From Affinundibacterium amnicola (lineage in GTDB: Bacteria; Pseudomonadota; Gammaproteobacteria; Burkholderiales; Burkholderiaceae_D), in contig NZ_JACOFU010000002.1 of the NCBI RefSeq assembly GCF_014284275.1, forward strand, positions 542,623-606,622: a stretch of DNA of 64,000 nucleotides, written 5' to 3'. The notes below the pieces were generated by a model that was not told the DNA's origin, did no database searches, and saw nothing but the letters and a program-made list of their open reading frames with translations. How positions within the stretch are numbered: position 1 is the first letter of the stretch; the number at the start of each line of letters is the position of its first letter. The translations under genes and the position numbers were made by a program. Of this stretch, positions 1 to 64,000 are shown piece by piece.

Positions 1-139
1 CTTGAGCTGCCCCTAACCACGCAATCTTGCCATCTTTAACCGCAATCGCCGCATCACGGATAATGCCGTAATCAGCGCCCGCTTCCATGGTAGCGAGATG
101 GACGTTCAGCCACAGACTATCCCAATTAAGCAAGGACAT
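1..139 (-). CDS. hutI: imidazolonepropionase, N-terminal part (runs off window)
   Basis: Only the first 46 codons are in the window. Read leftward from an ATG at 139 they encode a protein starting [20 protein letters not shown], followed by a segment ending [13 protein letters not shown]. This is the usual start of the HutI amidohydrolase, with the N-terminal beta-sandwich before the metal site. HutI opens imidazolonepropionate to formiminoglutamate, the third step of histidine breakdown. The start overlaps the end of hutD by 14 bases, which points to translational coupling in one hut transcript. The catalytic part is outside the window, so identity rests on the short N-terminus plus the hut context. 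Confidence 0.8.
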
Positions 140-758
140 GCGCGCCTCCCTGTTGTTCATGATGACTCAAAAAACTAATCCGCATTAAATACAAAAGACT
201 GCCCTCTTCCGCTTCGATATGACAGCGGATACCGCTGGCTTCATGTTCTTCCTCCAATAAAACCAGATCGCCTTCTTCCAATTGTGTATGCGTAAGCAAT
301 TGCGCGTGACCTCTTTCGCAGTACACTAAAATCTGTTGTGCGTTTTCTGCATTGATCAGATGTTCACCTGCACTCAAACCTTGCATATGATGCTGACAAA
401 CATCGCGCCTTGTCATCAAATTCAGATCAACGACAGTGCCGCCTAGTAGTTCAGCATAAATATTGTCCTCACCGGAGAACCTATGCGGCAAACTCTCCTG
501 CGTTAGCGTGACATTTTTTTCCGCTGTGCTACCGACATCCGTTTTCAAGACCAAACCCGTGCCAGATAATATTGCTAAAGTGCGGTCTATCTGAGCAAAA
601 TGAGAAAACGGTCCATCCTGCGCGACGGTGGCCGTACTTAAACGCCAGACAAAATTATCGATACCTGCATTCTCAGGAAAAATCGCTAATTCGGTGGTAC
701 TACCACCACCATTTTTCCACGGCATCGTACGGTAATCTTTTGCGGTCCATTTACGCAT
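126..758 (-). CDS. hutD: HutD family protein of histidine utilisation
   Basis: This 210-residue protein has the HutD signature near its N-terminus ([18 protein letters not shown], then [17 protein letters not shown]) and the two-barrel cupin-like composition of the family. HutD is conserved in proteobacterial hut operons. In Pseudomonas it has been proposed to limit or tune hut expression, possibly by binding urocanate or formiminoglutamate; no enzyme activity is established. The ATG at 758 is chosen over an upstream TTG at 773 because GAGAG lies just upstream and the protein then starts MRKWTAKDY, as in relatives. It lies between hutH and hutI and overlaps the hutI start. Confidence 0.88.
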
Positions 759-799
759 GGCTTCTCTCAACAATAAGTAAACTCAAAATCAATAGTAAA

Positions 800-864
800 C
801 CGCAGAGGCGCAGAGTACGCAGAGATGTTTAAAAAATTTCTCTGTATAGTCTGCGCCTCTGCGG
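800..864. repeat. 65-bp hairpin repeat, copy 1 (CCGCAGAG family)
   Basis: Perfect 14-bp arms (CCGCAGAGGCGCAG at 800-813, its reverse complement at 851-864) enclose an inner imperfect stem AGAGA/TCTCT around a TTTAAAAAATTT core. A diverged copy is at 47661-47723, and an apparently interrupted one spans 2499-2637. It sits between hutD and hutH. It could act as a transcript-stabilising or attenuating hairpin, or be a miniature mobile or REP-like element. No coding content. Confidence 0.75.
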
Positions 865-873
865 CAAAAAACA

Positions 874-926
874 CTACAACTTGTGCTGCAACTACGCTAC
901 AACTATGCAGCAACTAAGCTACAACT
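874..926. repeat. short tandem repeat of about 22 bp at the hutH stop
   Basis: Two and a partial copies of a unit starting CTACAACT: 874-896 (23 bp), 897-918 (22 bp) and 919-926. The last copy runs up to the hutH stop codon. The second halves of the units differ (TGTGCTGCAACTACG against ATGCAGCAACTAAG). Probably slippage-generated; no function can be assigned. Confidence 0.6.
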
Positions 927-2467
927 TAAGCCAAATACAAATGCGAATACAGATCTGCACATTGTGCGCTCAAAGCGCCATCAACCACTAAGGATTTCGC
1001 TGCTTCGATGTCTGGCGCAAAGAAACGATCTTTGTCGTAGAACGCGACTTTAGAACGCAACAACTGGTGCACGGTCGTTAATTTATCTGAAGTTTTCAAA
1101 GGCTGATGGAAGTCCACACCCTGTGCCGCAGCTAATAATTCTATACCGACAATAGTAGCAGTATTGTGCGCCATTTCGTGCAGACGACGACCAGCAAATG
1201 TCGCCATACTGACGTGATCTTCTTGATTAGCTGAAGTTGGAATCGTATCGACACTAGCTGGATGGGCGTGCGATTTATTTTCGGATGCCAAGGCTGCCGC
1301 TGTCACGTGTGCAATCATAAAGCCAGAATTCAAACCAGATGATGGTACTAAGAATGGTGGCAAGCCTGAGATAGATGCATCGATCAGCAAGGCGATACGA
1401 CGCTCAGAAATAGAACCAATTTCGGCGATCGCCAAAGCCAAAGTATCGGCGGCAAAAGCGACTGGCTCTGCGTGGAAATTACCACCAGAAATCACTTCAT
1501 TCGTATCGACAAACACCAAAGGATTATCGGTTACCGCATTCGCCTCTGTCAGCAAAGTACGCGCGGCATTATTGATGATATCTAAACACGCGCCCATCAC
1601 CTGTGGCTGGCAACGCAAGCAGTATGGATCTTGCACACGTTCATCATTGACCAAATGCGATTGACGGATTTCACTGCCAGTCAACAGCGTACGATAAATA
1701 TTCGCGGTCGCAATTTGACCAGGCTGACCACGCACTGCGTGAATACGCGGATCAAACGGTGCATCGCTACCCTTCGCCGCATCGACCGACAAGGCGCCCG
1801 TGATCGTTGCCGCTTCTAATAAACGCTCAGCCAGGAACAAACCATTCAATGCCAAAGCAGTTGACACTTGCGTACCGTTGATCAAAGCTAAACCTTCTTT
1901 CGCCGCCAAAACGACAGGCGTGATACCTGCTTGAGCCAACGCCGCTTTGGCATCAACCATCTTGCCGTCAACGCGTACCTGACCTTCACCCATGATCGCT
2001 AAAGTCATGTGCGACAAAGGCGCTAAATCACCAGACGCACCGACTGAACCCTTGACTGGAATCGCTGGCATGATACCCGCGTTATAGGCCGCGATCATGG
2101 TGTCGATCACGGATGCCCGAATGCCCGAAAAACCACGCGCCAGACTGGCAATCTTCATTGCAATAATCAAGCGCACGACTTCATCAGCAATCAATTCACC
2201 TGAACCGACTGAATGCGACAAGATCAGATTTTTTTGCAGCAATTCTAGATCTTCGTCTGGAATACGCGTCTTCGCGAGTTTACCAAAACCGGTATTGATA
2301 CCATAAGCCGCATCCCCTTTGGCGACGATACGATCGATGGTTGCAGAAGATTCATTGATCGCGGCATAGGCAGATTCTGCCAAGGCCAGCTTGAAAGGTT
2401 GTTGCCAGATCGCGCGTAAGTCAGCGAGTTTGAATTGACCTGGTTGGATGGTGAAAGTTGTGCTCAT
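926..2467 (-). CDS. hutH: histidine ammonia-lyase
   Basis: This enzyme deaminates L-histidine to trans-urocanate and ammonia, the first step of the pathway. The 513-residue length matches the family. The Ala144-Ser145-Gly146 triad, within [15 protein letters not shown], forms the MIO electrophile. Other conserved parts are the [10 protein letters not shown] segment near residue 56 and the QDxxS-type motif ([17 protein letters not shown]). The ATG at 2467 is preceded by AAGGACAAGAAT, a good ribosome site. It follows hutU with a 187-bp gap filled by repeats and precedes hutD by 167 bp. Cytoplasmic tetramer by family knowledge. Expression is expected to be controlled by HutC through the upstream hutU promoter region. 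Confidence 0.97.
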
Positions 2468-2498
2468 ATTCTTGTCCTTTATCTTTACATTCTTTTTG

Positions 2499-2637
2499 CC
2501 GCAGAGGCGCAGAGAATTTTGTAGGCTTTCGTAGGGTGCGCCTTGCGCACCTCACATTTACGGCTTACTCATCGTCTTGGTGCGCATGGCGCACCCTACT
2601 ACTTCTGCACGCCATAAATTTACTGCGCACTCTGCAT
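2499..2637. repeat. hairpin repeat, copy 2, apparently split by a second repeat
   Basis: CCGCAGAGGCGCAGAG at 2499-2514 repeats the left arm of the hairpin at 800-864. CTGCGCACTCTGCA at 2623-2636 resembles its right arm, with one extra base and a worn end. Between them lies a different inverted repeat at 2531-2599. Removing that 69-bp block leaves about 70 bp, close to the 63-65 bp of the other copies, so it looks like a nested insertion. Confidence 0.5.
2531..2599. repeat. 69-bp inverted repeat of the GTAGGGTGCGCC type
   Basis: Left arm GTAGGGTGCGCCTTGCGCACC (21 bp, 2531-2551, given as position and key bases) pairs with 2579-2599, 20 of 21 positions matching, around a 27-bp loop. GTAGGGTGCGC repeats of this kind are widespread in bacterial intergenic DNA by general knowledge. 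It lies inside the remains of another hairpin repeat between hutH and hutU. Confidence 0.75.
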
Positions 2638-2654
2638 TAAAAAATTACTCAAAT

Positions 2655-4346
2655 TTACTTAATCATCGGCAATTGCAAGCCATTACGCTTAGCACATGCC
2701 ACAGCTTGTTCGTAACCCGCATCGGCATGGCGCATCACGCCTGAACCGCAATCGTTGACCAACACGCGGGCTAAACGTTTAGCTGCCGCTTCAGTGCCAT
2801 CGGCCACAATCACCATACCTGAATGCTGCGAGTAGCCCATACCTACACCGCCACCATGATGCAAGGAAACCCAGCTCGCACCGCCTGCTGTATTTAATAA
2901 TGCATTCAACAAAGGCCAATCAGATACTGCATCGGTACCATCTTTCATACTTTCAGTTTCACGATTTGGACTAGAGACAGATCCGGTATCAAGGTGATCA
3001 CGACCAATGACGATAGGTGCCTTCAGCTCGCCGTTTTGTACCATCTCATTGAAAGCCAAACCTGCAATATGACGCTCACCTAAACCTAACCAGCAAATAC
3101 GTGCTGGCAAACCTTGGAAGGCAATGCGCTCACCCGCCATATCCAACCACTTATGCACGCCTTTATTCTCAGGGAATAATTCTTTAATCTTGGCATCGGT
3201 CTTGCGAATGTCTTCTGGATCACCAGACAAAGCCACCCAACGGAATGGGCCTTTACCGTCACAAAATAAAGGACGGATATAGGCAGGTACAAAACCTGGG
3301 AAGTCGAAAGCATTCTTCACGCCAGTATCGAAGGCGACTTGGCGAATATTGTTGCCGTAATCGACCGTAGGAATGCCCATCGCATGGAAATCTAACATGG
3401 CCTGTACGTGTACAGCACAAGCTTGCGCTGCATCTGCGGTTAACTTCGCGTGCTGGCTCGCATCGTGTTGCGCTGCCTTCCATTGTTCAACGCTCCAACC
3501 GATAGGCAAGTAACCGTTAATCAAATCATGCGCAGAAGTTTGATCTGTGACCAAGTCCGGCTTGATGCCACCCGCTTTCGCACGTTTTACTAATTCAGGC
3601 AAAATCTCTGCTGCGTTACCCAACAAAGCAATTGAAATCGCGTCTTTACGTGCGGTGTGATATTTAATCAGTTCGATCGCGTCATCAATGTCTTTTGCTT
3701 GCTTATCGACATAGCGTGTACGCAGGCGGAAGTCGATGCTGGACTGTTGACATTCGATATTCAGAGACACTGCACCCGCAAATGTTGCTGCCAAAGGCTG
3801 TGCACCACCCATGCCACCCAAGCCCGCAGTCAAGATCCAGCGCCCCCCCCAATCGCCACCAAAATGCTGACGACCAGCTTCGGCAAAAGTCTCATACGTA
3901 CCTTGCACGATACCTTGGGTGCCAATATAAATCCAACTACCGGCTGTCATCTGACCGTACATGAACAAGCCTTTGCGGTCTAGTTCATTGAAGTGTTCCC
4001 AGTTCGCCCACTTCGGCACTAGGTTGGAATTGGCGATCAAGACACGTGGAGAATCTTCAGTGGTTTTAAAAATACCAACTGGCTTACCCGATTGAATCAG
4101 CAAAGTTTCATCTTCGCCCAAATCTTTCAAGCTGGCCAAAATCTGGTCATAGCATTCCCAATTACGTGCAGCGCGACCGATACCGCCGTACACGACTAAA
4201 TGCTTGGGATTTTCTGCGACTTCTTTGTCGAGATTATTTTGAATCATGCGGTAAGCCGCTTCGGCTACCCAAGTTTTACACACCTTTTCAGCGCCGCGTG
4301 GTGCGCGGATTTCACGACTTGCATCCCAGCGTGGATCATTATTCAT
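2655..4346 (-). CDS. hutU: urocanate hydratase
   Basis: Converts urocanate to imidazolonepropionate using tightly bound NAD+ as an electrophile, the second pathway step. The length of 563 residues is typical. Recognised segments are the N-terminal [15 protein letters not shown], the glycine-rich NAD-binding stretch [20 protein letters not shown], and [18 protein letters not shown], which carries the conserved cysteine and loop. The ATG at 4346 follows AGGAG with 6 bases between. It is the first gene of the leftward hut transcript (hutU-hutH-hutD-hutI) and is divergent from hutC across a 212-bp control region with a palindromic operator. Confidence 0.98.
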
Positions 4347-4453
4347 CTTTATCTCCTAAAAATTCAAAGCTCAAAAAATTCCCAACAACACCAACAAATA
4401 AAGATATTCATCAGATGTAGCAAGGACACAATAATTAATTTGATTTGCAGTTT

Positions 4454-4471
4454 AAGTTGTATATACAACTT
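4454..4471. promoter_or_regulatory. probable HutC operator (18-bp palindrome)
   Basis: AAGTTGTATATACAACTT is a perfect palindrome between hutU and hutC, 107 bp from the hutU ATG and 87 bp from the hutC ATG. It contains the TTGTATATACAA core described for HutC sites in Pseudomonas and fits the TGT-N4-ACA pattern. HutC should bind it without urocanate and release it when urocanate accumulates, controlling both divergent promoters. Confidence 0.8.
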
Positions 4472-4558
4472 ATGCAAGCGATTTTTTTTAATTCTGTGCG
4501 AAAATAGAAGCCAATTACTGTTATCTAGCAAACATCAAATCATCCATTCATCGATCCT

Positions 4559-5269
4559 ATGGCTACAACCCCTGCTGTTACTCCTGCTTTTCAAATGATC
4601 AAAGATTTTCTATTAAGGGAAATTCAAGCTGGCACTTGGAAGGAAGGTGATGCAGTTCCCTCGGAGGCGGCGTTGGCTCAACAGTTTAATGTGTCACGCA
4701 TGACAGTCAATCGTGCGGTGCGGGAACTGACCAGCGAACAAATTCTTAATCGAATTCAAGGTTCAGGAACTTATGTCGCGCAACAAAAATACCAAGCAAC
4801 ATTAGTTGCCATTAAGAGTATTGCTGAAGAGGTTCGGGCACGAGGGCACGAACACAGAAGTGAGCTGCATGAATTGTCCTCGATTGAAGCGAACGAATCT
4901 CTTGCCGAAAAATTTCAAGTCAATGCTGGTCACATCTTATTTCATTCGGTGATCGTCCATTTCGAGAATGAAATCGCGATTCAAGTTGAGGATCGCTGGG
5001 TTAATTCCGCGCTAGCACAAGACTACTTGACACAAAACTTTATCAGCAAAACGCCGAATGAATACTTAATGGAAGTGGCGCCATTACAAGGTGTAGATTA
5101 CAGCATAGAAGCCGTAATGGCACCCAAATCAATCGCCGATATGCTACACATTTCAAGCAAAGACGCTTGCCTAGTTTTACACAGAAAAACACGCTCACAA
5201 AATCAAATCGCCACCATCGTCACGATGTGGCATCCTGGCACACGTTACCAATTTACCGGGAGTTTTTAA
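4559..5269 (+). CDS. hutC: histidine utilisation repressor HutC (GntR family)
   Basis: A 236-residue regulator with an N-terminal GntR winged helix (about residues 8-75, including PSEAALAQQFNVSRMTVNRA and RIQGSGTYVA) and a C-terminal UTRA ligand domain (about 90-230, ending ATIVTMWHPGTRYQFTGSF). The ending RYQFTGSF is typical of HutC. The known inducer is urocanate. It is divergent from the hut genes it should repress and has a perfect palindrome upstream. The ATG at 4559 fits the family start (TPAFQMIKDFLLREI). No strong Shine-Dalgarno sequence is visible. Confidence 0.95.
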   Translation: MATTPAVTPAFQMIKDFLLREIQAGTWKEGDAVPSEAALAQQFNVSRMTVNRAVRELTSEQILNRIQGSGTYVAQQKYQATLVAIKSIAEEVRARGHEHRSELHELSSIEANESLAEKFQVNAGHILFHSVIVHFENEIAIQVEDRWVNSALAQDYLTQNFISKTPNEYLMEVAPLQGVDYSIEAVMAPKSIADMLHISSKDACLVLHRKTRSQNQIATIVTMWHPGTRYQFTGSF

Positions 5270-5385
5270 GCCGTTTTCAGCTGTTTTTAGGCATGGCAAA
5301 AATCAACAAAATCGAGCAGAACTATTGCAACATAAGCGAATCCAATTCCCTCTCATCAATGCATTGTTATTCTAAGCAGGTACGC

Positions 5386-7629
5386 ATGTTATTTCATCAG
5401 CGCTTAAAAAAACTATCGACAATCATTTTGATTTCTAGCTGTAGTTTTGTACTGTCTACCGCTAACGCACAAGTCCACAAATTAGAGGAACATACGCCTG
5501 CGGTTAAAGAGCGACCAAAAGTCGCCCTTGTGCTATCCGGCGGAGGGGCACGTGGCTTTGCGCATATTGGTGTATTACGTGTTTTAAAAGAGATGCGCAT
5601 CCCTATCGATTTCGTTGTCGGCACCAGTATGGGAGCTGTAGTAGGTGGCGCGTATGCTGCAGGTCGTTCGATTGAAGACATTGAAGATATCGTTCGCAAT
5701 ACTTCATGGGATACGGTATTGGCCGATCGTCCTGCACGCGATGCTCTGGATTTCAGACGTAGAGAGGAAGATGTTAATCTACCGTCTCGTATTGAGTTTG
5801 CGGTTACCAAATCGGGCATCACCTTCCCACCATCGGCAGCAGGAAATTCAGCGCTTGAACAAGCACTGACCCGTCTATTACCAAATGGGATGAAGAGTGA
5901 ACATATCAATCATCTGCCGATTCCATTTCGCTCGGTTGCATCGGATCTGGTGACAGGTGAAATGGTCGAACTGACAGATACGCCTCTGTTTATTACACTA
6001 CGTGCCTCACTTGCAGTACCGGGCATGTTTGCTCCAGTGCACATTAACAAACGCCTAGTCGTTGATGGTGGCTTAGTGCGCAACCTGCCTATCGATATGG
6101 CAAAGAAAATGGGCGCAGATATTGTCATTGCGGTCAATGTCGGTACACCACTTGCGCAGGAAAAAGAGCTTGGTAGTGCCATCAGCGTCGCCCAACAAAT
6201 GCTGCAAATATTAACCGAGCAGAATGTACAACGTTCTTTAAAAGAACTTCGCCCTAAAGATATATTAATTGCGCCGAATCTGAGTGGCATCGACTTTCTC
6301 GACTTTGATGAACATCACAATGCCATGCTGGCGGGAGATATCGCGACACGTCAGTTAGAAACACGGCTGCAACATTTACAATCGACACCAGAAGATTATC
6401 GACGTTACGAACAATTACGTACCGCTGAAGGCAGCACTCCAGACAGAGCGCTAAAGATCGCCAGTATAGAAATTCAAGGAACACAAAATATCAATCCAGA
6501 TATTTTATTAAAACAATCAGGACTGCAGTTAAACGAACTTACGAGTGAGGAAAAAATTCGTCAAGTCACTGGAAAACTGTATGGTCGCGGAGATCTCGAC
6601 CATGTCGAAGTGGAAATCGATGATCGTGGTGAAGAGCGTGATGTCGTCATCAAAACACATGAGGCGGTCTGGAGTAAAAATCGCCTACGTCTTGGCCTTG
6701 AGTTATCAAGCGACTTTAATGATACCCATAAATTTTCGCTAGGCGCGATGCATATCGCAGCATCACAAAACAGATGGGGTGGCGAAGCAAGAATAATTGC
6801 CAAAATTGGTTCAGACCGAATTTTAGGTGCACAATTCTTCCAACCCTTAGGGGTAGGCAGCGAATGGTTTATCGCGCCTTCACTTCAAAGTAATGCCTCA
6901 TCTACCGATCTGTTCTCTGAAGGCAGAAAACTAATTCGTTATGGCTATAAAGCAAACAGCATTATTTTACCCTTCGGCAGGCAAATTGGAAATTGGGGTG
7001 ACATCCAAATTGGCGTGCGACGTGAACGCGTGGAAGTAAAAAAATTATTGCCTGAAGAATCTGGACCCGATGTCAGAATCTTTCAAACCACAGAATTCTT
7101 GCGCTACCGAGTCGATACCATTGATTCACTGGCTTACCCTACACGCGGCAATTATTTAACCATGGAATGGGATCGTGCTTTAGATCAAGATGGCAATAAG
7201 AAGGCCATTCTCAATTCCTCAGTTCTGGGAATGTCGGCTTTCAAACGTGGTGAATGGGCTGGTCATATTTACGGTGAATGGTCGCGCTCACAAGGTGATA
7301 TTGCACCATTATCCTTGGGTGGTTTTTTGCGACTGTCTGGAACACCTGCCGAATCGCTATCCAATAAAACCGTAGCACTTGGACGGGTGGTGATCGCACA
7401 TCGCATCGGTAGCATGCCAGCAGCACTAGGCGGCGCAGTTCGCTTAGGATTTTCAGCGGAACTAGGTGGCGGCTTTAAAGAAAATGAAGCGGTTAAGTTC
7501 AGCAAGATTAAACGTGCAGTGAGCAGCTTCGTCGCCTTTGATACACGCTTCGGTCCGCTCTATTTTGGCGCTGGCGCGACACAAGGTATCGGTTCAAGTT
7601 TTTATCTGTTTTTAGGACCAATCTGGTGA
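5386..7629 (+). CDS. patatin-like phospholipase with POTRA and outer-membrane barrel (PlpD type)
   Basis: The 747-residue protein has a signal peptide (residues 1-28, cleavage after TANA). A patatin domain follows, with oxyanion motif GGGARG at 52-57, nucleophile motif GTSMG with Ser81, and the catalytic Asp227 in VVDGGLVRN. Then comes one POTRA-like segment (about 350-425, LKIASIEIQGTQNI onward) and a surface-antigen type 16-strand barrel to the C-terminus (ending FLGPIW). This order matches PlpD, the type Vd autotransporter phospholipase A. The ATG at 5386 is chosen because it gives the signal peptide and has AAGCAGG upstream; the frame stays open back to 5167 inside hutC. Its 3' end overlaps the convergent HTH gene by 28 bp. 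Confidence 0.88.
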   Translation: MLFHQRLKKLSTIILISSCSFVLSTANAQVHKLEEHTPAVKERPKVALVLSGGGARGFAHIGVLRVLKEMRIPIDFVVGTSMGAVVGGAYAAGRSIEDIEDIVRNTSWDTVLADRPARDALDFRRREEDVNLPSRIEFAVTKSGITFPPSAAGNSALEQALTRLLPNGMKSEHINHLPIPFRSVASDLVTGEMVELTDTPLFITLRASLAVPGMFAPVHINKRLVVDGGLVRNLPIDMAKKMGADIVIAVNVGTPLAQEKELGSAISVAQQMLQILTEQNVQRSLKELRPKDILIAPNLSGIDFLDFDEHHNAMLAGDIATRQLETRLQHLQSTPEDYRRYEQLRTAEGSTPDRALKIASIEIQGTQNINPDILLKQSGLQLNELTSEEKIRQVTGKLYGRGDLDHVEVEIDDRGEERDVVIKTHEAVWSKNRLRLGLELSSDFNDTHKFSLGAMHIAASQNRWGGEARIIAKIGSDRILGAQFFQPLGVGSEWFIAPSLQSNASSTDLFSEGRKLIRYGYKANSIILPFGRQIGNWGDIQIGVRRERVEVKKLLPEESGPDVRIFQTTEFLRYRVDTIDSLAYPTRGNYLTMEWDRALDQDGNKKAILNSSVLGMSAFKRGEWAGHIYGEWSRSQGDIAPLSLGGFLRLSGTPAESLSNKTVALGRVVIAHRIGSMPAALGGAVRLGFSAELGGGFKENEAVKFSKIKRAVSSFVAFDTRFGPLYFGAGATQGIGSSFYLFLGPIW

Positions 7630-8393
7630 ACCACCCGGCCTTTTGTATTGGCCATCGTGGCGGGACGACGCAATGCGGTAAATGCAGAAAACTCCCAGGA
7701 ACGAAAGCCTAGCATTAAGGTATAGCCATCACGATCTTCAGCAGGGAGACGGCGATCTTCATGCTGCAAGCGGGCGATTTCTGCGGTCAATTGTTGGATT
7801 TTCTGCTGAATTTCTTGCGCGCTATTTTTCGATAAGCGAGCGGGTACGCACATTAAGGTTTCACCAGTCCCATCAAAACGTCCGTTGAAATAATCGGCGA
7901 CAACCACTTCCTTAAAGAAAGCTTGAATAGGTCCATCAGCACGCCAGCGGAATGCTGGAGAAACCCGCAAACGGTAGCGATTCATCGGTTTAAGCTCGAT
8001 TAACTCAAGCTTATCAAGCTCAATCATACAAAGAATGCATTCCGCCTCAGTTAAGGTATAAGTCTCAATAATTTGCTCAAAAGTCCAATGACCAAGACAA
8101 GAAATAGCCACCAATAATAATTTGGGATTTTCCATCAAGGCTCGCTCTTGCGATAAGGTTAAATTATCTGTTTGTGGTGTAACATCAGCGGCCTGACGCA
8201 GCACATCTTCTAATGAGATTTCGGAAACTTTACAAATTTGAGCCATGCGTGACAAAGTCATATCCTTCTGCCCAAACATACGCTTGATACTCGACTCACT
8301 CATTTCAATTAAATGCGCAAGCTGTTTATAGGTCATACCAACTCTGCGCAATTCTGTACGTAAAACCTCTAGCAACATCTCTGGAGAACTCAT
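7602..8393 (-). CDS. helix-turn-helix (XRE-type) transcriptional regulator
   Basis: The 263-residue protein has an N-terminal helix-turn-helix at about residues 18-60 (MTYKQLAHLIEMSESSIKRM, then MTLSRMAQICKVS), like Cro/C1 regulators. The long C-terminal part (about 85-263) has no motif I can name; it includes an acidic and basic coiled segment (about 190-215) and may bind a ligand or form a dimer. ATG at 8393 with AGGAG upstream. It is convergent with the patatin gene and overlaps its last 28 bp, so the two transcripts must be antisense at their ends. The target is unknown; its own promoter is a possibility. Confidence 0.75.
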   Translation of the reverse strand: MSSPEMLLEVLRTELRRVGMTYKQLAHLIEMSESSIKRMFGQKDMTLSRMAQICKVSEISLEDVLRQAADVTPQTDNLTLSQERALMENPKLLLVAISCLGHWTFEQIIETYTLTEAECILCMIELDKLELIELKPMNRYRLRVSPAFRWRADGPIQAFFKEVVVADYFNGRFDGTGETLMCVPARLSKNSAQEIQQKIQQLTAEIARLQHEDRRLPAEDRDGYTLMLGFRSWEFSAFTALRRPATMANTKGRVVHQIGPKNR

Positions 8394-8465
8394 CTATCGC
8401 TCCTAATCTATCAACTAATTGATGTGTTTGATTTATGGGGTTAGCTTATGGACTTACTACTGAAC

Positions 8466-9245
8466 TTAATTGCTCTCTGATTTCGCAAGAAAATTAATCT
8501 CTTGCGCAGTCTTAGAGCCAATCACCACGCGATTTAAGTGACTAGGGATAACCGCATCGAACTCATTCAATGCCAAACGTCCCCCCATAATTTCGGCAAA
8601 ACGCTGAGGATGCAAAGGCGACTTATCAGGCTCTGCATAACCATCGGGAAATTTTGGGAAGTCTGTACTCAAATCGTATTTATCGGTCGCTCCCAAAGTA
8701 TGTAGAAATTCATGTGCAATCACGACATTATTCTTTTCACGCATGTCCGCACTCGCAAATACGTTGACTTGACCAATTAAGCCCTCTTGCAAAGCAGTCG
8801 AATGATGAACCTGTTGCCTTTGTGGATCAAAATATTGCACAAATAAACGCACCTGCGTTCCTGGCCCCTGCACTTTGGCATTGCGATATGCCCACCAGCG
8901 GAATTGCAGACTCCACCACATAATTTCAGCTACATTCGCATTTTCGGGCGGTGCTGGTGGTCTTTTTGCCAGCTTGCTTTGCAGGCGTATTTGAATTGAG
9001 GCGTGCTGAGTGCGTCCATACTTCTCGGCAGCATCGAGCATGAATTGTTCAATCGATGCGAATTCGTCGTGACTTAATCTGGAAATATAATCGTCTGCAA
9101 TCTCACTACCGTCACCGTTGATTGGATAGACATTCACCATCAAAGTGTATTTCCATTCAACGGATTGAGTTTTCGCCCGGTATCCAGAGTAACTGACTGC
9201 GGCCAGAATAAACAATAAAATAAAAATTCGAATCGTTTTAAACAT
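8466..9245 (-). CDS. membrane-anchored HExxH zinc-peptidase-like protein, family unknown
   Basis: The 259-residue protein starts with one transmembrane helix or uncleaved signal (about residues 5-22, IRIFILLFILAAVSYSGYR), placing the rest in the periplasm. Around residue 178 is HEFLHTLGATDKY. His178, Glu179 and His182 form the zinc/catalytic HExxH. The following Gly185 and Asp188 give HExxHxxGxxD, a metzincin-like arrangement with Asp in place of the third His. A conserved-looking EIMGGRLALNEFD segment follows, in the place where metzincins have a Met-turn. I do not recognise a named family and the substrate is unknown. It lies 72 bp upstream of the HTH gene on the same strand. Confidence 0.7.
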   Translation of the reverse strand: MFKTIRIFILLFILAAVSYSGYRAKTQSVEWKYTLMVNVYPINGDGSEIADDYISRLSHDEFASIEQFMLDAAEKYGRTQHASIQIRLQSKLAKRPPAPPENANVAEIMWWSLQFRWWAYRNAKVQGPGTQVRLFVQYFDPQRQQVHHSTALQEGLIGQVNVFASADMREKNNVVIAHEFLHTLGATDKYDLSTDFPKFPDGYAEPDKSPLHPQRFAEIMGGRLALNEFDAVIPSHLNRVVIGSKTAQEINFLAKSESN

Positions 9246-9370
9246 GCAAAGAATAATTAGAAATAATTAGTTCGATTGTAACTGATAGAAAACTATTCTG
9301 GCCTGTTCTGGTCTATTAAGCTCTCATCGGGGCGATGTCGGTAAAAGCAGATCTATCAAGAAAAATACAC

Positions 9371-9402
9371 GTAAAAACAAAAAAGCAGCCTAAGCTGCTT
9401 TT
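9371..9402 (-). terminator. rho-independent terminator of the small secreted protein gene
   Basis: Read leftward, AAAAGCAGC/GCTGCTTTT forms a 9-bp stem with a 4-base loop (9381-9402), followed by a T-rich tail (complement of the A-run at 9371-9384). It lies 34 bp past the stop of the gene at 9436-9822. Confidence 0.85.
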
Positions 9403-9435
9403 CTGATATACCAACGATTAAAAAATAATCAGAAA

Positions 9436-9822
9436 TTATTTTTTGGCTTTTTTACCGGCTGCGGTTGCTGGCAAATAGGCGAGTGGGTCATTCAAACCAC
9501 TTTCGTAGGCAGTCAAGACTGTTTTTGGACGCAAGCAAGTCGCACCTAAAGTTGTAGAATCGGCAGAAACTGAATTCACACACACTTGCAACTTCATAAT
9601 TTTACTTTGTGGGATACCCGCAGCGGCTGCGATTGACACTACGGAATGATGATTCGCACCATTGGCAATCAATTGATCCACTGTTTTTTGCAAATTACGG
9701 CTAGTCGATAAAGCTGTAAAAATGCCATCAACTGAGGTATCAACAGGCTTAGCCGCTTCAATCGCACTAGCGCTGCCAACCAAGGCAAAACCCAAACATG
9801 CGCCAAGAATCATTTTCTTCAT
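9436..9822 (-). CDS. small exported protein of unknown function
   Basis: A 128-residue protein with a clear signal peptide (MKKMILGACLGFALVGSASA, cleavage near residue 20). The mature part is about 108 residues with two cysteines (in LQVCVNSV and GATCLRP), which could form a disulfide, and a lysine-rich end (AGKKAKK). The ATG at 9822 has a strong AAGGAG ribosome site, and a terminator follows the stop, so it is a well-formed single-gene unit. No family recognised. The mature part has a helical, Gly/Ala-rich central stretch (SVVSIAAAAGIPQSKIMKL). Confidence 0.75.
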   Translation of the reverse strand: MKKMILGACLGFALVGSASAIEAAKPVDTSVDGIFTALSTSRNLQKTVDQLIANGANHHSVVSIAAAAGIPQSKIMKLQVCVNSVSADSTTLGATCLRPKTVLTAYESGLNDPLAYLPATAAGKKAKK

Positions 9823-10274
9823 AGTAGTCTCCTTAATTTGACAAACAATTTTGCCTAACAGATTGATTCTAGTGAGTTTTTAAAGCGCTGCAAAGAATTA
9901 ATTACGAAAAATGCCGAAAAAGATTTCGAAGTTAAAATTCAGACAAATACTATGTTCACGATTTACGACAAAATCGATTCAAATAGCCTTTAATTGCAAT
10001 GAATCAAGAGCGAGGACGAAGCGCGTCAAAGCCGAATCTATCAACTGATTTTTAAGTTAGTTGTTTAGAATGATGAGACAAATGAGCATCTTCGTGTTTT
10101 TCTGGCACATTGCTGACATACCTGAGCACTGTTGCAAAATGCAATACTGATCTATCCATTTCCTGACTATTTACATTGACGACCTCAGATCACGGGAATA
10201 CAGTGATTTAAAAAATGTGCTTGAACTCGAATCTAAACCTCAGTTAGCGACATGCATAAAAAGGCGTGAACACC
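9823..10274. other. 452-bp intergenic region between divergent genes
   Basis: AT-rich, with no open frame worth calling. It must hold the divergent promoters for the small secreted protein and the large sensor kinase. I see no clear -35/-10 pair, palindrome or RNA structure that I would defend. Confidence 0.6.
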
Positions 10275-13200
10275 ATGCGAATTCTTGGATTTCACAAAGC
10301 GATCTCCAGCTTCTGTTGCCTGCTAGGCTGGCTGATTTTCACTGATATCCATCCTGCTTACGCTGACTCAAAACAAAATTTACGTTTTACACACATTTCA
10401 CAAGAACAAGGCTTATCCGACGGTTCAGTTCCTAGCATTTTTCAAGACAAACTAGGTTTAATGTGGATAGGAACGTCAACTGGTTTAGCCCGCTACGATG
10501 GACGTCGCACTCGTCAATGGAGTTCTGATCCAGAAGAAAAACACAGTCTGAGCGGCCCTTTAGTTTCGTCCATACTACAAGGGCACCAGGACTATTTATG
10601 GATAGCGACTTCAGGCGGTTTGGATCGCATCAATACCAAAACTGAACAGATCGATCGCGAAGCTATGCCAGCGGAACTGTCTTTACAACAAAGACGGGTC
10701 TGGTCACTAGCAGCAAACACGCAAGACAAAATTTGGGTAGCGACGCACACTCGCCTATATCTTTTTGATCCTCATGCGAATTCCGAGCAGCGATTTCAAG
10801 CAATTCCATTAAGTGGAGATGATGGCGCTCAACTTCGCTCGATCACCTCAGACGGACAAGGCGGCATTTGGGCAGCCCTGGGCTCGCGTGTTTTTCATTT
10901 GACGGCAAGCGCTGTCGTCGCGCAACAATTCGATGCCGCAAGCGTCAATACCCATAAAAGTCGCGTCGATTTTTCTGTTCGTTATATGGCCTTAGACGAT
11001 CAACATCGCTTATGGCTTGGAACTCAGACTGGTTTACAAATATGGAATGTCAAGCAGACACAAGCACAACTAGATCCACTCAATGCTCAGCTCAATCTTC
11101 CCAATGAACGTATTTTTGCTATCTTAATGGATGAGGAAAAATCGATGTGGATAGGCTACGGCGGCAACAACGCGCTGTACCGGATTCGTCCAAAAGACAC
11201 CGTCAAAATTGAGCAATATAAAAACTACCCCACACTCACTTCGAGCATTATCAGCAACTCAATTGCGTCGCTTTTTCAAGATCGTACCGGCACGCTGTGG
11301 GTGGGGACCTGGGGTAATGGTATTAGTCTGGTTGATTTGCGCAGCAAGGGATTTACGCACTACTTCCATCTGGATGAAGAAAAAAATAGTTTGAGCAATA
11401 ACAACGTGATGGGAATTCAACTTGACCGTGCTGGCAAGGCTTGGGTTGCTACATATGGCGGCGCCCTCAATTATCTCGATTTGGAAACCGGAAAGACAAG
11501 ACAATTTCCACAAAATGAAACAGGGTCTCGGTTCACCAAGGCTTTACACTTACAAAACGACCAGCAACTTTGGTTAGGTGGCGATGATGGCTTGGTACGT
11601 TTTAATCCACGTACAAAAATCTCAGAAAAAATTGCACTGTCTCAAGAAACGCCGGGAGCAAAATCGATCAGCTCTATCATCATTGACCAGCGCGGCGATC
11701 TGTGGGCCGGCAGCGGCAATGGCTTATACCGGGTTTCTCCTGAACTCAAAGTCGAAACCTTTAAAGCATCACGCGATCAACCAGGCTATTTAACCCACGA
11801 CACAGTTGACTGTTTGCTTGAAGATAAAGAAGGACGCATTTGGATAGGTACTAAAGGCGGCTTGCAGCTATGGGATTTCAAGACCGAAAAATTCTCACAA
11901 ACGGTGACGCCAACAGCTGAAGTAAAAAATCCCAACGCCTTATCGATCTATGGCTTACATCAAGACCGGTCGGGAAAAATTTGGGTCGGGACTTCGACTG
12001 GATTATTTCAACTAATTCAATCTGGTCAGCAGTGGCACTTAAAATCGTGGCGAAAAGTCAGCGGCATGCCCGCCGGATGGGTGATTACCATACAGGACGA
12101 TGACAAAGGAAACTTATGGCTAGGTGCAGAAAAAGGTTTAGTTCAATTAATGCCAGAAGTCGCCAACGCACGCGTGTATAGCAATTTTAATGGTCCAGTG
12201 AAAGGCAGCTTTAGCTTTGGTGCCACAACACAGGCTAGTGATGGCAGATTATTTTTTGGCGCTTGGGGACTGATCGTATTTCGGCCCGAAGAATTAAAAG
12301 ATAACCACGCCAAGATCCCCGTTATTCTGTCTGACATTTTGGCATTTAATCGTTCACTAAGTGATAACTCAGTCGAGCCACAGATTGATCAAATTCAAGG
12401 AACATCGACATCCCAGCAGTCAAGTAGTCTCGCTGAAATTGGCATATCGACATTGGTACATGAAGCGAATGAAATTCACTTAACACCGAAACACAGCATG
12501 ATCAGTTTCGAATTTTCTGCATTGCAGTTTTATGATTATCAGCTCAATCGCTATGCATGGAAATTGGAAGGTTTTGATCAAGATTGGATTTATGGCAAAC
12601 CCGGCGAGGGGCTAGCGACCTATACGAATCTGGATCAAGGAAATTATGTGCTTAAAGTTAAAACAGCAAGTGCAACTGGGGAATGGAACGAAAATGCACT
12701 ACAGTTAAAGATACGTGTCTCGCCACCAATCTGGAAAAGCTGGTGGTTTCAACTACTTTTGGTTTGCTGCGTTTCCGCGCTATTCATTTTGTTTTATCGC
12801 TTACGGGTTGGTTTTTTAAAACGTACAAGAGATCATTTAGAATTACAAGTCAAGCTACGCACGCAAGAAGTTCACGAACAAAAAGATCAATTGCGGCAAG
12901 AAAAAGAAATTGCCGAGCAAGAGCGCGAAGTTGCTGATAAAGCCCGACGCGACATCATCTTATTAAGCGAAATCGGTAGAGAAATCAGTGCATCACTCGA
13001 TATCGAAGCAATTCAAAAAGTTTTTTACACACACGTCTCAAAATTAATGGATGCAGACGTGTATGGCATCGGCATGGTGGACTGGGATCAAAAGGTCGTC
13101 ACCTTCGACAATGTATTAGATCAGGGACTACCTGCGAAGCGTTATTCCCGTTCTCTCGATGCGAATAATCAACCTGCGGCTCTTTGCATTCTTACAGGAC

Positions 13201-14258
13201 AAGAACTCAATATCGGCCAATTTGATCATGACAATACCTTGGACGACAACACCCATCTTGGTGTGATGCATCGAAAACGGTCAGATGATTCAGAAGTCAC
13301 CAGAACCAACTCTGGCTTATACGTCCCGATGTTTATTGATAATCAGGTGATTGGCGTGATTACGGTGCTTAGCACGCGTCCGTACGCCTATGATTCAACG
13401 CATCTTGATATGCTAAGAACGCTGGGCGCTTACGCCGCAGTTGCATTGGATAAAGCGAGAGCTTATGAACGGGTAAAATTAGCCCAGTCCAAACTCGTGG
13501 AACAAGAAAAACTCGCTGCACTTGGTTCGATAGTCGCCGGCGTCGCACATGAGCTAAACACACCGATAGGCAATAGTTTATTGGTCGCAAGCTCACTTAA
13601 AGAAAAGAACGATGAATTTATTCAATCGATACGCAATGGCAATCTGAAGCGATCAGAGATGGAACGTTTTTGTCGCAACTCAACCGAGGCGGTAGAGCTG
13701 ATTGTGCGTAATCTCGATACATCCGCACAACTGGTTTCAAGTTTCAAACAAATTTCCGCTGATCAGACTTCAAACCAGAGACGCACATTTGATCTGGCAA
13801 AAATATGCGAAGAACTTGCAAGAACACTCGCAGCCCGCACGCGCAGAGATGGGCACCAACTTCAAGTTAGCATTGAATCAGGAATTATGATGGACAGCTT
13901 TCCGGGTCCACTAGGCCAAGTACTCAGCAACTTAATCATTAACGCGATCGTGCACGGATTCGAATCAGGCAAACCGGGGGAAATTAAAATCGAGGCCGAG
14001 CTTTACAATCAAACGTTCGTCATTTTGCGTTGCAAAGATAATGGCAAAGGCATCCCTGAAAAAAATCTAAAACGCATCTTCGAGCCATTTTTCACGACAC
14101 GGTTGGGTCAAGGTGGTAGCGGATTAGGCCTACACATCAGCTACAACATCGTCCATTCAATTTTAGGTGGAAGTATTTCAGTACGAAGTCAACAGAATGT
14201 GGGAACCAGTTTTGCACTTGAACTACCTCTGGTTGCCCCACAAAATGCCTCAAACTAA
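10275..14258 (+). CDS. two-component-regulator-propeller sensor histidine kinase
   Basis: The 1327-residue sensor has a signal peptide (about 1-30, ending HPAYA), then a large periplasmic array of Reg_prop beta-propeller repeats (many copies of a xLWIGTxxGL motif, about 35-700), a Y_Y_Y domain (about 750-815), one transmembrane helix (about 820-842), a coiled coil (845-890), a GAF domain (about 900-1065), a dimerisation domain with the phosphoacceptor His near 1092 (AHELNTPIGNSLL), and a HATPase domain (NLIINAIVHGF; DNGKGIP; GQGGSGLGLH near 1279). It lacks the receiver and AraC parts of hybrid relatives, and no response regulator gene adjoins it. The ATG at 10275 is preferred to a GTG at 10266, which would sit 1 base from the AAAAAGG site. 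Confidence 0.9.
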   Translation: MRILGFHKAISSFCCLLGWLIFTDIHPAYADSKQNLRFTHISQEQGLSDGSVPSIFQDKLGLMWIGTSTGLARYDGRRTRQWSSDPEEKHSLSGPLVSSILQGHQDYLWIATSGGLDRINTKTEQIDREAMPAELSLQQRRVWSLAANTQDKIWVATHTRLYLFDPHANSEQRFQAIPLSGDDGAQLRSITSDGQGGIWAALGSRVFHLTASAVVAQQFDAASVNTHKSRVDFSVRYMALDDQHRLWLGTQTGLQIWNVKQTQAQLDPLNAQLNLPNERIFAILMDEEKSMWIGYGGNNALYRIRPKDTVKIEQYKNYPTLTSSIISNSIASLFQDRTGTLWVGTWGNGISLVDLRSKGFTHYFHLDEEKNSLSNNNVMGIQLDRAGKAWVATYGGALNYLDLETGKTRQFPQNETGSRFTKALHLQNDQQLWLGGDDGLVRFNPRTKISEKIALSQETPGAKSISSIIIDQRGDLWAGSGNGLYRVSPELKVETFKASRDQPGYLTHDTVDCLLEDKEGRIWIGTKGGLQLWDFKTEKFSQTVTPTAEVKNPNALSIYGLHQDRSGKIWVGTSTGLFQLIQSGQQWHLKSWRKVSGMPAGWVITIQDDDKGNLWLGAEKGLVQLMPEVANARVYSNFNGPVKGSFSFGATTQASDGRLFFGAWGLIVFRPEELKDNHAKIPVILSDILAFNRSLSDNSVEPQIDQIQGTSTSQQSSSLAEIGISTLVHEANEIHLTPKHSMISFEFSALQFYDYQLNRYAWKLEGFDQDWIYGKPGEGLATYTNLDQGNYVLKVKTASATGEWNENALQLKIRVSPPIWKSWWFQLLLVCCVSALFILFYRLRVGFLKRTRDHLELQVKLRTQEVHEQKDQLRQEKEIAEQEREVADKARRDIILLSEIGREISASLDIEAIQKVFYTHVSKLMDADVYGIGMVDWDQKVVTFDNVLDQGLPAKRYSRSLDANNQPAALCILTGQELNIGQFDHDNTLDDNTHLGVMHRKRSDDSEVTRTNSGLYVPMFIDNQVIGVITVLSTRPYAYDSTHLDMLRTLGAYAAVALDKARAYERVKLAQSKLVEQEKLAALGSIVAGVAHELNTPIGNSLLVASSLKEKNDEFIQSIRNGNLKRSEMERFCRNSTEAVELIVRNLDTSAQLVSSFKQISADQTSNQRRTFDLAKICEELARTLAARTRRDGHQLQVSIESGIMMDSFPGPLGQVLSNLIINAIVHGFESGKPGEIKIEAELYNQTFVILRCKDNGKGIPEKNLKRIFEPFFTTRLGQGGSGLGLHISYNIVHSILGGSISVRSQQNVGTSFALELPLVAPQNASN

Positions 14259-14443
14259 TCCACAGGCAAACCTAAATCGATGCCATCAAAATCGCGCAAT
14301 GGAATCAAGTTAATTGCATGCCCGACAAACACCGAGCGATCATGCCAACCCTGCTCTTTGGCTGGCACCAACCAGTAACCATTTTCATCATGCGCTAGCC
14401 AATATCGCGGTTGCTGCATGTACTCATAAAAGATAATTGCCAT
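14255..14443 (-). CDS. small protein of unknown function, abutting the M14 peptidase gene
   Basis: A 62-residue soluble protein rich in aromatic residues (MAIIFYEYMQQPRYWLAHDE, then NGYWLVPAK), with an acidic end DFDGIDLGLPVD. Its ATG immediately follows the stop of the upstream carboxypeptidase gene with no base between, and no Shine-Dalgarno sequence is seen, so it is probably translated by coupling. Its 3' end overlaps the end of the convergent kinase gene by 4 bp. No family recognised. The tight linkage suggests a role tied to the peptidase, but that is inference. Confidence 0.65.
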   Translation of the reverse strand: MAIIFYEYMQQPRYWLAHDENGYWLVPAKEQGWHDRSVFVGHAINLIPLRDFDGIDLGLPVD

Positions 14444-16144
14444 TTATACGACCGAGTAAACTGGATAGCGTCGCCATTCCGGCTCATGGAAGCGTTGACC
14501 ATTCGCAAAAATAAAATCAAGAACGGCCTCTTGATTGCTCAACAGTTCGGGATTCGCAGCCTTCCACGCTTCAAATTTCTCTGCCAGTCCTGGCTCGGTT
14601 TGCAGCATTTCATAAGCACTATCTTCAAACACATAATCAGAAAATGCTTCTTTCTTTTCCAACACGCTATTAAAAAATCCCCAGCGGAAAAAGCTATCAT
14701 GCGCCTGTGGCTCTAAAGTTTCTATGGCGTATCGCGCATTTGGCTGATTCAAAGCTAGCAGATAATCACCCGCTCTTGCCTGTATCGTTTGCATGCGCAC
14801 TGACAATCGCATCGCATCATGAAACATATGTCCTTCATAGGCATTTGATCGAGACGATACATCGTCAATGTGATAAACCTGCACTTGCAGTGTTTGATCC
14901 TCAGTCAATTTATCTAACACCACGCCATTCCATTGAAGACGCTCGATTACCTCACGCCAAGCCTGAGGAATCAAGTACGCCTTGGGCGTATTGATCACCA
15001 CATCATCAACAAAATGATCGAAGTAAGCGATATCTTTTTCCCAAGGCTGATTGCGGTCGTAAGATAAACGCAGATAGTTCCCTAATTTACTCGGGCTATA
15101 CACCGCTTGATAGCCTTTGAAACGAAAGCTTGATGGACGCGTGTGGTCTGCTTTCCATTTTACGGTCCATTGTTTTTTCTGCGTTGCGGCTTGCCGCGCC
15201 TGATCGCGCAATGTCTGAATTTGTGTAGCATGCGCAATCGTGAAATCTAGAACGACTTCAACCAAAGCACGCATGGAATCATAACGATCTGCATATGGCT
15301 TGAGCATATGCGTTTCTGGCATAAATCCAATGGTGTGATGCAAAGCCGCAAAGCCGGTAGAAAAACGCGGCACTTCCAAAAAGTCTTCGATCCCATCATC
15401 AGGCGTCACTTTAACTGGATTGACGTATGGACAGGTAGGCCAACCACGCTGCTCCATATTGGCATAAATTGCGGGCAACATCGTGCTACGCAAAAATGGC
15501 CCTAATCCATCCCCTAATTTATCTGCCTGCGTTTGAATCAAGGTCATGGTATAGCTGTAATCTGCGCCATTTGAAGTATGCGTATCGACCATTACATCGG
15601 GATCCCACATCGTGAAGAAACGATTAAATACTTGTGCTGCCAGACTATCGCATTTAATAAAATCGCGGTTCAAATCGAGGTTACGTGCATTTGCCCGAAA
15701 ACCAAACAATTCCGGTCCATCTTGATTAACACGCGAGGTGTTTTGTCGATTCAAACAACCATCAACGTTGTAGATGGGAATAAATAAAAAAACGGTTTGC
15801 CCCAAAGCAGCGAGACGTTCTGGTTGTAGACAAAAATCTCTCACCAAGGCCATGCATGCATCAATTCCCTCCGGCTCACCCGGATGGATGCCATTATTAT
15901 TAAAAAATACCGGACGACCTGCCGCTTTTAAAGTTTCACGATCGAACTCAGCATCAGCTGTAATCACACCAGCATGCATAGGAATACCATTGTCCGACAC
16001 GCCAATCTGCATGAAACGCAAAACTTGTGGGAAATCTGCCGCTAATTTTTCGTAAAAAGGAATACATTTTTCCCAGGTTGTGGTTTGATTTTGATTACCA
16101 AGTTCGTAGGGGGTTAGGTAAGTAGAATTTAATGGCATATTCAT
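14444..16144 (-). CDS. M14 family zinc carboxypeptidase
   Basis: The 566-residue protein carries the M14 zinc site: His87 and Glu90 in NGIHPGEPEG, and the later His in VMVDTHTSNGADYSY. A GFMPETHMLKPYADRY segment may supply the general-base Glu. A substrate-binding Arg/Asn segment is plausible in ARNLDLNRDFIK. The C-terminal part (about 330-566) is additional and without a known motif. There is no signal peptide, so a cytoplasmic location is likely. It releases C-terminal residues from peptides by family knowledge; the exact substrate is unknown. The start at 16144 (MNMPLNS) has no strong ribosome site, and the second Met two codons later is equally possible. Confidence 0.85.
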   Translation of the reverse strand: MNMPLNSTYLTPYELGNQNQTTTWEKCIPFYEKLAADFPQVLRFMQIGVSDNGIPMHAGVITADAEFDRETLKAAGRPVFFNNNGIHPGEPEGIDACMALVRDFCLQPERLAALGQTVFLFIPIYNVDGCLNRQNTSRVNQDGPELFGFRANARNLDLNRDFIKCDSLAAQVFNRFFTMWDPDVMVDTHTSNGADYSYTMTLIQTQADKLGDGLGPFLRSTMLPAIYANMEQRGWPTCPYVNPVKVTPDDGIEDFLEVPRFSTGFAALHHTIGFMPETHMLKPYADRYDSMRALVEVVLDFTIAHATQIQTLRDQARQAATQKKQWTVKWKADHTRPSSFRFKGYQAVYSPSKLGNYLRLSYDRNQPWEKDIAYFDHFVDDVVINTPKAYLIPQAWREVIERLQWNGVVLDKLTEDQTLQVQVYHIDDVSSRSNAYEGHMFHDAMRLSVRMQTIQARAGDYLLALNQPNARYAIETLEPQAHDSFFRWGFFNSVLEKKEAFSDYVFEDSAYEMLQTEPGLAEKFEAWKAANPELLSNQEAVLDFIFANGQRFHEPEWRRYPVYSVV

Positions 16145-16266
16145 GAGATTCAGGATTCGATAAAATGGGCGACATGGGCGGGAATTGTAGCATCGTCACT
16201 TCAGAATTTTTCATGTAATCACGCCCTTCCAACCGAACGAAGACAGTTTCATCACCATTGATCACT

Positions 16267-16491
16267 ATGCAAACCGACGATTTAATTTCTTTAGTTACAA
16301 AAACTATGCCTTATGGGAAATATCAAGGTCGCTTATTGGCAGATCTACCTGGAGATTATTTAGGATGGTTCGCGCGAGAAGGGTTCCCACGAGGTGAGAT
16401 TGGCAGGCTGTTAGAATTGATGTATGAAATTGATCACAATAATTTACGTGATTTATTAGTGCCTTTAAGACTTTCGAATACAAAGAATTAG
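16267..16491 (+). CDS. DUF3820 family protein
   Basis: A 74-residue protein with the DUF3820 pattern MPYGKYQGRLLADLPGDYL followed by WFAREGFPRGEIGRLLELM. Members are small cytoplasmic proteins, some linked in databases to quorum-sensing-regulated virulence in Pseudomonas; the biochemical role is unknown. The ATG at 16267 is preferred to a TTG at 16258. It is divergent from the M14 gene with about 120 bp between. Confidence 0.85.
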   Translation: MQTDDLISLVTKTMPYGKYQGRLLADLPGDYLGWFAREGFPRGEIGRLLELMYEIDHNNLRDLLVPLRLSNTKN

Positions 16492-17015
16492 ACCAGCACA
16501 GGCAGAAAAGCAAATGTCAAAAAAGTTCAAAAATCAGCAAAAGTATTGGGTAATGATACCGTCAATCTTATCAGCTTGACCCTAAGAATTATTTTTAGTC
16601 TTACGGTAAACAACTGTGGACACTCACATCCAACAAACCTAGGTGTAGAAAAAATTGTTTTCTACATCACTGAGATTTATAGCGACACCACACAATTGCA
16701 TTACAAATTTAAGACAATTTACATAGAACTTAACTAAATGCAGACAGTCTTACTCAAGCGAATATGTTTGAATGCGGGTTAGCTTGTTGATGCACGACAG
16801 TGATTAATACAACAACGAACATCGCAAGAATTTGACTGATCATGAAAGAACCACTGATGTACAGAGGTGCACATCTACCTGTGAAAAAACAAGATACTCC
16901 CCTCCGTCTTGTAATTTCGTGTGCCTCTGTACTGATGGGGTTTATGTTCTAAACTTCACTCCCCATCCCGATAAGTGATAAACATTCAAACTTAATTAGT
17001 TTGAAATGATATGCA
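16492..17015. other. 524-bp intergenic region with an imperfect inverted repeat
   Basis: No convincing gene; a 63-codon open frame at 16546-16737 has no ribosome site and unlikely composition. The only structure seen is GTACAGAGG at 16859-16867 matched by CCTCTGTAC at 16924-16932, extended imperfectly on both sides (CACTGAT outside, TGCACA inside). This may be a decayed repeat element or a transcript end for the convergent flanking genes, though no T-tract follows. Confidence 0.45.
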
Positions 17016-18335
17016 TTACATGCCGCTTTGCACCCGCCTACGCACAAACTGAATATGGCTTCGTAAGCCATACAATTCCTCGGCATAAGATAAAGGGATA
17101 GAGATCTGATTGACCTTATTTTCAATCTCATTCAAACGCCGCAATTGTTGCTCAGCTATTTGCTGCCTTTGTTCGGGAGAAGCTTCGTCTAAGGCATGCT
17201 CAACTGAACGCAATTGACCATACCAGCGATAGATACGAGAACGCACTCGCCATACATACAAAGGAGGAATAATTTTCGAGAGTGGCAATGCCAATGCGCC
17301 AAAAGCGATCAATAAAACCCACATACGTTCAAGAAAATTGGACATCCAAAAACTCAAGTAACGCTGCAAAAATGGGGGGCCATTTTTATAAAATTTCTCT
17401 GCCTGCGGCTCCACGGTAATTTCTGTATAGCGATCAGATGGAAACTCACCCTGCTTACTGAACCAATTGGCACTACCATGTATTTTCTTAGCTGCCTGCA
17501 AAAATAAACTGATTAAGGCAGGATGCAAACTTTCATGCGCGACCAGTGTGGCAGTAGGTGAAATCAAATGATAATCGCGTGAGGGAATATCTTTTCCCAT
17601 ATCGACGATTCCTCGCGGCAAGACCACATGTGACAGATAAGGAAATCGCCTTGTATAAGCTTCAGCTTGCACAAAATCAAATAACTTCACTCCCGGTGTT
17701 TGCAATAACATCTGCACCAGTTGCGAATCTGAAGCAGAGCTCATTACCAGCACATCAATCTTCTCATCAATAAATGCCACCGTAGCGGGTGTGCTTTCTA
17801 ATTGATGAATTTCGACCTGCGTTTCTTCAAGATTATTCACCGACAATAATTGCTGAAATAGGCGTCGAACACCGAACCCGTCAGGACCGACATTGATCCG
17901 CTTGCCTTTTAATTCGGTCAAGCTGGTGATCTCTTTTTTACCACGATAGAAAATCCAAATTGGCTCATAAAACAAACTACCTAAAGAGATCAGACCCTTT
18001 TCTATCGCATCTTTCTCAGTGGTCGAACCACTTTGTACAAATCCAATATCGATATTCGAATCTGGATCGGCAATCTGTTGAAGATTTTCTTGCGATCCTT
18101 GTGACTTATGAATGCGCAAGGTGATCTGATTATTGGCTAGCTCTTCCGCGTACTGTTTAGCAAATCGCTCGTAAGCACTATTTTCCTGCCCTGCACTGAA
18201 ATCGAGTGTCCTACCTGGTGCGGGATCAACCACATAATATGCCGCCAACAATACCGCAATGACCATTAACACGATGGGACCAAAGGCAATCAATGCATCT
18301 TTGGTTGAAATCAAGGTAAATTTAATCTTGGGCAT
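17016..18335 (-). CDS. TAXI-family solute-binding protein with two membrane anchors
   Basis: The 439-residue protein has an N-terminal transmembrane helix (about 13-33), a TAXI-type periplasmic binding domain (about 40-300: LDFSAGQENSAYERFAKQYA; GFVQSGSTTE; GKRINVGPDGFGVRRLFQQL), a second hydrophobic helix (about 333-355) and a cytoplasmic-looking basic, coiled C-terminus (about 365-439). Ordinary TAXI proteins are free periplasmic components of TRAP transporters. This tethered form has no TRAP permease gene beside it, which suggests a sensing or scaffolding use. It lies 32 bp downstream of the CinA-like gene on the same strand and may be co-transcribed with it. ATG at 18335. Confidence 0.85.
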   Translation of the reverse strand: MPKIKFTLISTKDALIAFGPIVLMVIAVLLAAYYVVDPAPGRTLDFSAGQENSAYERFAKQYAEELANNQITLRIHKSQGSQENLQQIADPDSNIDIGFVQSGSTTEKDAIEKGLISLGSLFYEPIWIFYRGKKEITSLTELKGKRINVGPDGFGVRRLFQQLLSVNNLEETQVEIHQLESTPATVAFIDEKIDVLVMSSASDSQLVQMLLQTPGVKLFDFVQAEAYTRRFPYLSHVVLPRGIVDMGKDIPSRDYHLISPTATLVAHESLHPALISLFLQAAKKIHGSANWFSKQGEFPSDRYTEITVEPQAEKFYKNGPPFLQRYLSFWMSNFLERMWVLLIAFGALALPLSKIIPPLYVWRVRSRIYRWYGQLRSVEHALDEASPEQRQQIAEQQLRRLNEIENKVNQISIPLSYAEELYGLRSHIQFVRRRVQSGM

Positions 18336-18367
18336 AATCTAAAATCACCTGGTTGAATTGAGCAAAA

Positions 18368-19165
18368 TTAAATCTCTTCAATGCGTTGATATTCAGCTTG
18401 AAATTGATCCAAACCCAACAGCATCTCCATGAAAGCTTGCGCGACCTGCGTTGGCTCGCCCTTTACACCCAATTCAATATGACGACGCATCGTTTCCGTT
18501 CCAACGCTCGGTAAGCTGAAGACTTTAATCAATGGATATCGCGCTTCGAGAGTTTCCATCATGGGTGTCAATAGAGATTCGGCGACTTCAAATACTAGCA
18601 CTGCCTGTTCATCTGATGGCCGTTGGTGAAATAAGTGCGGGTAATGTGTATCCAGTACCCAAGCAATCATGGGCCAGGCCATTACCGGAAAACCCGGAAC
18701 AAAGTAATGCTGTCGAATCGTGAAGCCTGGGATCTTATTGAACGGATTTGGGATAATCGCTGCCCCCTCAGGGAACTCGCCCATTTTCAATCGATGCAAA
18801 TGATCTGGGCTATTTAAATCAAGCTCTTGTAGAGAATCTGCATTCATTTCTAGAATTCTCTGCTGAATCAAGACTTTGGCTTCTGGATGGAGAGCCAGCG
18901 GCAAATTCAATGCAGCTGCTGCACACTGGCGCGTGTGGTCATCAGGTGTTGCACCTATTCCACCAGTACTAAAAACAATGTCGCCACTTGCAAAGCTACG
19001 CGTCAATAAATTAGTAATGCGAACCCGGTCATCTCCAACATATTCTGCCCAATCTAAACTTAGCCCACGTTCTTTCAAAATCTCTATAACTTTCGGCAAA
19101 TGCTGATCTACACGCTTACCAGATAAAATTTCATCTCCAACAATAATTAATCCAATTGCCATCAT
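18368..19165 (-). CDS. CinA-like protein with MoaB/MogA (molybdopterin-binding fold) domain only
   Basis: The 265-residue protein has the MoaB/Mog-like fold typical of the N-terminus of CinA: IGLIIVGDEILSGKRVDQ, then VFSTGGIGATPDDHTRQ, and FYVPGFPVMAW-like FVPGFPVMAWPMIAW. It stops before where the CinA nicotinamide-nucleotide deamidase domain would begin, so it is the stand-alone COG1058 type. Some relatives hydrolyse ADP-ribose, FAD or CoA phosphoanhydride bonds. Two adjacent ATG codons at 19165 and 19162 follow TAGGAG; either could be used. It is 6 bp past the EI24 membrane-protein gene and so in one operon with it. Confidence 0.88.
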   Translation of the reverse strand: MMAIGLIIVGDEILSGKRVDQHLPKVIEILKERGLSLDWAEYVGDDRVRITNLLTRSFASGDIVFSTGGIGATPDDHTRQCAAAALNLPLALHPEAKVLIQQRILEMNADSLQELDLNSPDHLHRLKMGEFPEGAAIIPNPFNKIPGFTIRQHYFVPGFPVMAWPMIAWVLDTHYPHLFHQRPSDEQAVLVFEVAESLLTPMMETLEARYPLIKVFSLPSVGTETMRRHIELGVKGEPTQVAQAFMEMLLGLDQFQAEYQRIEEI

Positions 19166-19171
19166 TTGCTC

Positions 19172-20038
19172 CTACATTTCTAAAGTGTGTTGACGCGAAC
19201 TCACGTCGGTCTGTACGTTCTCAGACATTTTTTCTTGGCGTAATTCTTGTAAGGCTCGCAGACAGAAATGCTGATACCACAGCCCGGTGAAAATAAAAAT
19301 CAGCAGATAAACCCAAATTGCCGCGCTAACTATAATCGGAAACAAAAATAAGTTAGCCACAGATATGGCGCTTCCAACCCATAACAACGACGGTAAGCTG
19401 CTAAAAGCACCCGCAATTAAACCAATTAATAATAGCGATCCACGATGCTTCTCGACCAATTGTTTACGCTCGTCACTGTCAGCAAATAGTGCCAAAGCGT
19501 CGTAACTCATAACACGATAGGTCAGCCATCCCCACAACAAAGGCTGCACGAAAACATAAATTGGCGGAATGAATATCAAAGGTAAAGTCACTACGCACCC
19601 AAACACAAACAGGAAAATGGAGCCGAATGAAAATCCCAAACTATGTAAAAACGAAGCACCATAGCGCTTCTCTAGCAGCGGAAAATCTCTCGCGCCCACA
19701 TGCTTAGCAATTATGGGCATAATCAACACGCCAATAAATAACAGGCTACTAATAACGACTAATGGCAATAGTAACCACATCGCCAATAAAGGAACGACTA
19801 CTGTCTTGAGTGCCAGTAAACCAAGGGAACTAAGCACTTGCGCCGCGCTCGAATATCCTTCGTGCACGGCAAAGTAAGACTGCACAAAATCGATCACGGC
19901 TTGCATACGCCAAGCCATCAATGCTCCCCACAACAGCAGGGAAATAATCAATGGTATGACACTTAAAAGAATTATTTTGAATCGAAATTGCGTGGCTAGA
20001 GCACGAGCCCAAGAACGCATTACAGCGGATAAATTCAT
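19172..20038 (-). CDS. EI24 domain integral membrane protein (CysZ-like)
   Basis: The 288-residue protein has about six hydrophobic helices, including KIILLSVIPLIISLLLWGAL, a long pair near 90-130, VVTLPLIFIPPIYVFVQPL and ISVANLFLFPIIVSAAIWVY. This pattern matches the EI24/etoposide-induced family, which includes the sulfate transporter CysZ. Burkholderiales members are uncharacterised. The start is set at the ATG at 20038, with AAAGG eight bases upstream; a longer frame to 20137 would add a non-hydrophobic, Arg-rich extension. It is the first gene of a leftward unit with the CinA-like gene. Confidence 0.82.
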   Translation of the reverse strand: MNLSAVMRSWARALATQFRFKIILLSVIPLIISLLLWGALMAWRMQAVIDFVQSYFAVHEGYSSAAQVLSSLGLLALKTVVVPLLAMWLLLPLVVISSLLFIGVLIMPIIAKHVGARDFPLLEKRYGASFLHSLGFSFGSIFLFVFGCVVTLPLIFIPPIYVFVQPLLWGWLTYRVMSYDALALFADSDERKQLVEKHRGSLLLIGLIAGAFSSLPSLLWVGSAISVANLFLFPIIVSAAIWVYLLIFIFTGLWYQHFCLRALQELRQEKMSENVQTDVSSRQHTLEM

Positions 20039-20209
20039 TGAATTACCTTTAGACTCGCAAAGAAAGACTGAATCAACTAAATCATTGATCGCGCGTATTC
20101 TACCTCGCATTAACAAAGTGAACACATAGGCAAGCATACAAATTCGTCGACTTTTCCTCTACAATGGCGCCTGCAAAATCTCTCTAACATTCCCTATCAA
20201 GGAGTAATC

Positions 20210-20566
20210 ATGTCCTCTATCAGTACCGTCAGCGGTCTACAATACGAAGATAAAATCGAAGGATCAGGCGCAGAAGCGACCGCAGGTAAAAATGTTGAGG
20301 TTCATTACACTGGTTGGCTACAGAATCCAGATGGCAGCGCTGGCAAAAAATTTGATTCCAGCAAAGACCGTGGCACACCCTTTGAATTTGCGCTCGGCGC
20401 AGGTCAAGTCATTAAAGGTTGGGATGAAGGTGTAGAAGGTATGAAAGTAGGCGGCACGCGAATCCTAACAATCCCATCAGCCTTAGGCTATGGCCCTCGC
20501 GGCGCTGGTGGCGTGATTCCACCAAATGCTACTTTGATTTTTGAAGTCGAATTATTGGGTGTATAA
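20210..20566 (+). CDS. FKBP-type peptidyl-prolyl cis-trans isomerase
   Basis: A single-domain 118-residue FKBP. It has [35 protein letters not shown], the active-site stretch [17 protein letters not shown] and the closing [30 protein letters not shown]. It has no signal peptide and so is cytoplasmic, and it catalyses prolyl isomerisation during folding. The ATG at 20210 has an ideal AAGGAG site, and a strong terminator follows. It is a single-gene unit, divergent from the EI24 gene. Confidence 0.97.
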
Positions 20567-20593
20567 ATCTTCTAGAACACAATCTGCGTAAGC

Positions 20594-20633
20594 AAAAAAA
20601 AGCTGCTTCAATTTTTTGAAAGCAGCTTTTTTT
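20594..20633. terminator. bidirectional rho-independent terminator
   Basis: AAAAAAAGCTGCTT pairs with AAGCAGCTTTTTTT around an A/T loop, with one bulged base. It has a T-run on the right for the FKBP gene and an A-run on the left, which serves as the T-run for the leftward lipoprotein/orn transcript. Confidence 0.9.
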
Positions 20634-20686
20634 ATTCCCACCTTACGCAACTTGAATCATCACTCATCCAAGCTTAACCAGCATTA

Positions 20687-20968
20687 TTATTTGAAAGGAC
20701 TGCTGCTATTTAATGGCATACCTTTTTTTGCGCAGGTCGGCGGATTTGTCATTCCAAAACTCAACAAATTACCGCCATTGATGACACAATTAAATTCGTT
20801 ACCATTGGCCTTCACTGCAACGTAGGTATTTGTGCCATCTACACGCTTATTCACGACAACGACCTCGCTAGGTTGAACACCTAAAGTACCCGCAGTCTTT
20901 GTCTTTACATCATCATCTGACAACATATTGGTTTTCGTCGCGATGGTATTACAAGCTGATGTTACCAA
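20687..20968 (-). CDS. small lipoprotein-like protein, 5' end apparently frameshifted
   Basis: The readable frame gives 93 residues from a TTG at 20968, starting right at a lipobox-like VTSAC. Upstream in the same frame are hydrophobic codons (LSSSTGLALVLVTSAC) but no ATG, GTG or TTG. In another frame an ATG at 21004-21006 overlaps the orn stop as TAATG, behind AAGGA, and hits a stop after three codons. One inserted base would join that ATG to the hydrophobic stretch and give a complete lipoprotein signal. The mature part resembles the lipoprotein at 51352-51669: SDD, TA..L, R.D.GT.TY, a Cys and GG are aligned. It may be a pseudogene, a sequencing error or a recoded gene. Function unknown. 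Confidence 0.6.
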   Translation of the reverse strand: MVTSACNTIATKTNMLSDDDVKTKTAGTLGVQPSEVVVVNKRVDGTNTYVAVKANGNEFNCVINGGNLLSFGMTNPPTCAKKGMPLNSSSPFK

Positions 20969-21005
20969 TACAAGAGCAAGCCCAGTAGAGCTGCTCAGAC
21001 AAACA

Positions 21006-21611
21006 TTATTCCTTAATAAAGTGCTCGCGGTAATACTTCAATTCCTCAATCGACTCAATAATGTCGGCCAGAGCGGTATGCTTTTGATGTTTCTTAAAAC
21101 CACTAGATAAAGCAGGCTTCCAACGGCGACATAATTCTTTTAATGTCGATACATCCAGATTACGATAATGGAAAAACTCTTCCAACTTCGGCATTCCGCG
21201 GAACATAAAACGGCGATCTTGGCAGATGGTATTTCCACACATTGGTGACTTACCCGCTGGCACATACATTTTCAAAAAGCTAATCAGCGCTTTCTCAGCA
21301 TCTGCTTCAGTCACTGTCGAGGCTTTGACCCGATCAATCAGACCTGAACGACCGTGCGTTCCTTTATTCCAAGCATCCATTTTATTTAATACTTCATCCG
21401 ATTGATGGATCGCAAATACCGGACCTTCTGCCAATACATTTAACTGCATATCCGTCACTACAACAGCGATTTCAATAATCTTGTCATTATCAGGATCGAG
21501 TCCTGTCATCTCCATGTCTACCCAAATCAAATTCATTTCATTCGGCTTAGCTGGCTTTGCTGCAACTACAGCGGTCGTTTCAGTTACTTCGATATTGCTC
21601 TCTTGTGACAT
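21006..21611 (-). CDS. orn: oligoribonuclease
   Basis: The 201-residue 3'-5' exoribonuclease degrades 2-5 nucleotide RNAs and linear pGpG, the last step of RNA and cyclic-di-GMP turnover. DEDD motifs are visible: [20 protein letters not shown], then the [14 protein letters not shown] region, [31 protein letters not shown] (in parts), and the final AL.DI..SIEEL. The N-terminus has about 25 extra residues (Glu/Thr/Ala-rich) compared with E. coli. ATG at 21611 follows AGGAAG. Its stop overlaps an ATG (TAATG) of the broken downstream lipoprotein gene. It is divergent from the M48 protease gene. Confidence 0.97.
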
Positions 21612-21715
21612 AATTCTTCCTAGACGCTAATTTGGCCAATATCTTAGAATAAGCTAAAAACTTGATTTTAAGATAATTACCTTGAACACTTTTTCTGATA
21701 AAGCAGCATTTTCCC

Positions 21716-22987
21716 ATGAATTCATATACGTTTTCGGTTTTATTCATTGTTTTTCTTGGCATTACGGTCAGCTTGCAATTCTGGCTGTCGTCACGTCAAC
21801 TACGCCACGTTAGCAAACATCGATCAGAAGTGCCTGCCGAATTCAAAGAAAAAATTGGCTTAGACGCACATCAAAAAGCAGCAGACTACACCATCGCCAA
21901 GACCCAATTTGGCTTACTGTCTTTATTCGTCAGTGTTCTCATCTTGTTGGGTTTCACCCTATTCGGTGGCCTGCAATTACTCGCTGTCAGTCTTTATCAG
22001 TGGCTAGGCGATGGCATGATTTATCAATTAAGCTTGATCGCTGGCTTCGCCCTGATCAGTGGCGCCTTAGATCTACCATTTGATCTCTACCGTCAGTTCG
22101 TCTTAGAAGAAAAATTTGGTTTTAATAAAATGACGCTGAAATTATTCTTAAGTGATCTGATGAAAGGAAGTCTCATAGGTGCCGCGATTGGATTACCTTT
22201 GGTGTGGGTCGTGATCACCTTGATGGATAAATCGGGCGACCTATGGTGGTTATATGCTTGGTTGGTATGGACTGGATTCCAACTACTAATGATGTTGATT
22301 TTTCCGACTTGGATTGCACCACTATTTAATAAATTTACACCGTTGGCAGACGACAGCTTACGTGCCCGTATCGAAGGCCTGATGCAGCGTGTAGGCTTTG
22401 CCTCCAGTGGTTTATTTGTCATGGATGGATCCAAACGCAGCGCCCATGGAAATGCCTATTTCTCTGGCTTTGGCAAAACTAAACGTATCGTCTTTTTCGA
22501 CACCTTGATTGCGCGTTTAGCGCCGCAAGAAGTCGAGGCAGTATTGGCGCATGAACTTGGTCATTTCAAACTAAAACACATCGTAAAACGTATGATCGTC
22601 ATGTTTGCCGTGTCCTTAGGTTTCTTAGCTTTACTGGGCTATTTGAAACAACAAGTTTGGTTCTTTACCGGTTTAGGCGTCGATCCCATTTTATTTGCTT
22701 CTTCAAATAATGCGATGGCCCTGATCTTGTTCATGTTGACTTTGCCAGTTTTCACTTTCGTATTGTCACCACTAACTTCAATCAGTTCACGTAAGCACGA
22801 ATTTGAAGCAGATGCATTTGCGGTGAAACACACGAATGCCAATGATTTAGTATCAGCCTTGGTCAAATTGTACGAAGACAATGCATCAACGCTGACACCT
22901 GATCCGATACACTCCGCTTTTTATGATTCGCATCCACCAGCATCCATCAGAATCGCGCATTTGCACCAGCAAGGCAAATTAGCATAA
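21716..22987 (+). CDS. M48 family membrane metallopeptidase (Ste24-like)
   Basis: The 423-residue protein has several transmembrane helices (the first at residues 4-24, then about 65-95, 105-125, 155-175 and two after the active site) and the zinc motif HELGH at about 279-283, followed by the third ligand in HEFEADAFAVKH. The upstream LPFDLYRQFVLEEKFGFNK and the SKRSAHGNAYFSGFGKTKRI segment are typical of CAAX prenyl protease 1-like bacterial homologues. These act in membrane protein quality control or peptide processing. It is the first of a rightward row with phhB and rsgA, an arrangement conserved in Burkholderiales beside orn. Confidence 0.92.
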   Translation: MNSYTFSVLFIVFLGITVSLQFWLSSRQLRHVSKHRSEVPAEFKEKIGLDAHQKAADYTIAKTQFGLLSLFVSVLILLGFTLFGGLQLLAVSLYQWLGDGMIYQLSLIAGFALISGALDLPFDLYRQFVLEEKFGFNKMTLKLFLSDLMKGSLIGAAIGLPLVWVVITLMDKSGDLWWLYAWLVWTGFQLLMMLIFPTWIAPLFNKFTPLADDSLRARIEGLMQRVGFASSGLFVMDGSKRSAHGNAYFSGFGKTKRIVFFDTLIARLAPQEVEAVLAHELGHFKLKHIVKRMIVMFAVSLGFLALLGYLKQQVWFFTGLGVDPILFASSNNAMALILFMLTLPVFTFVLSPLTSISSRKHEFEADAFAVKHTNANDLVSALVKLYEDNASTLTPDPIHSAFYDSHPPASIRIAHLHQQGKLA

Positions 22988-23040
22988 TGCTGCTATCAAT
23001 ATTCCAGTTAAATTAATTACTACTCAAACGACTCCATCCT

Positions 23041-23388
23041 ATGAAAACTTCTGATCTCTTAGCAAAAAAATCTGCCCATACGGAAATTGGTTTACAAGAT
23101 AAAGAACTGCCAATCTACTTCGCTGCGACGCCCGGCTGGGAGCAAGATGGTCCTCGCATCATTAAGGCCTATCATTTTAAGAACTATTACGAGACACTAG
23201 CCTTCGTCAACGCAATCGCCTACACGATTCATGAAGAAGATCACCACCCTGAATTAGTCGTTACTTACAATCGTTGCATCATTAAATTTGACACACACAC
23301 AGTCAATAGTGGAAAAGGCGGCATCTCGGAAAATGATTTTATTTGTGCTGCAAAAATTGACGTTATTTTCACTCAGACTTTCGGTTGA
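23041..23388 (+). CDS. phhB: 4a-hydroxytetrahydrobiopterin dehydratase (pterin-4a-carbinolamine dehydratase)
   Basis: A 115-residue protein with the pterin-binding motif EEDHHPELVVTYNRCIIKFDTH and the typical AFVNAIAYTIHEEDHHPE core. It regenerates quinonoid dihydrobiopterin after aromatic amino acid hydroxylation. No phenylalanine hydroxylase gene is nearby. It lies between the M48 gene (53 bp) and rsgA (9 bp to the chosen ATG), so it is part of a co-transcribed row. Confidence 0.93.
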   Translation: MKTSDLLAKKSAHTEIGLQDKELPIYFAATPGWEQDGPRIIKAYHFKNYYETLAFVNAIAYTIHEEDHHPELVVTYNRCIIKFDTHTVNSGKGGISENDFICAAKIDVIFTQTFG

Positions 23389-23397
23389 TTGCGCCGC

Positions 23398-24336
23398 ATG
23401 TCTAAAAAATTTGTCTCACAAAAAAAATCTGCGCCGACCGAGCAAGGTACAGTCATCGCTGCACATGGTCGCCACTATTTAATTCAAGCCAAAGACATTA
23501 AATTGCATTGTGTTACACGTGGCAAGAAAAGCGATGTCGCTGTAGGTGATGTCGTCGAATACCAACTAACCTCAGCTAACCAAGGTGTGATCGAAGCAAT
23601 CGTTCCACGCAGCACTCTGCTGTATCGCTCAGATCAATATAAATCAAAAATGTTGGCGGCAAACCTAACACAACTGATTGTCGTGGTCGCCACCGAGCCA
23701 AGTTTTTCCGATGATTTAATTTCCCGCGCCTTGGTAGCATCAGAATCTTCTGGAATTAAAGCACACATCGTTTTAAATAAAATCGACGTTAGCACCAGCC
23801 TGCCGAAAGCCAGAGAACGTGTTGGATTGTATGCATCACTTGGCTATCCAGTACACGAAGTATCTGTGACTGCCCAAGCAGAAGCAACCCGAGAAAAAAT
23901 GCTCTCGCTGATACAAGGTCAAAGTACGATTTTGATCGGCCAATCTGGCATGGGAAAATCATCGCTCATCAATCTGTTGATTCCCGATGCAGATATCGCG
24001 ACAAGAGAAATTTCGGCGGCCTTAGATACAGGCAAACACACAACAACCTTCACCCGTCTATTCCAAATGGACGCATGTCAAGGTCAGCCAACCTATGTGA
24101 TCGATTCGCCAGGATTTCAAGAATTTGGCTTACATCATTTGAGCGAGGGTATGCTTGAACGGGCTTTCCCAGAATTCCTGCCGCATTTGGGTCACTGCAA
24201 ATTCTATAATTGCCACCATCACACCGAGCCTGGCTGTGCGGTTCTCGATGCATTGAAACGTGGTGAAATTACGAGAATGCGCCATGATCTATTTAAGCAA
24301 TTAGTGCATGAAGCTGCGCAGACTATTGGCTATTAA
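23398..24336 (+). CDS. rsgA: small-ribosomal-subunit biogenesis GTPase RsgA
   Basis: A 312-residue circularly permuted GTPase that matures the 30S subunit. There is an N-terminal OB fold (about 18-75), then the G4 motif NKID, the P-loop [14 protein letters not shown], a G3 region [12 protein letters not shown], and the zinc knuckle [16 protein letters not shown] near the C-terminus. The G4-G1-G3 order is diagnostic. The ATG at 23398 is preferred to a TTG at 23389. It ends the M48-phhB-rsgA row and is convergent with the binding-protein gene. Confidence 0.97.
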
Positions 24337-24474
24337 ATATTAAAAAGTAATTTGAATGGTTCTTCTGCTTCATTTAGGAATAAGCCATTTGATCGACGTA
24401 AGCTCAACTCAGATCGCCAAGAAAATATATAAAGCCAATTTTCACATTATTTCGAGGCGCAAAAAACACCCTCG

Positions 24475-25269
24475 TCATGGTTCAGGCTTGTTCCACTTTT
24501 GCTCCAGCTTCGAATAAGTCCCGTTCTTTTTTATCTTGCGCAAACCACGATCGAGCAATTCTGCATACTTTGCAGATTCTGCTCTTTGGCGTGAGAAACT
24601 CACATAGAGAGAATTTTGTCCGATACTTCCCACTTGCTTGATTTTCCCAGAGAATTCGTCTGGATAGCGATTCATCAAATAATCCACTACACGGGTGTAA
24701 ATCAAAGAATATTCGGAGCGTTGGCGCAATAATTTCCTGAGATTAGACAAGTCCGTCGGAGCCACTTCGCGGTTAATGCTTTGGTTCGTGTCCACTTCGT
24801 CAGTATAAGTGTAGCCATGTGTTACACCAACCTGCTTACCGCGCAAATCACTCACTTGCAAGTTACTGTTGGCGGAATTTTGTAAAGCATAAATCCCTAT
24901 CTCTGCTTTAAAAATGGGTTCGTCATGAAACAACAGTAGTTTACTTAACCTACTATCTTTCAAACTATCAAAACAGGCTAGCTCTTGCCCAGTTTCAGCA
25001 AGCATCAAACACCGTGCGTAAGGTGCCGATTTAAAGGTCACTTTCACATTAACGGCGCTAAATGCGGCATCGATAATATCGACCGCCCATCCTTGCAACT
25101 TCCCATTTTTATATGCCGCATAGGGATACCATTCATCCTCCCCAACCAAGGTGATGCTGTGAGTTCGCTCCTCTGCCGCGGCAAGATCAACTCTCGTCAG
25201 GCAAATGAATAAGCTACTAATAATGAGGATGATTTTTGACAAATAACGCAGATAACTACAGTGGTGCAT
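24475..25269 (-). CDS. periplasmic solute-binding protein (SBP_bac_3 type)
   Basis: A 264-residue protein with an N-terminal hydrophobic signal (about 10-32, ending AAA) and one bacterial extracellular solute-binding family 3 domain (about 38-260: VGEDEWYPYAAYKNGKLQGW, VDIIDAAFSAVNVKVTFKSA, LRGKQVGVTHGYTYTDEV, and the end LRKIKKNGTYSKLEQKWNK). No permease or ATPase gene adjoins, so it may act as an orphan binding protein or supply another transporter; amino acids are the usual ligands. It is convergent with rsgA, and its 5' side faces the tricorn-like gene. Confidence 0.85.
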   Translation of the reverse strand: MHHCSYLRYLSKIILIISSLFICLTRVDLAAAEERTHSITLVGEDEWYPYAAYKNGKLQGWAVDIIDAAFSAVNVKVTFKSAPYARCLMLAETGQELACFDSLKDSRLSKLLLFHDEPIFKAEIGIYALQNSANSNLQVSDLRGKQVGVTHGYTYTDEVDTNQSINREVAPTDLSNLRKLLRQRSEYSLIYTRVVDYLMNRYPDEFSGKIKQVGSIGQNSLYVSFSRQRAESAKYAELLDRGLRKIKKNGTYSKLEQKWNKPEP

Positions 25270-25517
25270 AAAAATGCTCTCGATATGTCCTATAGCTATT
25301 TAAGCATAATTAAGCACAAATTTTTATTTGTACAAAAAAATAAGATCAGTTTTGTCTAAAATAACCAAATAGCCACACTTTTTCATCAAGTTAATTAGAA
25401 CTAAATCGGGTACTAGCGGTCAGAAACTGTTCTCGATATGATCGATCTACACCAACATCTTTGATGTTAATTTGCACATTGGTTTATTTTTAATCTCACC
25501 TGTTAATAAGAAAAATC

Positions 25518-28500
25518 ATGAAAATTCGCCCAATATTTCTTACGCTTTCTCTTGCTGGCATGATTTCTTCTGCCTATGCCTCAGCGGATAATCAAGCATA
25601 TGCACGCTTTCCCACAATTCGTGCAGAAACCATCGTATTTACTGCCGAAGGTGACCTATGGAAAACAGGAACAAGTGGTGGCACGGCACAGCGACTGACG
25701 ACACATCTCGGTGCAGAAACACATGCCGCCATTTCACAAGACGGGCAATGGCTAGCTTTCTCCGCGACTTATGAAGGAGCGCAAGAAGCTTATGTCATGC
25801 CAATTCAAGGTGGCGTTCCAAAACGAATTAGCTTTGAGAATGGCGTCGTCACGGTGTTAGGTTGGAGCGCACAAGGTGAGGTATTAATCACAAGTCAAAA
25901 TCAAGTTGGGCCAAGCTCGCAAACCGTAATCTCCGCAATCAATCCCAAGAATTTACAACGTCAAATTTTCCCAGTGACCGACGCCAACGAAGCTGCAATC
26001 GATGATGCTGGTAAAACTTTATATTTCACACGTCTTGGACTACACACCCGTAACGACAATGCAAAAATGTATCGTGGTGGTGCCTTAGCACAATTATGGA
26101 AATTTGAATTACAAGGCAAGAATGAAGCAGTCAATGTATTTGCAAATGAAAAATCAAACAACCGCCGGCCAATGTTATGGAAAAATCGCTTATATTTTTT
26201 AAGCGATCGTGATGGTGCCTACAATATTTACTCCGCAAATTTGGATGGTGGCGACGTCAAATCACTGACGAAACATCGCGACTGGGAAGTAAGAAATCCA
26301 CAATTGGGCGATGGCAAAATAGCCTACCAGCTTGGCGCCAATTTACATGTATTGGATCTCAATAAGCAAGACGACAAATTAGTCAACGTCGCGCTGGTGT
26401 CAGACTTCGATCAGTCGCGTCAACGATACATTAAGAATCCATTGGAATTCTTAACCAACACGCAAATCGCAGCAAAAGACGATAAGCTGGTGCTCACCGC
26501 ACGAGGTCAAATCACCATAGCAACCACAGGCAATCAACGTCGCGTCGATATTTTATTGCCGGAAGGGGCGCGAGCGCGCGATGCGGTGTTCTCGCACGAT
26601 GATCGTTTCATTTACGCATTTGCGGACAGCAGTGGTGAAAACGAAATCTGGCGCTTTCCTGCGAACGGTAACGGCAAGCCGGAACAATTAACCAAAGATG
26701 GTGACACACACCGCTTAACTTTAGCGCCCTCTCCTGATGGAAAATGGATGGCGCATACAGACAAACGCGGCAGACTGTGGTTGCTTGATCTCGCCAGCAA
26801 AACCAATACTGTCATCGACGATGCGTCAAAAGAAGGACATGGAACGCATGATGAAATTGTATGGTCACCAGATAGCAAAACACTCGCGATGGTACGTGGC
26901 AATAGCAGTCAAGGCCGCAATCAAATTGGATTGTATGACTTGGATAGCAAGCAAACGCATTTCGTGACAACCGATCGTTATGAATCCGAATCGCCAAGCT
27001 TTTCTAGCGATGGCAAATGGTTATATTTCTTATCGAATCGAAATTTTCAACCGGGTGTCGGTGCTCCGTGGGGTGACCGGAACATGGGTACTTATTTCGA
27101 CAAGCGTGCGGGCATTTTTGCACTGGCCCTGCAACCTGGAAATCGCTTTCCATTCAAGCCTGACGATGAGTTAAGCAAAAACAGCGAAAAGCCGAGCGAG
27201 AAAGTTGCTGATAAAGTTGGCGACAAGCCAGACACAAATGATCTGGCGAAAGATGGCAAAAAAGCGGATGCACCTGCAGCTAAAAAACCAGTCAACAGTA
27301 TTGTCTATCAAGGGCTTGCCGAACGTCTATATGAAGTCCCGATTGCCGCTGGCAACTATCGCCGATTGGTTTCAGATGATAAACGATTATATTTCCTCGA
27401 ACGCGATCCGGTCGACCGCAGTCGTAGCCATGTGAAAACACTCGCAATCGCAAAGACTTCACCGCAAGCAGAAGTATTCGCCACTGGCGTTCGTAACTTC
27501 GATTTATCTTTAGATAAAAAACGTGTATTCCTGCACACCGGTGTTGGGAGCGGCGATTTCTTCGTAGTTGATGCAGGCGCTAAAGCCCCGCCCGACATGA
27601 GTAAAGCCAAACTCAAAATTGATGATTGGACCTTTAGTTCTAACCCACGTCAAGAATGGAAGCAGATGTTCATTGATGCTTGGCGTATGCATCGTGATTT
27701 CTTATACGATACGAATATGCGTGGGGTCGATTGGGTCAAAGTACGTGAAAAATATACCCCATTGGTCGATAGAATTGCCGACCGTGCAGAACTCAACGAT
27801 TTGCTGGGCTTAATGGTCAGTGAAGTCAGCTCCTTGCATTCACAAGTGCGGCCGGGCGATATCCGTCGTGCAGCACCAGATGGTTTGGCCGCTGGCCTAG
27901 GTGCAGTATTGAGCAAGACGAATGAAGGCTATCGCATCGATCATATCTATCGTAGTGAACCTGATTTACCTTCACAACGTGCGCCTTTGGATAATCCCGA
28001 TGTCGATGTCAAAGTCGGTGATGTCATTACCGCCATCAACGGCAAAGATGTTTCAACAGCACGCGACATTTCTGACCTGCTGTTAAATCAAGCGGACAAG
28101 CAAGTATTGATGCAAGTGAAACGTGGCACGAGTGGCACGACAAACAAATCGGTGTTGGTCTCGCCAATCAGTATGGTGAAACAAGCCAATTTACGCTACA
28201 GCGATTGGGAGCAAAGTCTGTCTGGCAAAGTTGACCGTGCTTCCAACGGTAAGATCGGCTATCTGCATTTGAGAGCAATGACGCCAGCTGACGTTTCCAG
28301 TTTTGCACGCGACTTTTATGCAAATTATGATCGTGATGGCTTAATCATCGACGTGCGCCGGAATAATGGCGGAAATATTGATAGCTGGATTATCGAAAAG
28401 CTCTTGCGTAAAGCTTGGGCTTTCTGGGCGCCACCTGGACAACAATCCTATGCCAATATGCAGCAAACTTTCCGCGGTCATTTAGTGGTCTTGATCGATG

Positions 28501-28853
28501 AATTGACTTACTCAGATGGTGAAACATTTGCAGCTGGGGTCAAAGCACTCAATCTGGGTCCATTGGTTGGAAAACGTACAGCGGGCGCGGGCGTATGGCT
28601 ATCGGACCGGAATACATTAAGTGATAATGGTATGGTGCGTGCTGCTGAGAATGCGCAATTTGATGCAAGAGATGGGCGTTGGATGGTTGAAGGTATCGGT
28701 GTGGTACCCGATATTGAAGTTGATAATCCACCGAATGCTAGCTATAAGGGTGAAGATAAACAATTAGAAACTGCAATCAATTATTTGCAGAAGAAATTGA
28801 AAGAGCAACCGATCAAAGCTTTACGACCACAAGCTATTCCACCACTCAAATAA
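25518..28853 (+). CDS. tricorn-like S41 peptidase
   Basis: The 1111-residue exported protein has a signal peptide (about 1-22, ending AYAS). Two sets of WD40/TolB-like propeller repeats follow (about 30-340 and 350-560: LTTHLGAETHAAISQDGQWLA, APSPDGKWMAHTDK). Then come a low-complexity Lys/Asp/Pro linker (about 555-592), a C1 domain, a PDZ domain (about 795-880, VGDVITAINGKDVSTARDI) and an S41 catalytic domain with the nucleophile Ser999 in DELTYSDGETFAAG. IIDVRRNNGGNIDSW and VGKRTAGAGVW are typical of S41. Homologues degrade oligopeptides as large assemblies. Here the signal peptide implies a periplasmic site. A hairpin terminator follows. Confidence 0.93.
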   Translation: MKIRPIFLTLSLAGMISSAYASADNQAYARFPTIRAETIVFTAEGDLWKTGTSGGTAQRLTTHLGAETHAAISQDGQWLAFSATYEGAQEAYVMPIQGGVPKRISFENGVVTVLGWSAQGEVLITSQNQVGPSSQTVISAINPKNLQRQIFPVTDANEAAIDDAGKTLYFTRLGLHTRNDNAKMYRGGALAQLWKFELQGKNEAVNVFANEKSNNRRPMLWKNRLYFLSDRDGAYNIYSANLDGGDVKSLTKHRDWEVRNPQLGDGKIAYQLGANLHVLDLNKQDDKLVNVALVSDFDQSRQRYIKNPLEFLTNTQIAAKDDKLVLTARGQITIATTGNQRRVDILLPEGARARDAVFSHDDRFIYAFADSSGENEIWRFPANGNGKPEQLTKDGDTHRLTLAPSPDGKWMAHTDKRGRLWLLDLASKTNTVIDDASKEGHGTHDEIVWSPDSKTLAMVRGNSSQGRNQIGLYDLDSKQTHFVTTDRYESESPSFSSDGKWLYFLSNRNFQPGVGAPWGDRNMGTYFDKRAGIFALALQPGNRFPFKPDDELSKNSEKPSEKVADKVGDKPDTNDLAKDGKKADAPAAKKPVNSIVYQGLAERLYEVPIAAGNYRRLVSDDKRLYFLERDPVDRSRSHVKTLAIAKTSPQAEVFATGVRNFDLSLDKKRVFLHTGVGSGDFFVVDAGAKAPPDMSKAKLKIDDWTFSSNPRQEWKQMFIDAWRMHRDFLYDTNMRGVDWVKVREKYTPLVDRIADRAELNDLLGLMVSEVSSLHSQVRPGDIRRAAPDGLAAGLGAVLSKTNEGYRIDHIYRSEPDLPSQRAPLDNPDVDVKVGDVITAINGKDVSTARDISDLLLNQADKQVLMQVKRGTSGTTNKSVLVSPISMVKQANLRYSDWEQSLSGKVDRASNGKIGYLHLRAMTPADVSSFARDFYANYDRDGLIIDVRRNNGGNIDSWIIEKLLRKAWAFWAPPGQQSYANMQQTFRGHLVVLIDELTYSDGETFAAGVKALNLGPLVGKRTAGAGVWLSDRNTLSDNGMVRAAENAQFDARDGRWMVEGIGVVPDIEVDNPPNASYKGEDKQLETAINYLQKKLKEQPIKALRPQAIPPLK

Positions 28854-28872
28854 TTGACTTGTAGCGATAAAT

Positions 28873-28908
28873 TAAAATAGCGCAGAGATAAAAATCTGCG
28901 CCATTTTA
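28873..28908. terminator. bidirectional terminator-like hairpin between convergent genes
   Basis: TAAAATAGCGCAGA (28873-28886) pairs with TCTGCGCCATTTTA (28895-28908) with one mismatch, giving an AT-flanked GC stem. It lies between the end of the tricorn-like gene and the end of the convergent DUF2189 gene. Confidence 0.75.
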
Positions 28909-28929
28909 TTAAGTTCCGATTGTCGTTTT

Positions 28930-29754
28930 TTAATGTCGCTGATCGGCAGGACCAACCACTTCGCGATACGCATGCCAAGTTGCATGCCCGATGATAGGCA
29001 TCGCAATGATGAATCCTAAATTCCAGGTCATGAATCCGACGACGACAAAGCCAACAATCGTTAAACCCCAAATCATCGTCAAAGGGACATTCACAAACAA
29101 AGCAACAATACTGATAATCATAGCGGTAATGGCATCGGTATCACGATCCAACATCAAGGGAATAGAAACCCAACTAATCGCAAATACAATACTCGCAAAA
29201 ATAAATCCTATACACGCATAAACCACCAAAAATTCGACGTTTTCTAAAGAAAATAATTTCGCTAGAAAGCCTTCCATCGTCGGCATACCCTTGTTATAAA
29301 ACAGGGCAAAAATCACTAGTGATGCGCGAGCCCAAACCATCATAATCACAGCTAACACTACCGCAAACATACCAATATTACTCCAGCGCCCCCGCATAGA
29401 AAACGCGCTACCCAGCATGCCAGAACGTAAGTTTTCGATACGACGGCTAACATCGTACAAGCCCAAAGCAAGTAAAGGGCCGACCAGTAAAAACCCACAA
29501 GTGAGCGCAGACAAATATTGCGGTGCGTTCGCAAGCGTGAGCTTTAATATGCCTCCCATCACGGCAAAACACACGCCATAAAATAAGCCCACCATTGGCT
29601 CTACCCGAAAATCCTGCCAACCTAAATACAGCCAATGAAATGCACGGAAAGCACCAAGCCGTGCGACTGGTGGAAATGCACTCTTTTGATCAATCACCAT
29701 ACGGATATCCGGGGCTGCACTATCCCCATCACGACCGCTAGTCGGGTCACTCAT
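28930..29754 (-). CDS. DUF2189 integral membrane protein
   Basis: The 274-residue protein has a soluble N-terminus of about 45 residues and about six transmembrane helices: FRVEPMVGLFYGVCFAVMGG near 52, YLSALTCGFLLVGPLLALGL, IGMFAVVLAVIMMVWARASL, and three near 170-250. It matches the DUF2189 pattern WxxxxxxVEPMVGLxYG. The function is unknown in this family, which is often found near cytochrome oxidase or transport genes in alpha- and betaproteobacteria. Convergent with the tricorn-like gene. Confidence 0.87.
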   Translation of the reverse strand: MSDPTSGRDGDSAAPDIRMVIDQKSAFPPVARLGAFRAFHWLYLGWQDFRVEPMVGLFYGVCFAVMGGILKLTLANAPQYLSALTCGFLLVGPLLALGLYDVSRRIENLRSGMLGSAFSMRGRWSNIGMFAVVLAVIMMVWARASLVIFALFYNKGMPTMEGFLAKLFSLENVEFLVVYACIGFIFASIVFAISWVSIPLMLDRDTDAITAMIISIVALFVNVPLTMIWGLTIVGFVVVGFMTWNLGFIIAMPIIGHATWHAYREVVGPADQRH

Positions 29755-30095
29755 ATCATCTCCAATTTTTCTATTTATTCTAATTCAGTACACTTCGTCC
29801 TGATCCTGATCAAATCAGGATTTGTCATCCTAAGCGACTTTATATTCAGGCCGCAAGCACTGGAGTCTGTTAACATTCGAATTGAGCAACACTTTACAAA
29901 AAAATTAAAAGAACCACGCACCAATTTCTGGCAGAAAGTCTTTGACGTTCGTTTTCTGACATTTCGCGTTGTAAAGCACCACTTACGTCGCAGAAAATAT
30001 CGACTAAGCGACAATTGCCCTACACTAATGCTTGTTGATCTAGTTTTACGCATGAATACCAACGAATTTACACAATACTTCATAGTTTCTCTGAA
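29755..30095. other. 341-bp intergenic control region
   Basis: It separates the divergent DUF2189 and LytS-type genes. A short perfect inverted repeat TCCTGAT-CAA-ATCAGGA is at 29804-29820, about 50 bp upstream of the DUF2189 ATG, and could be an operator. The open frame covering 29635-30099 is partly antisense to DUF2189 and is not believed. No other structure is defended. Confidence 0.5.
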
Positions 30096-31208
30096 ATGAA
30101 AAATCTCTTTTCTTTAAATACCATCAGTCATTTCGTGAAAAACAATATGCGGCCGGTGGTTTGGCTCACCATATTCAACACTGGCGTCGCCCTATTCATC
30201 ACTCTAGTCCTGCCAACGAAACAAAGCTTCGCGGTTAACTGGGTGTTCTCGATGTTAATTGGCTATAGCATCAATATCGTGATCGCCATGATGCGCTGGA
30301 TTATTTGGCGACGTCAAAAACCGCACCGTGTTGCTTTTCTGATGATGTGTATGGTCGCCGCCCCGCTTGGCTATTTCATTGGCGGAGCAGTTGGCATGAT
30401 GTTTTATGGTTTTAAAGTGCCAAGCTTTTTGAGCTTCATGAAAAATGGCGAAGGCATCTTAGTCATTATGAGCATCTTCATTAGCTTATTCGGCGGAGTC
30501 TTTTTTTGGAATCAATCGAAACTCGCCGAACTAGAAGCCGAGCAAGAAAAGGAAAAGGCCCGCACGGCGGCAATCGAACGTCAAGCGATGCAAGCGCAGT
30601 TACAACTTTTACAGGCGCAAATCGAGCCACATATGTTGTTTAACACCCTCGCTAATTTGCAAGGATTAATTGCCATTGATACGGATCGCGCACAGCACAT
30701 GCTGGATCAATTAATTCGCTATCTGCGTGCAAGTTTAAATTCATCACGCATCGAGAAAACAACTCTACAACATGAGTTTGAATTACTCGAAGCTTACTTA
30801 GAATTGCTTGCAATACGCATGGGAAAACGTTTGCAATATCGGACTGCGTTACCTGCAAATTTACAAAAACAAACCATCGCTCCTATGCTTTTACAGCCCT
30901 TAGTGGAAAATGCAATCAAGCACGGAGTCGAACCCAAAATGGAAGGTGGCAGCATCGAAGTCACGGCATATACCGACACTGAATTTCTTCACCTCAAAGT
31001 GATCGATACCGGCCTCGGCCTACCTGAAGATTATGATGACAATCATCCATCATTGGTGAATCTGCACGATCAACACAGCCACGTCGGCAACGCGAATGTG
31101 CGTGAGCGTCTGCAAGCGCTATATGGCTCGCAAGCCGCACTAACATTGAGTGATAATCAACCGCAAGGTGTGATCGCCCATCTTTGCATTCCTTTGTCAG
31201 CACCATAA
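30096..31208 (+). CDS. LytS/YehU-type membrane histidine kinase
   Basis: The 370-residue kinase has four transmembrane helices (about 20-38, 46-64, 78-102, 118-138), a coiled coil (145-170), a His_kinase (PF06580) domain whose phosphoacceptor is in QIEPHMLFNTLANLQ (His near 187), and a HATPase domain (LLQPLVENAIKHGVEP; VIDTGLGLPED). The usual motif has Phe after the His; here it is Met. It is paired with a LytTR regulator 41 bp downstream and, by proximity, an ElaA acetyltransferase. The stimulus is unknown. The ATG at 30096 overlaps the end of a non-coding frame and has no strong ribosome site. Confidence 0.92.
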   Translation: MKNLFSLNTISHFVKNNMRPVVWLTIFNTGVALFITLVLPTKQSFAVNWVFSMLIGYSINIVIAMMRWIIWRRQKPHRVAFLMMCMVAAPLGYFIGGAVGMMFYGFKVPSFLSFMKNGEGILVIMSIFISLFGGVFFWNQSKLAELEAEQEKEKARTAAIERQAMQAQLQLLQAQIEPHMLFNTLANLQGLIAIDTDRAQHMLDQLIRYLRASLNSSRIEKTTLQHEFELLEAYLELLAIRMGKRLQYRTALPANLQKQTIAPMLLQPLVENAIKHGVEPKMEGGSIEVTAYTDTEFLHLKVIDTGLGLPEDYDDNHPSLVNLHDQHSHVGNANVRERLQALYGSQAALTLSDNQPQGVIAHLCIPLSAP

Positions 31209-31249
31209 AATTCACGACATTTTTCATTCATCAGAATAAACACATCATC

Positions 31250-32053
31250 ATGACTAAACTACGTGCCTTGATCGCTGAGGATGAAAACATTCTCGCCATA
31301 ACTTTGCAAAAAACATTAGAACGTCTCTGGCCAGAACTCGACATTTGCAGCATCGCAGAAAATGGTGTCGAAGCGGTCAACCAAGCATTTAAGTATTTTC
31401 CTGAGATTGTGTTTCTAGATATCAAAATGCCGGGCAAGACCGGGCTGGAAGTAGCAGAAGAACTCACCGAGGAATGGCCTTCAGACAAACCCTTCCCTAT
31501 GATTGTATTTGTGACGGCCTATGACGAATTCGCACTACAAGCATTTGAACATGAAGCATGCGACTATGTATTGAAACCAATTAGTGATGTACGTGTTGCC
31601 AAGACCGTGCAGCGTCTGCAAAATAAAATCGCAGATCGTTCCGCACCGTCGAATGAGTTAGAAAAAATGATCGCGCAGTTGAGCAAATTGAACCCGGCGC
31701 TATCAGGAGACACACAAGTCTCTGGCGAGCGATTAAGTATGATACGCGCTGCCGTTGGTAACCAGATTCGCATGATTCCCGTTGAAGATGTTTTGTATTT
31801 TGAAGCAACCGATAAATACATCAATGTCGTTACCGCAGATCAAGGCAGTTTAATTCGTATGAGCTTACGAGAATTATTACCACAACTCGATCCACAAGTA
31901 TTTTGGCAAATTCACCGTAGCTACATCATCAATACGCGCTACCTACAATATGCGACACGCGATGAAACTGGTAAGCTGACCGCGCAACTGAAAGGCAGTC
32001 AACAAAAATTGCAAGTTAGTCGGGTGTATGCGCATTTATTTAAGCAAATGTAG
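31250..32053 (+). CDS. LytTR-family response regulator
   Basis: The 267-residue regulator has a receiver domain (residues 1-125: acidic pocket EDE near 10-12, phosphoacceptor Asp in IVFLDIKMPGKTG, VTAYDEF and Lys in DYVLKPIS), a linker, and a C-terminal LytTR DNA-binding domain (about 165-265: IPVEDVLYFEATDKYINVV; HRSYIINTRYL). LytTR regulators bind paired direct repeats spaced two helical turns. The start is the ATG at 31250, which matches the receiver start MTKLRALIAEDE; the longer frame from 31184 overlaps the kinase. It is a paralogue of the regulator at 48419-49222. Confidence 0.94.
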   Translation: MTKLRALIAEDENILAITLQKTLERLWPELDICSIAENGVEAVNQAFKYFPEIVFLDIKMPGKTGLEVAEELTEEWPSDKPFPMIVFVTAYDEFALQAFEHEACDYVLKPISDVRVAKTVQRLQNKIADRSAPSNELEKMIAQLSKLNPALSGDTQVSGERLSMIRAAVGNQIRMIPVEDVLYFEATDKYINVVTADQGSLIRMSLRELLPQLDPQVFWQIHRSYIINTRYLQYATRDETGKLTAQLKGSQQKLQVSRVYAHLFKQM

Positions 32054-32078
32054 AATAGTAATTTTTTAGGTAACCGCA

Positions 32079-32537
32079 ATGCAAAATATCAGCTGGCAAT
32101 GCTGCCGCTTTCAAGATCTGAGCCTAGAACAACTCTATGCAATTTTACGTGCCCGTTCTGAGGTGTTTGTAGTAGAACAGAATTGCCCCTATCTTGATAT
32201 GGATAATGCCGATCAAGAATCGCTGCATTTAATCGCATGGACAGAAGAGCAAAAAGCTGCGGCCTACCTGCGTATCGTGCCACCTGGCTTAAAATTTACC
32301 GAAGCATCACTTGGTCGAGTAATTACGAGTGAATTTGCGCGTGGTACTGGAATAGGAAAACAACTACTAACTCACGGCATTGCAGCCTGCAAGCAAGCGT
32401 ATCCAACACATGCGATTCGGATTGGAGCGCAACAATATCTGGAGAAATTTTATCAATCCTTTGGATTCATCACGGTATCTGAGATGTATCTCGAAGATGA
32501 TATTCCGCATGTCGAAATGCTGCTCACTCACCCATAA
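32079..32537 (+). CDS. ElaA-like GNAT acetyltransferase
   Basis: The 152-residue GNAT protein has the ElaA pattern: LYAILRARSEVFVVEQNCPY, DADQESLHLI-like NADQESLHLIAW, acetyl-CoA loop GRVITSEFARGTGIGKQLL, and the end FYQSFGFITVSEMYLEDDIPHVEM. Substrate unknown. Its start is 25 bp past the LytTR gene, with AGG upstream, so it probably belongs to the kinase-regulator transcript. A terminator follows directly. Confidence 0.92.
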   Translation: MQNISWQCCRFQDLSLEQLYAILRARSEVFVVEQNCPYLDMDNADQESLHLIAWTEEQKAAAYLRIVPPGLKFTEASLGRVITSEFARGTGIGKQLLTHGIAACKQAYPTHAIRIGAQQYLEKFYQSFGFITVSEMYLEDDIPHVEMLLTHP

Positions 32538-32538
32538 A

Positions 32539-32567
32539 AAAAGCTGGTTACTATGCAGCCAGCTTTT
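32539..32567 (+). terminator. rho-independent terminator after elaA-like gene
   Basis: AAAAGCTGG pairs perfectly with CCAGCTTTT around an 11-base loop, flanked by A's on the left and ending in TTTTCTC. It starts at the stop codon. Confidence 0.85.
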
Positions 32568-32613
32568 CTCAATGCATTTGATTTACATTACTTCACGAAC
32601 AACATACAGAAAA

Positions 32614-32967
32614 TTATTCTGCAAATTCTGTATCCATCGGTGAATACCATGCATCTTTTAATGCACCAACTTCGACATTTTTAAATTCCGGACGTGCCAT
32701 CATCCATGCTTTTAAAGCTTCGCGGTCTTCATCTGTTGCTGAACCAGGGCCAAAATTGCATACAAATCCAGTCGTTAACCAGCCGCTCAGCGCCAAATCA
32801 CGTGGCTCTATCAGCTCTTCTAAAAAAGTGTGGATCAGTTGCGCTTCTTCATCTGAATTCAATTCTTTCGTTAAATCGGCCTTGTATTCAAAACCAAATT
32901 CTTGAAATTCGCCTACGTGCAATTTTTTACGTTGACGGGCGTTACGGGATTTATTTGATGGAGTCAT
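32614..32967 (-). CDS. yggL: YggL family (DUF469) protein
   Basis: A 117-residue protein with the YggL pattern: basic start NKSRNARQRKKLHVGEF, QEFGFEYKADL, then FLEELIEPRDLALSGWL and FVCNFGPGSATDEDRE. Relatives bind the 50S ribosomal subunit; the role is not settled. Cytoplasmic. ATG at 32967. It stands alone between the ElaA terminator and the pip gene. Confidence 0.92.
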   Translation of the reverse strand: MTPSNKSRNARQRKKLHVGEFQEFGFEYKADLTKELNSDEEAQLIHTFLEELIEPRDLALSGWLTTGFVCNFGPGSATDEDREALKAWMMARPEFKNVEVGALKDAWYSPMDTEFAE

Positions 32968-33099
32968 AATTTTCTTTTATCTAATTAGCATCCCTGACGA
33001 CATGAAAGGGATCAACAGCTGCGCATTGTAAAGACTATGCCGCAACTACACAAACGCAAAATCAATTTTGCATTACCGGCGCACTCTTAATCGGCACAC

Positions 33100-34065
33100 C
33101 TACAGAAACTTCCTATATAACTTAAATTGCTCAGTCGCACGCACTAATTCCTTTGCAATCCCAGGTTCCATTGCAGCATGTCCAGCATCAGAGATCATAT
33201 GCAATTTAGATCCAGACCAGGCTTGATGCAAACGATAGGCGGAAACCGGCGGGCAAATCACATCGTAACGACCTTGCACGATCACTGCCGGCAGATGACG
33301 AATTTTATGAATGTTCTTGACCAATTGATCTTCATCCATAAACGCTGCATTCAACATATAGTGCGCTTCTAAACGACCAATACCTAAACTCACCTCATCC
33401 GATTCGAAATCTTCTATCGCCTGTGCCTGCGGTTCTAAAAACAAACAAGAACCTTCATAGCGACTCCAGTTGCGTGCAGCTTCTTTATAGATCGCTGGCT
33501 CTTCATCGAACAGTCGTTTGACATAAGCTTGCAACAAATTACCGCGCTCAGAATGCGGCACCGCTTCCGCAAAACGTTGATGTACCTCTGGATAAAAATG
33601 GTTCATTCCATTGACGAACCAATCGACTTCGGCCTTGGTACACAAAAAGATACCCCGTAATACAAAACCTAGACAACGTACCGGATGTTCCTCACCATAC
33701 GCAAGTGCCAAAGTCGATCCCCAAGATCCACCAAATACCAACCATTGTTCGATGCCTAGCATCTCACGAATTCTCTCGATATCTTCTATCAATAAGGCGG
33801 TTGTATTATGTCGATACTCGCCAAGCGGAGTCGATTTACCTGCACCACGTTGATCAAACAAGACGATTCTATAATGTGCAGGATCGAAGAATCGTCTATG
33901 CGTAGGCGAAGTTCCGCCACCAGGGCCGCCGTGCAAAAACAAAACTGCTTGGCCGTCTGGATTACCACACTCCTCCCAATACAGCGTATGAATAGCATCA
34001 ACCTCAAGCATGCCTTGGCGATAAGCTTCAATTGGTGGAAACATTAAGGTGTTTTCTGAGATCAT
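33100..34065 (-). CDS. pip: prolyl aminopeptidase
   Basis: A 321-residue alpha/beta-hydrolase of family S33 that removes N-terminal proline from peptides. It has oxyanion HGGPGGGTSPTHRRFFDP, FDQRGAGKSTP, nucleophile GGSWGSTLAL, and the late catalytic His region SDAGHAAMEPGI with Asp in GRYDVICP. The start is the ATG at 34065 (MISENTLMFPPIEAYRQG), which gives the usual length; a longer frame to 34164 would run into crcB. No strong ribosome site is visible. It is 13 bp past the crcB stop, suggesting it is the last gene of the moeA-moaD-moaE-crcB-pip row. Confidence 0.95.
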   Translation of the reverse strand: MISENTLMFPPIEAYRQGMLEVDAIHTLYWEECGNPDGQAVLFLHGGPGGGTSPTHRRFFDPAHYRIVLFDQRGAGKSTPLGEYRHNTTALLIEDIERIREMLGIEQWLVFGGSWGSTLALAYGEEHPVRCLGFVLRGIFLCTKAEVDWFVNGMNHFYPEVHQRFAEAVPHSERGNLLQAYVKRLFDEEPAIYKEAARNWSRYEGSCLFLEPQAQAIEDFESDEVSLGIGRLEAHYMLNAAFMDEDQLVKNIHKIRHLPAVIVQGRYDVICPPVSAYRLHQAWSGSKLHMISDAGHAAMEPGIAKELVRATEQFKLYRKFL

Positions 34066-34078
34066 TTTTATGAGAAAT

Positions 34079-34465
34079 TTAAATTGAATTGAAGTAACGC
34101 CAGCTAGCATAACCAGCAAAGCAGCAAAGTATCGAACCAAACAAGTGAAGTGCGCTATGGCCAAAAGCCCACAACCACTCGCCTTTTTGTAAGAGTTCCA
34201 TCGCCTCTGCTGAAAAAGTTGAAAAGGTTGTTAGCCCACCTAAAAATCCCGTCACGACAAACAATCGCCACTCAGGAGACAGCTGAGGATTCGCCGAAAA
34301 AAAACCGACGCAAATACCAATAACATAAGCACCGCCCAAATTTGCGAACAAAGTACCGAACGGTAAACTAGCATGCACGGAATTGAACGCTAAACTCAAG
34401 ACCCAACGTAAACAAGCACCAATCGCTGCTCCGGCGCTAATCGCCAATACTGAATATCCATTCAT
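34079..34465 (-). CDS. crcB: CrcB/Fluc fluoride ion channel
   Basis: The 128-residue protein has four transmembrane helices and the Fluc signatures GAAIGACLRW, PFGTLFANLGGAYVIG and GFLGGLTTFSTFSAE. Fluc dimers export fluoride. It follows moaE by 15 bp and precedes pip by 13 bp. No fluoride-riboswitch-like leader can fit in that 15-bp gap, so control must come from an upstream promoter. Confidence 0.95.
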   Translation of the reverse strand: MNGYSVLAISAGAAIGACLRWVLSLAFNSVHASLPFGTLFANLGGAYVIGICVGFFSANPQLSPEWRLFVVTGFLGGLTTFSTFSAEAMELLQKGEWLWAFGHSALHLFGSILCCFAGYASWRYFNSI

Positions 34466-34480
34466 GGCCTTGGTACTCCG

Positions 34481-34957
34481 TCATTGAACCTGTGAATTCG
34501 TTTGCAGGGCACCCCATTTACTCAGTGCCACACTATCTGATTCACGCGCATCGACCCAACGTTCACCATCTGGGGTAGTTTCTTTTTTCCAAAATGGTGC
34601 TTCTGTCTTTAGATAATCCATCATGAATTCACAAGCAGCAAAGGCTTCCCCCCGATGCGCACTTGCGGCAGCGACCATCACAATTTGATCCATAGGCTGT
34701 AATACACCAACGCGATGAATAATCAATGTATCAATCAAATTCCAACGTTGTTGTGCTTGCTCTGCAATTGCCAACAATGATTTTTCGGTCATACCCGGAT
34801 AATGCTCCAACTCCATCGCACGAATATCATGACCTTCATTGCGATCACGCACCAAACCCACAAAATTCACCACAGCGCCAATTGCGGGATTGGCAGATCG
34901 CATAACCGCTAACTCGTGGCTGACATCAAAGTCCTTCGTTTGAACAGAAATTTTCAT
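34481..34957 (-). CDS. moaE: molybdopterin synthase catalytic subunit
   Basis: A 158-residue protein with the MoaE features: AVVNFVGLVRDRNEGHDI, MELEHYPGMTEK, IHRVGVLQPMDQIV, SAHRGEAFAACEFMMDYLK and APFWKKE, containing the catalytic lysines and the His/Arg of the active site. With thiocarboxylated MoaD it converts cyclic pyranopterin monophosphate to molybdopterin. It is 6 bp past moaD and 15 bp before crcB. Confidence 0.97.
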   Translation of the reverse strand: MKISVQTKDFDVSHELAVMRSANPAIGAVVNFVGLVRDRNEGHDIRAMELEHYPGMTEKSLLAIAEQAQQRWNLIDTLIIHRVGVLQPMDQIVMVAAASAHRGEAFAACEFMMDYLKTEAPFWKKETTPDGERWVDARESDSVALSKWGALQTNSQVQ

Positions 34958-34963
34958 AGTTGA

Positions 34964-35221
34964 TCAGCCTCCGGTCACCGGCGGAAAAAACGCCAACTCT
35001 GCCCCATCTTGCAGTTGCTCATCTGTGTTTAGCATTTGTTGATTACATGCCATACGCAGAGCTTTACTCGGTGCTAATACCTCAGCCCAAACACCTCCAC
35101 GAGAGATGAGTAATTCACGCACTTGCTGTGCGCTAATCGTAGCGACCTCAAGTTCTAATACTTCACTCGCACACCCTAGCTTTTCGCGCACACTAGCAAA
35201 AAATTTCAACTGTATTTTCAT
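34964..35221 (-). CDS. moaD: molybdopterin synthase sulfur carrier subunit
   Basis: An 85-residue ubiquitin-fold protein starting MKIQLKFFASVREKLG and ending AFFPPVTGG, with the C-terminal Gly-Gly that is adenylated and thiocarboxylated. The ATG at 35221 is chosen over a longer frame to 35272 because it gives the normal MoaD length and has GGAGAAGA upstream; the longer frame would overlap moeA. Located between moeA and moaE. Confidence 0.95.
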   Translation of the reverse strand: MKIQLKFFASVREKLGCASEVLELEVATISAQQVRELLISRGGVWAEVLAPSKALRMACNQQMLNTDEQLQDGAELAFFPPVTGG

Positions 35222-35264
35222 TTGGTTTTCTTCTCCGTCTTCCTTGCGGTCTAAATTGTCACGT

Positions 35265-36539
35265 TTAATCAAGTAATCCGCTAAACGGAATAAACCTCAC
35301 CATGTCACCTTGTGTAATGGTTTGACCCGCGGCTAAATCAATCAGGCCATCGCCCCACACTGTTGACGTCAAAACGCCAGAACTTTGATTTGGAAAAATC
35401 GTCAAACCGCCTTGCGAATTAATCTTAGCGCGCAAAAATTCATTCCGTTTATCTGCTTTTTTCCATTCAAAATCGGCACGCATTGCGTAACTCATCGGCG
35501 TGATATTTTGTATTCCTTGCATACGCAAAATGAACGGTCGGACAAACAGTAAAAAAGTCACAAAACTGGAAACGGGATTACCTGGCAGTCCGAGGAAAAA
35601 TGCGGTGTCTGCATATTCGCTACCCTGCTCTTGAGCGGTAACGCGACGCACTTCTCCAAACGCCAACGGCTTGCCAGGCTTGACTGCGATCTGCCACATG
35701 TTGATGTGGCCTTCGGCCTCGACTGCTGGTCGAATGTGGTCTTCCTCACCGACAGACACACCACCTGAAGTAATGATCAAATCATGTTCTTGCGCCGCTT
35801 CACGCAAAGTCGCACGTGTCGCTGCCAAATTATCAGGAACGATACCGTAATCTGTAATATGGCAGCCAAGGTTTTGCAACAAGCCTGTGAGTAAAAAACG
35901 ATTCGAGTTATAAATCGAACCTTCTTTTAGCGTCTCGCCTGGCATCGTCAATTCATCACCAGTAAAAAATACCGCAACACGCAAGGCACGCAATACTGGC
36001 AATGTCGCAAGTCCCACCGATGCCGCCAAACCCAACTCCTGCGGACGTAATCGCGTTCCGGCAGAAAGAATCTCAGCGTCTTTGTGAATATCTTCACCTT
36101 GCCTGCGTATCCATTCGCCAGATTGAACTTGATGATGAATCGTCACAAAAGTATGCTCACCATCGCTATCTACTAGTTTTTCGACTTCACATTGTTCTTG
36201 CATCACCACCGCATCGGCTCCAACGGGAATAAATGCGCCAGTGAAGATACGTGCCGCAGTACCCGCCTGCAAAGGCTCACCAATCACCCCAGCGGGAATC
36301 CGTTGTGATACCTTTAGCCGCGCGCATCCGCTTTCGCAATCGACGGCTCGCACCGCATAGCCATCCATCTGCGTATTGTCCATTGGAGGCACATACAAAC
36401 CAGAATTTTGCGCTAGCGCCAGCACCCGACCATTGGCAGCCAAAGTCGACACTTGTTCGATCTCTTGCAAGGGTCGAACAGCCTGCAATAGGGTCTGTAA
36501 GGCTTGTGCCACTGTTAACATGGGTTTCTTTTCCATCAT
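35265..36539 (-). CDS. moeA: molybdopterin molybdenumtransferase
   Basis: The 424-residue protein inserts molybdate into adenylated molybdopterin. It has the MoeA segments MDNTQMDGYAVRAVD, IFTGAFIPVGADAVVMQE, the MoaB-like domain FFTGDELTMPGETLKEG, ITSGGVSVGEEDHI and GLPGNPVSSFVTF. Two adjacent ATG codons at 36539 and 36536 follow AGAAGGA; the second has the better spacing. It heads a leftward row with moaD, moaE, crcB and pip. Confidence 0.97.
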   Translation of the reverse strand: MMEKKPMLTVAQALQTLLQAVRPLQEIEQVSTLAANGRVLALAQNSGLYVPPMDNTQMDGYAVRAVDCESGCARLKVSQRIPAGVIGEPLQAGTAARIFTGAFIPVGADAVVMQEQCEVEKLVDSDGEHTFVTIHHQVQSGEWIRRQGEDIHKDAEILSAGTRLRPQELGLAASVGLATLPVLRALRVAVFFTGDELTMPGETLKEGSIYNSNRFLLTGLLQNLGCHITDYGIVPDNLAATRATLREAAQEHDLIITSGGVSVGEEDHIRPAVEAEGHINMWQIAVKPGKPLAFGEVRRVTAQEQGSEYADTAFFLGLPGNPVSSFVTFLLFVRPFILRMQGIQNITPMSYAMRADFEWKKADKRNEFLRAKINSQGGLTIFPNQSSGVLTSTVWGDGLIDLAAGQTITQGDMVRFIPFSGLLD

Positions 36540-36865
36540 TCCTTCTCTTAATCGCCTACACACATTGTGCGCCTAGTTTACCACTCTAAACAAATAGACT
36601 TTTCAATGCTATCGGCCTATCTGAACATCAATTGATTCAAGTCTAATCAACTTGGAACACAGTAATAAAAACATATTTCTGCTCTGCATTTCCATTCTTG
36701 AAATACGCTGGTAAAAAATAGAAGATGCATCATAGCAGACCGAAATCTGCATTTAATTAAACCCAGCGCTCGCTAAATAAGGAATAATGAATAATAACGA
36801 CAATCTGTACTTTTCACTTTTTACTGAACAATGCAATCGCTACCCCACCACACTAAGGATAAATC
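36540..36865. other. 326-bp AT-rich intergenic region
   Basis: Between the divergent moeA and small acidic protein genes. It is AT-rich and should hold both promoters. No clear hairpin, operator or small gene was seen. Confidence 0.5.
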
Positions 36866-37069
36866 ATGGCAAAGAAAAACGAAGAATTAGATGAAGAAAC
36901 TCTCGCGGTGATCAACTGGTGCATAGAAGTCGAAGGATTTCTAATTAAAGGTGGTGCGACTCAAGCCCAGGCGCAAGAATTTATTGAAGAGGAAATTGAA
37001 TTTTTGACCGATCAATTCTATGACGGACTAACACCTGAAGAAGCAGCGAAAGTGGCATTGAGCGATTAA
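36866..37069 (+). CDS. small acidic protein of unknown function
   Basis: A 67-residue soluble protein, strongly acidic (many Glu and Asp, e.g. EFIEEEIEFLTDQFYDGLTP), predicted to be helical. Good ribosome site (AAGGATAAATC before the ATG). It lies 74 bp before the M24 peptidase gene on the same strand. Acidity and size would suit a binding or inhibitor role, but I recognise no family. Confidence 0.7.
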   Translation: MAKKNEELDEETLAVINWCIEVEGFLIKGGATQAQAQEFIEEEIEFLTDQFYDGLTPEEAAKVALSD

Positions 37070-37143
37070 TTAGCGATGCTCAGGTGCTGAACTTGTGAAC
37101 ACGTATGCTGTCAAAACTTGATAAAAACCACTTGGGATTTGGT

Positions 37144-38496
37144 ATGAAAAAAACACTTATCGCATGCACATTCGCAGGACTTTTCAGTTTGCTACATAGC
37201 TTTCCAGTTGCAGCACAAATTTTATCGGTACGCGAACAAGCGCGTGTCATCGATGAAAATCTGGCTGACCGTTTCGACAATCTGTTGCCTGCCATGATGC
37301 AAGAAACCGGCATCGATATGTGGATTGTCATCTCGCGGGAATACAACGAAGATCCAGTACTCAAAACGATGCTTCCAGCAGAATGGCTAAACGCACGCCG
37401 ACGTACTATTTTAGTGTTTTATCATAATCCACAGACTAAGACTGTTGAGCGACTAGCGGTCGCTCGCTATGATTTTGGCAAAAACATTAAAGCTGCTTGG
37501 GATACACAGAAATACCCTGAGCAATGGGATGCATTAATCGCCATTGTGAAGCAACACAATCCACAAAAAATTGGCATTAACACCTCTATGCATTTTGGGC
37601 ATGCAGATGGGCTGGACTACACAGAACATCAAGAATTAATGCAAAAGCTTCCGGTTGAGTTTAAATCTCGCACCGTGTCTGCTGAGCCGTTAGCGATTCG
37701 TTGGCTAGAAACCCGCACCACACGCGAGATGCAGTTCTATCCTCAATTGATTAATGCTACGCACAAAATTATAGAAGAAGGTTTCTCAGAAAAAGTCATC
37801 ACACCTGGCATCACTACCAGCGAGGATGTGGTGTGGTGGTTCCGTCAGAAAATTCGTGATCTCGGATACGATACTTGGTTTCATCCAACGGTTGACATTC
37901 AGCGAGCAGATCCTACAACAGAAGGTGCCGAACGCAGTTTTGCGATAAAGCCTAAGGCGGACGTGATCTTACCGGGTGATTTAATTCATGTAGATATCGG
38001 CATCACTTATTTGCGATTACACACCGATATACAACAGCATGCCTACCTACTAAAACCTGGTGAAACCGATGTGCCTACCTCAATTCAAAATGCATTTAAC
38101 AAGGCTAATCGCCTGCAAGACATTTTAACGACGCAATTTAAAGTTGGAAAAACGGGCAACCAAATTTTAGCCGGCGCGTTAGCACAGGCAAAAAAAGAGG
38201 ATATCACTGCGAGTATTTATTCACATCCGATTGGCTACCATGGTCATGCTGCCGGGCCAGCGATCGGCATGTGGGACAATCAAGGCAAAGTAGTCGGGAC
38301 TGGTGATCAAATCGTAAGAAAGAATACGGCTTATTCAATAGAACTCAACGCTAGCAGCATGATTCCTGAATGGAAAAAAAGCATACGAATTATGCTTGAG
38401 GAAGATGCGTTCTTTGATGGCGAAACCGTGCGTTACATTGATGGTCGTCAAAAGAAAATTTACTCTATTCCAAGACCATCTTCTTATAATCAGTAA
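37144..38496 (+). CDS. secreted M24 (Xaa-Pro aminopeptidase-like) metallopeptidase
   Basis: The 450-residue protein has a signal peptide (about 1-25, ending PVAAQ), a creatinase-like N-terminal domain and a pita-bread M24 domain with all five metal ligands: Asp in DLIHVDIGITY, Asp in HTDIQQHAYLL, His in HPIGYHGHAAGPAIGM, Glu in YSIELNAS and Glu in IRIMLEEDAFF. It should cleave X-Pro or related peptide bonds in the periplasm or outside. The ATG at 37144 is chosen because it starts the signal peptide; the frame extends to 37105. A strong terminator follows. Confidence 0.88.
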   Translation: MKKTLIACTFAGLFSLLHSFPVAAQILSVREQARVIDENLADRFDNLLPAMMQETGIDMWIVISREYNEDPVLKTMLPAEWLNARRRTILVFYHNPQTKTVERLAVARYDFGKNIKAAWDTQKYPEQWDALIAIVKQHNPQKIGINTSMHFGHADGLDYTEHQELMQKLPVEFKSRTVSAEPLAIRWLETRTTREMQFYPQLINATHKIIEEGFSEKVITPGITTSEDVVWWFRQKIRDLGYDTWFHPTVDIQRADPTTEGAERSFAIKPKADVILPGDLIHVDIGITYLRLHTDIQQHAYLLKPGETDVPTSIQNAFNKANRLQDILTTQFKVGKTGNQILAGALAQAKKEDITASIYSHPIGYHGHAAGPAIGMWDNQGKVVGTGDQIVRKNTAYSIELNASSMIPEWKKSIRIMLEEDAFFDGETVRYIDGRQKKIYSIPRPSSYNQ

Positions 38497-38523
38497 GCAG
38501 CAATCACTACACATTAAAAAAAC

Positions 38524-38556
38524 AAAACGCCACTTCATTACTAAGTGGCGTTTTTT
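38524..38556 (+). terminator. rho-independent terminator after M24 peptidase gene
   Basis: AAAACGCCACTT pairs perfectly with AAGTGGCGTTTT around a 7-base loop, followed by more T's (38551-38556). It may also serve the convergent gene at 38603. Confidence 0.92.
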
Positions 38557-38602
38557 CTGGCAATTTATTTTTACGGCGACTTCCACAATTGTCATTCAAG
38601 TT

Positions 38603-38950
38603 TTAGCGCTCGTCTTGGCGATAGCTAATTTGCTCAACTCTGACAAATTGCGCGTCTTCCGCTTCTTTATAAGACCATTGCTTCTGCTTAAATTCTGTCG
38701 CTGTTTGTTCACGACTACGTCCACTCATCGTTACCACGACTAAAAACAACTTCACCAACATAAAGATCACAAATAAAGTCAGTATCAAAGGCACCAAGGT
38801 AATCAACAAAGCCAATCCTATGCACAATATCAAGATACGTGGCAATGGCGTACGCATCAAGCCTTTACCTGCTTTATCTCCCAGCGCACGCAATTCCTGC
38901 CACGCTTGGCGCAAAACTGAATACAAATACTGCTTATTTGAGTTTTTCAT
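38603..38950 (-). CDS. small membrane protein of unknown function
   Basis: A 115-residue protein with a basic N-terminus and one long hydrophobic stretch, probably two helices (about 36-72, PRILILCIGLALLITLVPLI then LTLFVIFMLVKLFLVVV), and a polar Gln/Glu-rich C-terminal tail. ATG at 38950 with AAGGATGGAAAA upstream. No family recognised; the layout is like small inner-membrane accessory proteins. Confidence 0.65.
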   Translation of the reverse strand: MKNSNKQYLYSVLRQAWQELRALGDKAGKGLMRTPLPRILILCIGLALLITLVPLILTLFVIFMLVKLFLVVVTMSGRSREQTATEFKQKQWSYKEAEDAQFVRVEQISYRQDER

Positions 38951-39307
38951 TTTTCCATCCTTGAATTAAACAATCTGAAAGCACCATCACTGTAAGGCAA
39001 AGCAACTTGTCTTGCTCCAGCTTTCCGACCAAATTACATTTTTGAGGAATGAATGGCTGCGTGCTTAGGGTGGATGGATTATCAGGGCAAGCCAAACAAA
39101 AGCCTACGGTAAAAAAATTAAAAAATGGCCACTTAAAGCAATCGATCGCCTTCAATCATGTTTAATGACATCGATCAAATGTTGACACTGACAATTTGGT
39201 ATTTGAGACACTCAATTTTGCGTTTCGTCGCATCTTGATGGCAAGTCAATGCGATTGAACTTACAGTCTCACCATCGCAACAGCCAATACATACTCAAGG
39301 AAAAATC
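38951..39307. other. 357-bp intergenic region
   Basis: Between divergent small genes. No believable open frame or hairpin. AAGGAAAAATC just before 39308 is the ribosome site of the next gene. Confidence 0.5.
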
Positions 39308-39565
39308 ATGCATCACTCATATAAATTTAGCACTATATTTTGCGTATTTGCAGCCACAGCCTTAGTGTCAACAAGCGGTCTCGCTCAAAACTTCGATAGC
39401 AATTCAGTAGCAAGCGTCACGATCAAAGCAAAACGTTTGAGCACACAAGAAAAAACAACATATGACCAAGAACAGGCAAACAAGCGAGTACAACAAATTG
39501 TGATCTCAGCAAAACGCCTGAGCGCCGCGGATAAACTAGCTTATGACAAAACACAAGCACAATAA
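39308..39565 (+). CDS. small exported protein with duplicated AKRLS motif
   Basis: An 85-residue protein with a signal peptide (about 1-26, ending SGLAQ). The mature 59 residues are two copies of one unit: SVTIKAKRLSTQEKTTYDQE and QIVISAKRLSAADKLAYDKT, sharing a V/I-x-I-x-AKRLS, a lysine five residues later and YD. Good ribosome site AAGGAAAAATC. No family recognised. The next gene downstream is also a small exported protein, but the 125-bp gap suggests separate units. Confidence 0.7.
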   Translation: MHHSYKFSTIFCVFAATALVSTSGLAQNFDSNSVASVTIKAKRLSTQEKTTYDQEQANKRVQQIVISAKRLSAADKLAYDKTQAQ

Positions 39566-39690
39566 TGATCACTAAGGATTTTCAAAATAATAAGCTACTG
39601 ATACAAATCTATTACAAATTGTTTGACGCTTAAAGCAAAATTTGATTTACACTTCCCGCTTCACTGCCATTTACTTGGAGTCTGACTATC

Positions 39691-39978
39691 ATGAATACGA
39701 AACAATTTTCGCTCGGTATTGCTCTCATCGCCCTTGCTGGTATCGCACATAGCCAAGAATTCGTGGTAGTGCCAACGCAGTCAAGTACGCCACCGACATG
39801 CCAAGAAAATTGTCCTCCAGAGCAGGCGATGCAAATTGACCGCGGTGGCATGGATAAAGCTTCAGTGCATTTGCAAATTTTGCAGCAAACCTCACAAAAG
39901 TTTACTGAGCCATCAGCGCCTAAGAAAAATAATACCGACGATAAAAAGGCACCTAGCAAGTCACAAGAGAACACTTGA
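39691..39978 (+). CDS. small exported protein with CxxxC motif
   Basis: A 95-residue protein with a signal peptide (about 1-21, ending IAHSQ), two cysteines as CQENC in a Pro-rich stretch, and a Lys/Ser/Asp-rich disordered C-terminus (SAPKKNNTDDKKAPSKSQ). TTGGAG lies upstream of the ATG. A terminator follows. Function unknown. Confidence 0.65.
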   Translation: MNTKQFSLGIALIALAGIAHSQEFVVVPTQSSTPPTCQENCPPEQAMQIDRGGMDKASVHLQILQQTSQKFTEPSAPKKNNTDDKKAPSKSQENT

Positions 39979-40014
39979 AAATTCTGTAATGTAAATCCAA
40001 GACTAGGATATGCA

Positions 40015-40041
40015 CCAAAAAGACCCGCTTAAATAGTGGGT
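40015..40041 (+). terminator. rho-independent terminator
   Basis: AAAAAGACCCGCT pairs with AGTGGGTCTTTTT (one G-T pair) around a short AT loop, with a T-run after. It sits 37 bp past the 95-residue gene and 36 bp before the end of the convergent Lrp gene, so it may serve both. Confidence 0.88.
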
Positions 40042-40076
40042 CTTTTTTTATATAAAGTCTCTACATCCATCACGAT

Positions 40077-40523
40077 TTATATCGAAGAACGATCAATTCG
40101 CTTACTCAAAATAATCGACGTCGAAGTTTGCCGTACCCCTTCTAAACTTCCTATCTGGTCTAACAATCTATCCAACACTTCGGTACTTGCGCAGCGCAAA
40201 GTCAGCATGTAATCAATTGCACCACTGACGGCGCTTAAGCTTTCAACCTCAGGTAATTGCTGTAAGAACTTCATCAGAGAACTGGCAAATCTGGCTTCGA
40301 TTGATAAGCCAACATAAGCGCGTACCGCTGGCTGATACATGGAAGCATTCAATTTCAAACCATAACCAGCAATCACCTGGCGCTTCTCAAGTGCTGCAAT
40401 TCTTGCAATCACCGTCGTTCTCGCGATGCCAAGCAATTTGGCAATCGTGGTCACAGGTAAACGCGCGTTATCCATTAACAGAGCAAGAATTTTATTATCA
40501 ATTTCATCAAGAACAGGTTTCAT
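40077..40523 (-). CDS. Lrp/AsnC family transcriptional regulator
   Basis: The 148-residue regulator has an N-terminal HTH (residues 4-55: LDEIDNKILALLMDNARLPV, IAKLLGIARTTVIARIAALE) and a C-terminal RAM ligand domain (about 65-142). It is divergent from the saccharopine-dehydrogenase-like gene, with a perfect spaced palindrome between. The likely role, by analogy with local Lrp regulators, is control of that gene in response to an amino acid such as lysine; the ligand is inferred. Confidence 0.92.
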   Translation of the reverse strand: MKPVLDEIDNKILALLMDNARLPVTTIAKLLGIARTTVIARIAALEKRQVIAGYGLKLNASMYQPAVRAYVGLSIEARFASSLMKFLQQLPEVESLSAVSGAIDYMLTLRCASTEVLDRLLDQIGSLEGVRQTSTSIILSKRIDRSSI

Positions 40524-40543
40524 AATTACTTTTCGTAGGAATT

Positions 40544-40582
40544 TATCGTCATATTGTATCGATAATAAGCATTATGACGATA
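40544..40582. promoter_or_regulatory. candidate Lrp-family operator (spaced palindrome)
   Basis: TATCGTCATA (40544-40553) and TATGACGATA (40573-40582) are perfect inverted repeats, 29 bp from centre to centre, in the gap between the divergent lrp-like and dehydrogenase genes. The spacing is nearly three helical turns, suitable for an Lrp octamer or two dimers on one face of DNA. Confidence 0.6.
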
Positions 40583-40696
40583 TTTTAGTCGCTATTATCT
40601 GACAATTCTTATATCTATACTATCTCCATGGCGAACGAAGATAAGGAATTACTTTTATCTTTCTACTTTAGAACTTACGCAAAATTGGAGACTATC

Positions 40697-41788
40697 ATGA
40701 CAACAAAGCTGATCTTATTGGGTGCAGGAAAAATTGGCGACGCGATTTTAAATCTGCTTTCCCACACAAATGACTATGAAATTACAGTTGCAGACAAAGA
40801 TGCTGGACGTTTGGACTATGTGAAGAAAGAGAACTTCCCAAACGTCACGACAGTTTGTGCTGATCTTAATGATCAATCCGTCGTGGAAAAATTAATTCAA
40901 GGTCACCAAGTCACTTTGTCTGCTTGCCCCTACTTTTTGACACCGATGATCGCTAAGGCAGCAAAAACTGCACAGTCACATTATTTCGATCTGACCGAGG
41001 ATGTTGAAAGTACACGCATCGTCAAACAACTGGCGATGAATGCAAGCAGCGCTTTTGTTCCGCAATGCGGATTGGCGCCGGGCTTCATTTCTATTGTCGC
41101 TAATCATGTTGCGCAAAAATTTGATTCTTTGCGCGATGTCAGTATGCGCGTTGGTGCGTTGCCAACTTTTCCCAATAATGCCCTCAAGTACAATCTGACT
41201 TGGAGCACTGATGGCCTGATCAATGAATACTGCAATCCCTGCGAAGCGATTGTTGACGGGCATTTGCGTGAAACATCTGCGCTAGAAGAGATTGAACATT
41301 TCTCTCTGGATGGCATTGACTACGAAGCGTTTAACACCTCAGGTGGACTTGGTACCTTGTGTGAATCCTTGGCGGGTAAAGTCGAAAACCTCAACTACAA
41401 AACGGTGCGTTATCCCGGTCATCGGGATATCGTGAAAATGCTGATTCGTGATCTAGAATTAGGCAAAATAGAAAGACGCCCGATTTTGAAAGATGTTTTA
41501 GAAACTTCCATTCCTATGACAAAGCAAGATGTGGTACTGGTTTTTGTCAGTGTGGTCGGACTGCGTGCTGGTCGCTTGGAGCAAGAGTCTTACGCAAAGA
41601 AAATCTATGCGCAAGAAGTGAATGGGCGCTTGTTATCAGCAATCCAATTAACTACGGCATCGGGCATCTGTGCGATGGTTGATCTGTTGATAGAAGCCAA
41701 GTTGCCACAGCAGGGATTTGTCCGCCAGGAACAAGCGACATTTTCTGACTTCACATCTAATCGCTTTGGTCACTATTACGCAAATTGA
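40697..41788 (+). CDS. saccharopine dehydrogenase-family oxidoreductase (lysine dehydrogenase-like)
   Basis: The 363-residue enzyme has an N-terminal Rossmann fold (LILLGAGKIGDAILNLL, residues 5-21) and saccharopine-dehydrogenase segments (SACPYFLTPMIAKAAKTAQS; HYFDLTEDVESTR; PQCGLAPGFISIVANHVA; VRYPGHRDIVKML). This form is typical of bacterial L-lysine 6-dehydrogenases and related reductases in lysine breakdown; the exact substrate cannot be told from sequence. The ATG at 40697 has TTGGAG eight bases upstream, so the longer frame from 40628 is rejected. Divergent from an Lrp regulator. Confidence 0.87.
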   Translation: MTTKLILLGAGKIGDAILNLLSHTNDYEITVADKDAGRLDYVKKENFPNVTTVCADLNDQSVVEKLIQGHQVTLSACPYFLTPMIAKAAKTAQSHYFDLTEDVESTRIVKQLAMNASSAFVPQCGLAPGFISIVANHVAQKFDSLRDVSMRVGALPTFPNNALKYNLTWSTDGLINEYCNPCEAIVDGHLRETSALEEIEHFSLDGIDYEAFNTSGGLGTLCESLAGKVENLNYKTVRYPGHRDIVKMLIRDLELGKIERRPILKDVLETSIPMTKQDVVLVFVSVVGLRAGRLEQESYAKKIYAQEVNGRLLSAIQLTTASGICAMVDLLIEAKLPQQGFVRQEQATFSDFTSNRFGHYYAN

Positions 41789-41851
41789 ATCAAGTTGAGC
41801 TCAAGTTAACACTAAACTCAACATCAGTTAGAAACACGCATCAGATAAGAC

Positions 41852-41885
41852 AACGGAAGGCTATGCCAAATCATAGCCTTCCGTT
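41852..41885. terminator. strong hairpin between convergent genes
   Basis: AACGGAAGGCTATG pairs perfectly with CATAGCCTTCCGTT, a 14-bp stem with 6-base loop CCAAAT. There is no T-run on either side, so it is an atypical terminator or an RNA-protecting hairpin. It lies between the ends of the dehydrogenase gene and rarA. Confidence 0.6.
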
Positions 41886-41945
41886 ACTTACGTCAATTTA
41901 TGGGTACAAGTCTATGAACGCAGAACATAGAATATGGGTTGGCGA

Positions 41946-43259
41946 TTATTTGCTTTGCGCATCTTTATCAAGTTGACGCAAATACGCGAGCTTTTCAGCG
42001 ATCTTGATTTCCATCCCACGCGGCACAGGCTCATACCAATGCACGTCTTCCAAGCCCTCAGGCATATAGGTCTCACCTGCGGCATAGGCATGCGGTTCAT
42101 CATGCGCATAGCGATATAATTTTCCGTAGCCCAATTCTTTCATTAACTTCGTCGGAGCATTACGCAAATGCTCGGGTACAACACGAGATTTATCCTTTGT
42201 CACCATTGCCCGCGCTTGCTTATAAGCCATGTAAATAGCATTCGACTTTGCCGCGCAAGCTAAGTACACCACGGCTTCTGCCAACGCTAGTTCGCCTTCA
42301 GGCGAACCGAGGCGCTCATACACTTCCGCAGCATCAAGACTAATCCGCAATGCGCGAGGATCAGCTAAGCCAATATCTTCGCTCGCCATACGAATAATGC
42401 GTCGCGCTAAATAACGTGGATCAGTACCACCATCAAGCATCCTGACTAACCAATATAAAGCAGCATCAGGATTGGATCCTCGTACCGATTTATGTAGCGC
42501 AGAAATCTGGTCATAAAATGCATCGCCACCTTTATCAAAGCGACGCAATGCATCCCCTAAACATTCGGCCAGCAGAGCACTATCAACTTCTTGTCGTTTT
42601 TTTGCTTGCGCGGCACGCGCCGTAATATCCAGATTATTCAACAATTTTCGACCGTCGCCGTCAGCACTGGCAACCAAGCTTTGCTTGGCTTCTGCTGTAA
42701 AAGTCAGGCCTTCTAATTCCTGCACACAAGCCTTATCTAGCATGACAGCCAGATCATCTTCAGTCAAAGATTTCAACACATAGACAGCAGCACGCGAAAG
42801 TAAGGCGCTATTGACTTCGAACGAAGGATTTTCAGTTGTAGCACCGATAAAAGTAAATAATCCACTTTCTACGTGCGGCAGAAAAGCATCTTGCTGACTT
42901 TTATTAAATCGATGAACCTCATCAACAAATAAAATCGTGCGGCGTTGTGAACTGGCGCGTACAAACTCTGCACGTTCTACCGCCTCGCGAATATCTTTAA
43001 CCCCTGATAACACCGCCGAGAGCGCAATAAACTCCGCTTGAAAAGCCTGCGCCATTAAACGCGCCAAGGTCGTTTTGCCAACACCTGGTGGTCCCCACAA
43101 TAGCATGGAGTGTGGCTCACCAGATTCAAATGCAACACGCAAGGGCTTACCTTCACCTAGCAAATGTTGCTGACCAATCACATCATTTAGGTTTTGTGGA
43201 CGTAGTCGTTCAGCTAGTGGCTGATGCAAAGATGCCTGCGTTTGCTGCCCTAGCATCAT
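41946..43259 (-). CDS. rarA: replication-associated recombination protein A (AAA+ ATPase)
   Basis: The 437-residue AAA+ protein of the clamp-loader-like MgsA/RarA/WRNIP1 family acts at stalled replication forks. It has Walker [10 protein letters not shown] at 56-64, Walker B in [11 protein letters not shown], sensor 1 in [11 protein letters not shown], and the C-terminal MgsA tetramer region ([34 protein letters not shown]). Its ATG overlaps the lolA stop by 4 bases, so it is translated by coupling. Part of ftsK-lolA-rarA. Confidence 0.97.
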
Positions 43260-43900
43260 GGACGTAAGACTTCCGCACCCTGTGGCACGACAAACTTAAA
43301 TTGGTCAGCACCAAAGCTAGGATTTTTCTCAAAATTCTTCAGCGTCACCAAAGATAGCTGTCCAAAACTATCACGTAACTCCATGCCAACAGGCACGCCA
43401 TCTTTCATACCAATACCGATAGTATCGAACTGACTGTCTTTTGTTTTAGGCGTTGCTTGTAGCCATTCAATACCTTCCTTTACACCAATATCTTTCATAA
43501 CAAAATTTTTGTCGAGATCAACGCTACCAAACAAAATTGCTGCTGGACTAGAAGCGATCGCATTACCTAGAGATTTGATCGTGACTTGATTTAGGTCTTT
43601 ATCATAAAGATAGAGCTTATCGCCATCAGCCTGCAAGACCTGATCATAGGGCTTGATGTAAGTCCAAATAAACTTACCAGGGCGCGCAAACTTAAATATT
43701 CCCGAGGATGTTTTGCCGATCTTCGACACCCCATTTGTGGTTTTCATTTGCACTTGTACAAACTCACCTTTGGCTGTCTTTGTATTGACGACGAAGGCTT
43801 TAAACTGCTCTATCGCGGAAGCTTGAGCGGCGGTCATTCCCGCTAACATCAATCCACCAACAACAGCGCCAAAACACATACTTTTTTTGATGATATTCAA
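43256..43900 (-). CDS. lolA: outer-membrane lipoprotein carrier protein LolA
   Basis: The 214-residue periplasmic chaperone carries lipoproteins from LolCDE to LolB. It has a signal peptide (about 1-28, ending AAQAS) and the LolA pattern KTAKGEFVQVQMK, GIFKFARPGKFIWTY, PYDQVLQADGDKLYLYDKDL. It sits 70 bp after ftsK and overlaps rarA, the usual Burkholderiales order. Confidence 0.96.
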   Translation of the reverse strand: MNIIKKSMCFGAVVGGLMLAGMTAAQASAIEQFKAFVVNTKTAKGEFVQVQMKTTNGVSKIGKTSSGIFKFARPGKFIWTYIKPYDQVLQADGDKLYLYDKDLNQVTIKSLGNAIASSPAAILFGSVDLDKNFVMKDIGVKEGIEWLQATPKTKDSQFDTIGIGMKDGVPVGMELRDSFGQLSLVTLKNFEKNPSFGADQFKFVVPQGAEVLRP

Positions 43901-43970
43901 AATAAATCCAATTCTTTATTAGTCAATTTGGAACCAACCATACCCATAACGCGATAACAAGCAAGAAGGC

Positions 43971-46292
43971 TTACTCAGCGTTACCAACTGGTACCAAAAT
44001 CTCACGATTACCGTTTGATTGCATGGTGGATACCACACCGCTAGCTTCCATTTGCTCCAATAGTCGCGCTGCGCGGTTATAGCCGATACGCAGATGTCGC
44101 TGCACCAAAGAAATCGATGCGCGACGATTTTTCAAAACGATTGCGACGGCTTGATCATACAATGCATCTGCCTCTCCACCGCCTTCACTTGGCGCCATGG
44201 CATCACCGCCCTCTTCCAGCACGCCGCCTTCCAAAATGCCGTCGATGTAATTTGGTTCACCTTGTTCTTTCAAATGCTTGACGACGCGGTGTACTTCTTC
44301 ATCTGAAACAAAAGCACCATGTACACGAACTGGCAAACCTGTACCCGGCGGCATGTACAACATATCGCCCATACCGAGCAGTGATTCAGCACCCATTTGA
44401 TCCAGAATCGTACGAGAATCTATTTTGCTACTGACTTGAAACGCAATACGTGTAGGAATATTTGCTTTGATCAAGCCAGTAATCACGTCCACCGATGGGC
44501 GCTGCGTAGCTAAAATCAAATGCAAACCAGCAGCACGCGCTTTTTGCGCGATACGTGCGATCAACTCTTCAACTTTTTTACCAACCACCATCATCAAATC
44601 CGCCAACTCATCAATAATGATGACGATCGTTGGCAGTTTTTCTAAGGGTTCTGGTGCGTCTGGCGTCAGACTAAATGGATTAGGAATATGCTCTTCGCGT
44701 TTCGCCGCTTCGGCAATTTTTGCGTTATAGCCGGCCAAGTTACGCACACCGAGTTTCGACATCAGCTTGTAGCGACGTTCCATTTCATTGACAGCCCAGT
44801 TCAGCGCGTGACCGGCTTGCCGCATATCTGTCACAACGGGTGCCAACAAATGTGGAATGCCTTCGTACACCGACATCTCTAACATCTTAGGGTCAATCAA
44901 AATCATGCGGACATCATTTGGATCAGACTTATACAGCAAGGACAAGATCGTCGCATTAATACCAACCGATTTACCAGAACCTGTCGTACCCGCCACCAAC
45001 AAATGCGGCATTTTGGCCAGATCAGCAACAACTGGATGTCCCGCAATATCTTTCCCTAAGGCGACTGTCAGACTCGAAGCACTATCGTTATACACTTTCG
45101 AACTTAAAATTTCCGTCAAACGAACAATCTGACGCTTAGGATTCGGCAATTCTAAACCCATGTAATTCTTACCTGGAATTGTCTCCACAACCCGAATTGA
45201 GGTCAGTGAAAACGACCGCGCCAAATCGCGCGCTAAGCCAACAATTTGACTACCTTTTACACCGGTTGCAGGCTCAATCTCGTAGCGTGTAATGACCGGA
45301 CCTGGGTAGGCTGCAATCACTTTTGCATCGACACCAAAATCAGAGAGTTTTTTCTCAATCAATCGGCTAGTAAATTCTAAAGTTTCGACACTGACTGTTT
45401 CTTGAGATAAAGGCGGCTCATCAAGCAATGACAATGGTGGCAAATTAGTGTCAGGCATATCATTAAATAAGGAAACCTGGCGCTCTTTTTCAATACGCTC
45501 AGATTTTTGCACTGCAAGCACTTGCGGCTCTATCCGTATTGGCGGAGCTTCAACGATCTTTGCTCGCTCTTGAACCACTGAGGTTTCACGTTTGACAGCA
45601 GCAGTTTCACCCAACTTACGATCTTCATGATCGGTATATTTTTTACGGATAAATTCAACCGTATTTTCAATCAAGGTGCCTGTGTTCTCGGCAATCTGCC
45701 ACCATGACAAATGGAAATACAAGCTCAAACCTAAAGCAATAATAAGTAATAACAATAAGGTCGCACCAGTAAATCCAAATGCGCGGGCGCTAAGATGACC
45801 GATCAATTCACCCAACACACCACCATGCACACTGGGCAAGGCCACTTTCATGGAATACAGGCGCAATGACTCGATCCCCATACTGCCAATCAGTATAAAA
45901 ACGAAGCCTGCAATTTGAATGATCTTGTCAAAAAAGTGAGCATCCTCTTGTGCTGGATGCGATTCATGGTTCAAATGACGATAGCTACGCCACACCAAGC
46001 GCAATAAAGCGAAAGAAAACCACCAGGCGGAGAAACCAAAAATAAACAAGACTAAATCAGAAATACGCGCGCCAACATAACCACCTAAATTATGGAAACG
46101 TTCGACCGTAACAGAACGTGACCATCCAGGATCGAGCGGCGAGTAGGTCGCCATCACCAAAATAAAGTAAACCGTAAAGGCAGCGAACACCATCCAGCGC
46201 ACTTCTCGCAGCAACACTAGCAATCGATTGGGCAAAGGTGCAGCAGGTGCAGACTTACGATTGCGTTGATAAACTTCGTTGGTATTAGACAT
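43971..46292 (-). CDS. ftsK: DNA translocase FtsK
   Basis: The 773-residue protein has four N-terminal transmembrane helices (about 27-47, 75-97, 130-150, 175-198), a short linker (about 220-310) compared with the long E. coli linker, and the RecA-like motor (Walker A GTTGSGKS near 440; [28 protein letters not shown]) and a C-terminal gamma winged helix (about 705-770, [22 protein letters not shown]) that reads KOPS sites. It moves chromosome dimers for XerCD at division. The ATG at 46292 (MSNTNEVYQ) is preferred to a TTG at 46310. Confidence 0.96.
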
Positions 46293-47652
<1,360 letters not shown>

Positions 47653-47660
47653 AGATTCAA

Positions 47661-47723
47661 CCGCAGAGATGAAATGGACGCTGAGAAATATTAAAAAACT
47701 CAAGGTCCACGAAAGCTCTGCGG
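47661..47723. repeat. 63-bp hairpin repeat, copy 3 (diverged)
   Basis: CCGCAGAG (47661-47668) and CTCTGCGG (47716-47723) are the outer arms. Inside, ACGCTGAGAAATATTAAAAAA matches the ACGCAGAGATGTTTAAAAAA region of the copy at 800-864 (stretches compared base by base, allowing several changes). It lies between trxB and the Smr gene. Confidence 0.55.
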
Positions 47724-47763
47724 GAACTGTTTTTCAATCTTCCAATTATCGGCAAATATCATC

Positions 47764-48405
47764 ATGGCCTCATCAATGAAATCCTTTGCTGACCTTCAAC
47801 AAGTTGGTAAGCAACTCAAAGCACAACAAGAACTGCGTGCAAAAGCTGAAGCTGAGAGATTGGTACGTGAAAAACAAGCGGCAATTGAGGCGAATATTTT
47901 CCGTAGCACGGTCGGTGAGGTTCAAGCTATAAAGACGGCTGAAAAATTTCATCCAACGCCGAAAAAACCACCACCACTTCCTTTCAAGCATATCGAAGAC
48001 GAACAAAAAGCCTTACAAGAATCATTATCAGATGAATTCGATGCAGGTACATTGCTCGAATCTGATGAAAATTTAAGTTATACACGCCCTGGCGTGGGCA
48101 TCGACGTCGCTAAAAAATTACGTCAAGGTGCATGGGTTATACAAGCGCAACTCGATTTACACGGAATGCGCCGCGATCAAGCACGTGACAATCTTGGTGA
48201 TTTTTTACGCAAGTGCATACGTAGCGGATTTCGCTGCGTAAGAATAATTCACGGTAAAGGTTTGGGATCGATCAATAAAGAACCTGTATTGAAAAACAAA
48301 GTTCGTAATTGGTTGATACAGAAAGACGAAGTAATTGCCTTTAGCCAGGCAACTGCTGCTGATGGCGGTTCAGGTGCTTTGATTGTTTTATTGCGGGCTT
48401 CGTAA
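47764..48405 (+). CDS. Smr-domain protein (MutS2 C-terminal-like)
   Basis: The 213-residue protein has a charged coiled N-terminus (about 10-60, rich in Lys, Ala and Glu) and a C-terminal Smr domain (about 130-210) with LDLHGMRRDQARDNLGDFL and VRIIHGKGLGS, the LDxHG and HGxG motifs of this nuclease-related fold. Such proteins may nick DNA or cleave mRNA on collided ribosomes; the specific role is unknown. It follows trxB by 111 bp containing a hairpin repeat. Confidence 0.92.
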   Translation: MASSMKSFADLQQVGKQLKAQQELRAKAEAERLVREKQAAIEANIFRSTVGEVQAIKTAEKFHPTPKKPPPLPFKHIEDEQKALQESLSDEFDAGTLLESDENLSYTRPGVGIDVAKKLRQGAWVIQAQLDLHGMRRDQARDNLGDFLRKCIRSGFRCVRIIHGKGLGSINKEPVLKNKVRNWLIQKDEVIAFSQATAADGGSGALIVLLRAS

Positions 48406-48418
48406 GGGCTTTAGTCAA

Positions 48419-49222
48419 TTACATTTGGCGAAATAAATGCAGATAATTTCTGCTAACTGGTGCAACTTTGTCATGGCCTTTAAAATGAATGCTAGCGGTT
48501 TCGTTGTCACCTCGAATGACGTGACTGATGGCACTCATGTTGACGACGGTGGAGCGATGCACTTGCGAAAAAAACGTGGGGTTCAGTTGTGGCAAAAGCT
48601 CTCTCAAGGGCGTTCTAATTAAAGCCTCCGCCACTTTTCCATGTTCATCTCGCCAAGTGATAACAACATATTTATCATCGGCCAGAAAAAAATCAATATC
48701 TTCCACCGCGATCATGCGCAAGGTCTGGCCGATATTGACGCGTATCCAACGCAAAAATTGCGGCGCTCCTTTTGAAGGACTTTTTCCATCTTTTGCCTTT
48801 GCAAGTAAGTCCAACAAATCGTCTATGCGAGGAAGGTCTTGAGAACGTGATAGACGTTCTTTCAAGCGAGTGACTGTTTCGGCCAGGCGAGTGAACACAA
48901 CAGGTTTCACCAGATAGTCATGCGCCCCCTGCGCAAAAGCATCCAATGCATAATGATCGAATGCTGTCACAAACACCAAATGTGCTCGATTACCAATGAT
49001 ACGCGCAGCCTCTATCCCATTGAGCCCAGGCATATGCACATCCAAAAAACAAAGCTGCGGCTGGTATTGTTCAAATAGTTTTACTGCTTCACGACCATTT
49101 TTTGCATAGGCGACGATGCTCAATTCAGGCCACGCCTGTTGCAACATCAATGTTAATTCTTCACGCAATAAAGGCTCATCATCGGCGATCACCGCCGTCC
49201 ACTTTCCAAGGACTGTTTCCAT
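48419..49222 (-). CDS. LytTR-family response regulator
   Basis: A 267-residue regulator with a receiver domain (acidic pair DDE near 15-17, phosphoacceptor Asp in LCFLDVHMPGLNGIE, VTAFDHY, Lys in DYLVKPV) and a LytTR domain (about 165-265: IAVEDIDFFLADDKYVVITW; QVHRSTVVNMSAI). It is 2 bp past its kinase gene. A paralogue of the regulator at 31250-32053. A 22-bp direct repeat upstream of the kinase gene is a candidate target, implying autoregulation. Confidence 0.94.
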   Translation of the reverse strand: METVLGKWTAVIADDEPLLREELTLMLQQAWPELSIVAYAKNGREAVKLFEQYQPQLCFLDVHMPGLNGIEAARIIGNRAHLVFVTAFDHYALDAFAQGAHDYLVKPVVFTRLAETVTRLKERLSRSQDLPRIDDLLDLLAKAKDGKSPSKGAPQFLRWIRVNIGQTLRMIAVEDIDFFLADDKYVVITWRDEHGKVAEALIRTPLRELLPQLNPTFFSQVHRSTVVNMSAISHVIRGDNETASIHFKGHDKVAPVSRNYLHLFRQM

Positions 49223-49224
49223 GT

Positions 49225-50289
49225 TTAGCCTTTCCTTACAGGGAAAACAACTTCTGCATGCACGCCATGGGGTTCTATGGCCGTAATTTTCAAATATGCC
49301 TTATCGCCAAAATCAAGCTGCAAGCGCTCACGCAAACCTAACAGTCCGGTACCTAAACTAGGATGCGCAGATTGATTCGCATTGATATGAGATAAGCCAA
49401 CACCCGTATCTTTGACTTGTATCCGGCAGTGTTGTTGGTGAAGATCGACATTCACCTGAATCAGTCCGCCTTCTTCACTAGGATCAATGCCATGCCTGAC
49501 GGCATTTTCTACTAGGGTAAGCAAGGACATAGGCGGGCAATACATCGCTAACATCGCCTCGTCGATTTGCAAGGAAAACTGTAAACGATCTGGCATACGC
49601 ATTTGCATAATCTCAAGATAAGACCGTGCTAATTGCCACTCTTGTGCAAAGCTAGGCGGGGAGTGATGCAGGCGTGGCACAGCCGCTTGCAAATAGGCGA
49701 TCAAGCTATCTAATACCGCAGGCGCCTGGCGCGAACTGGTGTTCACCAAAGCGCGTATATTCGCCAGCGTATTAAACAAAAAATGGGGCTCAACTTGCGC
49801 TTGCAAAAGACGAAAGCGCGCATCTAAAGCTTGTCGTTCCAGCTCACTTCGTTCTAAGGCAAATGCCAAAGTTTGATGACGTGCTAGTGCATCTTTTTGA
49901 CGTACCAACGCGATCAATGCTATCCAAGGCCCAAACAATAAACTTGGAATATTCAAGAATGCGAAACCACCCAAACGATCTTTGACCAACCAAAATGCTG
50001 GCTGCCCCTGCTCTGTACTTATTACATAAAGAGTAAAGAAACCTATAGGTATCGTTATTGCTACCGCTAGAATTTGTAAAACCCAACGCGCCACCCAATT
50101 GGGTAAATTTTTTGGCCATTGCTCTAACACACCAAATGCTAGCATCGCACTTAAGCTCACCAACCACATACGTATAAACAAGACACTAATTTCAGCTCGC
50201 CACACCGAGGCAATTAGCAAGCCCAATAAAGACGATGCAACTAAAGTAAAAATGATGCGACTAGGTTTAAGTAGTTGTGCGAAGTTCAT
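49225..50289 (-). CDS. LytS-type membrane histidine kinase
   Basis: The 354-residue kinase has four transmembrane helices (about 13-28, 35-52, 66-87, 103-125), a His_kinase domain with phosphoacceptor in QVEPHFLFNTLANIRAL, and a HATPase domain (LLTLVENAVRHGIDP; VKDTGVGLSH; GTGLLGLRERL). It heads a two-gene unit with its LytTR regulator. Signal unknown. Confidence 0.93.
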   Translation of the reverse strand: MNFAQLLKPSRIIFTLVASSLLGLLIASVWRAEISVLFIRMWLVSLSAMLAFGVLEQWPKNLPNWVARWVLQILAVAITIPIGFFTLYVISTEQGQPAFWLVKDRLGGFAFLNIPSLLFGPWIALIALVRQKDALARHQTLAFALERSELERQALDARFRLLQAQVEPHFLFNTLANIRALVNTSSRQAPAVLDSLIAYLQAAVPRLHHSPPSFAQEWQLARSYLEIMQMRMPDRLQFSLQIDEAMLAMYCPPMSLLTLVENAVRHGIDPSEEGGLIQVNVDLHQQHCRIQVKDTGVGLSHINANQSAHPSLGTGLLGLRERLQLDFGDKAYLKITAIEPHGVHAEVVFPVRKG

Positions 50290-50391
50290 GATGAGCGTTT
50301 AAAAAACAATTAACCGTAGAATCATATATCAAGGTCGGATACTTCATGAGAAAACACCAAGTTAGGTAATGCAAAGACACCCAACTTCAAC

Positions 50392-50434
50392 CACTATTTA
50401 TTCCAATTTCAAGCACTATTTATCCCAATTTCCG
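50392..50434. promoter_or_regulatory. candidate LytTR binding site (22-bp direct repeat)
   Basis: CACTATTTATTCCAATTTCAAG (copy 1, 50392-50413; shown by position, core CACTATTTAT) is followed directly by CACTATTTATCCCAATTTCCG-like copy 2 (50414-50434), with one difference in the first 19 bases. The period of 22 bp is two helical turns, as for LytTR operators. It is 103 bp upstream of the LytS-type ATG and about 140 bp upstream of the divergent DUF4386 gene. Confidence 0.55.
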
Positions 50435-50572
50435 TGACTGACTCCCACCTATCGTCACTGGCGATATTGATGTCTTCATTCATCTTAAAGACTGCGCAAG
50501 AGGCATTTGATCTCTGTATCTTCACAAAACAAGAACAGCACTTCTATTTAAATTATCTACAAAAAGGCTCAT

Positions 50573-51253
50573 ATGAATGATCTACAAAAAACAGGAAGAA
50601 TCGTAGGATTATTGCTATTAATTGCAATGATTATTGGCATGTATAGTAACTTCGCATTAAATGATCCTATATTTGGAGGTGCGGGATACTTAGTCAATGG
50701 ACTGCAACATCGCACTTTATTTGGGCTCAATGTCGTCGCTGACTTCATTAACTCATCCATCGGCATCACAGTAGCCGTCCTAGTTTATTCTAAAACATGG
50801 CGCAACTATCCGAAGTTAAGCATGACTTATCTCAGCGTTGTCATCGTAAGTGTCGCAGTTGGTCTGTCAGAACAAGCGCACTTTATGTCCCTGCTATCGC
50901 TTAGCGAACAATTTGCTAAACATCCAGCACTAGACCCGCAGTTGTTTGATGTGATGAAAGCGATGATTTCCGCTGACCGTAATTGGTATCATTTCATAGG
51001 AAAAATTAGTGGTGGCGCATCTTTGTTTCTACTCTACGTGCTCCTCTACCGTACACAATTTATCTTTCGACTAATTTCTCTATTCGGTATGTTCGCAGCA
51101 GCAATGCAAATGAGCGGAATATCTGTCGAATTCTTTTCACATGATCTAAATAAGATGATGTTGTACCCCATGGGTATAGCCCACCTAATATTGATTATTT
51201 GCTTATTGATTAAGGGCTTTTCCGAGAAAACTCCCGATAAGCATCTGACTTAA
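50573..51253 (+). CDS. DUF4386 family membrane protein
   Basis: A 226-residue protein with about six transmembrane helices and the DUF4386 start pattern TGRIVGLLLLIAMIIGMYSN, then the internal SVAVGLSEQAHFMSLLSLS and KISGGASLFLLYVLLYRTQF. ATG at 50573 with AAAAAGG upstream. Function unknown. It is divergent from the LytSR pair and could be one of its targets, since a direct repeat lies between. Confidence 0.85.
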   Translation: MNDLQKTGRIVGLLLLIAMIIGMYSNFALNDPIFGGAGYLVNGLQHRTLFGLNVVADFINSSIGITVAVLVYSKTWRNYPKLSMTYLSVVIVSVAVGLSEQAHFMSLLSLSEQFAKHPALDPQLFDVMKAMISADRNWYHFIGKISGGASLFLLYVLLYRTQFIFRLISLFGMFAAAMQMSGISVEFFSHDLNKMMLYPMGIAHLILIICLLIKGFSEKTPDKHLT

Positions 51254-51351
51254 TCCAGATTGAAGAAATTCTCATTCGAATTAATTGCTGTCTTTCAGTG
51301 AATTTCATACTATCAATTCACTATTTTCTAACTCATCAAAGGATTTCACTC

Positions 51352-51669
51352 ATGAAAAAAGTTATTTTTGTTAGTTTAGCTCTTAGTTTACTTGCGGGCT
51401 GTGCATCTATGGTTGTATCTGATGACGTAATCGTGCAAAGAACAGCATTCGCGTTAAGCATTGATGCATCCTCTTTTACGATATCAAGTCGTATGGATGA
51501 AGGAACGACAACGCGCTACAGCGTGACCACTAAAACAGGAAGAAAATATCACTGTTTTTTAGGCGGATCAATTAGCATTGCAGGTAAAAGCATTTCAGAA
51601 GCTATATGTAATGCCCTTGGTGAACCTGCATTAAGTCCGCTTTTGGAGCGAGCGAAAAAAATTCAATAA
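51352..51669 (+). CDS. small lipoprotein, paralogue of the frameshifted one near 21 kb
   Basis: A 105-residue protein with a lipoprotein signal (MKKVIFVSLALSLLAGCAS, lipobox LAGC). The mature part has SDD, TAFALSID, ISSRMDEGTTTRYSVTTKTG, a single later Cys and GG. These line up with the protein at 20687-20968. The ATG at 51352 has AAAGGA upstream; the frame extends to 51298 but the lipobox decides. Function unknown; the shared core suggests a folded envelope domain with a disulfide or a reactive Cys. Confidence 0.78.
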   Translation: MKKVIFVSLALSLLAGCASMVVSDDVIVQRTAFALSIDASSFTISSRMDEGTTTRYSVTTKTGRKYHCFLGGSISIAGKSISEAICNALGEPALSPLLERAKKIQ

Positions 51670-51723
51670 GCCCTACATTGGTATACTAAAATAGTAAATA
51701 CCAACGCTTTAGGCGATTAAATT

Positions 51724-51748
51724 ACCTCCGGCAAAGTCGGAGGTTTAT
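51724..51748 (+). terminator. probable short terminator
   Basis: ACCTCCG pairs with CGGAGGT around GCAAAGT, followed by TTATTG, 55 bp past the lipoprotein gene. The T-run is weak. Confidence 0.55.
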
Positions 51749-51769
51749 TGCTGGAGCGCCTAGAAGGCA

Positions 51770-52045
51770 CTAAGAACATTTCATCGAATCATACTCTTCA
51801 TTTTCTTGCTCCAAATGACGAATGTAGGCACGCACCATTTCTTCGTCTAAACCGACTGTCGAAACAAAATAACTTCTCGCCAAAAATATCTCACCTGTAA
51901 AGTTTCACTATCGTTCACCAACGCGACGAACTTTCGTATTCGCGCATTTCCTTTTAATAAAACCGACCACATTTGACACTGAATATTTCAGAGGGCAAAC
52001 TCAAACAATAAGTACATAAGGGTGATTCAGCTTGGTGAAGTCCTT
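51770..52045 (-). pseudogene. IS200-type transposase relic 1
   Basis: Read leftward, the translation gives the C-terminal half of an IS200-family TnpA: KYSVSNVVGFIK, then after decay NFTGEIFLARSYFVSTVGLD and EEMVRAYIRHLEQENEEY, ending at a stop at 51770. There are in-frame stops and shifts upstream (two stops before NFTGE; a shift before CLSLP). The HUH motif region reads NHPY where DHVH is expected, so the element is dead. The second tyrosine-containing segment (RAYIRHLE) is kept. No N-terminal part recognised. Confidence 0.8.
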
Positions 52046-52285
52046 ATGCAAGACCATTTTAAGTATTTAGAAGGTGCGAAGCAAACGCTGTTTCGACTCG
52101 CTCGACCATTGTCAAAGCGTGCTTTGACTCCCCAGTCCTGCACTTAAACAAAGCCACTTACGGGAGCAGGGAGTACGTTCGCAATTATCTTGAATTGTTG
52201 GACTTGTGTAGACGCCTATCCCGGCAGAACTGGGGAATTGCCGTATTTATCAAATTCAGTTGACATTCTGCAGTTTGTTAGTCAA
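52046..52285. other. non-coding region next to the IS200 relic
   Basis: It follows the relic and leads to the end of the TonB receptor gene. A perfect 8-bp-arm palindrome GTCAAAGC-GT-GCTTTGAC lies at 52111-52128. No gene is called; a 33-codon frame at 52046 is rejected. It may be a leftover of mobile DNA. Confidence 0.4.
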
Positions 52286-54478
52286 CTAGAACTTATGTTC
52301 AAAGCTGAGACTCATGTTTCGCGCACGATTGACAGTAGTGTGTAAAGTACTGACGTAGCCAGGTACGCGGCTTTGACTAAACGTATCGATTGAATTACTG
52401 TTAGTGATGTTACTAATAGCTAAACGTAGTTGACTCTTCTTGTCGAATTTCCATAAGCCGACTAAGTCAAGATTGGTGGGCATTTCAATGTATGTACGAT
52501 CTGTAAGGCTAATTTGTTGCCAATGTGCATCCTGTAGCTTTGTGTTCATACCGAATGTCAACGGCATATCTTTCAAACGATAATTCAAGCTAAACGTAAG
52601 CTCATAAGTATAGGGATTAAGTTGATTAAAAGGCTGCGGCAAACCTTTGACGTCAGACCAAAAATGTAGGTAACTCATACTAATATCAATATCTGGCGCT
52701 TCGAGTACAAAGCGTTTGAGTGGAAACTGTGTACTTAGTTCTAGGCTTTTCCCTAGCGCACTACCAGTATTAATATATTTCCTCCACCAAGCTCTATTTT
52801 CAAAAAAAATTGTGTCGCGATGCAAATCATCGATTTGCTGAATTTTGGCGCGTACCGCATAATTTAAACCATCTTTACCATTATGCTCATAGGCAGCATC
52901 TAAACCCCATGCTAATTCAGGACGCAAATTCGGGTTGCCTACAAAATTGGGGTTTTGAATTGAGTTGTTAACCAAATAAATTTTTGGTGAGACTAGATAG
53001 AAGTCATTTGGCGCCTGATAGGTGCGTGCTAGACCGAGTCGAATTCTGTCTGTATTGTGTGAATTAAGCTGCCACATGGTTTGTACAATTGGGCTTAAAA
53101 CATTAGTGGAATATCTTGATTTATCTTGTGCAGAACCTTCACTATTAATACTAAGTGATTCCCATCGAAGGCCAAGATAAAGCGATGAATTTTTTTGCAA
53201 TTTCCATTCGTCTTGAGCATAGAGCGCAGATTTATAAAGTTCGTTACGCCCATTTTGAGGTAGATAAACTGGTATTGCATTATTTTTATAAAAGTCAGTT
53301 TGATTACGGTCAATATGGACAGTGGTGCCCGATCCTGTCCACCCCATCACCAGATCGTGCTCAGCATTAGTAGGAATACTGAATTTGCCGCTGCTATTTC
53401 CACCCAATATACGCACGTGAGTATCATAATTGCGCACGAGGCTAAGGTCTCCATTTAAACTGTAATTTTGTGAGCTATCTGTATTTTTGATGCGCTGCGC
53501 ATGGAATCCGCCAGAAATATCGAGTTTTAGGTCGTTACTAAAGCTAGTCGTTGCGCGCATCGTGCTACTCAAATTAACACGTTCAGTGGTGTCATGAACA
53601 CGCATTGCCGCGACATCCAAAGGCTCACCCTGCAAGAAAGTATAACTTCTAGAAGTATCCCTTTCACTATTACTATAGGCTAGCATCGTCGTTGAAGTCA
53701 GATTGATGTTGGAATTAGTTCTATATTGAAGCCGTGGCGCGATGCGTATATCACGATCTTTTACATTTCTATCCAACAGCGAATCATATTGCTGTAGGAC
53801 TTGATCCGTGTCATCCGAAATCGTTTGTTTGTTTAGCGTCTTTTTTGGCGTGTTTGCACTGATTGAATTCTGTGATGCTGTGGCAACAACCGAATGAGAA
53901 AAATCCCCTTGTTTGCCAGAATTGTTCCACTCAACAGTTCCTTGTCCATGTTGCACGTAAGCGGCGGTAATTTTTATTGATTGCTGTGCGGAAGATGCAA
54001 CACGTTTAAGAACAATATTAACGGTTCCACCTATAGCCTGCGTACTAAATTGTGCATTTGCTGTGCGATAAACTTCGATACGCTCTATCATTTGCATAGG
54101 GATATCTTCAACATTAACACCTCGTGGTGGCTCGCCGTCAATTAACACTTGCGTATAACTGGCGTTCATGCCCAACAGCTGAATTTTATTGTTATTTACT
54201 TGCACACCTGGTACACGACGCATCGCATCAAGCACATTGGTATCGCCAAACTTGAGTAAATCGGCACTACCTATAATCGTTTTTGCTGCCGCTTCTTGAT
54301 ATGCCAATTGAGCTTCGCTACGTGCCTGAATTTCAACACGCTGAGGCTCCTCTTTTTTTATGGCTGGTTTTTCTTGTGCGATGCGGGTTTTGTCCGAATT
54401 AGTTTGTTGCGCGTGAGCGCTCACGACAAGGGTATTGCACAATAGTAGAGTGAGTACAGAACTTAATGGTGCTTGCAT
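52286..54478 (-). CDS. TonB-dependent outer-membrane receptor
   Basis: The 730-residue receptor has a signal peptide (about 1-24, ending SAHAQ), a plug domain (about 55-165: VLDAMRRVPGVQVNNNKIQL, TQVLIDGEPPRG, IERIEVYRTANAQFSTQAIGGTVNIVLK in parts) and a 22-strand barrel to the C-terminus, ending MSLSFEHKF with the terminal Phe of OMPs. The plug resembles ferric-siderophore or peptide/carbohydrate receptors, and the ligand cannot be told. No TonB-box can be named with certainty. The ATG at 54478 follows GAGGTAATT. A 16-bp palindrome lies 49 bp upstream. Confidence 0.93.
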   Translation of the reverse strand: MQAPLSSVLTLLLCNTLVVSAHAQQTNSDKTRIAQEKPAIKKEEPQRVEIQARSEAQLAYQEAAAKTIIGSADLLKFGDTNVLDAMRRVPGVQVNNNKIQLLGMNASYTQVLIDGEPPRGVNVEDIPMQMIERIEVYRTANAQFSTQAIGGTVNIVLKRVASSAQQSIKITAAYVQHGQGTVEWNNSGKQGDFSHSVVATASQNSISANTPKKTLNKQTISDDTDQVLQQYDSLLDRNVKDRDIRIAPRLQYRTNSNINLTSTTMLAYSNSERDTSRSYTFLQGEPLDVAAMRVHDTTERVNLSSTMRATTSFSNDLKLDISGGFHAQRIKNTDSSQNYSLNGDLSLVRNYDTHVRILGGNSSGKFSIPTNAEHDLVMGWTGSGTTVHIDRNQTDFYKNNAIPVYLPQNGRNELYKSALYAQDEWKLQKNSSLYLGLRWESLSINSEGSAQDKSRYSTNVLSPIVQTMWQLNSHNTDRIRLGLARTYQAPNDFYLVSPKIYLVNNSIQNPNFVGNPNLRPELAWGLDAAYEHNGKDGLNYAVRAKIQQIDDLHRDTIFFENRAWWRKYINTGSALGKSLELSTQFPLKRFVLEAPDIDISMSYLHFWSDVKGLPQPFNQLNPYTYELTFSLNYRLKDMPLTFGMNTKLQDAHWQQISLTDRTYIEMPTNLDLVGLWKFDKKSQLRLAISNITNSNSIDTFSQSRVPGYVSTLHTTVNRARNMSLSFEHKF

Positions 54479-55003
54479 AATTACCTCGATAAAAAATTGA
54501 CCTGTTTTTGGTTTCAAAACACAGATACTTCAAATTTGAAGTGGATCAAACTATATCGGGTAGAAGAATGAAGCTTATTACGATTCCGATGAAATGCGGA
54601 TTCAATTACGTGAGTTACGGAACTCACAAAATCGATAAGTAAAAATAGTATTCACTCGATAGAAACTGCCTTCAATACTGAATTAACGATAGTGAAGTTA
54701 TGTGTGATAACGCCGGCAACTAAACGACTTCTAAAGCATCAAAGGTGAGAATAACGAGGTCGGCATCTTGACACCGCGAGGCTGTTTAATGTTTGCTGGA
54801 TTTATTTTTTCGCTTATCTAGACTGTACATTAATTAGAATCTGCAACGATATGATCGTCATCAACCCCATTCGCTAGAGCTAATTGAAAAGGACAAATCC
54901 CAACCTATCTCTTTAAAGATATTATCGTCGCTGTCGATCAAGGGAATTTGTCGCCCCCCAATAAAGTTCAAGGCTGAAGACAAATCGCCAATTAAAAACT
55001 ACA
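54479..55003. other. 525-bp intergenic region
   Basis: It contains the palindrome at 54527-54542 and a second perfect small inverted repeat GTGAGTT-ACGG-AACTCAC at 54610-54627. No gene or terminator is recognised between the receptor and the next leftward gene, which ends at 55004. Confidence 0.5.
54527..54542. promoter_or_regulatory. candidate operator upstream of TonB receptor
   Basis: ACTTCAAATTTGAAGT is a perfect 16-bp palindrome 49 bp upstream of the receptor ATG, well placed to overlap or adjoin its promoter. It is not a Fur-box-like GATAATGATAATCATTATC sequence. The regulator is unknown. Confidence 0.55.
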
Positions 55004-55690
55004 TTAATCCTTCAAAGGATTCTTGGTATTAAAAGCTTGCCCCGCCAAGCATTTTTTCAATTCATCACGGGCAGCGTGTCCGCCCTGCCACTCGACGTCG
55101 ACGATCTTTTGTCCTTTGTACTCCAAGTGAAAATCCAACTTATCGTCCATGCTGGCGAGTGCCGCTTCGATACTAGGTACCGCAAATACAGCGACCGGCA
55201 ATTCCATCGTACCAAGGGTGTAATTTAGTACGTGCAGGCTCACTGGTGAGTCTTGCCCTTGTTTTAAGCTCACCAAAACTTTACTTGGTTTGGGCGATGT
55301 AGGAAACGCGGGATTGTCATTGCCATTAAAGAGCATCATCAATGCGCCTTTGTAGCTGCCGCCCGGCCCCATGATCGTCACACCCATGCCTTCTCGCATA
55401 AACATCGCTGTGCAATATTCACCTTTCTTTGCCGATGAACTACCTTGAAAGAATTGCCAATAGCCTTCTTTATGCATCTTATGGTACTTGCTGTCTAAGA
55501 AACCCGTTTTTGTCGCTTCTATCGTCTGCCTGGCGTTAATTTCTTTCTTACTTGTGTCCATCATGCTACCGAGTACATCAAAGGTATTTTCTTTAACTTG
55601 AGCCAAACTTTGAAACGCGAGTAAGCTCACTCCCGCTAGTAACAAAACGGATTTGTTTAATACACGATTGTTCAGTTGACTTTGGTTCAT
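55004..55690 (-). CDS. exported protein of unknown function
   Basis: A 228-residue protein with a signal peptide (about 1-31, ending SLAQ). The mature part has a YWQFFQGSSSAKKGEYCTAMF segment in pieces (YWQFFQG, KKGEYCTAMFMREG), a Gly-rich IMGPGGSYKGALMMLF and a beta-rich C-terminal half. There are two cysteines (in EYCTA and KKCLAG). The start at 55690 has GAGGAG upstream; the longer frame to 55783 overlaps the previous gene. It is 31 bp past the 396-residue exported protein gene and so in an operon with it. No family recognised. Confidence 0.7.
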   Translation of the reverse strand: MNQSQLNNRVLNKSVLLLAGVSLLAFQSLAQVKENTFDVLGSMMDTSKKEINARQTIEATKTGFLDSKYHKMHKEGYWQFFQGSSSAKKGEYCTAMFMREGMGVTIMGPGGSYKGALMMLFNGNDNPAFPTSPKPSKVLVSLKQGQDSPVSLHVLNYTLGTMELPVAVFAVPSIEAALASMDDKLDFHLEYKGQKIVDVEWQGGHAARDELKKCLAGQAFNTKNPLKD

Positions 55691-55721
55691 TGAATGACTC
55701 TCCTCATCATTATGGAATACG

Positions 55722-56912
55722 CTAATCTGGAATACGTGAAAGACCATGGCAAAGATCCTTTGCCATGCCGTTGTGACTGCCATCGGCTCTCACCTTAACA
55801 TCCGCGACACGCCACACCGATTTTTTATCCTGCATGGTGGCAAACTCGACAAAGCATTCAGCGTACACACCCTCGGACACGAAAGCGCCGCTGCCCATGT
55901 GCACCGCGTAACCTCGATTGTCAAAATATTTGGTGTAAGTTAAAAAACGCGTATTACCCACATCGCTCAGAGCTGGCTTACCCATTTTGTCGATCACTGC
56001 TTGCTCTTCTTTGCCGATCCAAACACTGTTGAGTGAGGTCTCAAACTTGTTTAACTGACGACCTTGGCGCAATTTTGCAGCCTTACTATGAAACTCAGCA
56101 TTAGCATCCATCTTGGCGATACTGTCTTGTAACTCCTTCTTCATCGCTTCCAGCCGAGGCGCATTTTTTTCATAATCGTCTTGCAGCTTTTTCACAGCGG
56201 CATCTTTGTCCGCTTGACTGGCTTTTTGCGTCCACTTGCCACTGGGATTAGGGCGATTCCCTTCAAATACGGTTTCCCACCACAAAAAAGTCCACGCATA
56301 GTCGAGAAAATCACTGGCCAACACGGCACCAATTAACTGCATATCGACAGGCAAATTAAACTGCCCATTGATCGCTTTGCCGAACTTATCGTGATCAAAT
56401 GGTTTTTTCTTCGACAGGTCGATCAGTAGGTTTTTAAAATTCCCTTCATTGCAGGCAATCGCAGCGGCTTTACTTAACATCGGCGCATTGGACTTTTTCC
56501 AATCACTTTCTGGTAAAGGCTCAGACTTCAAATCAGCGCGCCGCAATTTGTAGCTTCCCGGTCCAATTCTAAAAGTAGCCACCTCACCTGCTTTGACTGC
56601 ATGAGGGTTCTCATTAGCAGTGCCTTTTTCAGAATCGATGATCACTTGTGGTCTACATTGAAACCACATATTCATGTACACCCACTCTGGCTTATCGAGA
56701 TGTTCGTAGACCGCAGTCAACTGCAATTCTCGAATCTCTATCGGGCCAAATATTTGATCGACGGGAGTACGATTCAAAACCGTTCTGACGTTAGCAAAAT
56801 AGGCTTCTCTATCACCTTTCTGTCCTTGAATATGAACAATAATTCCCAATGCAAAAGCTTGAGAATGACTTAAAAAAAATCCTGTCAATAGGCAAGAAAA
56901 AAAACGTTTCAT
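55722..56912 (-). CDS. exported protein of unknown function with BamE-like C-terminal region
   Basis: A 396-residue protein with a signal peptide (about 1-22, ending SQAFA), a beta-rich N-terminal half (about 23-160), a middle with LPVDMQLIGAVLASDFLDYA, a coiled segment of Lys/Asp/Glu (about 235-275) and a C-terminal part NSVWIGKEEQAVIDKMGKPA, then RFLTYTKYFDNRG, CFVEFAT and VWRVADVKV. The last part has the pattern GK..Q.VI..MGKP.......LTY, like SmpA/OmlA (BamE)-fold domains. TTGGAG precedes the ATG at 56912. First gene of a pair with the 228-residue exported protein. Function unknown. Confidence 0.7.
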   Translation of the reverse strand: MKRFFSCLLTGFFLSHSQAFALGIIVHIQGQKGDREAYFANVRTVLNRTPVDQIFGPIEIRELQLTAVYEHLDKPEWVYMNMWFQCRPQVIIDSEKGTANENPHAVKAGEVATFRIGPGSYKLRRADLKSEPLPESDWKKSNAPMLSKAAAIACNEGNFKNLLIDLSKKKPFDHDKFGKAINGQFNLPVDMQLIGAVLASDFLDYAWTFLWWETVFEGNRPNPSGKWTQKASQADKDAAVKKLQDDYEKNAPRLEAMKKELQDSIAKMDANAEFHSKAAKLRQGRQLNKFETSLNSVWIGKEEQAVIDKMGKPALSDVGNTRFLTYTKYFDNRGYAVHMGSGAFVSEGVYAECFVEFATMQDKKSVWRVADVKVRADGSHNGMAKDLCHGLSRIPD

Positions 56913-56967
56913 ACAGAACTCCAATAATTAAACATGCCTGCCATGACAGCGATATCGATAGCAGGCA

Positions 56968-57414
56968 TTACATTAACTCACATCCATTGGAAAGCACAAA
57001 AAAAGCTTCTCCATCCGCATCAATGTGCGTTTTACGCCAACCAGCTTTTTCGTAAAAGCGCGATGCGCGGGTGGCGTCATCCGTACTTAGATTTAAGCGA
57101 CCTAATCCTTGCGCAAATAACCAATCCACCATGACCTCATGCAGCGCTCTCCCATAGCCCTTTCCTTCATGTTCAGGCGACACAAATAATGCCCATATAT
57201 TGCCAGTCTGCGCATTGCCGATGGCAAATGCCACTACCTCACCTATGACTTCAATCACCCAGCCACGTCCTGTGATTTCTATTGCGGGATAATAATCCTC
57301 CTCGCCAATAACGCTCGAAGTCAGCCTATTTTCACGCACTGCTAACCGCACTCGGTGCATTCCTGCAATATGCGTCCTATTTGCGATGACTATCGTCGTT
57401 TGAATTTGAGTCAT
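56968..57414 (-). CDS. GNAT family N-acetyltransferase
   Basis: A 148-residue GNAT protein. It has the strand before the acetyl-CoA loop IWALFVSPEHEGKGYGRALH (with Q/R-x-x-G-x-G-like EGKGYGRA), and the end LNLSTDDATRASRFYEKAGW. Substrate unknown. The ATG at 57414 is chosen over a TTG at 57426. It lies between the exported-protein pair and the haloperoxidase-like gene on the same strand. Confidence 0.9.
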   Translation of the reverse strand: MTQIQTTIVIANRTHIAGMHRVRLAVRENRLTSSVIGEEDYYPAIEITGRGWVIEVIGEVVAFAIGNAQTGNIWALFVSPEHEGKGYGRALHEVMVDWLFAQGLGRLNLSTDDATRASRFYEKAGWRKTHIDADGEAFFVLSNGCELM

Positions 57415-57481
57415 GAATAAGTTCAATAAAAGTTTTCAATAAAGGCTGATCATGACGCTACCAGCCTTTTCACCACAAAAG

Positions 57482-58714
57482 CTACTTCTTTAATGGCCTC
57501 ATAATTTTATCCAATACCGCTTTCCCTGCGCTACGTCCTAAATTTTCACCGGCCTCATTGGCAAAACGAAAATGGGCACCAGCATAAATGCGCGAGTCAG
57601 ATACTTGCTGTGACCATTCATTCCAACTTGGTAGAATTTGTATGACTGCTTTTGGCGACGATAGCGATGCAACGCGCACGCCCTTCATCGGTTTTTGACC
57701 ATCTTCCGCCACCATTATTTCCGCAATTGATCCCGCATATGAACAATGGCCACATGGATATTCTGGGAAATTCGGCGTTGGTAAAAACGATTCCCATCCT
57801 GCTTCTGCTTGCGTGGCATTGTTGCCGTCATTCGCAGCGTTACGAATAGCGACAATAGGACGCCACGTGTTGTAGTGCATCTTGGCTGCCGACATAGCGA
57901 GCGTACTATCGTCGATCGCCATGTAAACACGTGCATACATGCGCGCATTTTGCACCATACTGCGTCCATTTGTTTCTGCGGTTTGACGCAAAGACGGTAA
58001 GATGTCCGGCATAATGCGATACGAAGCCATCAGGCTTTGATGCGGTGTTCTATGCTGACTTACTTTTCCACCTAAACGTTTCACTTCATCGTAGTCTTGC
58101 GTCCAACGCGCACTATTGATGGACGGCGGTGGCGGCGAACGCAATGCCTCGGCACTAGAAATAGCCCAAGGAAAGAAAGCCAAATTATGCGGGCGAATAG
58201 AAGGTAAATCGGTAGCAGTCCAAATGCCGACCGTAGCGTGAGGCCGATAAGGTGTTTGGACGATTTTCGGATCTATCCCACCTACCGCCAATGCTGCCTT
58301 GGCAGCTTGCTCACCGATTTGCCGCCCAGCTTCGCGTTGCGCATCATTTGGAATCGCCTCCATCGCAATCGCATATGCATCATTAAGCTCATTTTTTACG
58401 CTGGGAAAATGTTCGATCAAAACCCGATACGCAGCGGTGACAGCAGCAGCCTCTACTGACGCTGCTTTATCACTTTCAGGAAAGCTGACATAACTTTCAT
58501 ACCGACGATCAATGGCATTGAGTGCTTCGAACATCGCCAGTGCTACACGAGTGGTAGCACGCGCACTTTCTGGGCGTACTTTTGCTTCCGCTGCTGGTGC
58601 AAGAGGACTATTGATACGGCTAGAGAACTCTATCCAATCACTCACTGTATCTGCCGCTACAGGGTGTGAAAATGCGAATACGCCAGCCAACATCAAACAT
58701 ATAATTTTCTTCAT
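57482..58714 (-). CDS. vanadium-dependent haloperoxidase-like / PAP2-fold phosphatase, exported
   Basis: A 410-residue protein with a signal peptide (about 1-22, ending PVAAD) and an all-helical PAP2-fold. Active-site motifs are KMHYNTWRPIVAIR (Lys and Arg), PEYPCGHCSYAGSIAEI (His323, in the S/C-G-H motif with Cys before Gly) and SRIYAGAHFRFANEAGENLG (Arg and His). This set binds phosphate or vanadate. Such bacterial proteins may be haloperoxidases or phosphatases; the sequence cannot separate these. The ATG at 58714 has a normal start, MKKIICLMLAGVFAF. Confidence 0.88.
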   Translation of the reverse strand: MKKIICLMLAGVFAFSHPVAADTVSDWIEFSSRINSPLAPAAEAKVRPESARATTRVALAMFEALNAIDRRYESYVSFPESDKAASVEAAAVTAAYRVLIEHFPSVKNELNDAYAIAMEAIPNDAQREAGRQIGEQAAKAALAVGGIDPKIVQTPYRPHATVGIWTATDLPSIRPHNLAFFPWAISSAEALRSPPPPSINSARWTQDYDEVKRLGGKVSQHRTPHQSLMASYRIMPDILPSLRQTAETNGRSMVQNARMYARVYMAIDDSTLAMSAAKMHYNTWRPIVAIRNAANDGNNATQAEAGWESFLPTPNFPEYPCGHCSYAGSIAEIMVAEDGQKPMKGVRVASLSSPKAVIQILPSWNEWSQQVSDSRIYAGAHFRFANEAGENLGRSAGKAVLDKIMRPLKK

Positions 58715-59136
58715 TTGCGTTTCCTAATTCGGTCATTAAAGGAGAATATTCGTGACTCAATTTGCTATCTATTCAGCTTTCGTCATGCGACGTTTTCAAC
58801 AAGATATTGGATTGAATATTGAGATTATTCTCTGACCAAGTTAGGTTTTCTATAGACTCAAGACGAGTGACGGTTTGATACCCTTCAAAAGCGATTGGGC
58901 AGCGCAAATGGGGTTGAGATGTTCGACTGACCTCTCATTACTTCTTGGATGTTTTGCTTTACAGCCTTAGTGAAAGACCTCTCAGAAGAAGATACTTATG
59001 TTTGATATTGAGATGCCTTCACGCGAAACAGAAAGTTTTATTAAATCCATTCACTAATATGAGAAATAAGGACTATGACATAACCTGCAACGCAATATTC
59101 GAAGGCGCTGGTAACCCTTGTATCGTCTAAAGACGG
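58715..59136. other. intergenic region upstream of haloperoxidase-like gene
   Basis: 422 bp with no believable gene; a 61-codon frame at 58945-59130 has no ribosome site. It must hold the promoter of the haloperoxidase-like gene. No palindrome I would defend. Confidence 0.45.
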
Positions 59137-59450
59137 CTACAGTCCCAATTTCATTTGGTCATACCGTTCATCCTTCTGCTCCTGATTTCGGACGTATGCA
59201 CTAACCATTTCTTCATCGAGTCCCACCGTTAAAATAAAATATCTTCTTACCCAGAATACCTCACATGTAAAATTCCTTTGCTGTCCACCAAGATGTCTGG
59301 CTATTGATATCACACTCTTACACTTGATAAAACCGACAACGTTTCAAACTGACTACTTGAGTGGAATGCTCAAACACATGTGAACATGGTCAGTCATCAA
59401 GTAACCTTCAACAATATAAGCTAGAACGATACTACCAGTAGACTGTTGAT
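59137..59450 (-). pseudogene. IS200-type transposase relic 2
   Basis: Leftward translation gives IS200-type TnpA: VEGYLMTDHVHMCLSIPLK, then two in-frame stops around SV, NVVGFIKCKSVISIARHLGG, NFTCEVFWVRRYFILTVGLD and EEMVSAYVRNQEQKDERYDQ, ending at a stop at 59137. The HUH pair (HVH) and the tyrosine of YVRNQ are still present. The in-frame stops and missing N-terminus make it a pseudogene. It lies on the same strand as the relic at 51770, and the two bracket the 52.3-58.7 kb block. Confidence 0.82.
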
Positions 59451-59511
59451 TGCTTGAATGTTGTGCTTTGTAGCCCAACTGCGATCTAATCCACCAAAAC
59501 CTGAATACAAT

Positions 59512-59546
59512 AAAAGGCGCTCAGTCCATCGAGAGAGCACCTTTTT
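59512..59546 (-). terminator. rho-independent terminator after the PII gene
   Basis: Read leftward, AAAAAGGTGCTC pairs with GAGCGCCTTTT (one G-T pair) around a 12-base loop, followed by ATTGTATTC. It lies about 46 bp past the stop of the PII gene at 59592. Confidence 0.8.
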
Positions 59547-59591
59547 CATGATGAGTTTTCATCCAGTTTCGTCATTTTAGATACACAATCA

Positions 59592-59945
<354 letters not shown>

Positions 59946-59956
59946 TTACTCATATT

Positions 59957-61579
59957 TTAATCACGGAACTTCGAAGTAATTGGGTAACGCCAATCACGGC
60001 CAAATGCGCGATGCGTAATCCGGATTCCTACTGGTGCCTGACGTCGTTTATATTCGTTAATTTTGATTAAACGCGTTATGCGCTCAACATCGGCTTCGCT
60101 GTATCCCGCCGCGACAATCTCAGCTCGTGACTGATTTTCTTCCATATAACGCTGCATAATACCGTCGAGAATATCATACGGTGGCAAGGAATCCTGATCC
60201 TTTTGATCTGGCCTTAACTCCGCGGATGGTGGTCGCGTGATGATGCGTTCGGGGATGACATCACCAATTGAATTTCGATATGCACAAAGTCGATAAACCA
60301 TGGTTTTAGCGACATCTTTAATTACCGCAAATCCACCGGCCATATCGCCATACAAGGTGCAATAACCAACCGCCATTTCACTTTTATTACCAGTGGTCAA
60401 AACGATAGAGCCATATTTATTCGACATCGCCATCAAGATGGTGCCGCGAATACGTGCTTGAATATTTTCTTCTGTCGTATCTTCTTGCAAGCCGGCAAAC
60501 TCTTGACTCAAGGTATTTCTAAACGCGGCAAAACATTCGTTAATTGAAATTTCATCGTAACGCACACCGATGCGCTTGACCATATCGCGCGAATCTAACC
60601 ACGAAATATCCGCTGTGTAAGGCGAAGGCATCATGACTGCTCGCACTTTCTCCACACCTAAAGCATCGACCGCGATCGCTAAGGTCAAAGCAGAATCGAC
60701 ACCGCCTGAGAAACCAATTAAAACACTAGGAAAACCGTTCTTCGTCACATAATCACGCACTCCCAACACGAGCGCGCGATAAATTTGTGCTTCTACTGAC
60801 ATAGTCTCCGCCACAATACTGGCTTGTGGTAAACCGTTGATAAAATCAACAATCTGCAAATCAGCTTCGCAGTGCTTCAATTGTGCGCAAACCTGTCCTT
60901 CATGATTCAGCACAAAAGAATTACCATCAAAAATCAATTCATCCTGACCGCCCAACAAATTTGCATACACCAAACTCATGCCTAGCGAACTGATGTTTCG
61001 GCGCATAACCTCAATACGAAAATCATTTTTATTCATGTGAAACGGCGAAGCATTCGGTGCTAATAAGACTTGAGCGCCAGCAGCGCGTGCTAATTGTGGC
61101 GCATCACCATTCCAAACATCTTCACAAATATTGATACCAAAACGCGTGCCCTTCACCTCAAACACGACCGCTTGATCGCCTGTGACAAAATAACGCTTTT
61201 CATCAAATACGGCATCATTCGGTAAGGCGTGTTTCAAATAGGTATGAATGATCGCACCATTCAGCAAAACCGAAATCGCGTTATAGTGATATCCATCTTG
61301 CGCTAATGGATGCCCAACCAACACATAGATGTTTTGAAATTGCTGTAAATCGCTGGTTAATTTTTGTAATGCCGCTTGTGTTTGCTGATAAAACGCAGTG
61401 CGTAAAAGCAAATCCTCTGGCGGATAACCAACTAATGATAGTTCAGGCGTCACCACAATATCGGCAGACTGAGCAGCTGCGCGGCTTACATAAGCAACGA
61501 TTTGCTGAGCATTGCCAAGCAGATCGCCAACGATGCTATTCATTTGAGCAATCGCAACTTTTACTGTATTTGCTGTCAT
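59957..61579 (-). CDS. nadE: glutamine-dependent NAD(+) synthetase
   Basis: The 540-residue enzyme amidates nicotinic acid adenine dinucleotide to NAD+. An N-terminal nitrilase-like glutaminase (residues 1-260) has the catalytic triad Glu in TPELSLVGYPPEDLLLR, Lys in YLKHALPN and Cys in GINICEDVW. The C-terminal synthetase has the P-loop GFSGGVDSAL, and GNKSEMAVGYCTLYGDMAGG. The start is the ATG at 61579 (MTANTVKVAIAQMNS); no strong ribosome site. Its start codon is only 20 bp from that of the divergent DUF482 gene. Followed by glnB. Confidence 0.95.
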   Translation of the reverse strand: MTANTVKVAIAQMNSIVGDLLGNAQQIVAYVSRAAAQSADIVVTPELSLVGYPPEDLLLRTAFYQQTQAALQKLTSDLQQFQNIYVLVGHPLAQDGYHYNAISVLLNGAIIHTYLKHALPNDAVFDEKRYFVTGDQAVVFEVKGTRFGINICEDVWNGDAPQLARAAGAQVLLAPNASPFHMNKNDFRIEVMRRNISSLGMSLVYANLLGGQDELIFDGNSFVLNHEGQVCAQLKHCEADLQIVDFINGLPQASIVAETMSVEAQIYRALVLGVRDYVTKNGFPSVLIGFSGGVDSALTLAIAVDALGVEKVRAVMMPSPYTADISWLDSRDMVKRIGVRYDEISINECFAAFRNTLSQEFAGLQEDTTEENIQARIRGTILMAMSNKYGSIVLTTGNKSEMAVGYCTLYGDMAGGFAVIKDVAKTMVYRLCAYRNSIGDVIPERIITRPPSAELRPDQKDQDSLPPYDILDGIMQRYMEENQSRAEIVAAGYSEADVERITRLIKINEYKRRQAPVGIRITHRAFGRDWRYPITSKFRD

Positions 61580-61599
61580 AAGATTTAAGGCAATTAACG

Positions 61600-62745
61600 A
61601 TGAATTCTGAAGTATCACATTATCGCATGCGCTTGGTCGATTCTCTATCGGAGATTGGACAAGCAAATTGGGACGGATTATTGCAATTGCAGACCAAGCC
61701 AAATCCTTTTTTATCCTACGCGTTCTTACATGCTTTACACGAATCCGGTTCTGCTTCGACTAAAACTGGATGGACACCGCGCTTCATCAGCATTTGGAAC
61801 GGTCAAGAACTCATGGCCGCTATGCCTCTGTACGAGAAAAGCCACTCTTATGGTGAATATGTATTTGATTGGGCATGGGCCAATGCCTACCATCAACATG
61901 ATGTCGCCTATTATCCCAAACTACTATCTGCGATTCCCTTTACACCAATTGAAGGCAATCGCTTGCTAGCACGTGATCAGCAAGCACAGCAGGCACTAAT
62001 AAGAAATTTACAAGCAATTACACAAAGTGGTCTGTATTCCTCTTGTCATTTGCTTTTTCCAACCGAACCAGAAATAGGGGTTTTACAACAAGCTGGCTTC
62101 ATGACGCGACAAGGTGTGCAATTTCATTGGCAGAATCAAAATTTTCAGGATTTCGAAGATTTCTTGATGCATCTTGATCAAAAAAAACGCAAAAACATTC
62201 GCGCCGAAAGACGCAAAGTAAGTCAAGCTGGGGTTCAATTTCAGCACTTACGCGGCGCTGACATTACGGAACAGGACTGGAAATTTTTCAAGCAATGCTA
62301 CGACAGAACCTATGCTGAACATCATTCTTCGCCCTATTTAAACTTAGATTTCTTTCTTCGTATTGGACAAGAAATGCCTAAGCACCTCTACCTAGTGATT
62401 GCGATTCTAGACGGGAGAAGAATTGCCGCCGCGCTATTTATCTATGACCATCAAACAATTTATGGCAGGTACTGGGGCTGCCTTGAACACCTACCCTGCT
62501 TGCATTTTGAGACAGCATATTATCAAGCCTTAGATTTTTGTATCAGCGAAAAGATACAAACATTCGAGGGTGGCGCGCAAGGCGAGCACAAATTAGCACG
62601 TGGATTTTTACCGCATAAGACATACTCTGCGCACTATTTGAATGAACCTGCATTTGCAAATGCAGTAGCGCACTTTCTCGAGCGAGAACAAGGTGGAATC
62701 GAGCGCTATATGGATGAACTGAATGAGCACTCCCCATTTAAGTAA
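61600..62745 (+). CDS. DUF482 (peptidogalycan biosynthesis / GNAT-like) protein
   Basis: A 381-residue cytoplasmic protein of the FemAB/GNAT-like DUF482 family. It has WDGLLQLQTKPNPFLSYAFL and HALHESGSA near the N-terminus, YGEYVFDWAWANAYHQH, the FLMHLDQKKRKNIRAERRKV core, and TFEGGAQGEHKLARGFLPHKTYSAH near the end. Some members are named for a role in surface polysaccharide or peptidoglycan modification; that is not proven. The ATG at 61600 has AAGG eight bases upstream and is divergent from nadE by 20 bp. Confidence 0.9.
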   Translation: MNSEVSHYRMRLVDSLSEIGQANWDGLLQLQTKPNPFLSYAFLHALHESGSASTKTGWTPRFISIWNGQELMAAMPLYEKSHSYGEYVFDWAWANAYHQHDVAYYPKLLSAIPFTPIEGNRLLARDQQAQQALIRNLQAITQSGLYSSCHLLFPTEPEIGVLQQAGFMTRQGVQFHWQNQNFQDFEDFLMHLDQKKRKNIRAERRKVSQAGVQFQHLRGADITEQDWKFFKQCYDRTYAEHHSSPYLNLDFFLRIGQEMPKHLYLVIAILDGRRIAAALFIYDHQTIYGRYWGCLEHLPCLHFETAYYQALDFCISEKIQTFEGGAQGEHKLARGFLPHKTYSAHYLNEPAFANAVAHFLEREQGGIERYMDELNEHSPFK

Positions 62746-62831
62746 TGCGTATGCAATTCCAAAGTGGTATCAAAACCTCTTTTTCGTGAAGCGACTAATT
62801 TTGCAACATTTTTTGACAAATGTGAATTTCA

Positions 62832-62843
62832 TTTACATGTAAA
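62832..62843. promoter_or_regulatory. small palindrome in the kinase gene leader
   Basis: TTTACATGTAAA is a perfect 12-bp palindrome 84 bp upstream of the kinase ATG, and TTGACA lies just before it at 62813-62818. The -10 is not clear. It could be an operator; evidence is weak. Confidence 0.3.
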
Positions 62844-62927
62844 GCAATCAAATCCTTTAGAATGTACGGGCATAAAAACCCATCCTCGCAGATGGTTAAA
62901 ACGATTTAATTCAAGGTTTTCGTCAGT

Positions 62928-63968
62928 ATGATTCAAAATATCCATGCCAGCAGCCCCGCCACACCCGGTAAAACACCGATGCGCAGAATTGGACGGTTCA
63001 CTGTCACCGATAAGTTGGGTAGCGGTTCCAACGGTAACGTTTTACTTGGCCATGACCCGATTATTGACCGTGCAGTCGCCATCAAAATTTTGAACAATCC
63101 GGTAGGTGGAAGCGACAAAAAACAGCGTGAACAACAATTTATTAATGAAGCACGCGCTGCAGGTCGCTTATCCCATCCGAACATCGTGACAATTTATGAT
63201 GCTTCGACTGAAGGTGGCACAACATTTATCGCGATGGAATTCTTACAAGGCAAAGACTTACGAGAGTTGATGGCAAGCGGCAAACGTTTTGATGTGATTG
63301 AAGTTGCCAGTATCGCTTATAAAATCGCCGGTGCTTTAGCATTTGCGCATAATCAAGGGGTGATTCATCGCGATATCAAGCCCGCCAATATTTTCATTGT
63401 CGAAAACAATCAGCCTAAAGTGGTCGATTTTGGTATCGCCCGTGTACCCAATCGCGTATTAGATGATAACGGTCAACCGCAGACCCTATTCAAAGGTACG
63501 ATTATGGGTACACCTAACTATATGTCCCCTGAACAAGCCTTGAGTCAACCAGTAACAGCATTAACAGACGTTTATTCTCTTGGCGCAGTGATGTACGAAA
63601 TGCTGACCGGACAAAAGCCTTTTTCGGCGTCTGATTTCGATAAATTGCTTTACAACATCACACACAAAACTCCAAAATCACCTGACTTACTCAATCCAGA
63701 CGTACCAGAAAAACTGGCACACATCGTTATGAAGGCAATGCAAAAGAAAACGCATCGCCGCTATAAAAACGCAGCCGAAATGGCGCTAGCATTGAATAAG
63801 TTTTTGGCAGGAGAAAAACGTGCACGACGTCAATCTTCAGCAAGCAGAGAAAGCAACACTACATCCACAGCAAGCCCTTTTGCACATAAGAGCAATTTAT
63901 TTTGGTTGGGTTGGGGTAGTTTTATTATTGCGGCAATCTTGGCTGTGCTAGCTTTTAAGTCGCGTTGA
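62928..63968 (+). CDS. membrane-anchored serine/threonine protein kinase
   Basis: The 346-residue Hanks-type kinase has a glycine loop GSGSNGNV near 31-38, Lys53 in VAIKIL, a catalytic loop HRDIKPANIF (Asp149), DFGIA (Asp167), a substrate lobe GTPNYMSPEQAL, and a Ser/Thr-rich linker (about 300-318). A C-terminal transmembrane helix (about 325-343, WGSFIIAAILAVLAFK) places the kinase in the cytoplasm. There are no PASTA or other outside sensor domains. No phosphatase gene is in view. The partner and signal are unknown. Confidence 0.94.
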   Translation: MIQNIHASSPATPGKTPMRRIGRFTVTDKLGSGSNGNVLLGHDPIIDRAVAIKILNNPVGGSDKKQREQQFINEARAAGRLSHPNIVTIYDASTEGGTTFIAMEFLQGKDLRELMASGKRFDVIEVASIAYKIAGALAFAHNQGVIHRDIKPANIFIVENNQPKVVDFGIARVPNRVLDDNGQPQTLFKGTIMGTPNYMSPEQALSQPVTALTDVYSLGAVMYEMLTGQKPFSASDFDKLLYNITHKTPKSPDLLNPDVPEKLAHIVMKAMQKKTHRRYKNAAEMALALNKFLAGEKRARRQSSASRESNTTSTASPFAHKSNLFWLGWGSFIIAAILAVLAFKSR

Positions 63969-64000
63969 ATTGAACGATTTATTTCGACATATCACTAAGA

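Follow-up and report, generated by a model that had tools for sequence, protein, structure and literature searches.

Genes and features between the left flank gene and glnB

The stretch of DNA analysed here (the window, 64 kb, G000:C12:542623-606622) contains a block of accessory genes situated between a gene for a 213-aa protein, which we take to be an Smr-domain protein, and glnB. The genes and features of the block and its flanks are as follows (positions in the window):

47764-48405, plus strand: left flank gene, 213-aa protein, 100% aa identity in G008
48419-49222, minus strand: response regulator, LytTR type (NCBIfam response-regulator models, below cut-offs; a plasmid match is annotated LytTR)
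49225-50289, minus strand: sensor histidine kinase (57% to the closest protein in the genus, G008:C299, and 56% to a paralogue in G000)
50573-51253, plus strand: DUF4386 protein (Pfam PF14329, E 1.4e-26)
51352-51669, plus strand: small lipoprotein-like protein (no family match; lipoprotein by eye, LLAGC)
51716-52250, minus strand: relic 1, IS200-type element in decay, its two ends still recognisable and its tnpA interrupted by stops and frame shifts
52286-54478, minus strand: TonB-dependent receptor (genus relatives G054 75%, G052 74%, G024 73%, G003 68%)
55004-55690, minus strand: exported-looking protein 1 of no recognised family (no family match)
55722-56912, minus strand: exported-looking protein 2 of no recognised family (best relative 33%; no Pfam or NCBIfam match)
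56968-57414, minus strand: GNAT acetyltransferase (Pfam PF00583, E 1.1e-14)
57482-58714, minus strand: PAP2/vanadium-haloperoxidase-like protein (Pfam matches E 4e-5 and 6e-5, below curated cut-offs)
59099-59415, minus strand: relic 2, internal piece of an IS200-type element without recognisable ends, containing two stops
59592-59930, minus strand: right flank gene glnB (P-II; Pfam PF00543), with the right edge of the block at its stop codon

The left flank gene was found in 40 of the 43 genomes of the genus (G000 included), and its stop codon lies 13 bp from that of the response regulator. Neither an integrase nor an intact transposase was recognised in the nine larger ORFs of the block that were scanned (seven with Pfam, all nine with NCBIfam), and the region 49000-62000 yielded no match to Rfam at gathering scores. 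The initial annotation had placed a TonB receptor, two exported proteins, an acetyltransferase and a haloperoxidase-like enzyme between the two relics, and our analysis agrees with this description, the two exported-looking proteins being without a Pfam match and the acetyltransferase belonging to the GNAT family. Exported-looking protein 2 has a paralogue of 33% identity in the same genome (G000:C23:481284-482477), and relatives of 28–33% in G008, G042 and G002. The haloperoxidase-like gene has no counterpart in the 42 genus relatives at E 1e-20, which leaves G000 alone among the 43 genomes. The K-x6-RP, PCGH and SR-x3-G-x-H stretches of its product, identified by eye, resemble the vanadate site, and the best solved relative is 4cit, a vanadium-dependent haloperoxidase (E 5.1e-8).

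Two decayed IS200-type elements

A search of the genome with PF01797 (Y1_Tnp) gave nine matches, two of which fall within the window, and confirmed the presence of two decayed IS200-type tnpA relics on the same strand, close to where the initial annotation had put them. Both matches are on the minus strand and above the cut-off: 51815-52018 in relic 1 (E 2.6e-6, 29.4 bits), with three in-frame stops (two TGA and one TAG), and 59182-59418 in relic 2 (E 1.4e-14, 56 bits), with two (one TGA and one TAG). A DNA search with the relic 2 stretch found matches in seven of the 43 genus genomes (G000 included), among them four near-complete copies of the element in G049; in G000 itself this search, carried out with a stretch devoid of IS ends, identified no third copy. 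The G049 copies are 622 bp long and carry a hairpin near each end, and they served to set the limits of both relics; the transposase of such a copy matches NCBIfam NF033573 (IS200) at 7.3e-41. Several contigs of G053 (L023, L030, L032, L034, L035, L037) end inside copies of the same element, which indicates that the G053 assembly is broken at its IS copies.

The two relics differ in what is left of the element. In relic 1, 30 of 31 and 26 of 32 bases match the IS ends (best of 60 shuffles: 20 and 19), and folding is retained by the left hairpin (z -2.17) and lost by the right one (z 0.38). In relic 2 no IS ends were recognised, since the best values (15/31 and 16/32) are at chance level (shuffles up to 18 and 19). 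The remark in the initial annotation that the IS ends are not seen is thus correct for relic 2, where neither was found, and has to be revised for relic 1, where both are present. Beyond 59415 the MAFFT alignment of relic 2 to the IS extended further, without support from BLAST, and these columns were left out.

The relics show 67% DNA identity to each other over ~230 bp. Among the IS loci compared, the best-scoring one for relic 2 is from G053 (82% alike, with G049 close behind), and that for relic 1 is L103 from a Glaciimonas MAG (70% alike). The relics look like two separate copies rather than one copy that was duplicated. An intact HUH motif together with the tyrosine in an open frame is absent from both, as both contain stops; in relic 1 the second H of HUH is gone as well, as is the Q of Y---Q, and its N-terminal part did not align (roles of the HUH histidine and of Y---Q in TnpA according to PMC6006769). 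The relics resemble the IS200 type of the IS200/IS605 family, as described in that source and by NF033573, in that they match TnpA and that, in the near-complete 622-bp copies, a hairpin lies close to either end and Y---Q adjoins the tyrosine; unlike the elements described there, both copies in the window are dead and neither bounds the block.

Edges of the block and the locus in other genomes

The nearest relative at this locus is G008, with 97.6% DNA identity over 3957 bp in the left flank and 98.0% over 396 bp in the right flank. The empty site in G008 is clean: window base 48405 is followed by a 71-bp spacer and then by the glnB end at 59594. The acquired block therefore corresponds to ~48406-59593 (11,188 bp, or 11.2 kb), with its left junction directly after the stop codon of the left gene and its right junction at the glnB stop codon, which reads TGA in the window and TAG in G008. 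In close relatives the gene ending at 48405 directly precedes glnB, and the window is collinear with G002 except for 48405-59607, the sole internal stretch of more than 300 bases without a DNA counterpart in G002. The block thus lies between the left flank gene and glnB, its site is empty in G008 and other close relatives, and the relics are inside it, not at its edges: it reaches 3.3 kb to the left of relic 1, and its right edge is 178 bp outside relic 2. This bears on the proposals made previously in two ways. The region was indeed singled out properly as the laterally acquired part of the window, in view of the single gap relative to G002 and the empty site in G008. Its extent, given as 51770-59450, was too small, and the clean empty site expected in relatives does exist, albeit with edges at 48405/48406 and 59593/59594 instead of at the relics.

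The spacer of G008 can be aligned with the spacers of G002 and G042, and hence the empty state is the older one. The G008 genome is 73% complete, and the block may sit elsewhere in it; the best match in a DNA search of G008 with 48406-51700 was 70% over 400 bases. A hairpin in the G008 spacer was considered as a terminator and rejected, as a terminator scan found none there. Next to glnB, close to where the block ends on the right, there is another hairpin, with a T run, at 59512-59545 (folding z -1.76); it may be a terminator acquired together with the block.

For 40 of the 42 relatives we obtained the locus or one of its sides. In twelve the gap is no longer than 208 bp, 24 carry a gene for a substrate-binding protein (in L185 a partial match, 44%), one (G043) carries LysR and SDR genes, and three (G054, G009, G018) were not closed. 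No block genes were found in the gap in any of the 37 closed loci; accordingly, we encountered among these no relative with the block but without relics, or with relics at other places, a situation that the initial annotation had named as incompatible with its proposal. In G054 (L080:288-5398) LysR and SDR genes are followed by a TonB receptor beside the Smr gene, and the contig ends after the receptor, which is 75% alike to that of the window and located at the same locus in the opposite orientation. In G009 (L195, L044) the Smr-glnB adjacency was not seen: the two flanks are on different contigs, with type IV pilin-like genes (identified by eye) after glnB and other genes after the Smr gene. 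Neither the left gene nor nadE was found in G007 or G052.

Composition gives no indication of a foreign source. The GC content of the block is 43.2%, compared with 44.0% for the 10 kb to its left and a mean of 45.0% (sd 2.7) for 111 1-kb windows, so GC carries no signal of foreign origin for the block. The codon use of the block genes is likewise unremarkable: for the most unusual one, encoding the lipoprotein-like protein, 2 of 19 size-matched genes are as far out, for the GNAT gene 6 of 32, and the others are well inside. The comparison of GC and codon use with the surroundings, which had been suggested as a check, thus gave no signal of foreign origin. Searches for a donor of the block in contigs, family genomes, plasmids and phages found none. 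A haloperoxidase pattern search of contigs matched 87 stretches, none of them a relative; of 392 genomes of the family, a sample taken from a larger group, 30 (G000 included) had a haloperoxidase match, those in the others being 30–37% alike at the aa level. Among plasmids, 48406-56000 retrieved two records (a match to the kinase/regulator and a match to an IS) and 54500-59600 retrieved 22, of which the ten listed match the relic 2 stretch only; 48406-56000 had no match among phages.

Origin of the block and the role of the relics

We consider it probable (roughly 70%) that the segment between the Smr-domain gene and glnB is a recent lateral block, perhaps placed by recombination in its flanks, and that the IS relics are passengers. 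The lineage would have acquired the block after separating from G008 at this locus, through homologous recombination in the core genes on either side that exchanged the spacer for it; relic 1, and probably relic 2 as well, would have been dead by the time of arrival and carried along as inert passengers. Such double recombination in the flanks appears to be the most likely route. Fourfold divergence from G008 ranges from 4.7 to 64% over 14 gene pairs (L056, L058, L082 and L207 of G008 versus the window, L059, L205 and L204), the value of 64% resting on 50 sites of a pair that may be badly matched; DNA identity to G008 elsewhere is mostly 90.5–92.2%, and the flanks of the block (97.6–98.0%) are among the more similar stretches. 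The unevenness of the fourfold divergence suggests frequent recombination in the lineage. No donor tract is visible in the flanks, where identity to G008 stays uniform as far as the junction, and this neither proves nor excludes recombination; the left gene has two differences from G008 in its last ten bases. Hotspots that lack mobile elements, and in which recombination takes place at the core genes on either side, are on record (Oliveira et al. 2017, PMC5635113). The present locus is similar to the hotspots of that paper in having an accessory block between two core genes, no recognised integrase, content that varies between relatives and a lineage with signs of recombination; it is dissimilar in that no recombination tract is shown in the flanking genes and that one genome has the block, in a comparison across species and not within one.

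The decay of the relics was compared with the age of the insertion. At fourfold sites of three left-flank genes and glnB, 46 of 599 (7.7%) differ from G008, which corresponds to ~3.9% per lineage if split evenly, with 7.7% as the extreme case of all changes in one lineage. As a reference we used 58 TnpA frames (57 usable ones from 83 IS loci, 26 of the 83 having been dropped for lack of a usable frame, plus the reference); L024, one of the 58, has a frame shift of its own near the C-terminus; more residues thereby count as seen, and the test becomes more lenient. A residue or stop never seen in these frames is encoded by 16 of 79 codons in relic 1 and 13 of 91 in relic 2, whereas the frames themselves have a median of 2 private residues and at most 12. 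In a neutral simulation at 3.9%, started from three G049 copies and not from the relics' own ancestors, the count of relic 1 was reached in 0 of 4000 runs and that of relic 2 in 0.6%; at 7.7% the figures were 5% and 34%, with 83 codons simulated for relic 1 versus 79 compared, which is again lenient. The decay of relic 1 exceeds what the time elapsed since the split from G008 would readily explain, and this relic was probably dead on arrival. The same is likely for relic 2, but less firmly so, because the 7.7% simulation reaches its count in 34% of runs.

Composite transposons are made of two IS copies, and two related relics in one orientation around a set of genes do recall such an arrangement. 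It was from this layout that the initial annotation suggested a possible arrival or rearrangement of the block with IS200 activity. That IS200 brought or bounded the block, the two copies having formerly delimited a mobile unit with the segment between them, we regard as highly improbable: the edges of the DNA missing from relatives are 3.3 kb and 178 bp outside the relics and not at an IS, relic 1 is self-contained with two ends of its own while relic 2 has none, the copies are only 67% alike, and relic 1 looks older than the insertion. An old block that was lost from the relatives is even less probable, since it would require many separate exact losses and the spacer of G008 is alignable with those of G002 and G042, although the host-like GC and codon use would fit it. 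Least credible of all is a block misjoined at the locus by the assembly, as judged from the assembly itself: the block sits within a contig of 884 kb, in a genome whose listed completeness is 99.77% and whose listed contamination is 0%, and it matches its host in GC and codon use.

A build-up in steps, in which the left part (the two-component system, DUF4386 and lipoprotein genes) and the right part arrived at the same variable site at different times, has more in its favour, and we regard it as unlikely, not as implausible. The site is variable among the 40 loci (short gaps, substrate-binding protein, LysR-SDR), G054 has its related TonB receptor there in the opposite orientation, and an IS relic is inside the block, but no intermediate was seen among the relatives examined. 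As a tentative extension of acquisition by flank recombination, to which we give slightly less than one chance in three of being right, the Smr-glnB junction may be a recurrent exchange site in the genus, at which homologous recombination within the Smr-domain gene and glnB would exchange gene sets, related TonB receptors (also that of G054) among them, with dead IS copies travelling between species as inert cargo.

The block is thus best read as a recent gene island of an ordinary kind that contains fossil IS copies. The presence of IS relics around a gene set does not show that the IS moved the set, and here this natural inference is corrected: the true edges come from the empty site in a near relative, and the extent of decay points to at least one relic predating the insertion. 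Ordinary as this type of event is, borders have now been set for the DNA with which the lineage recently gained a two-component system, a TonB receptor and a haloperoxidase-like enzyme.
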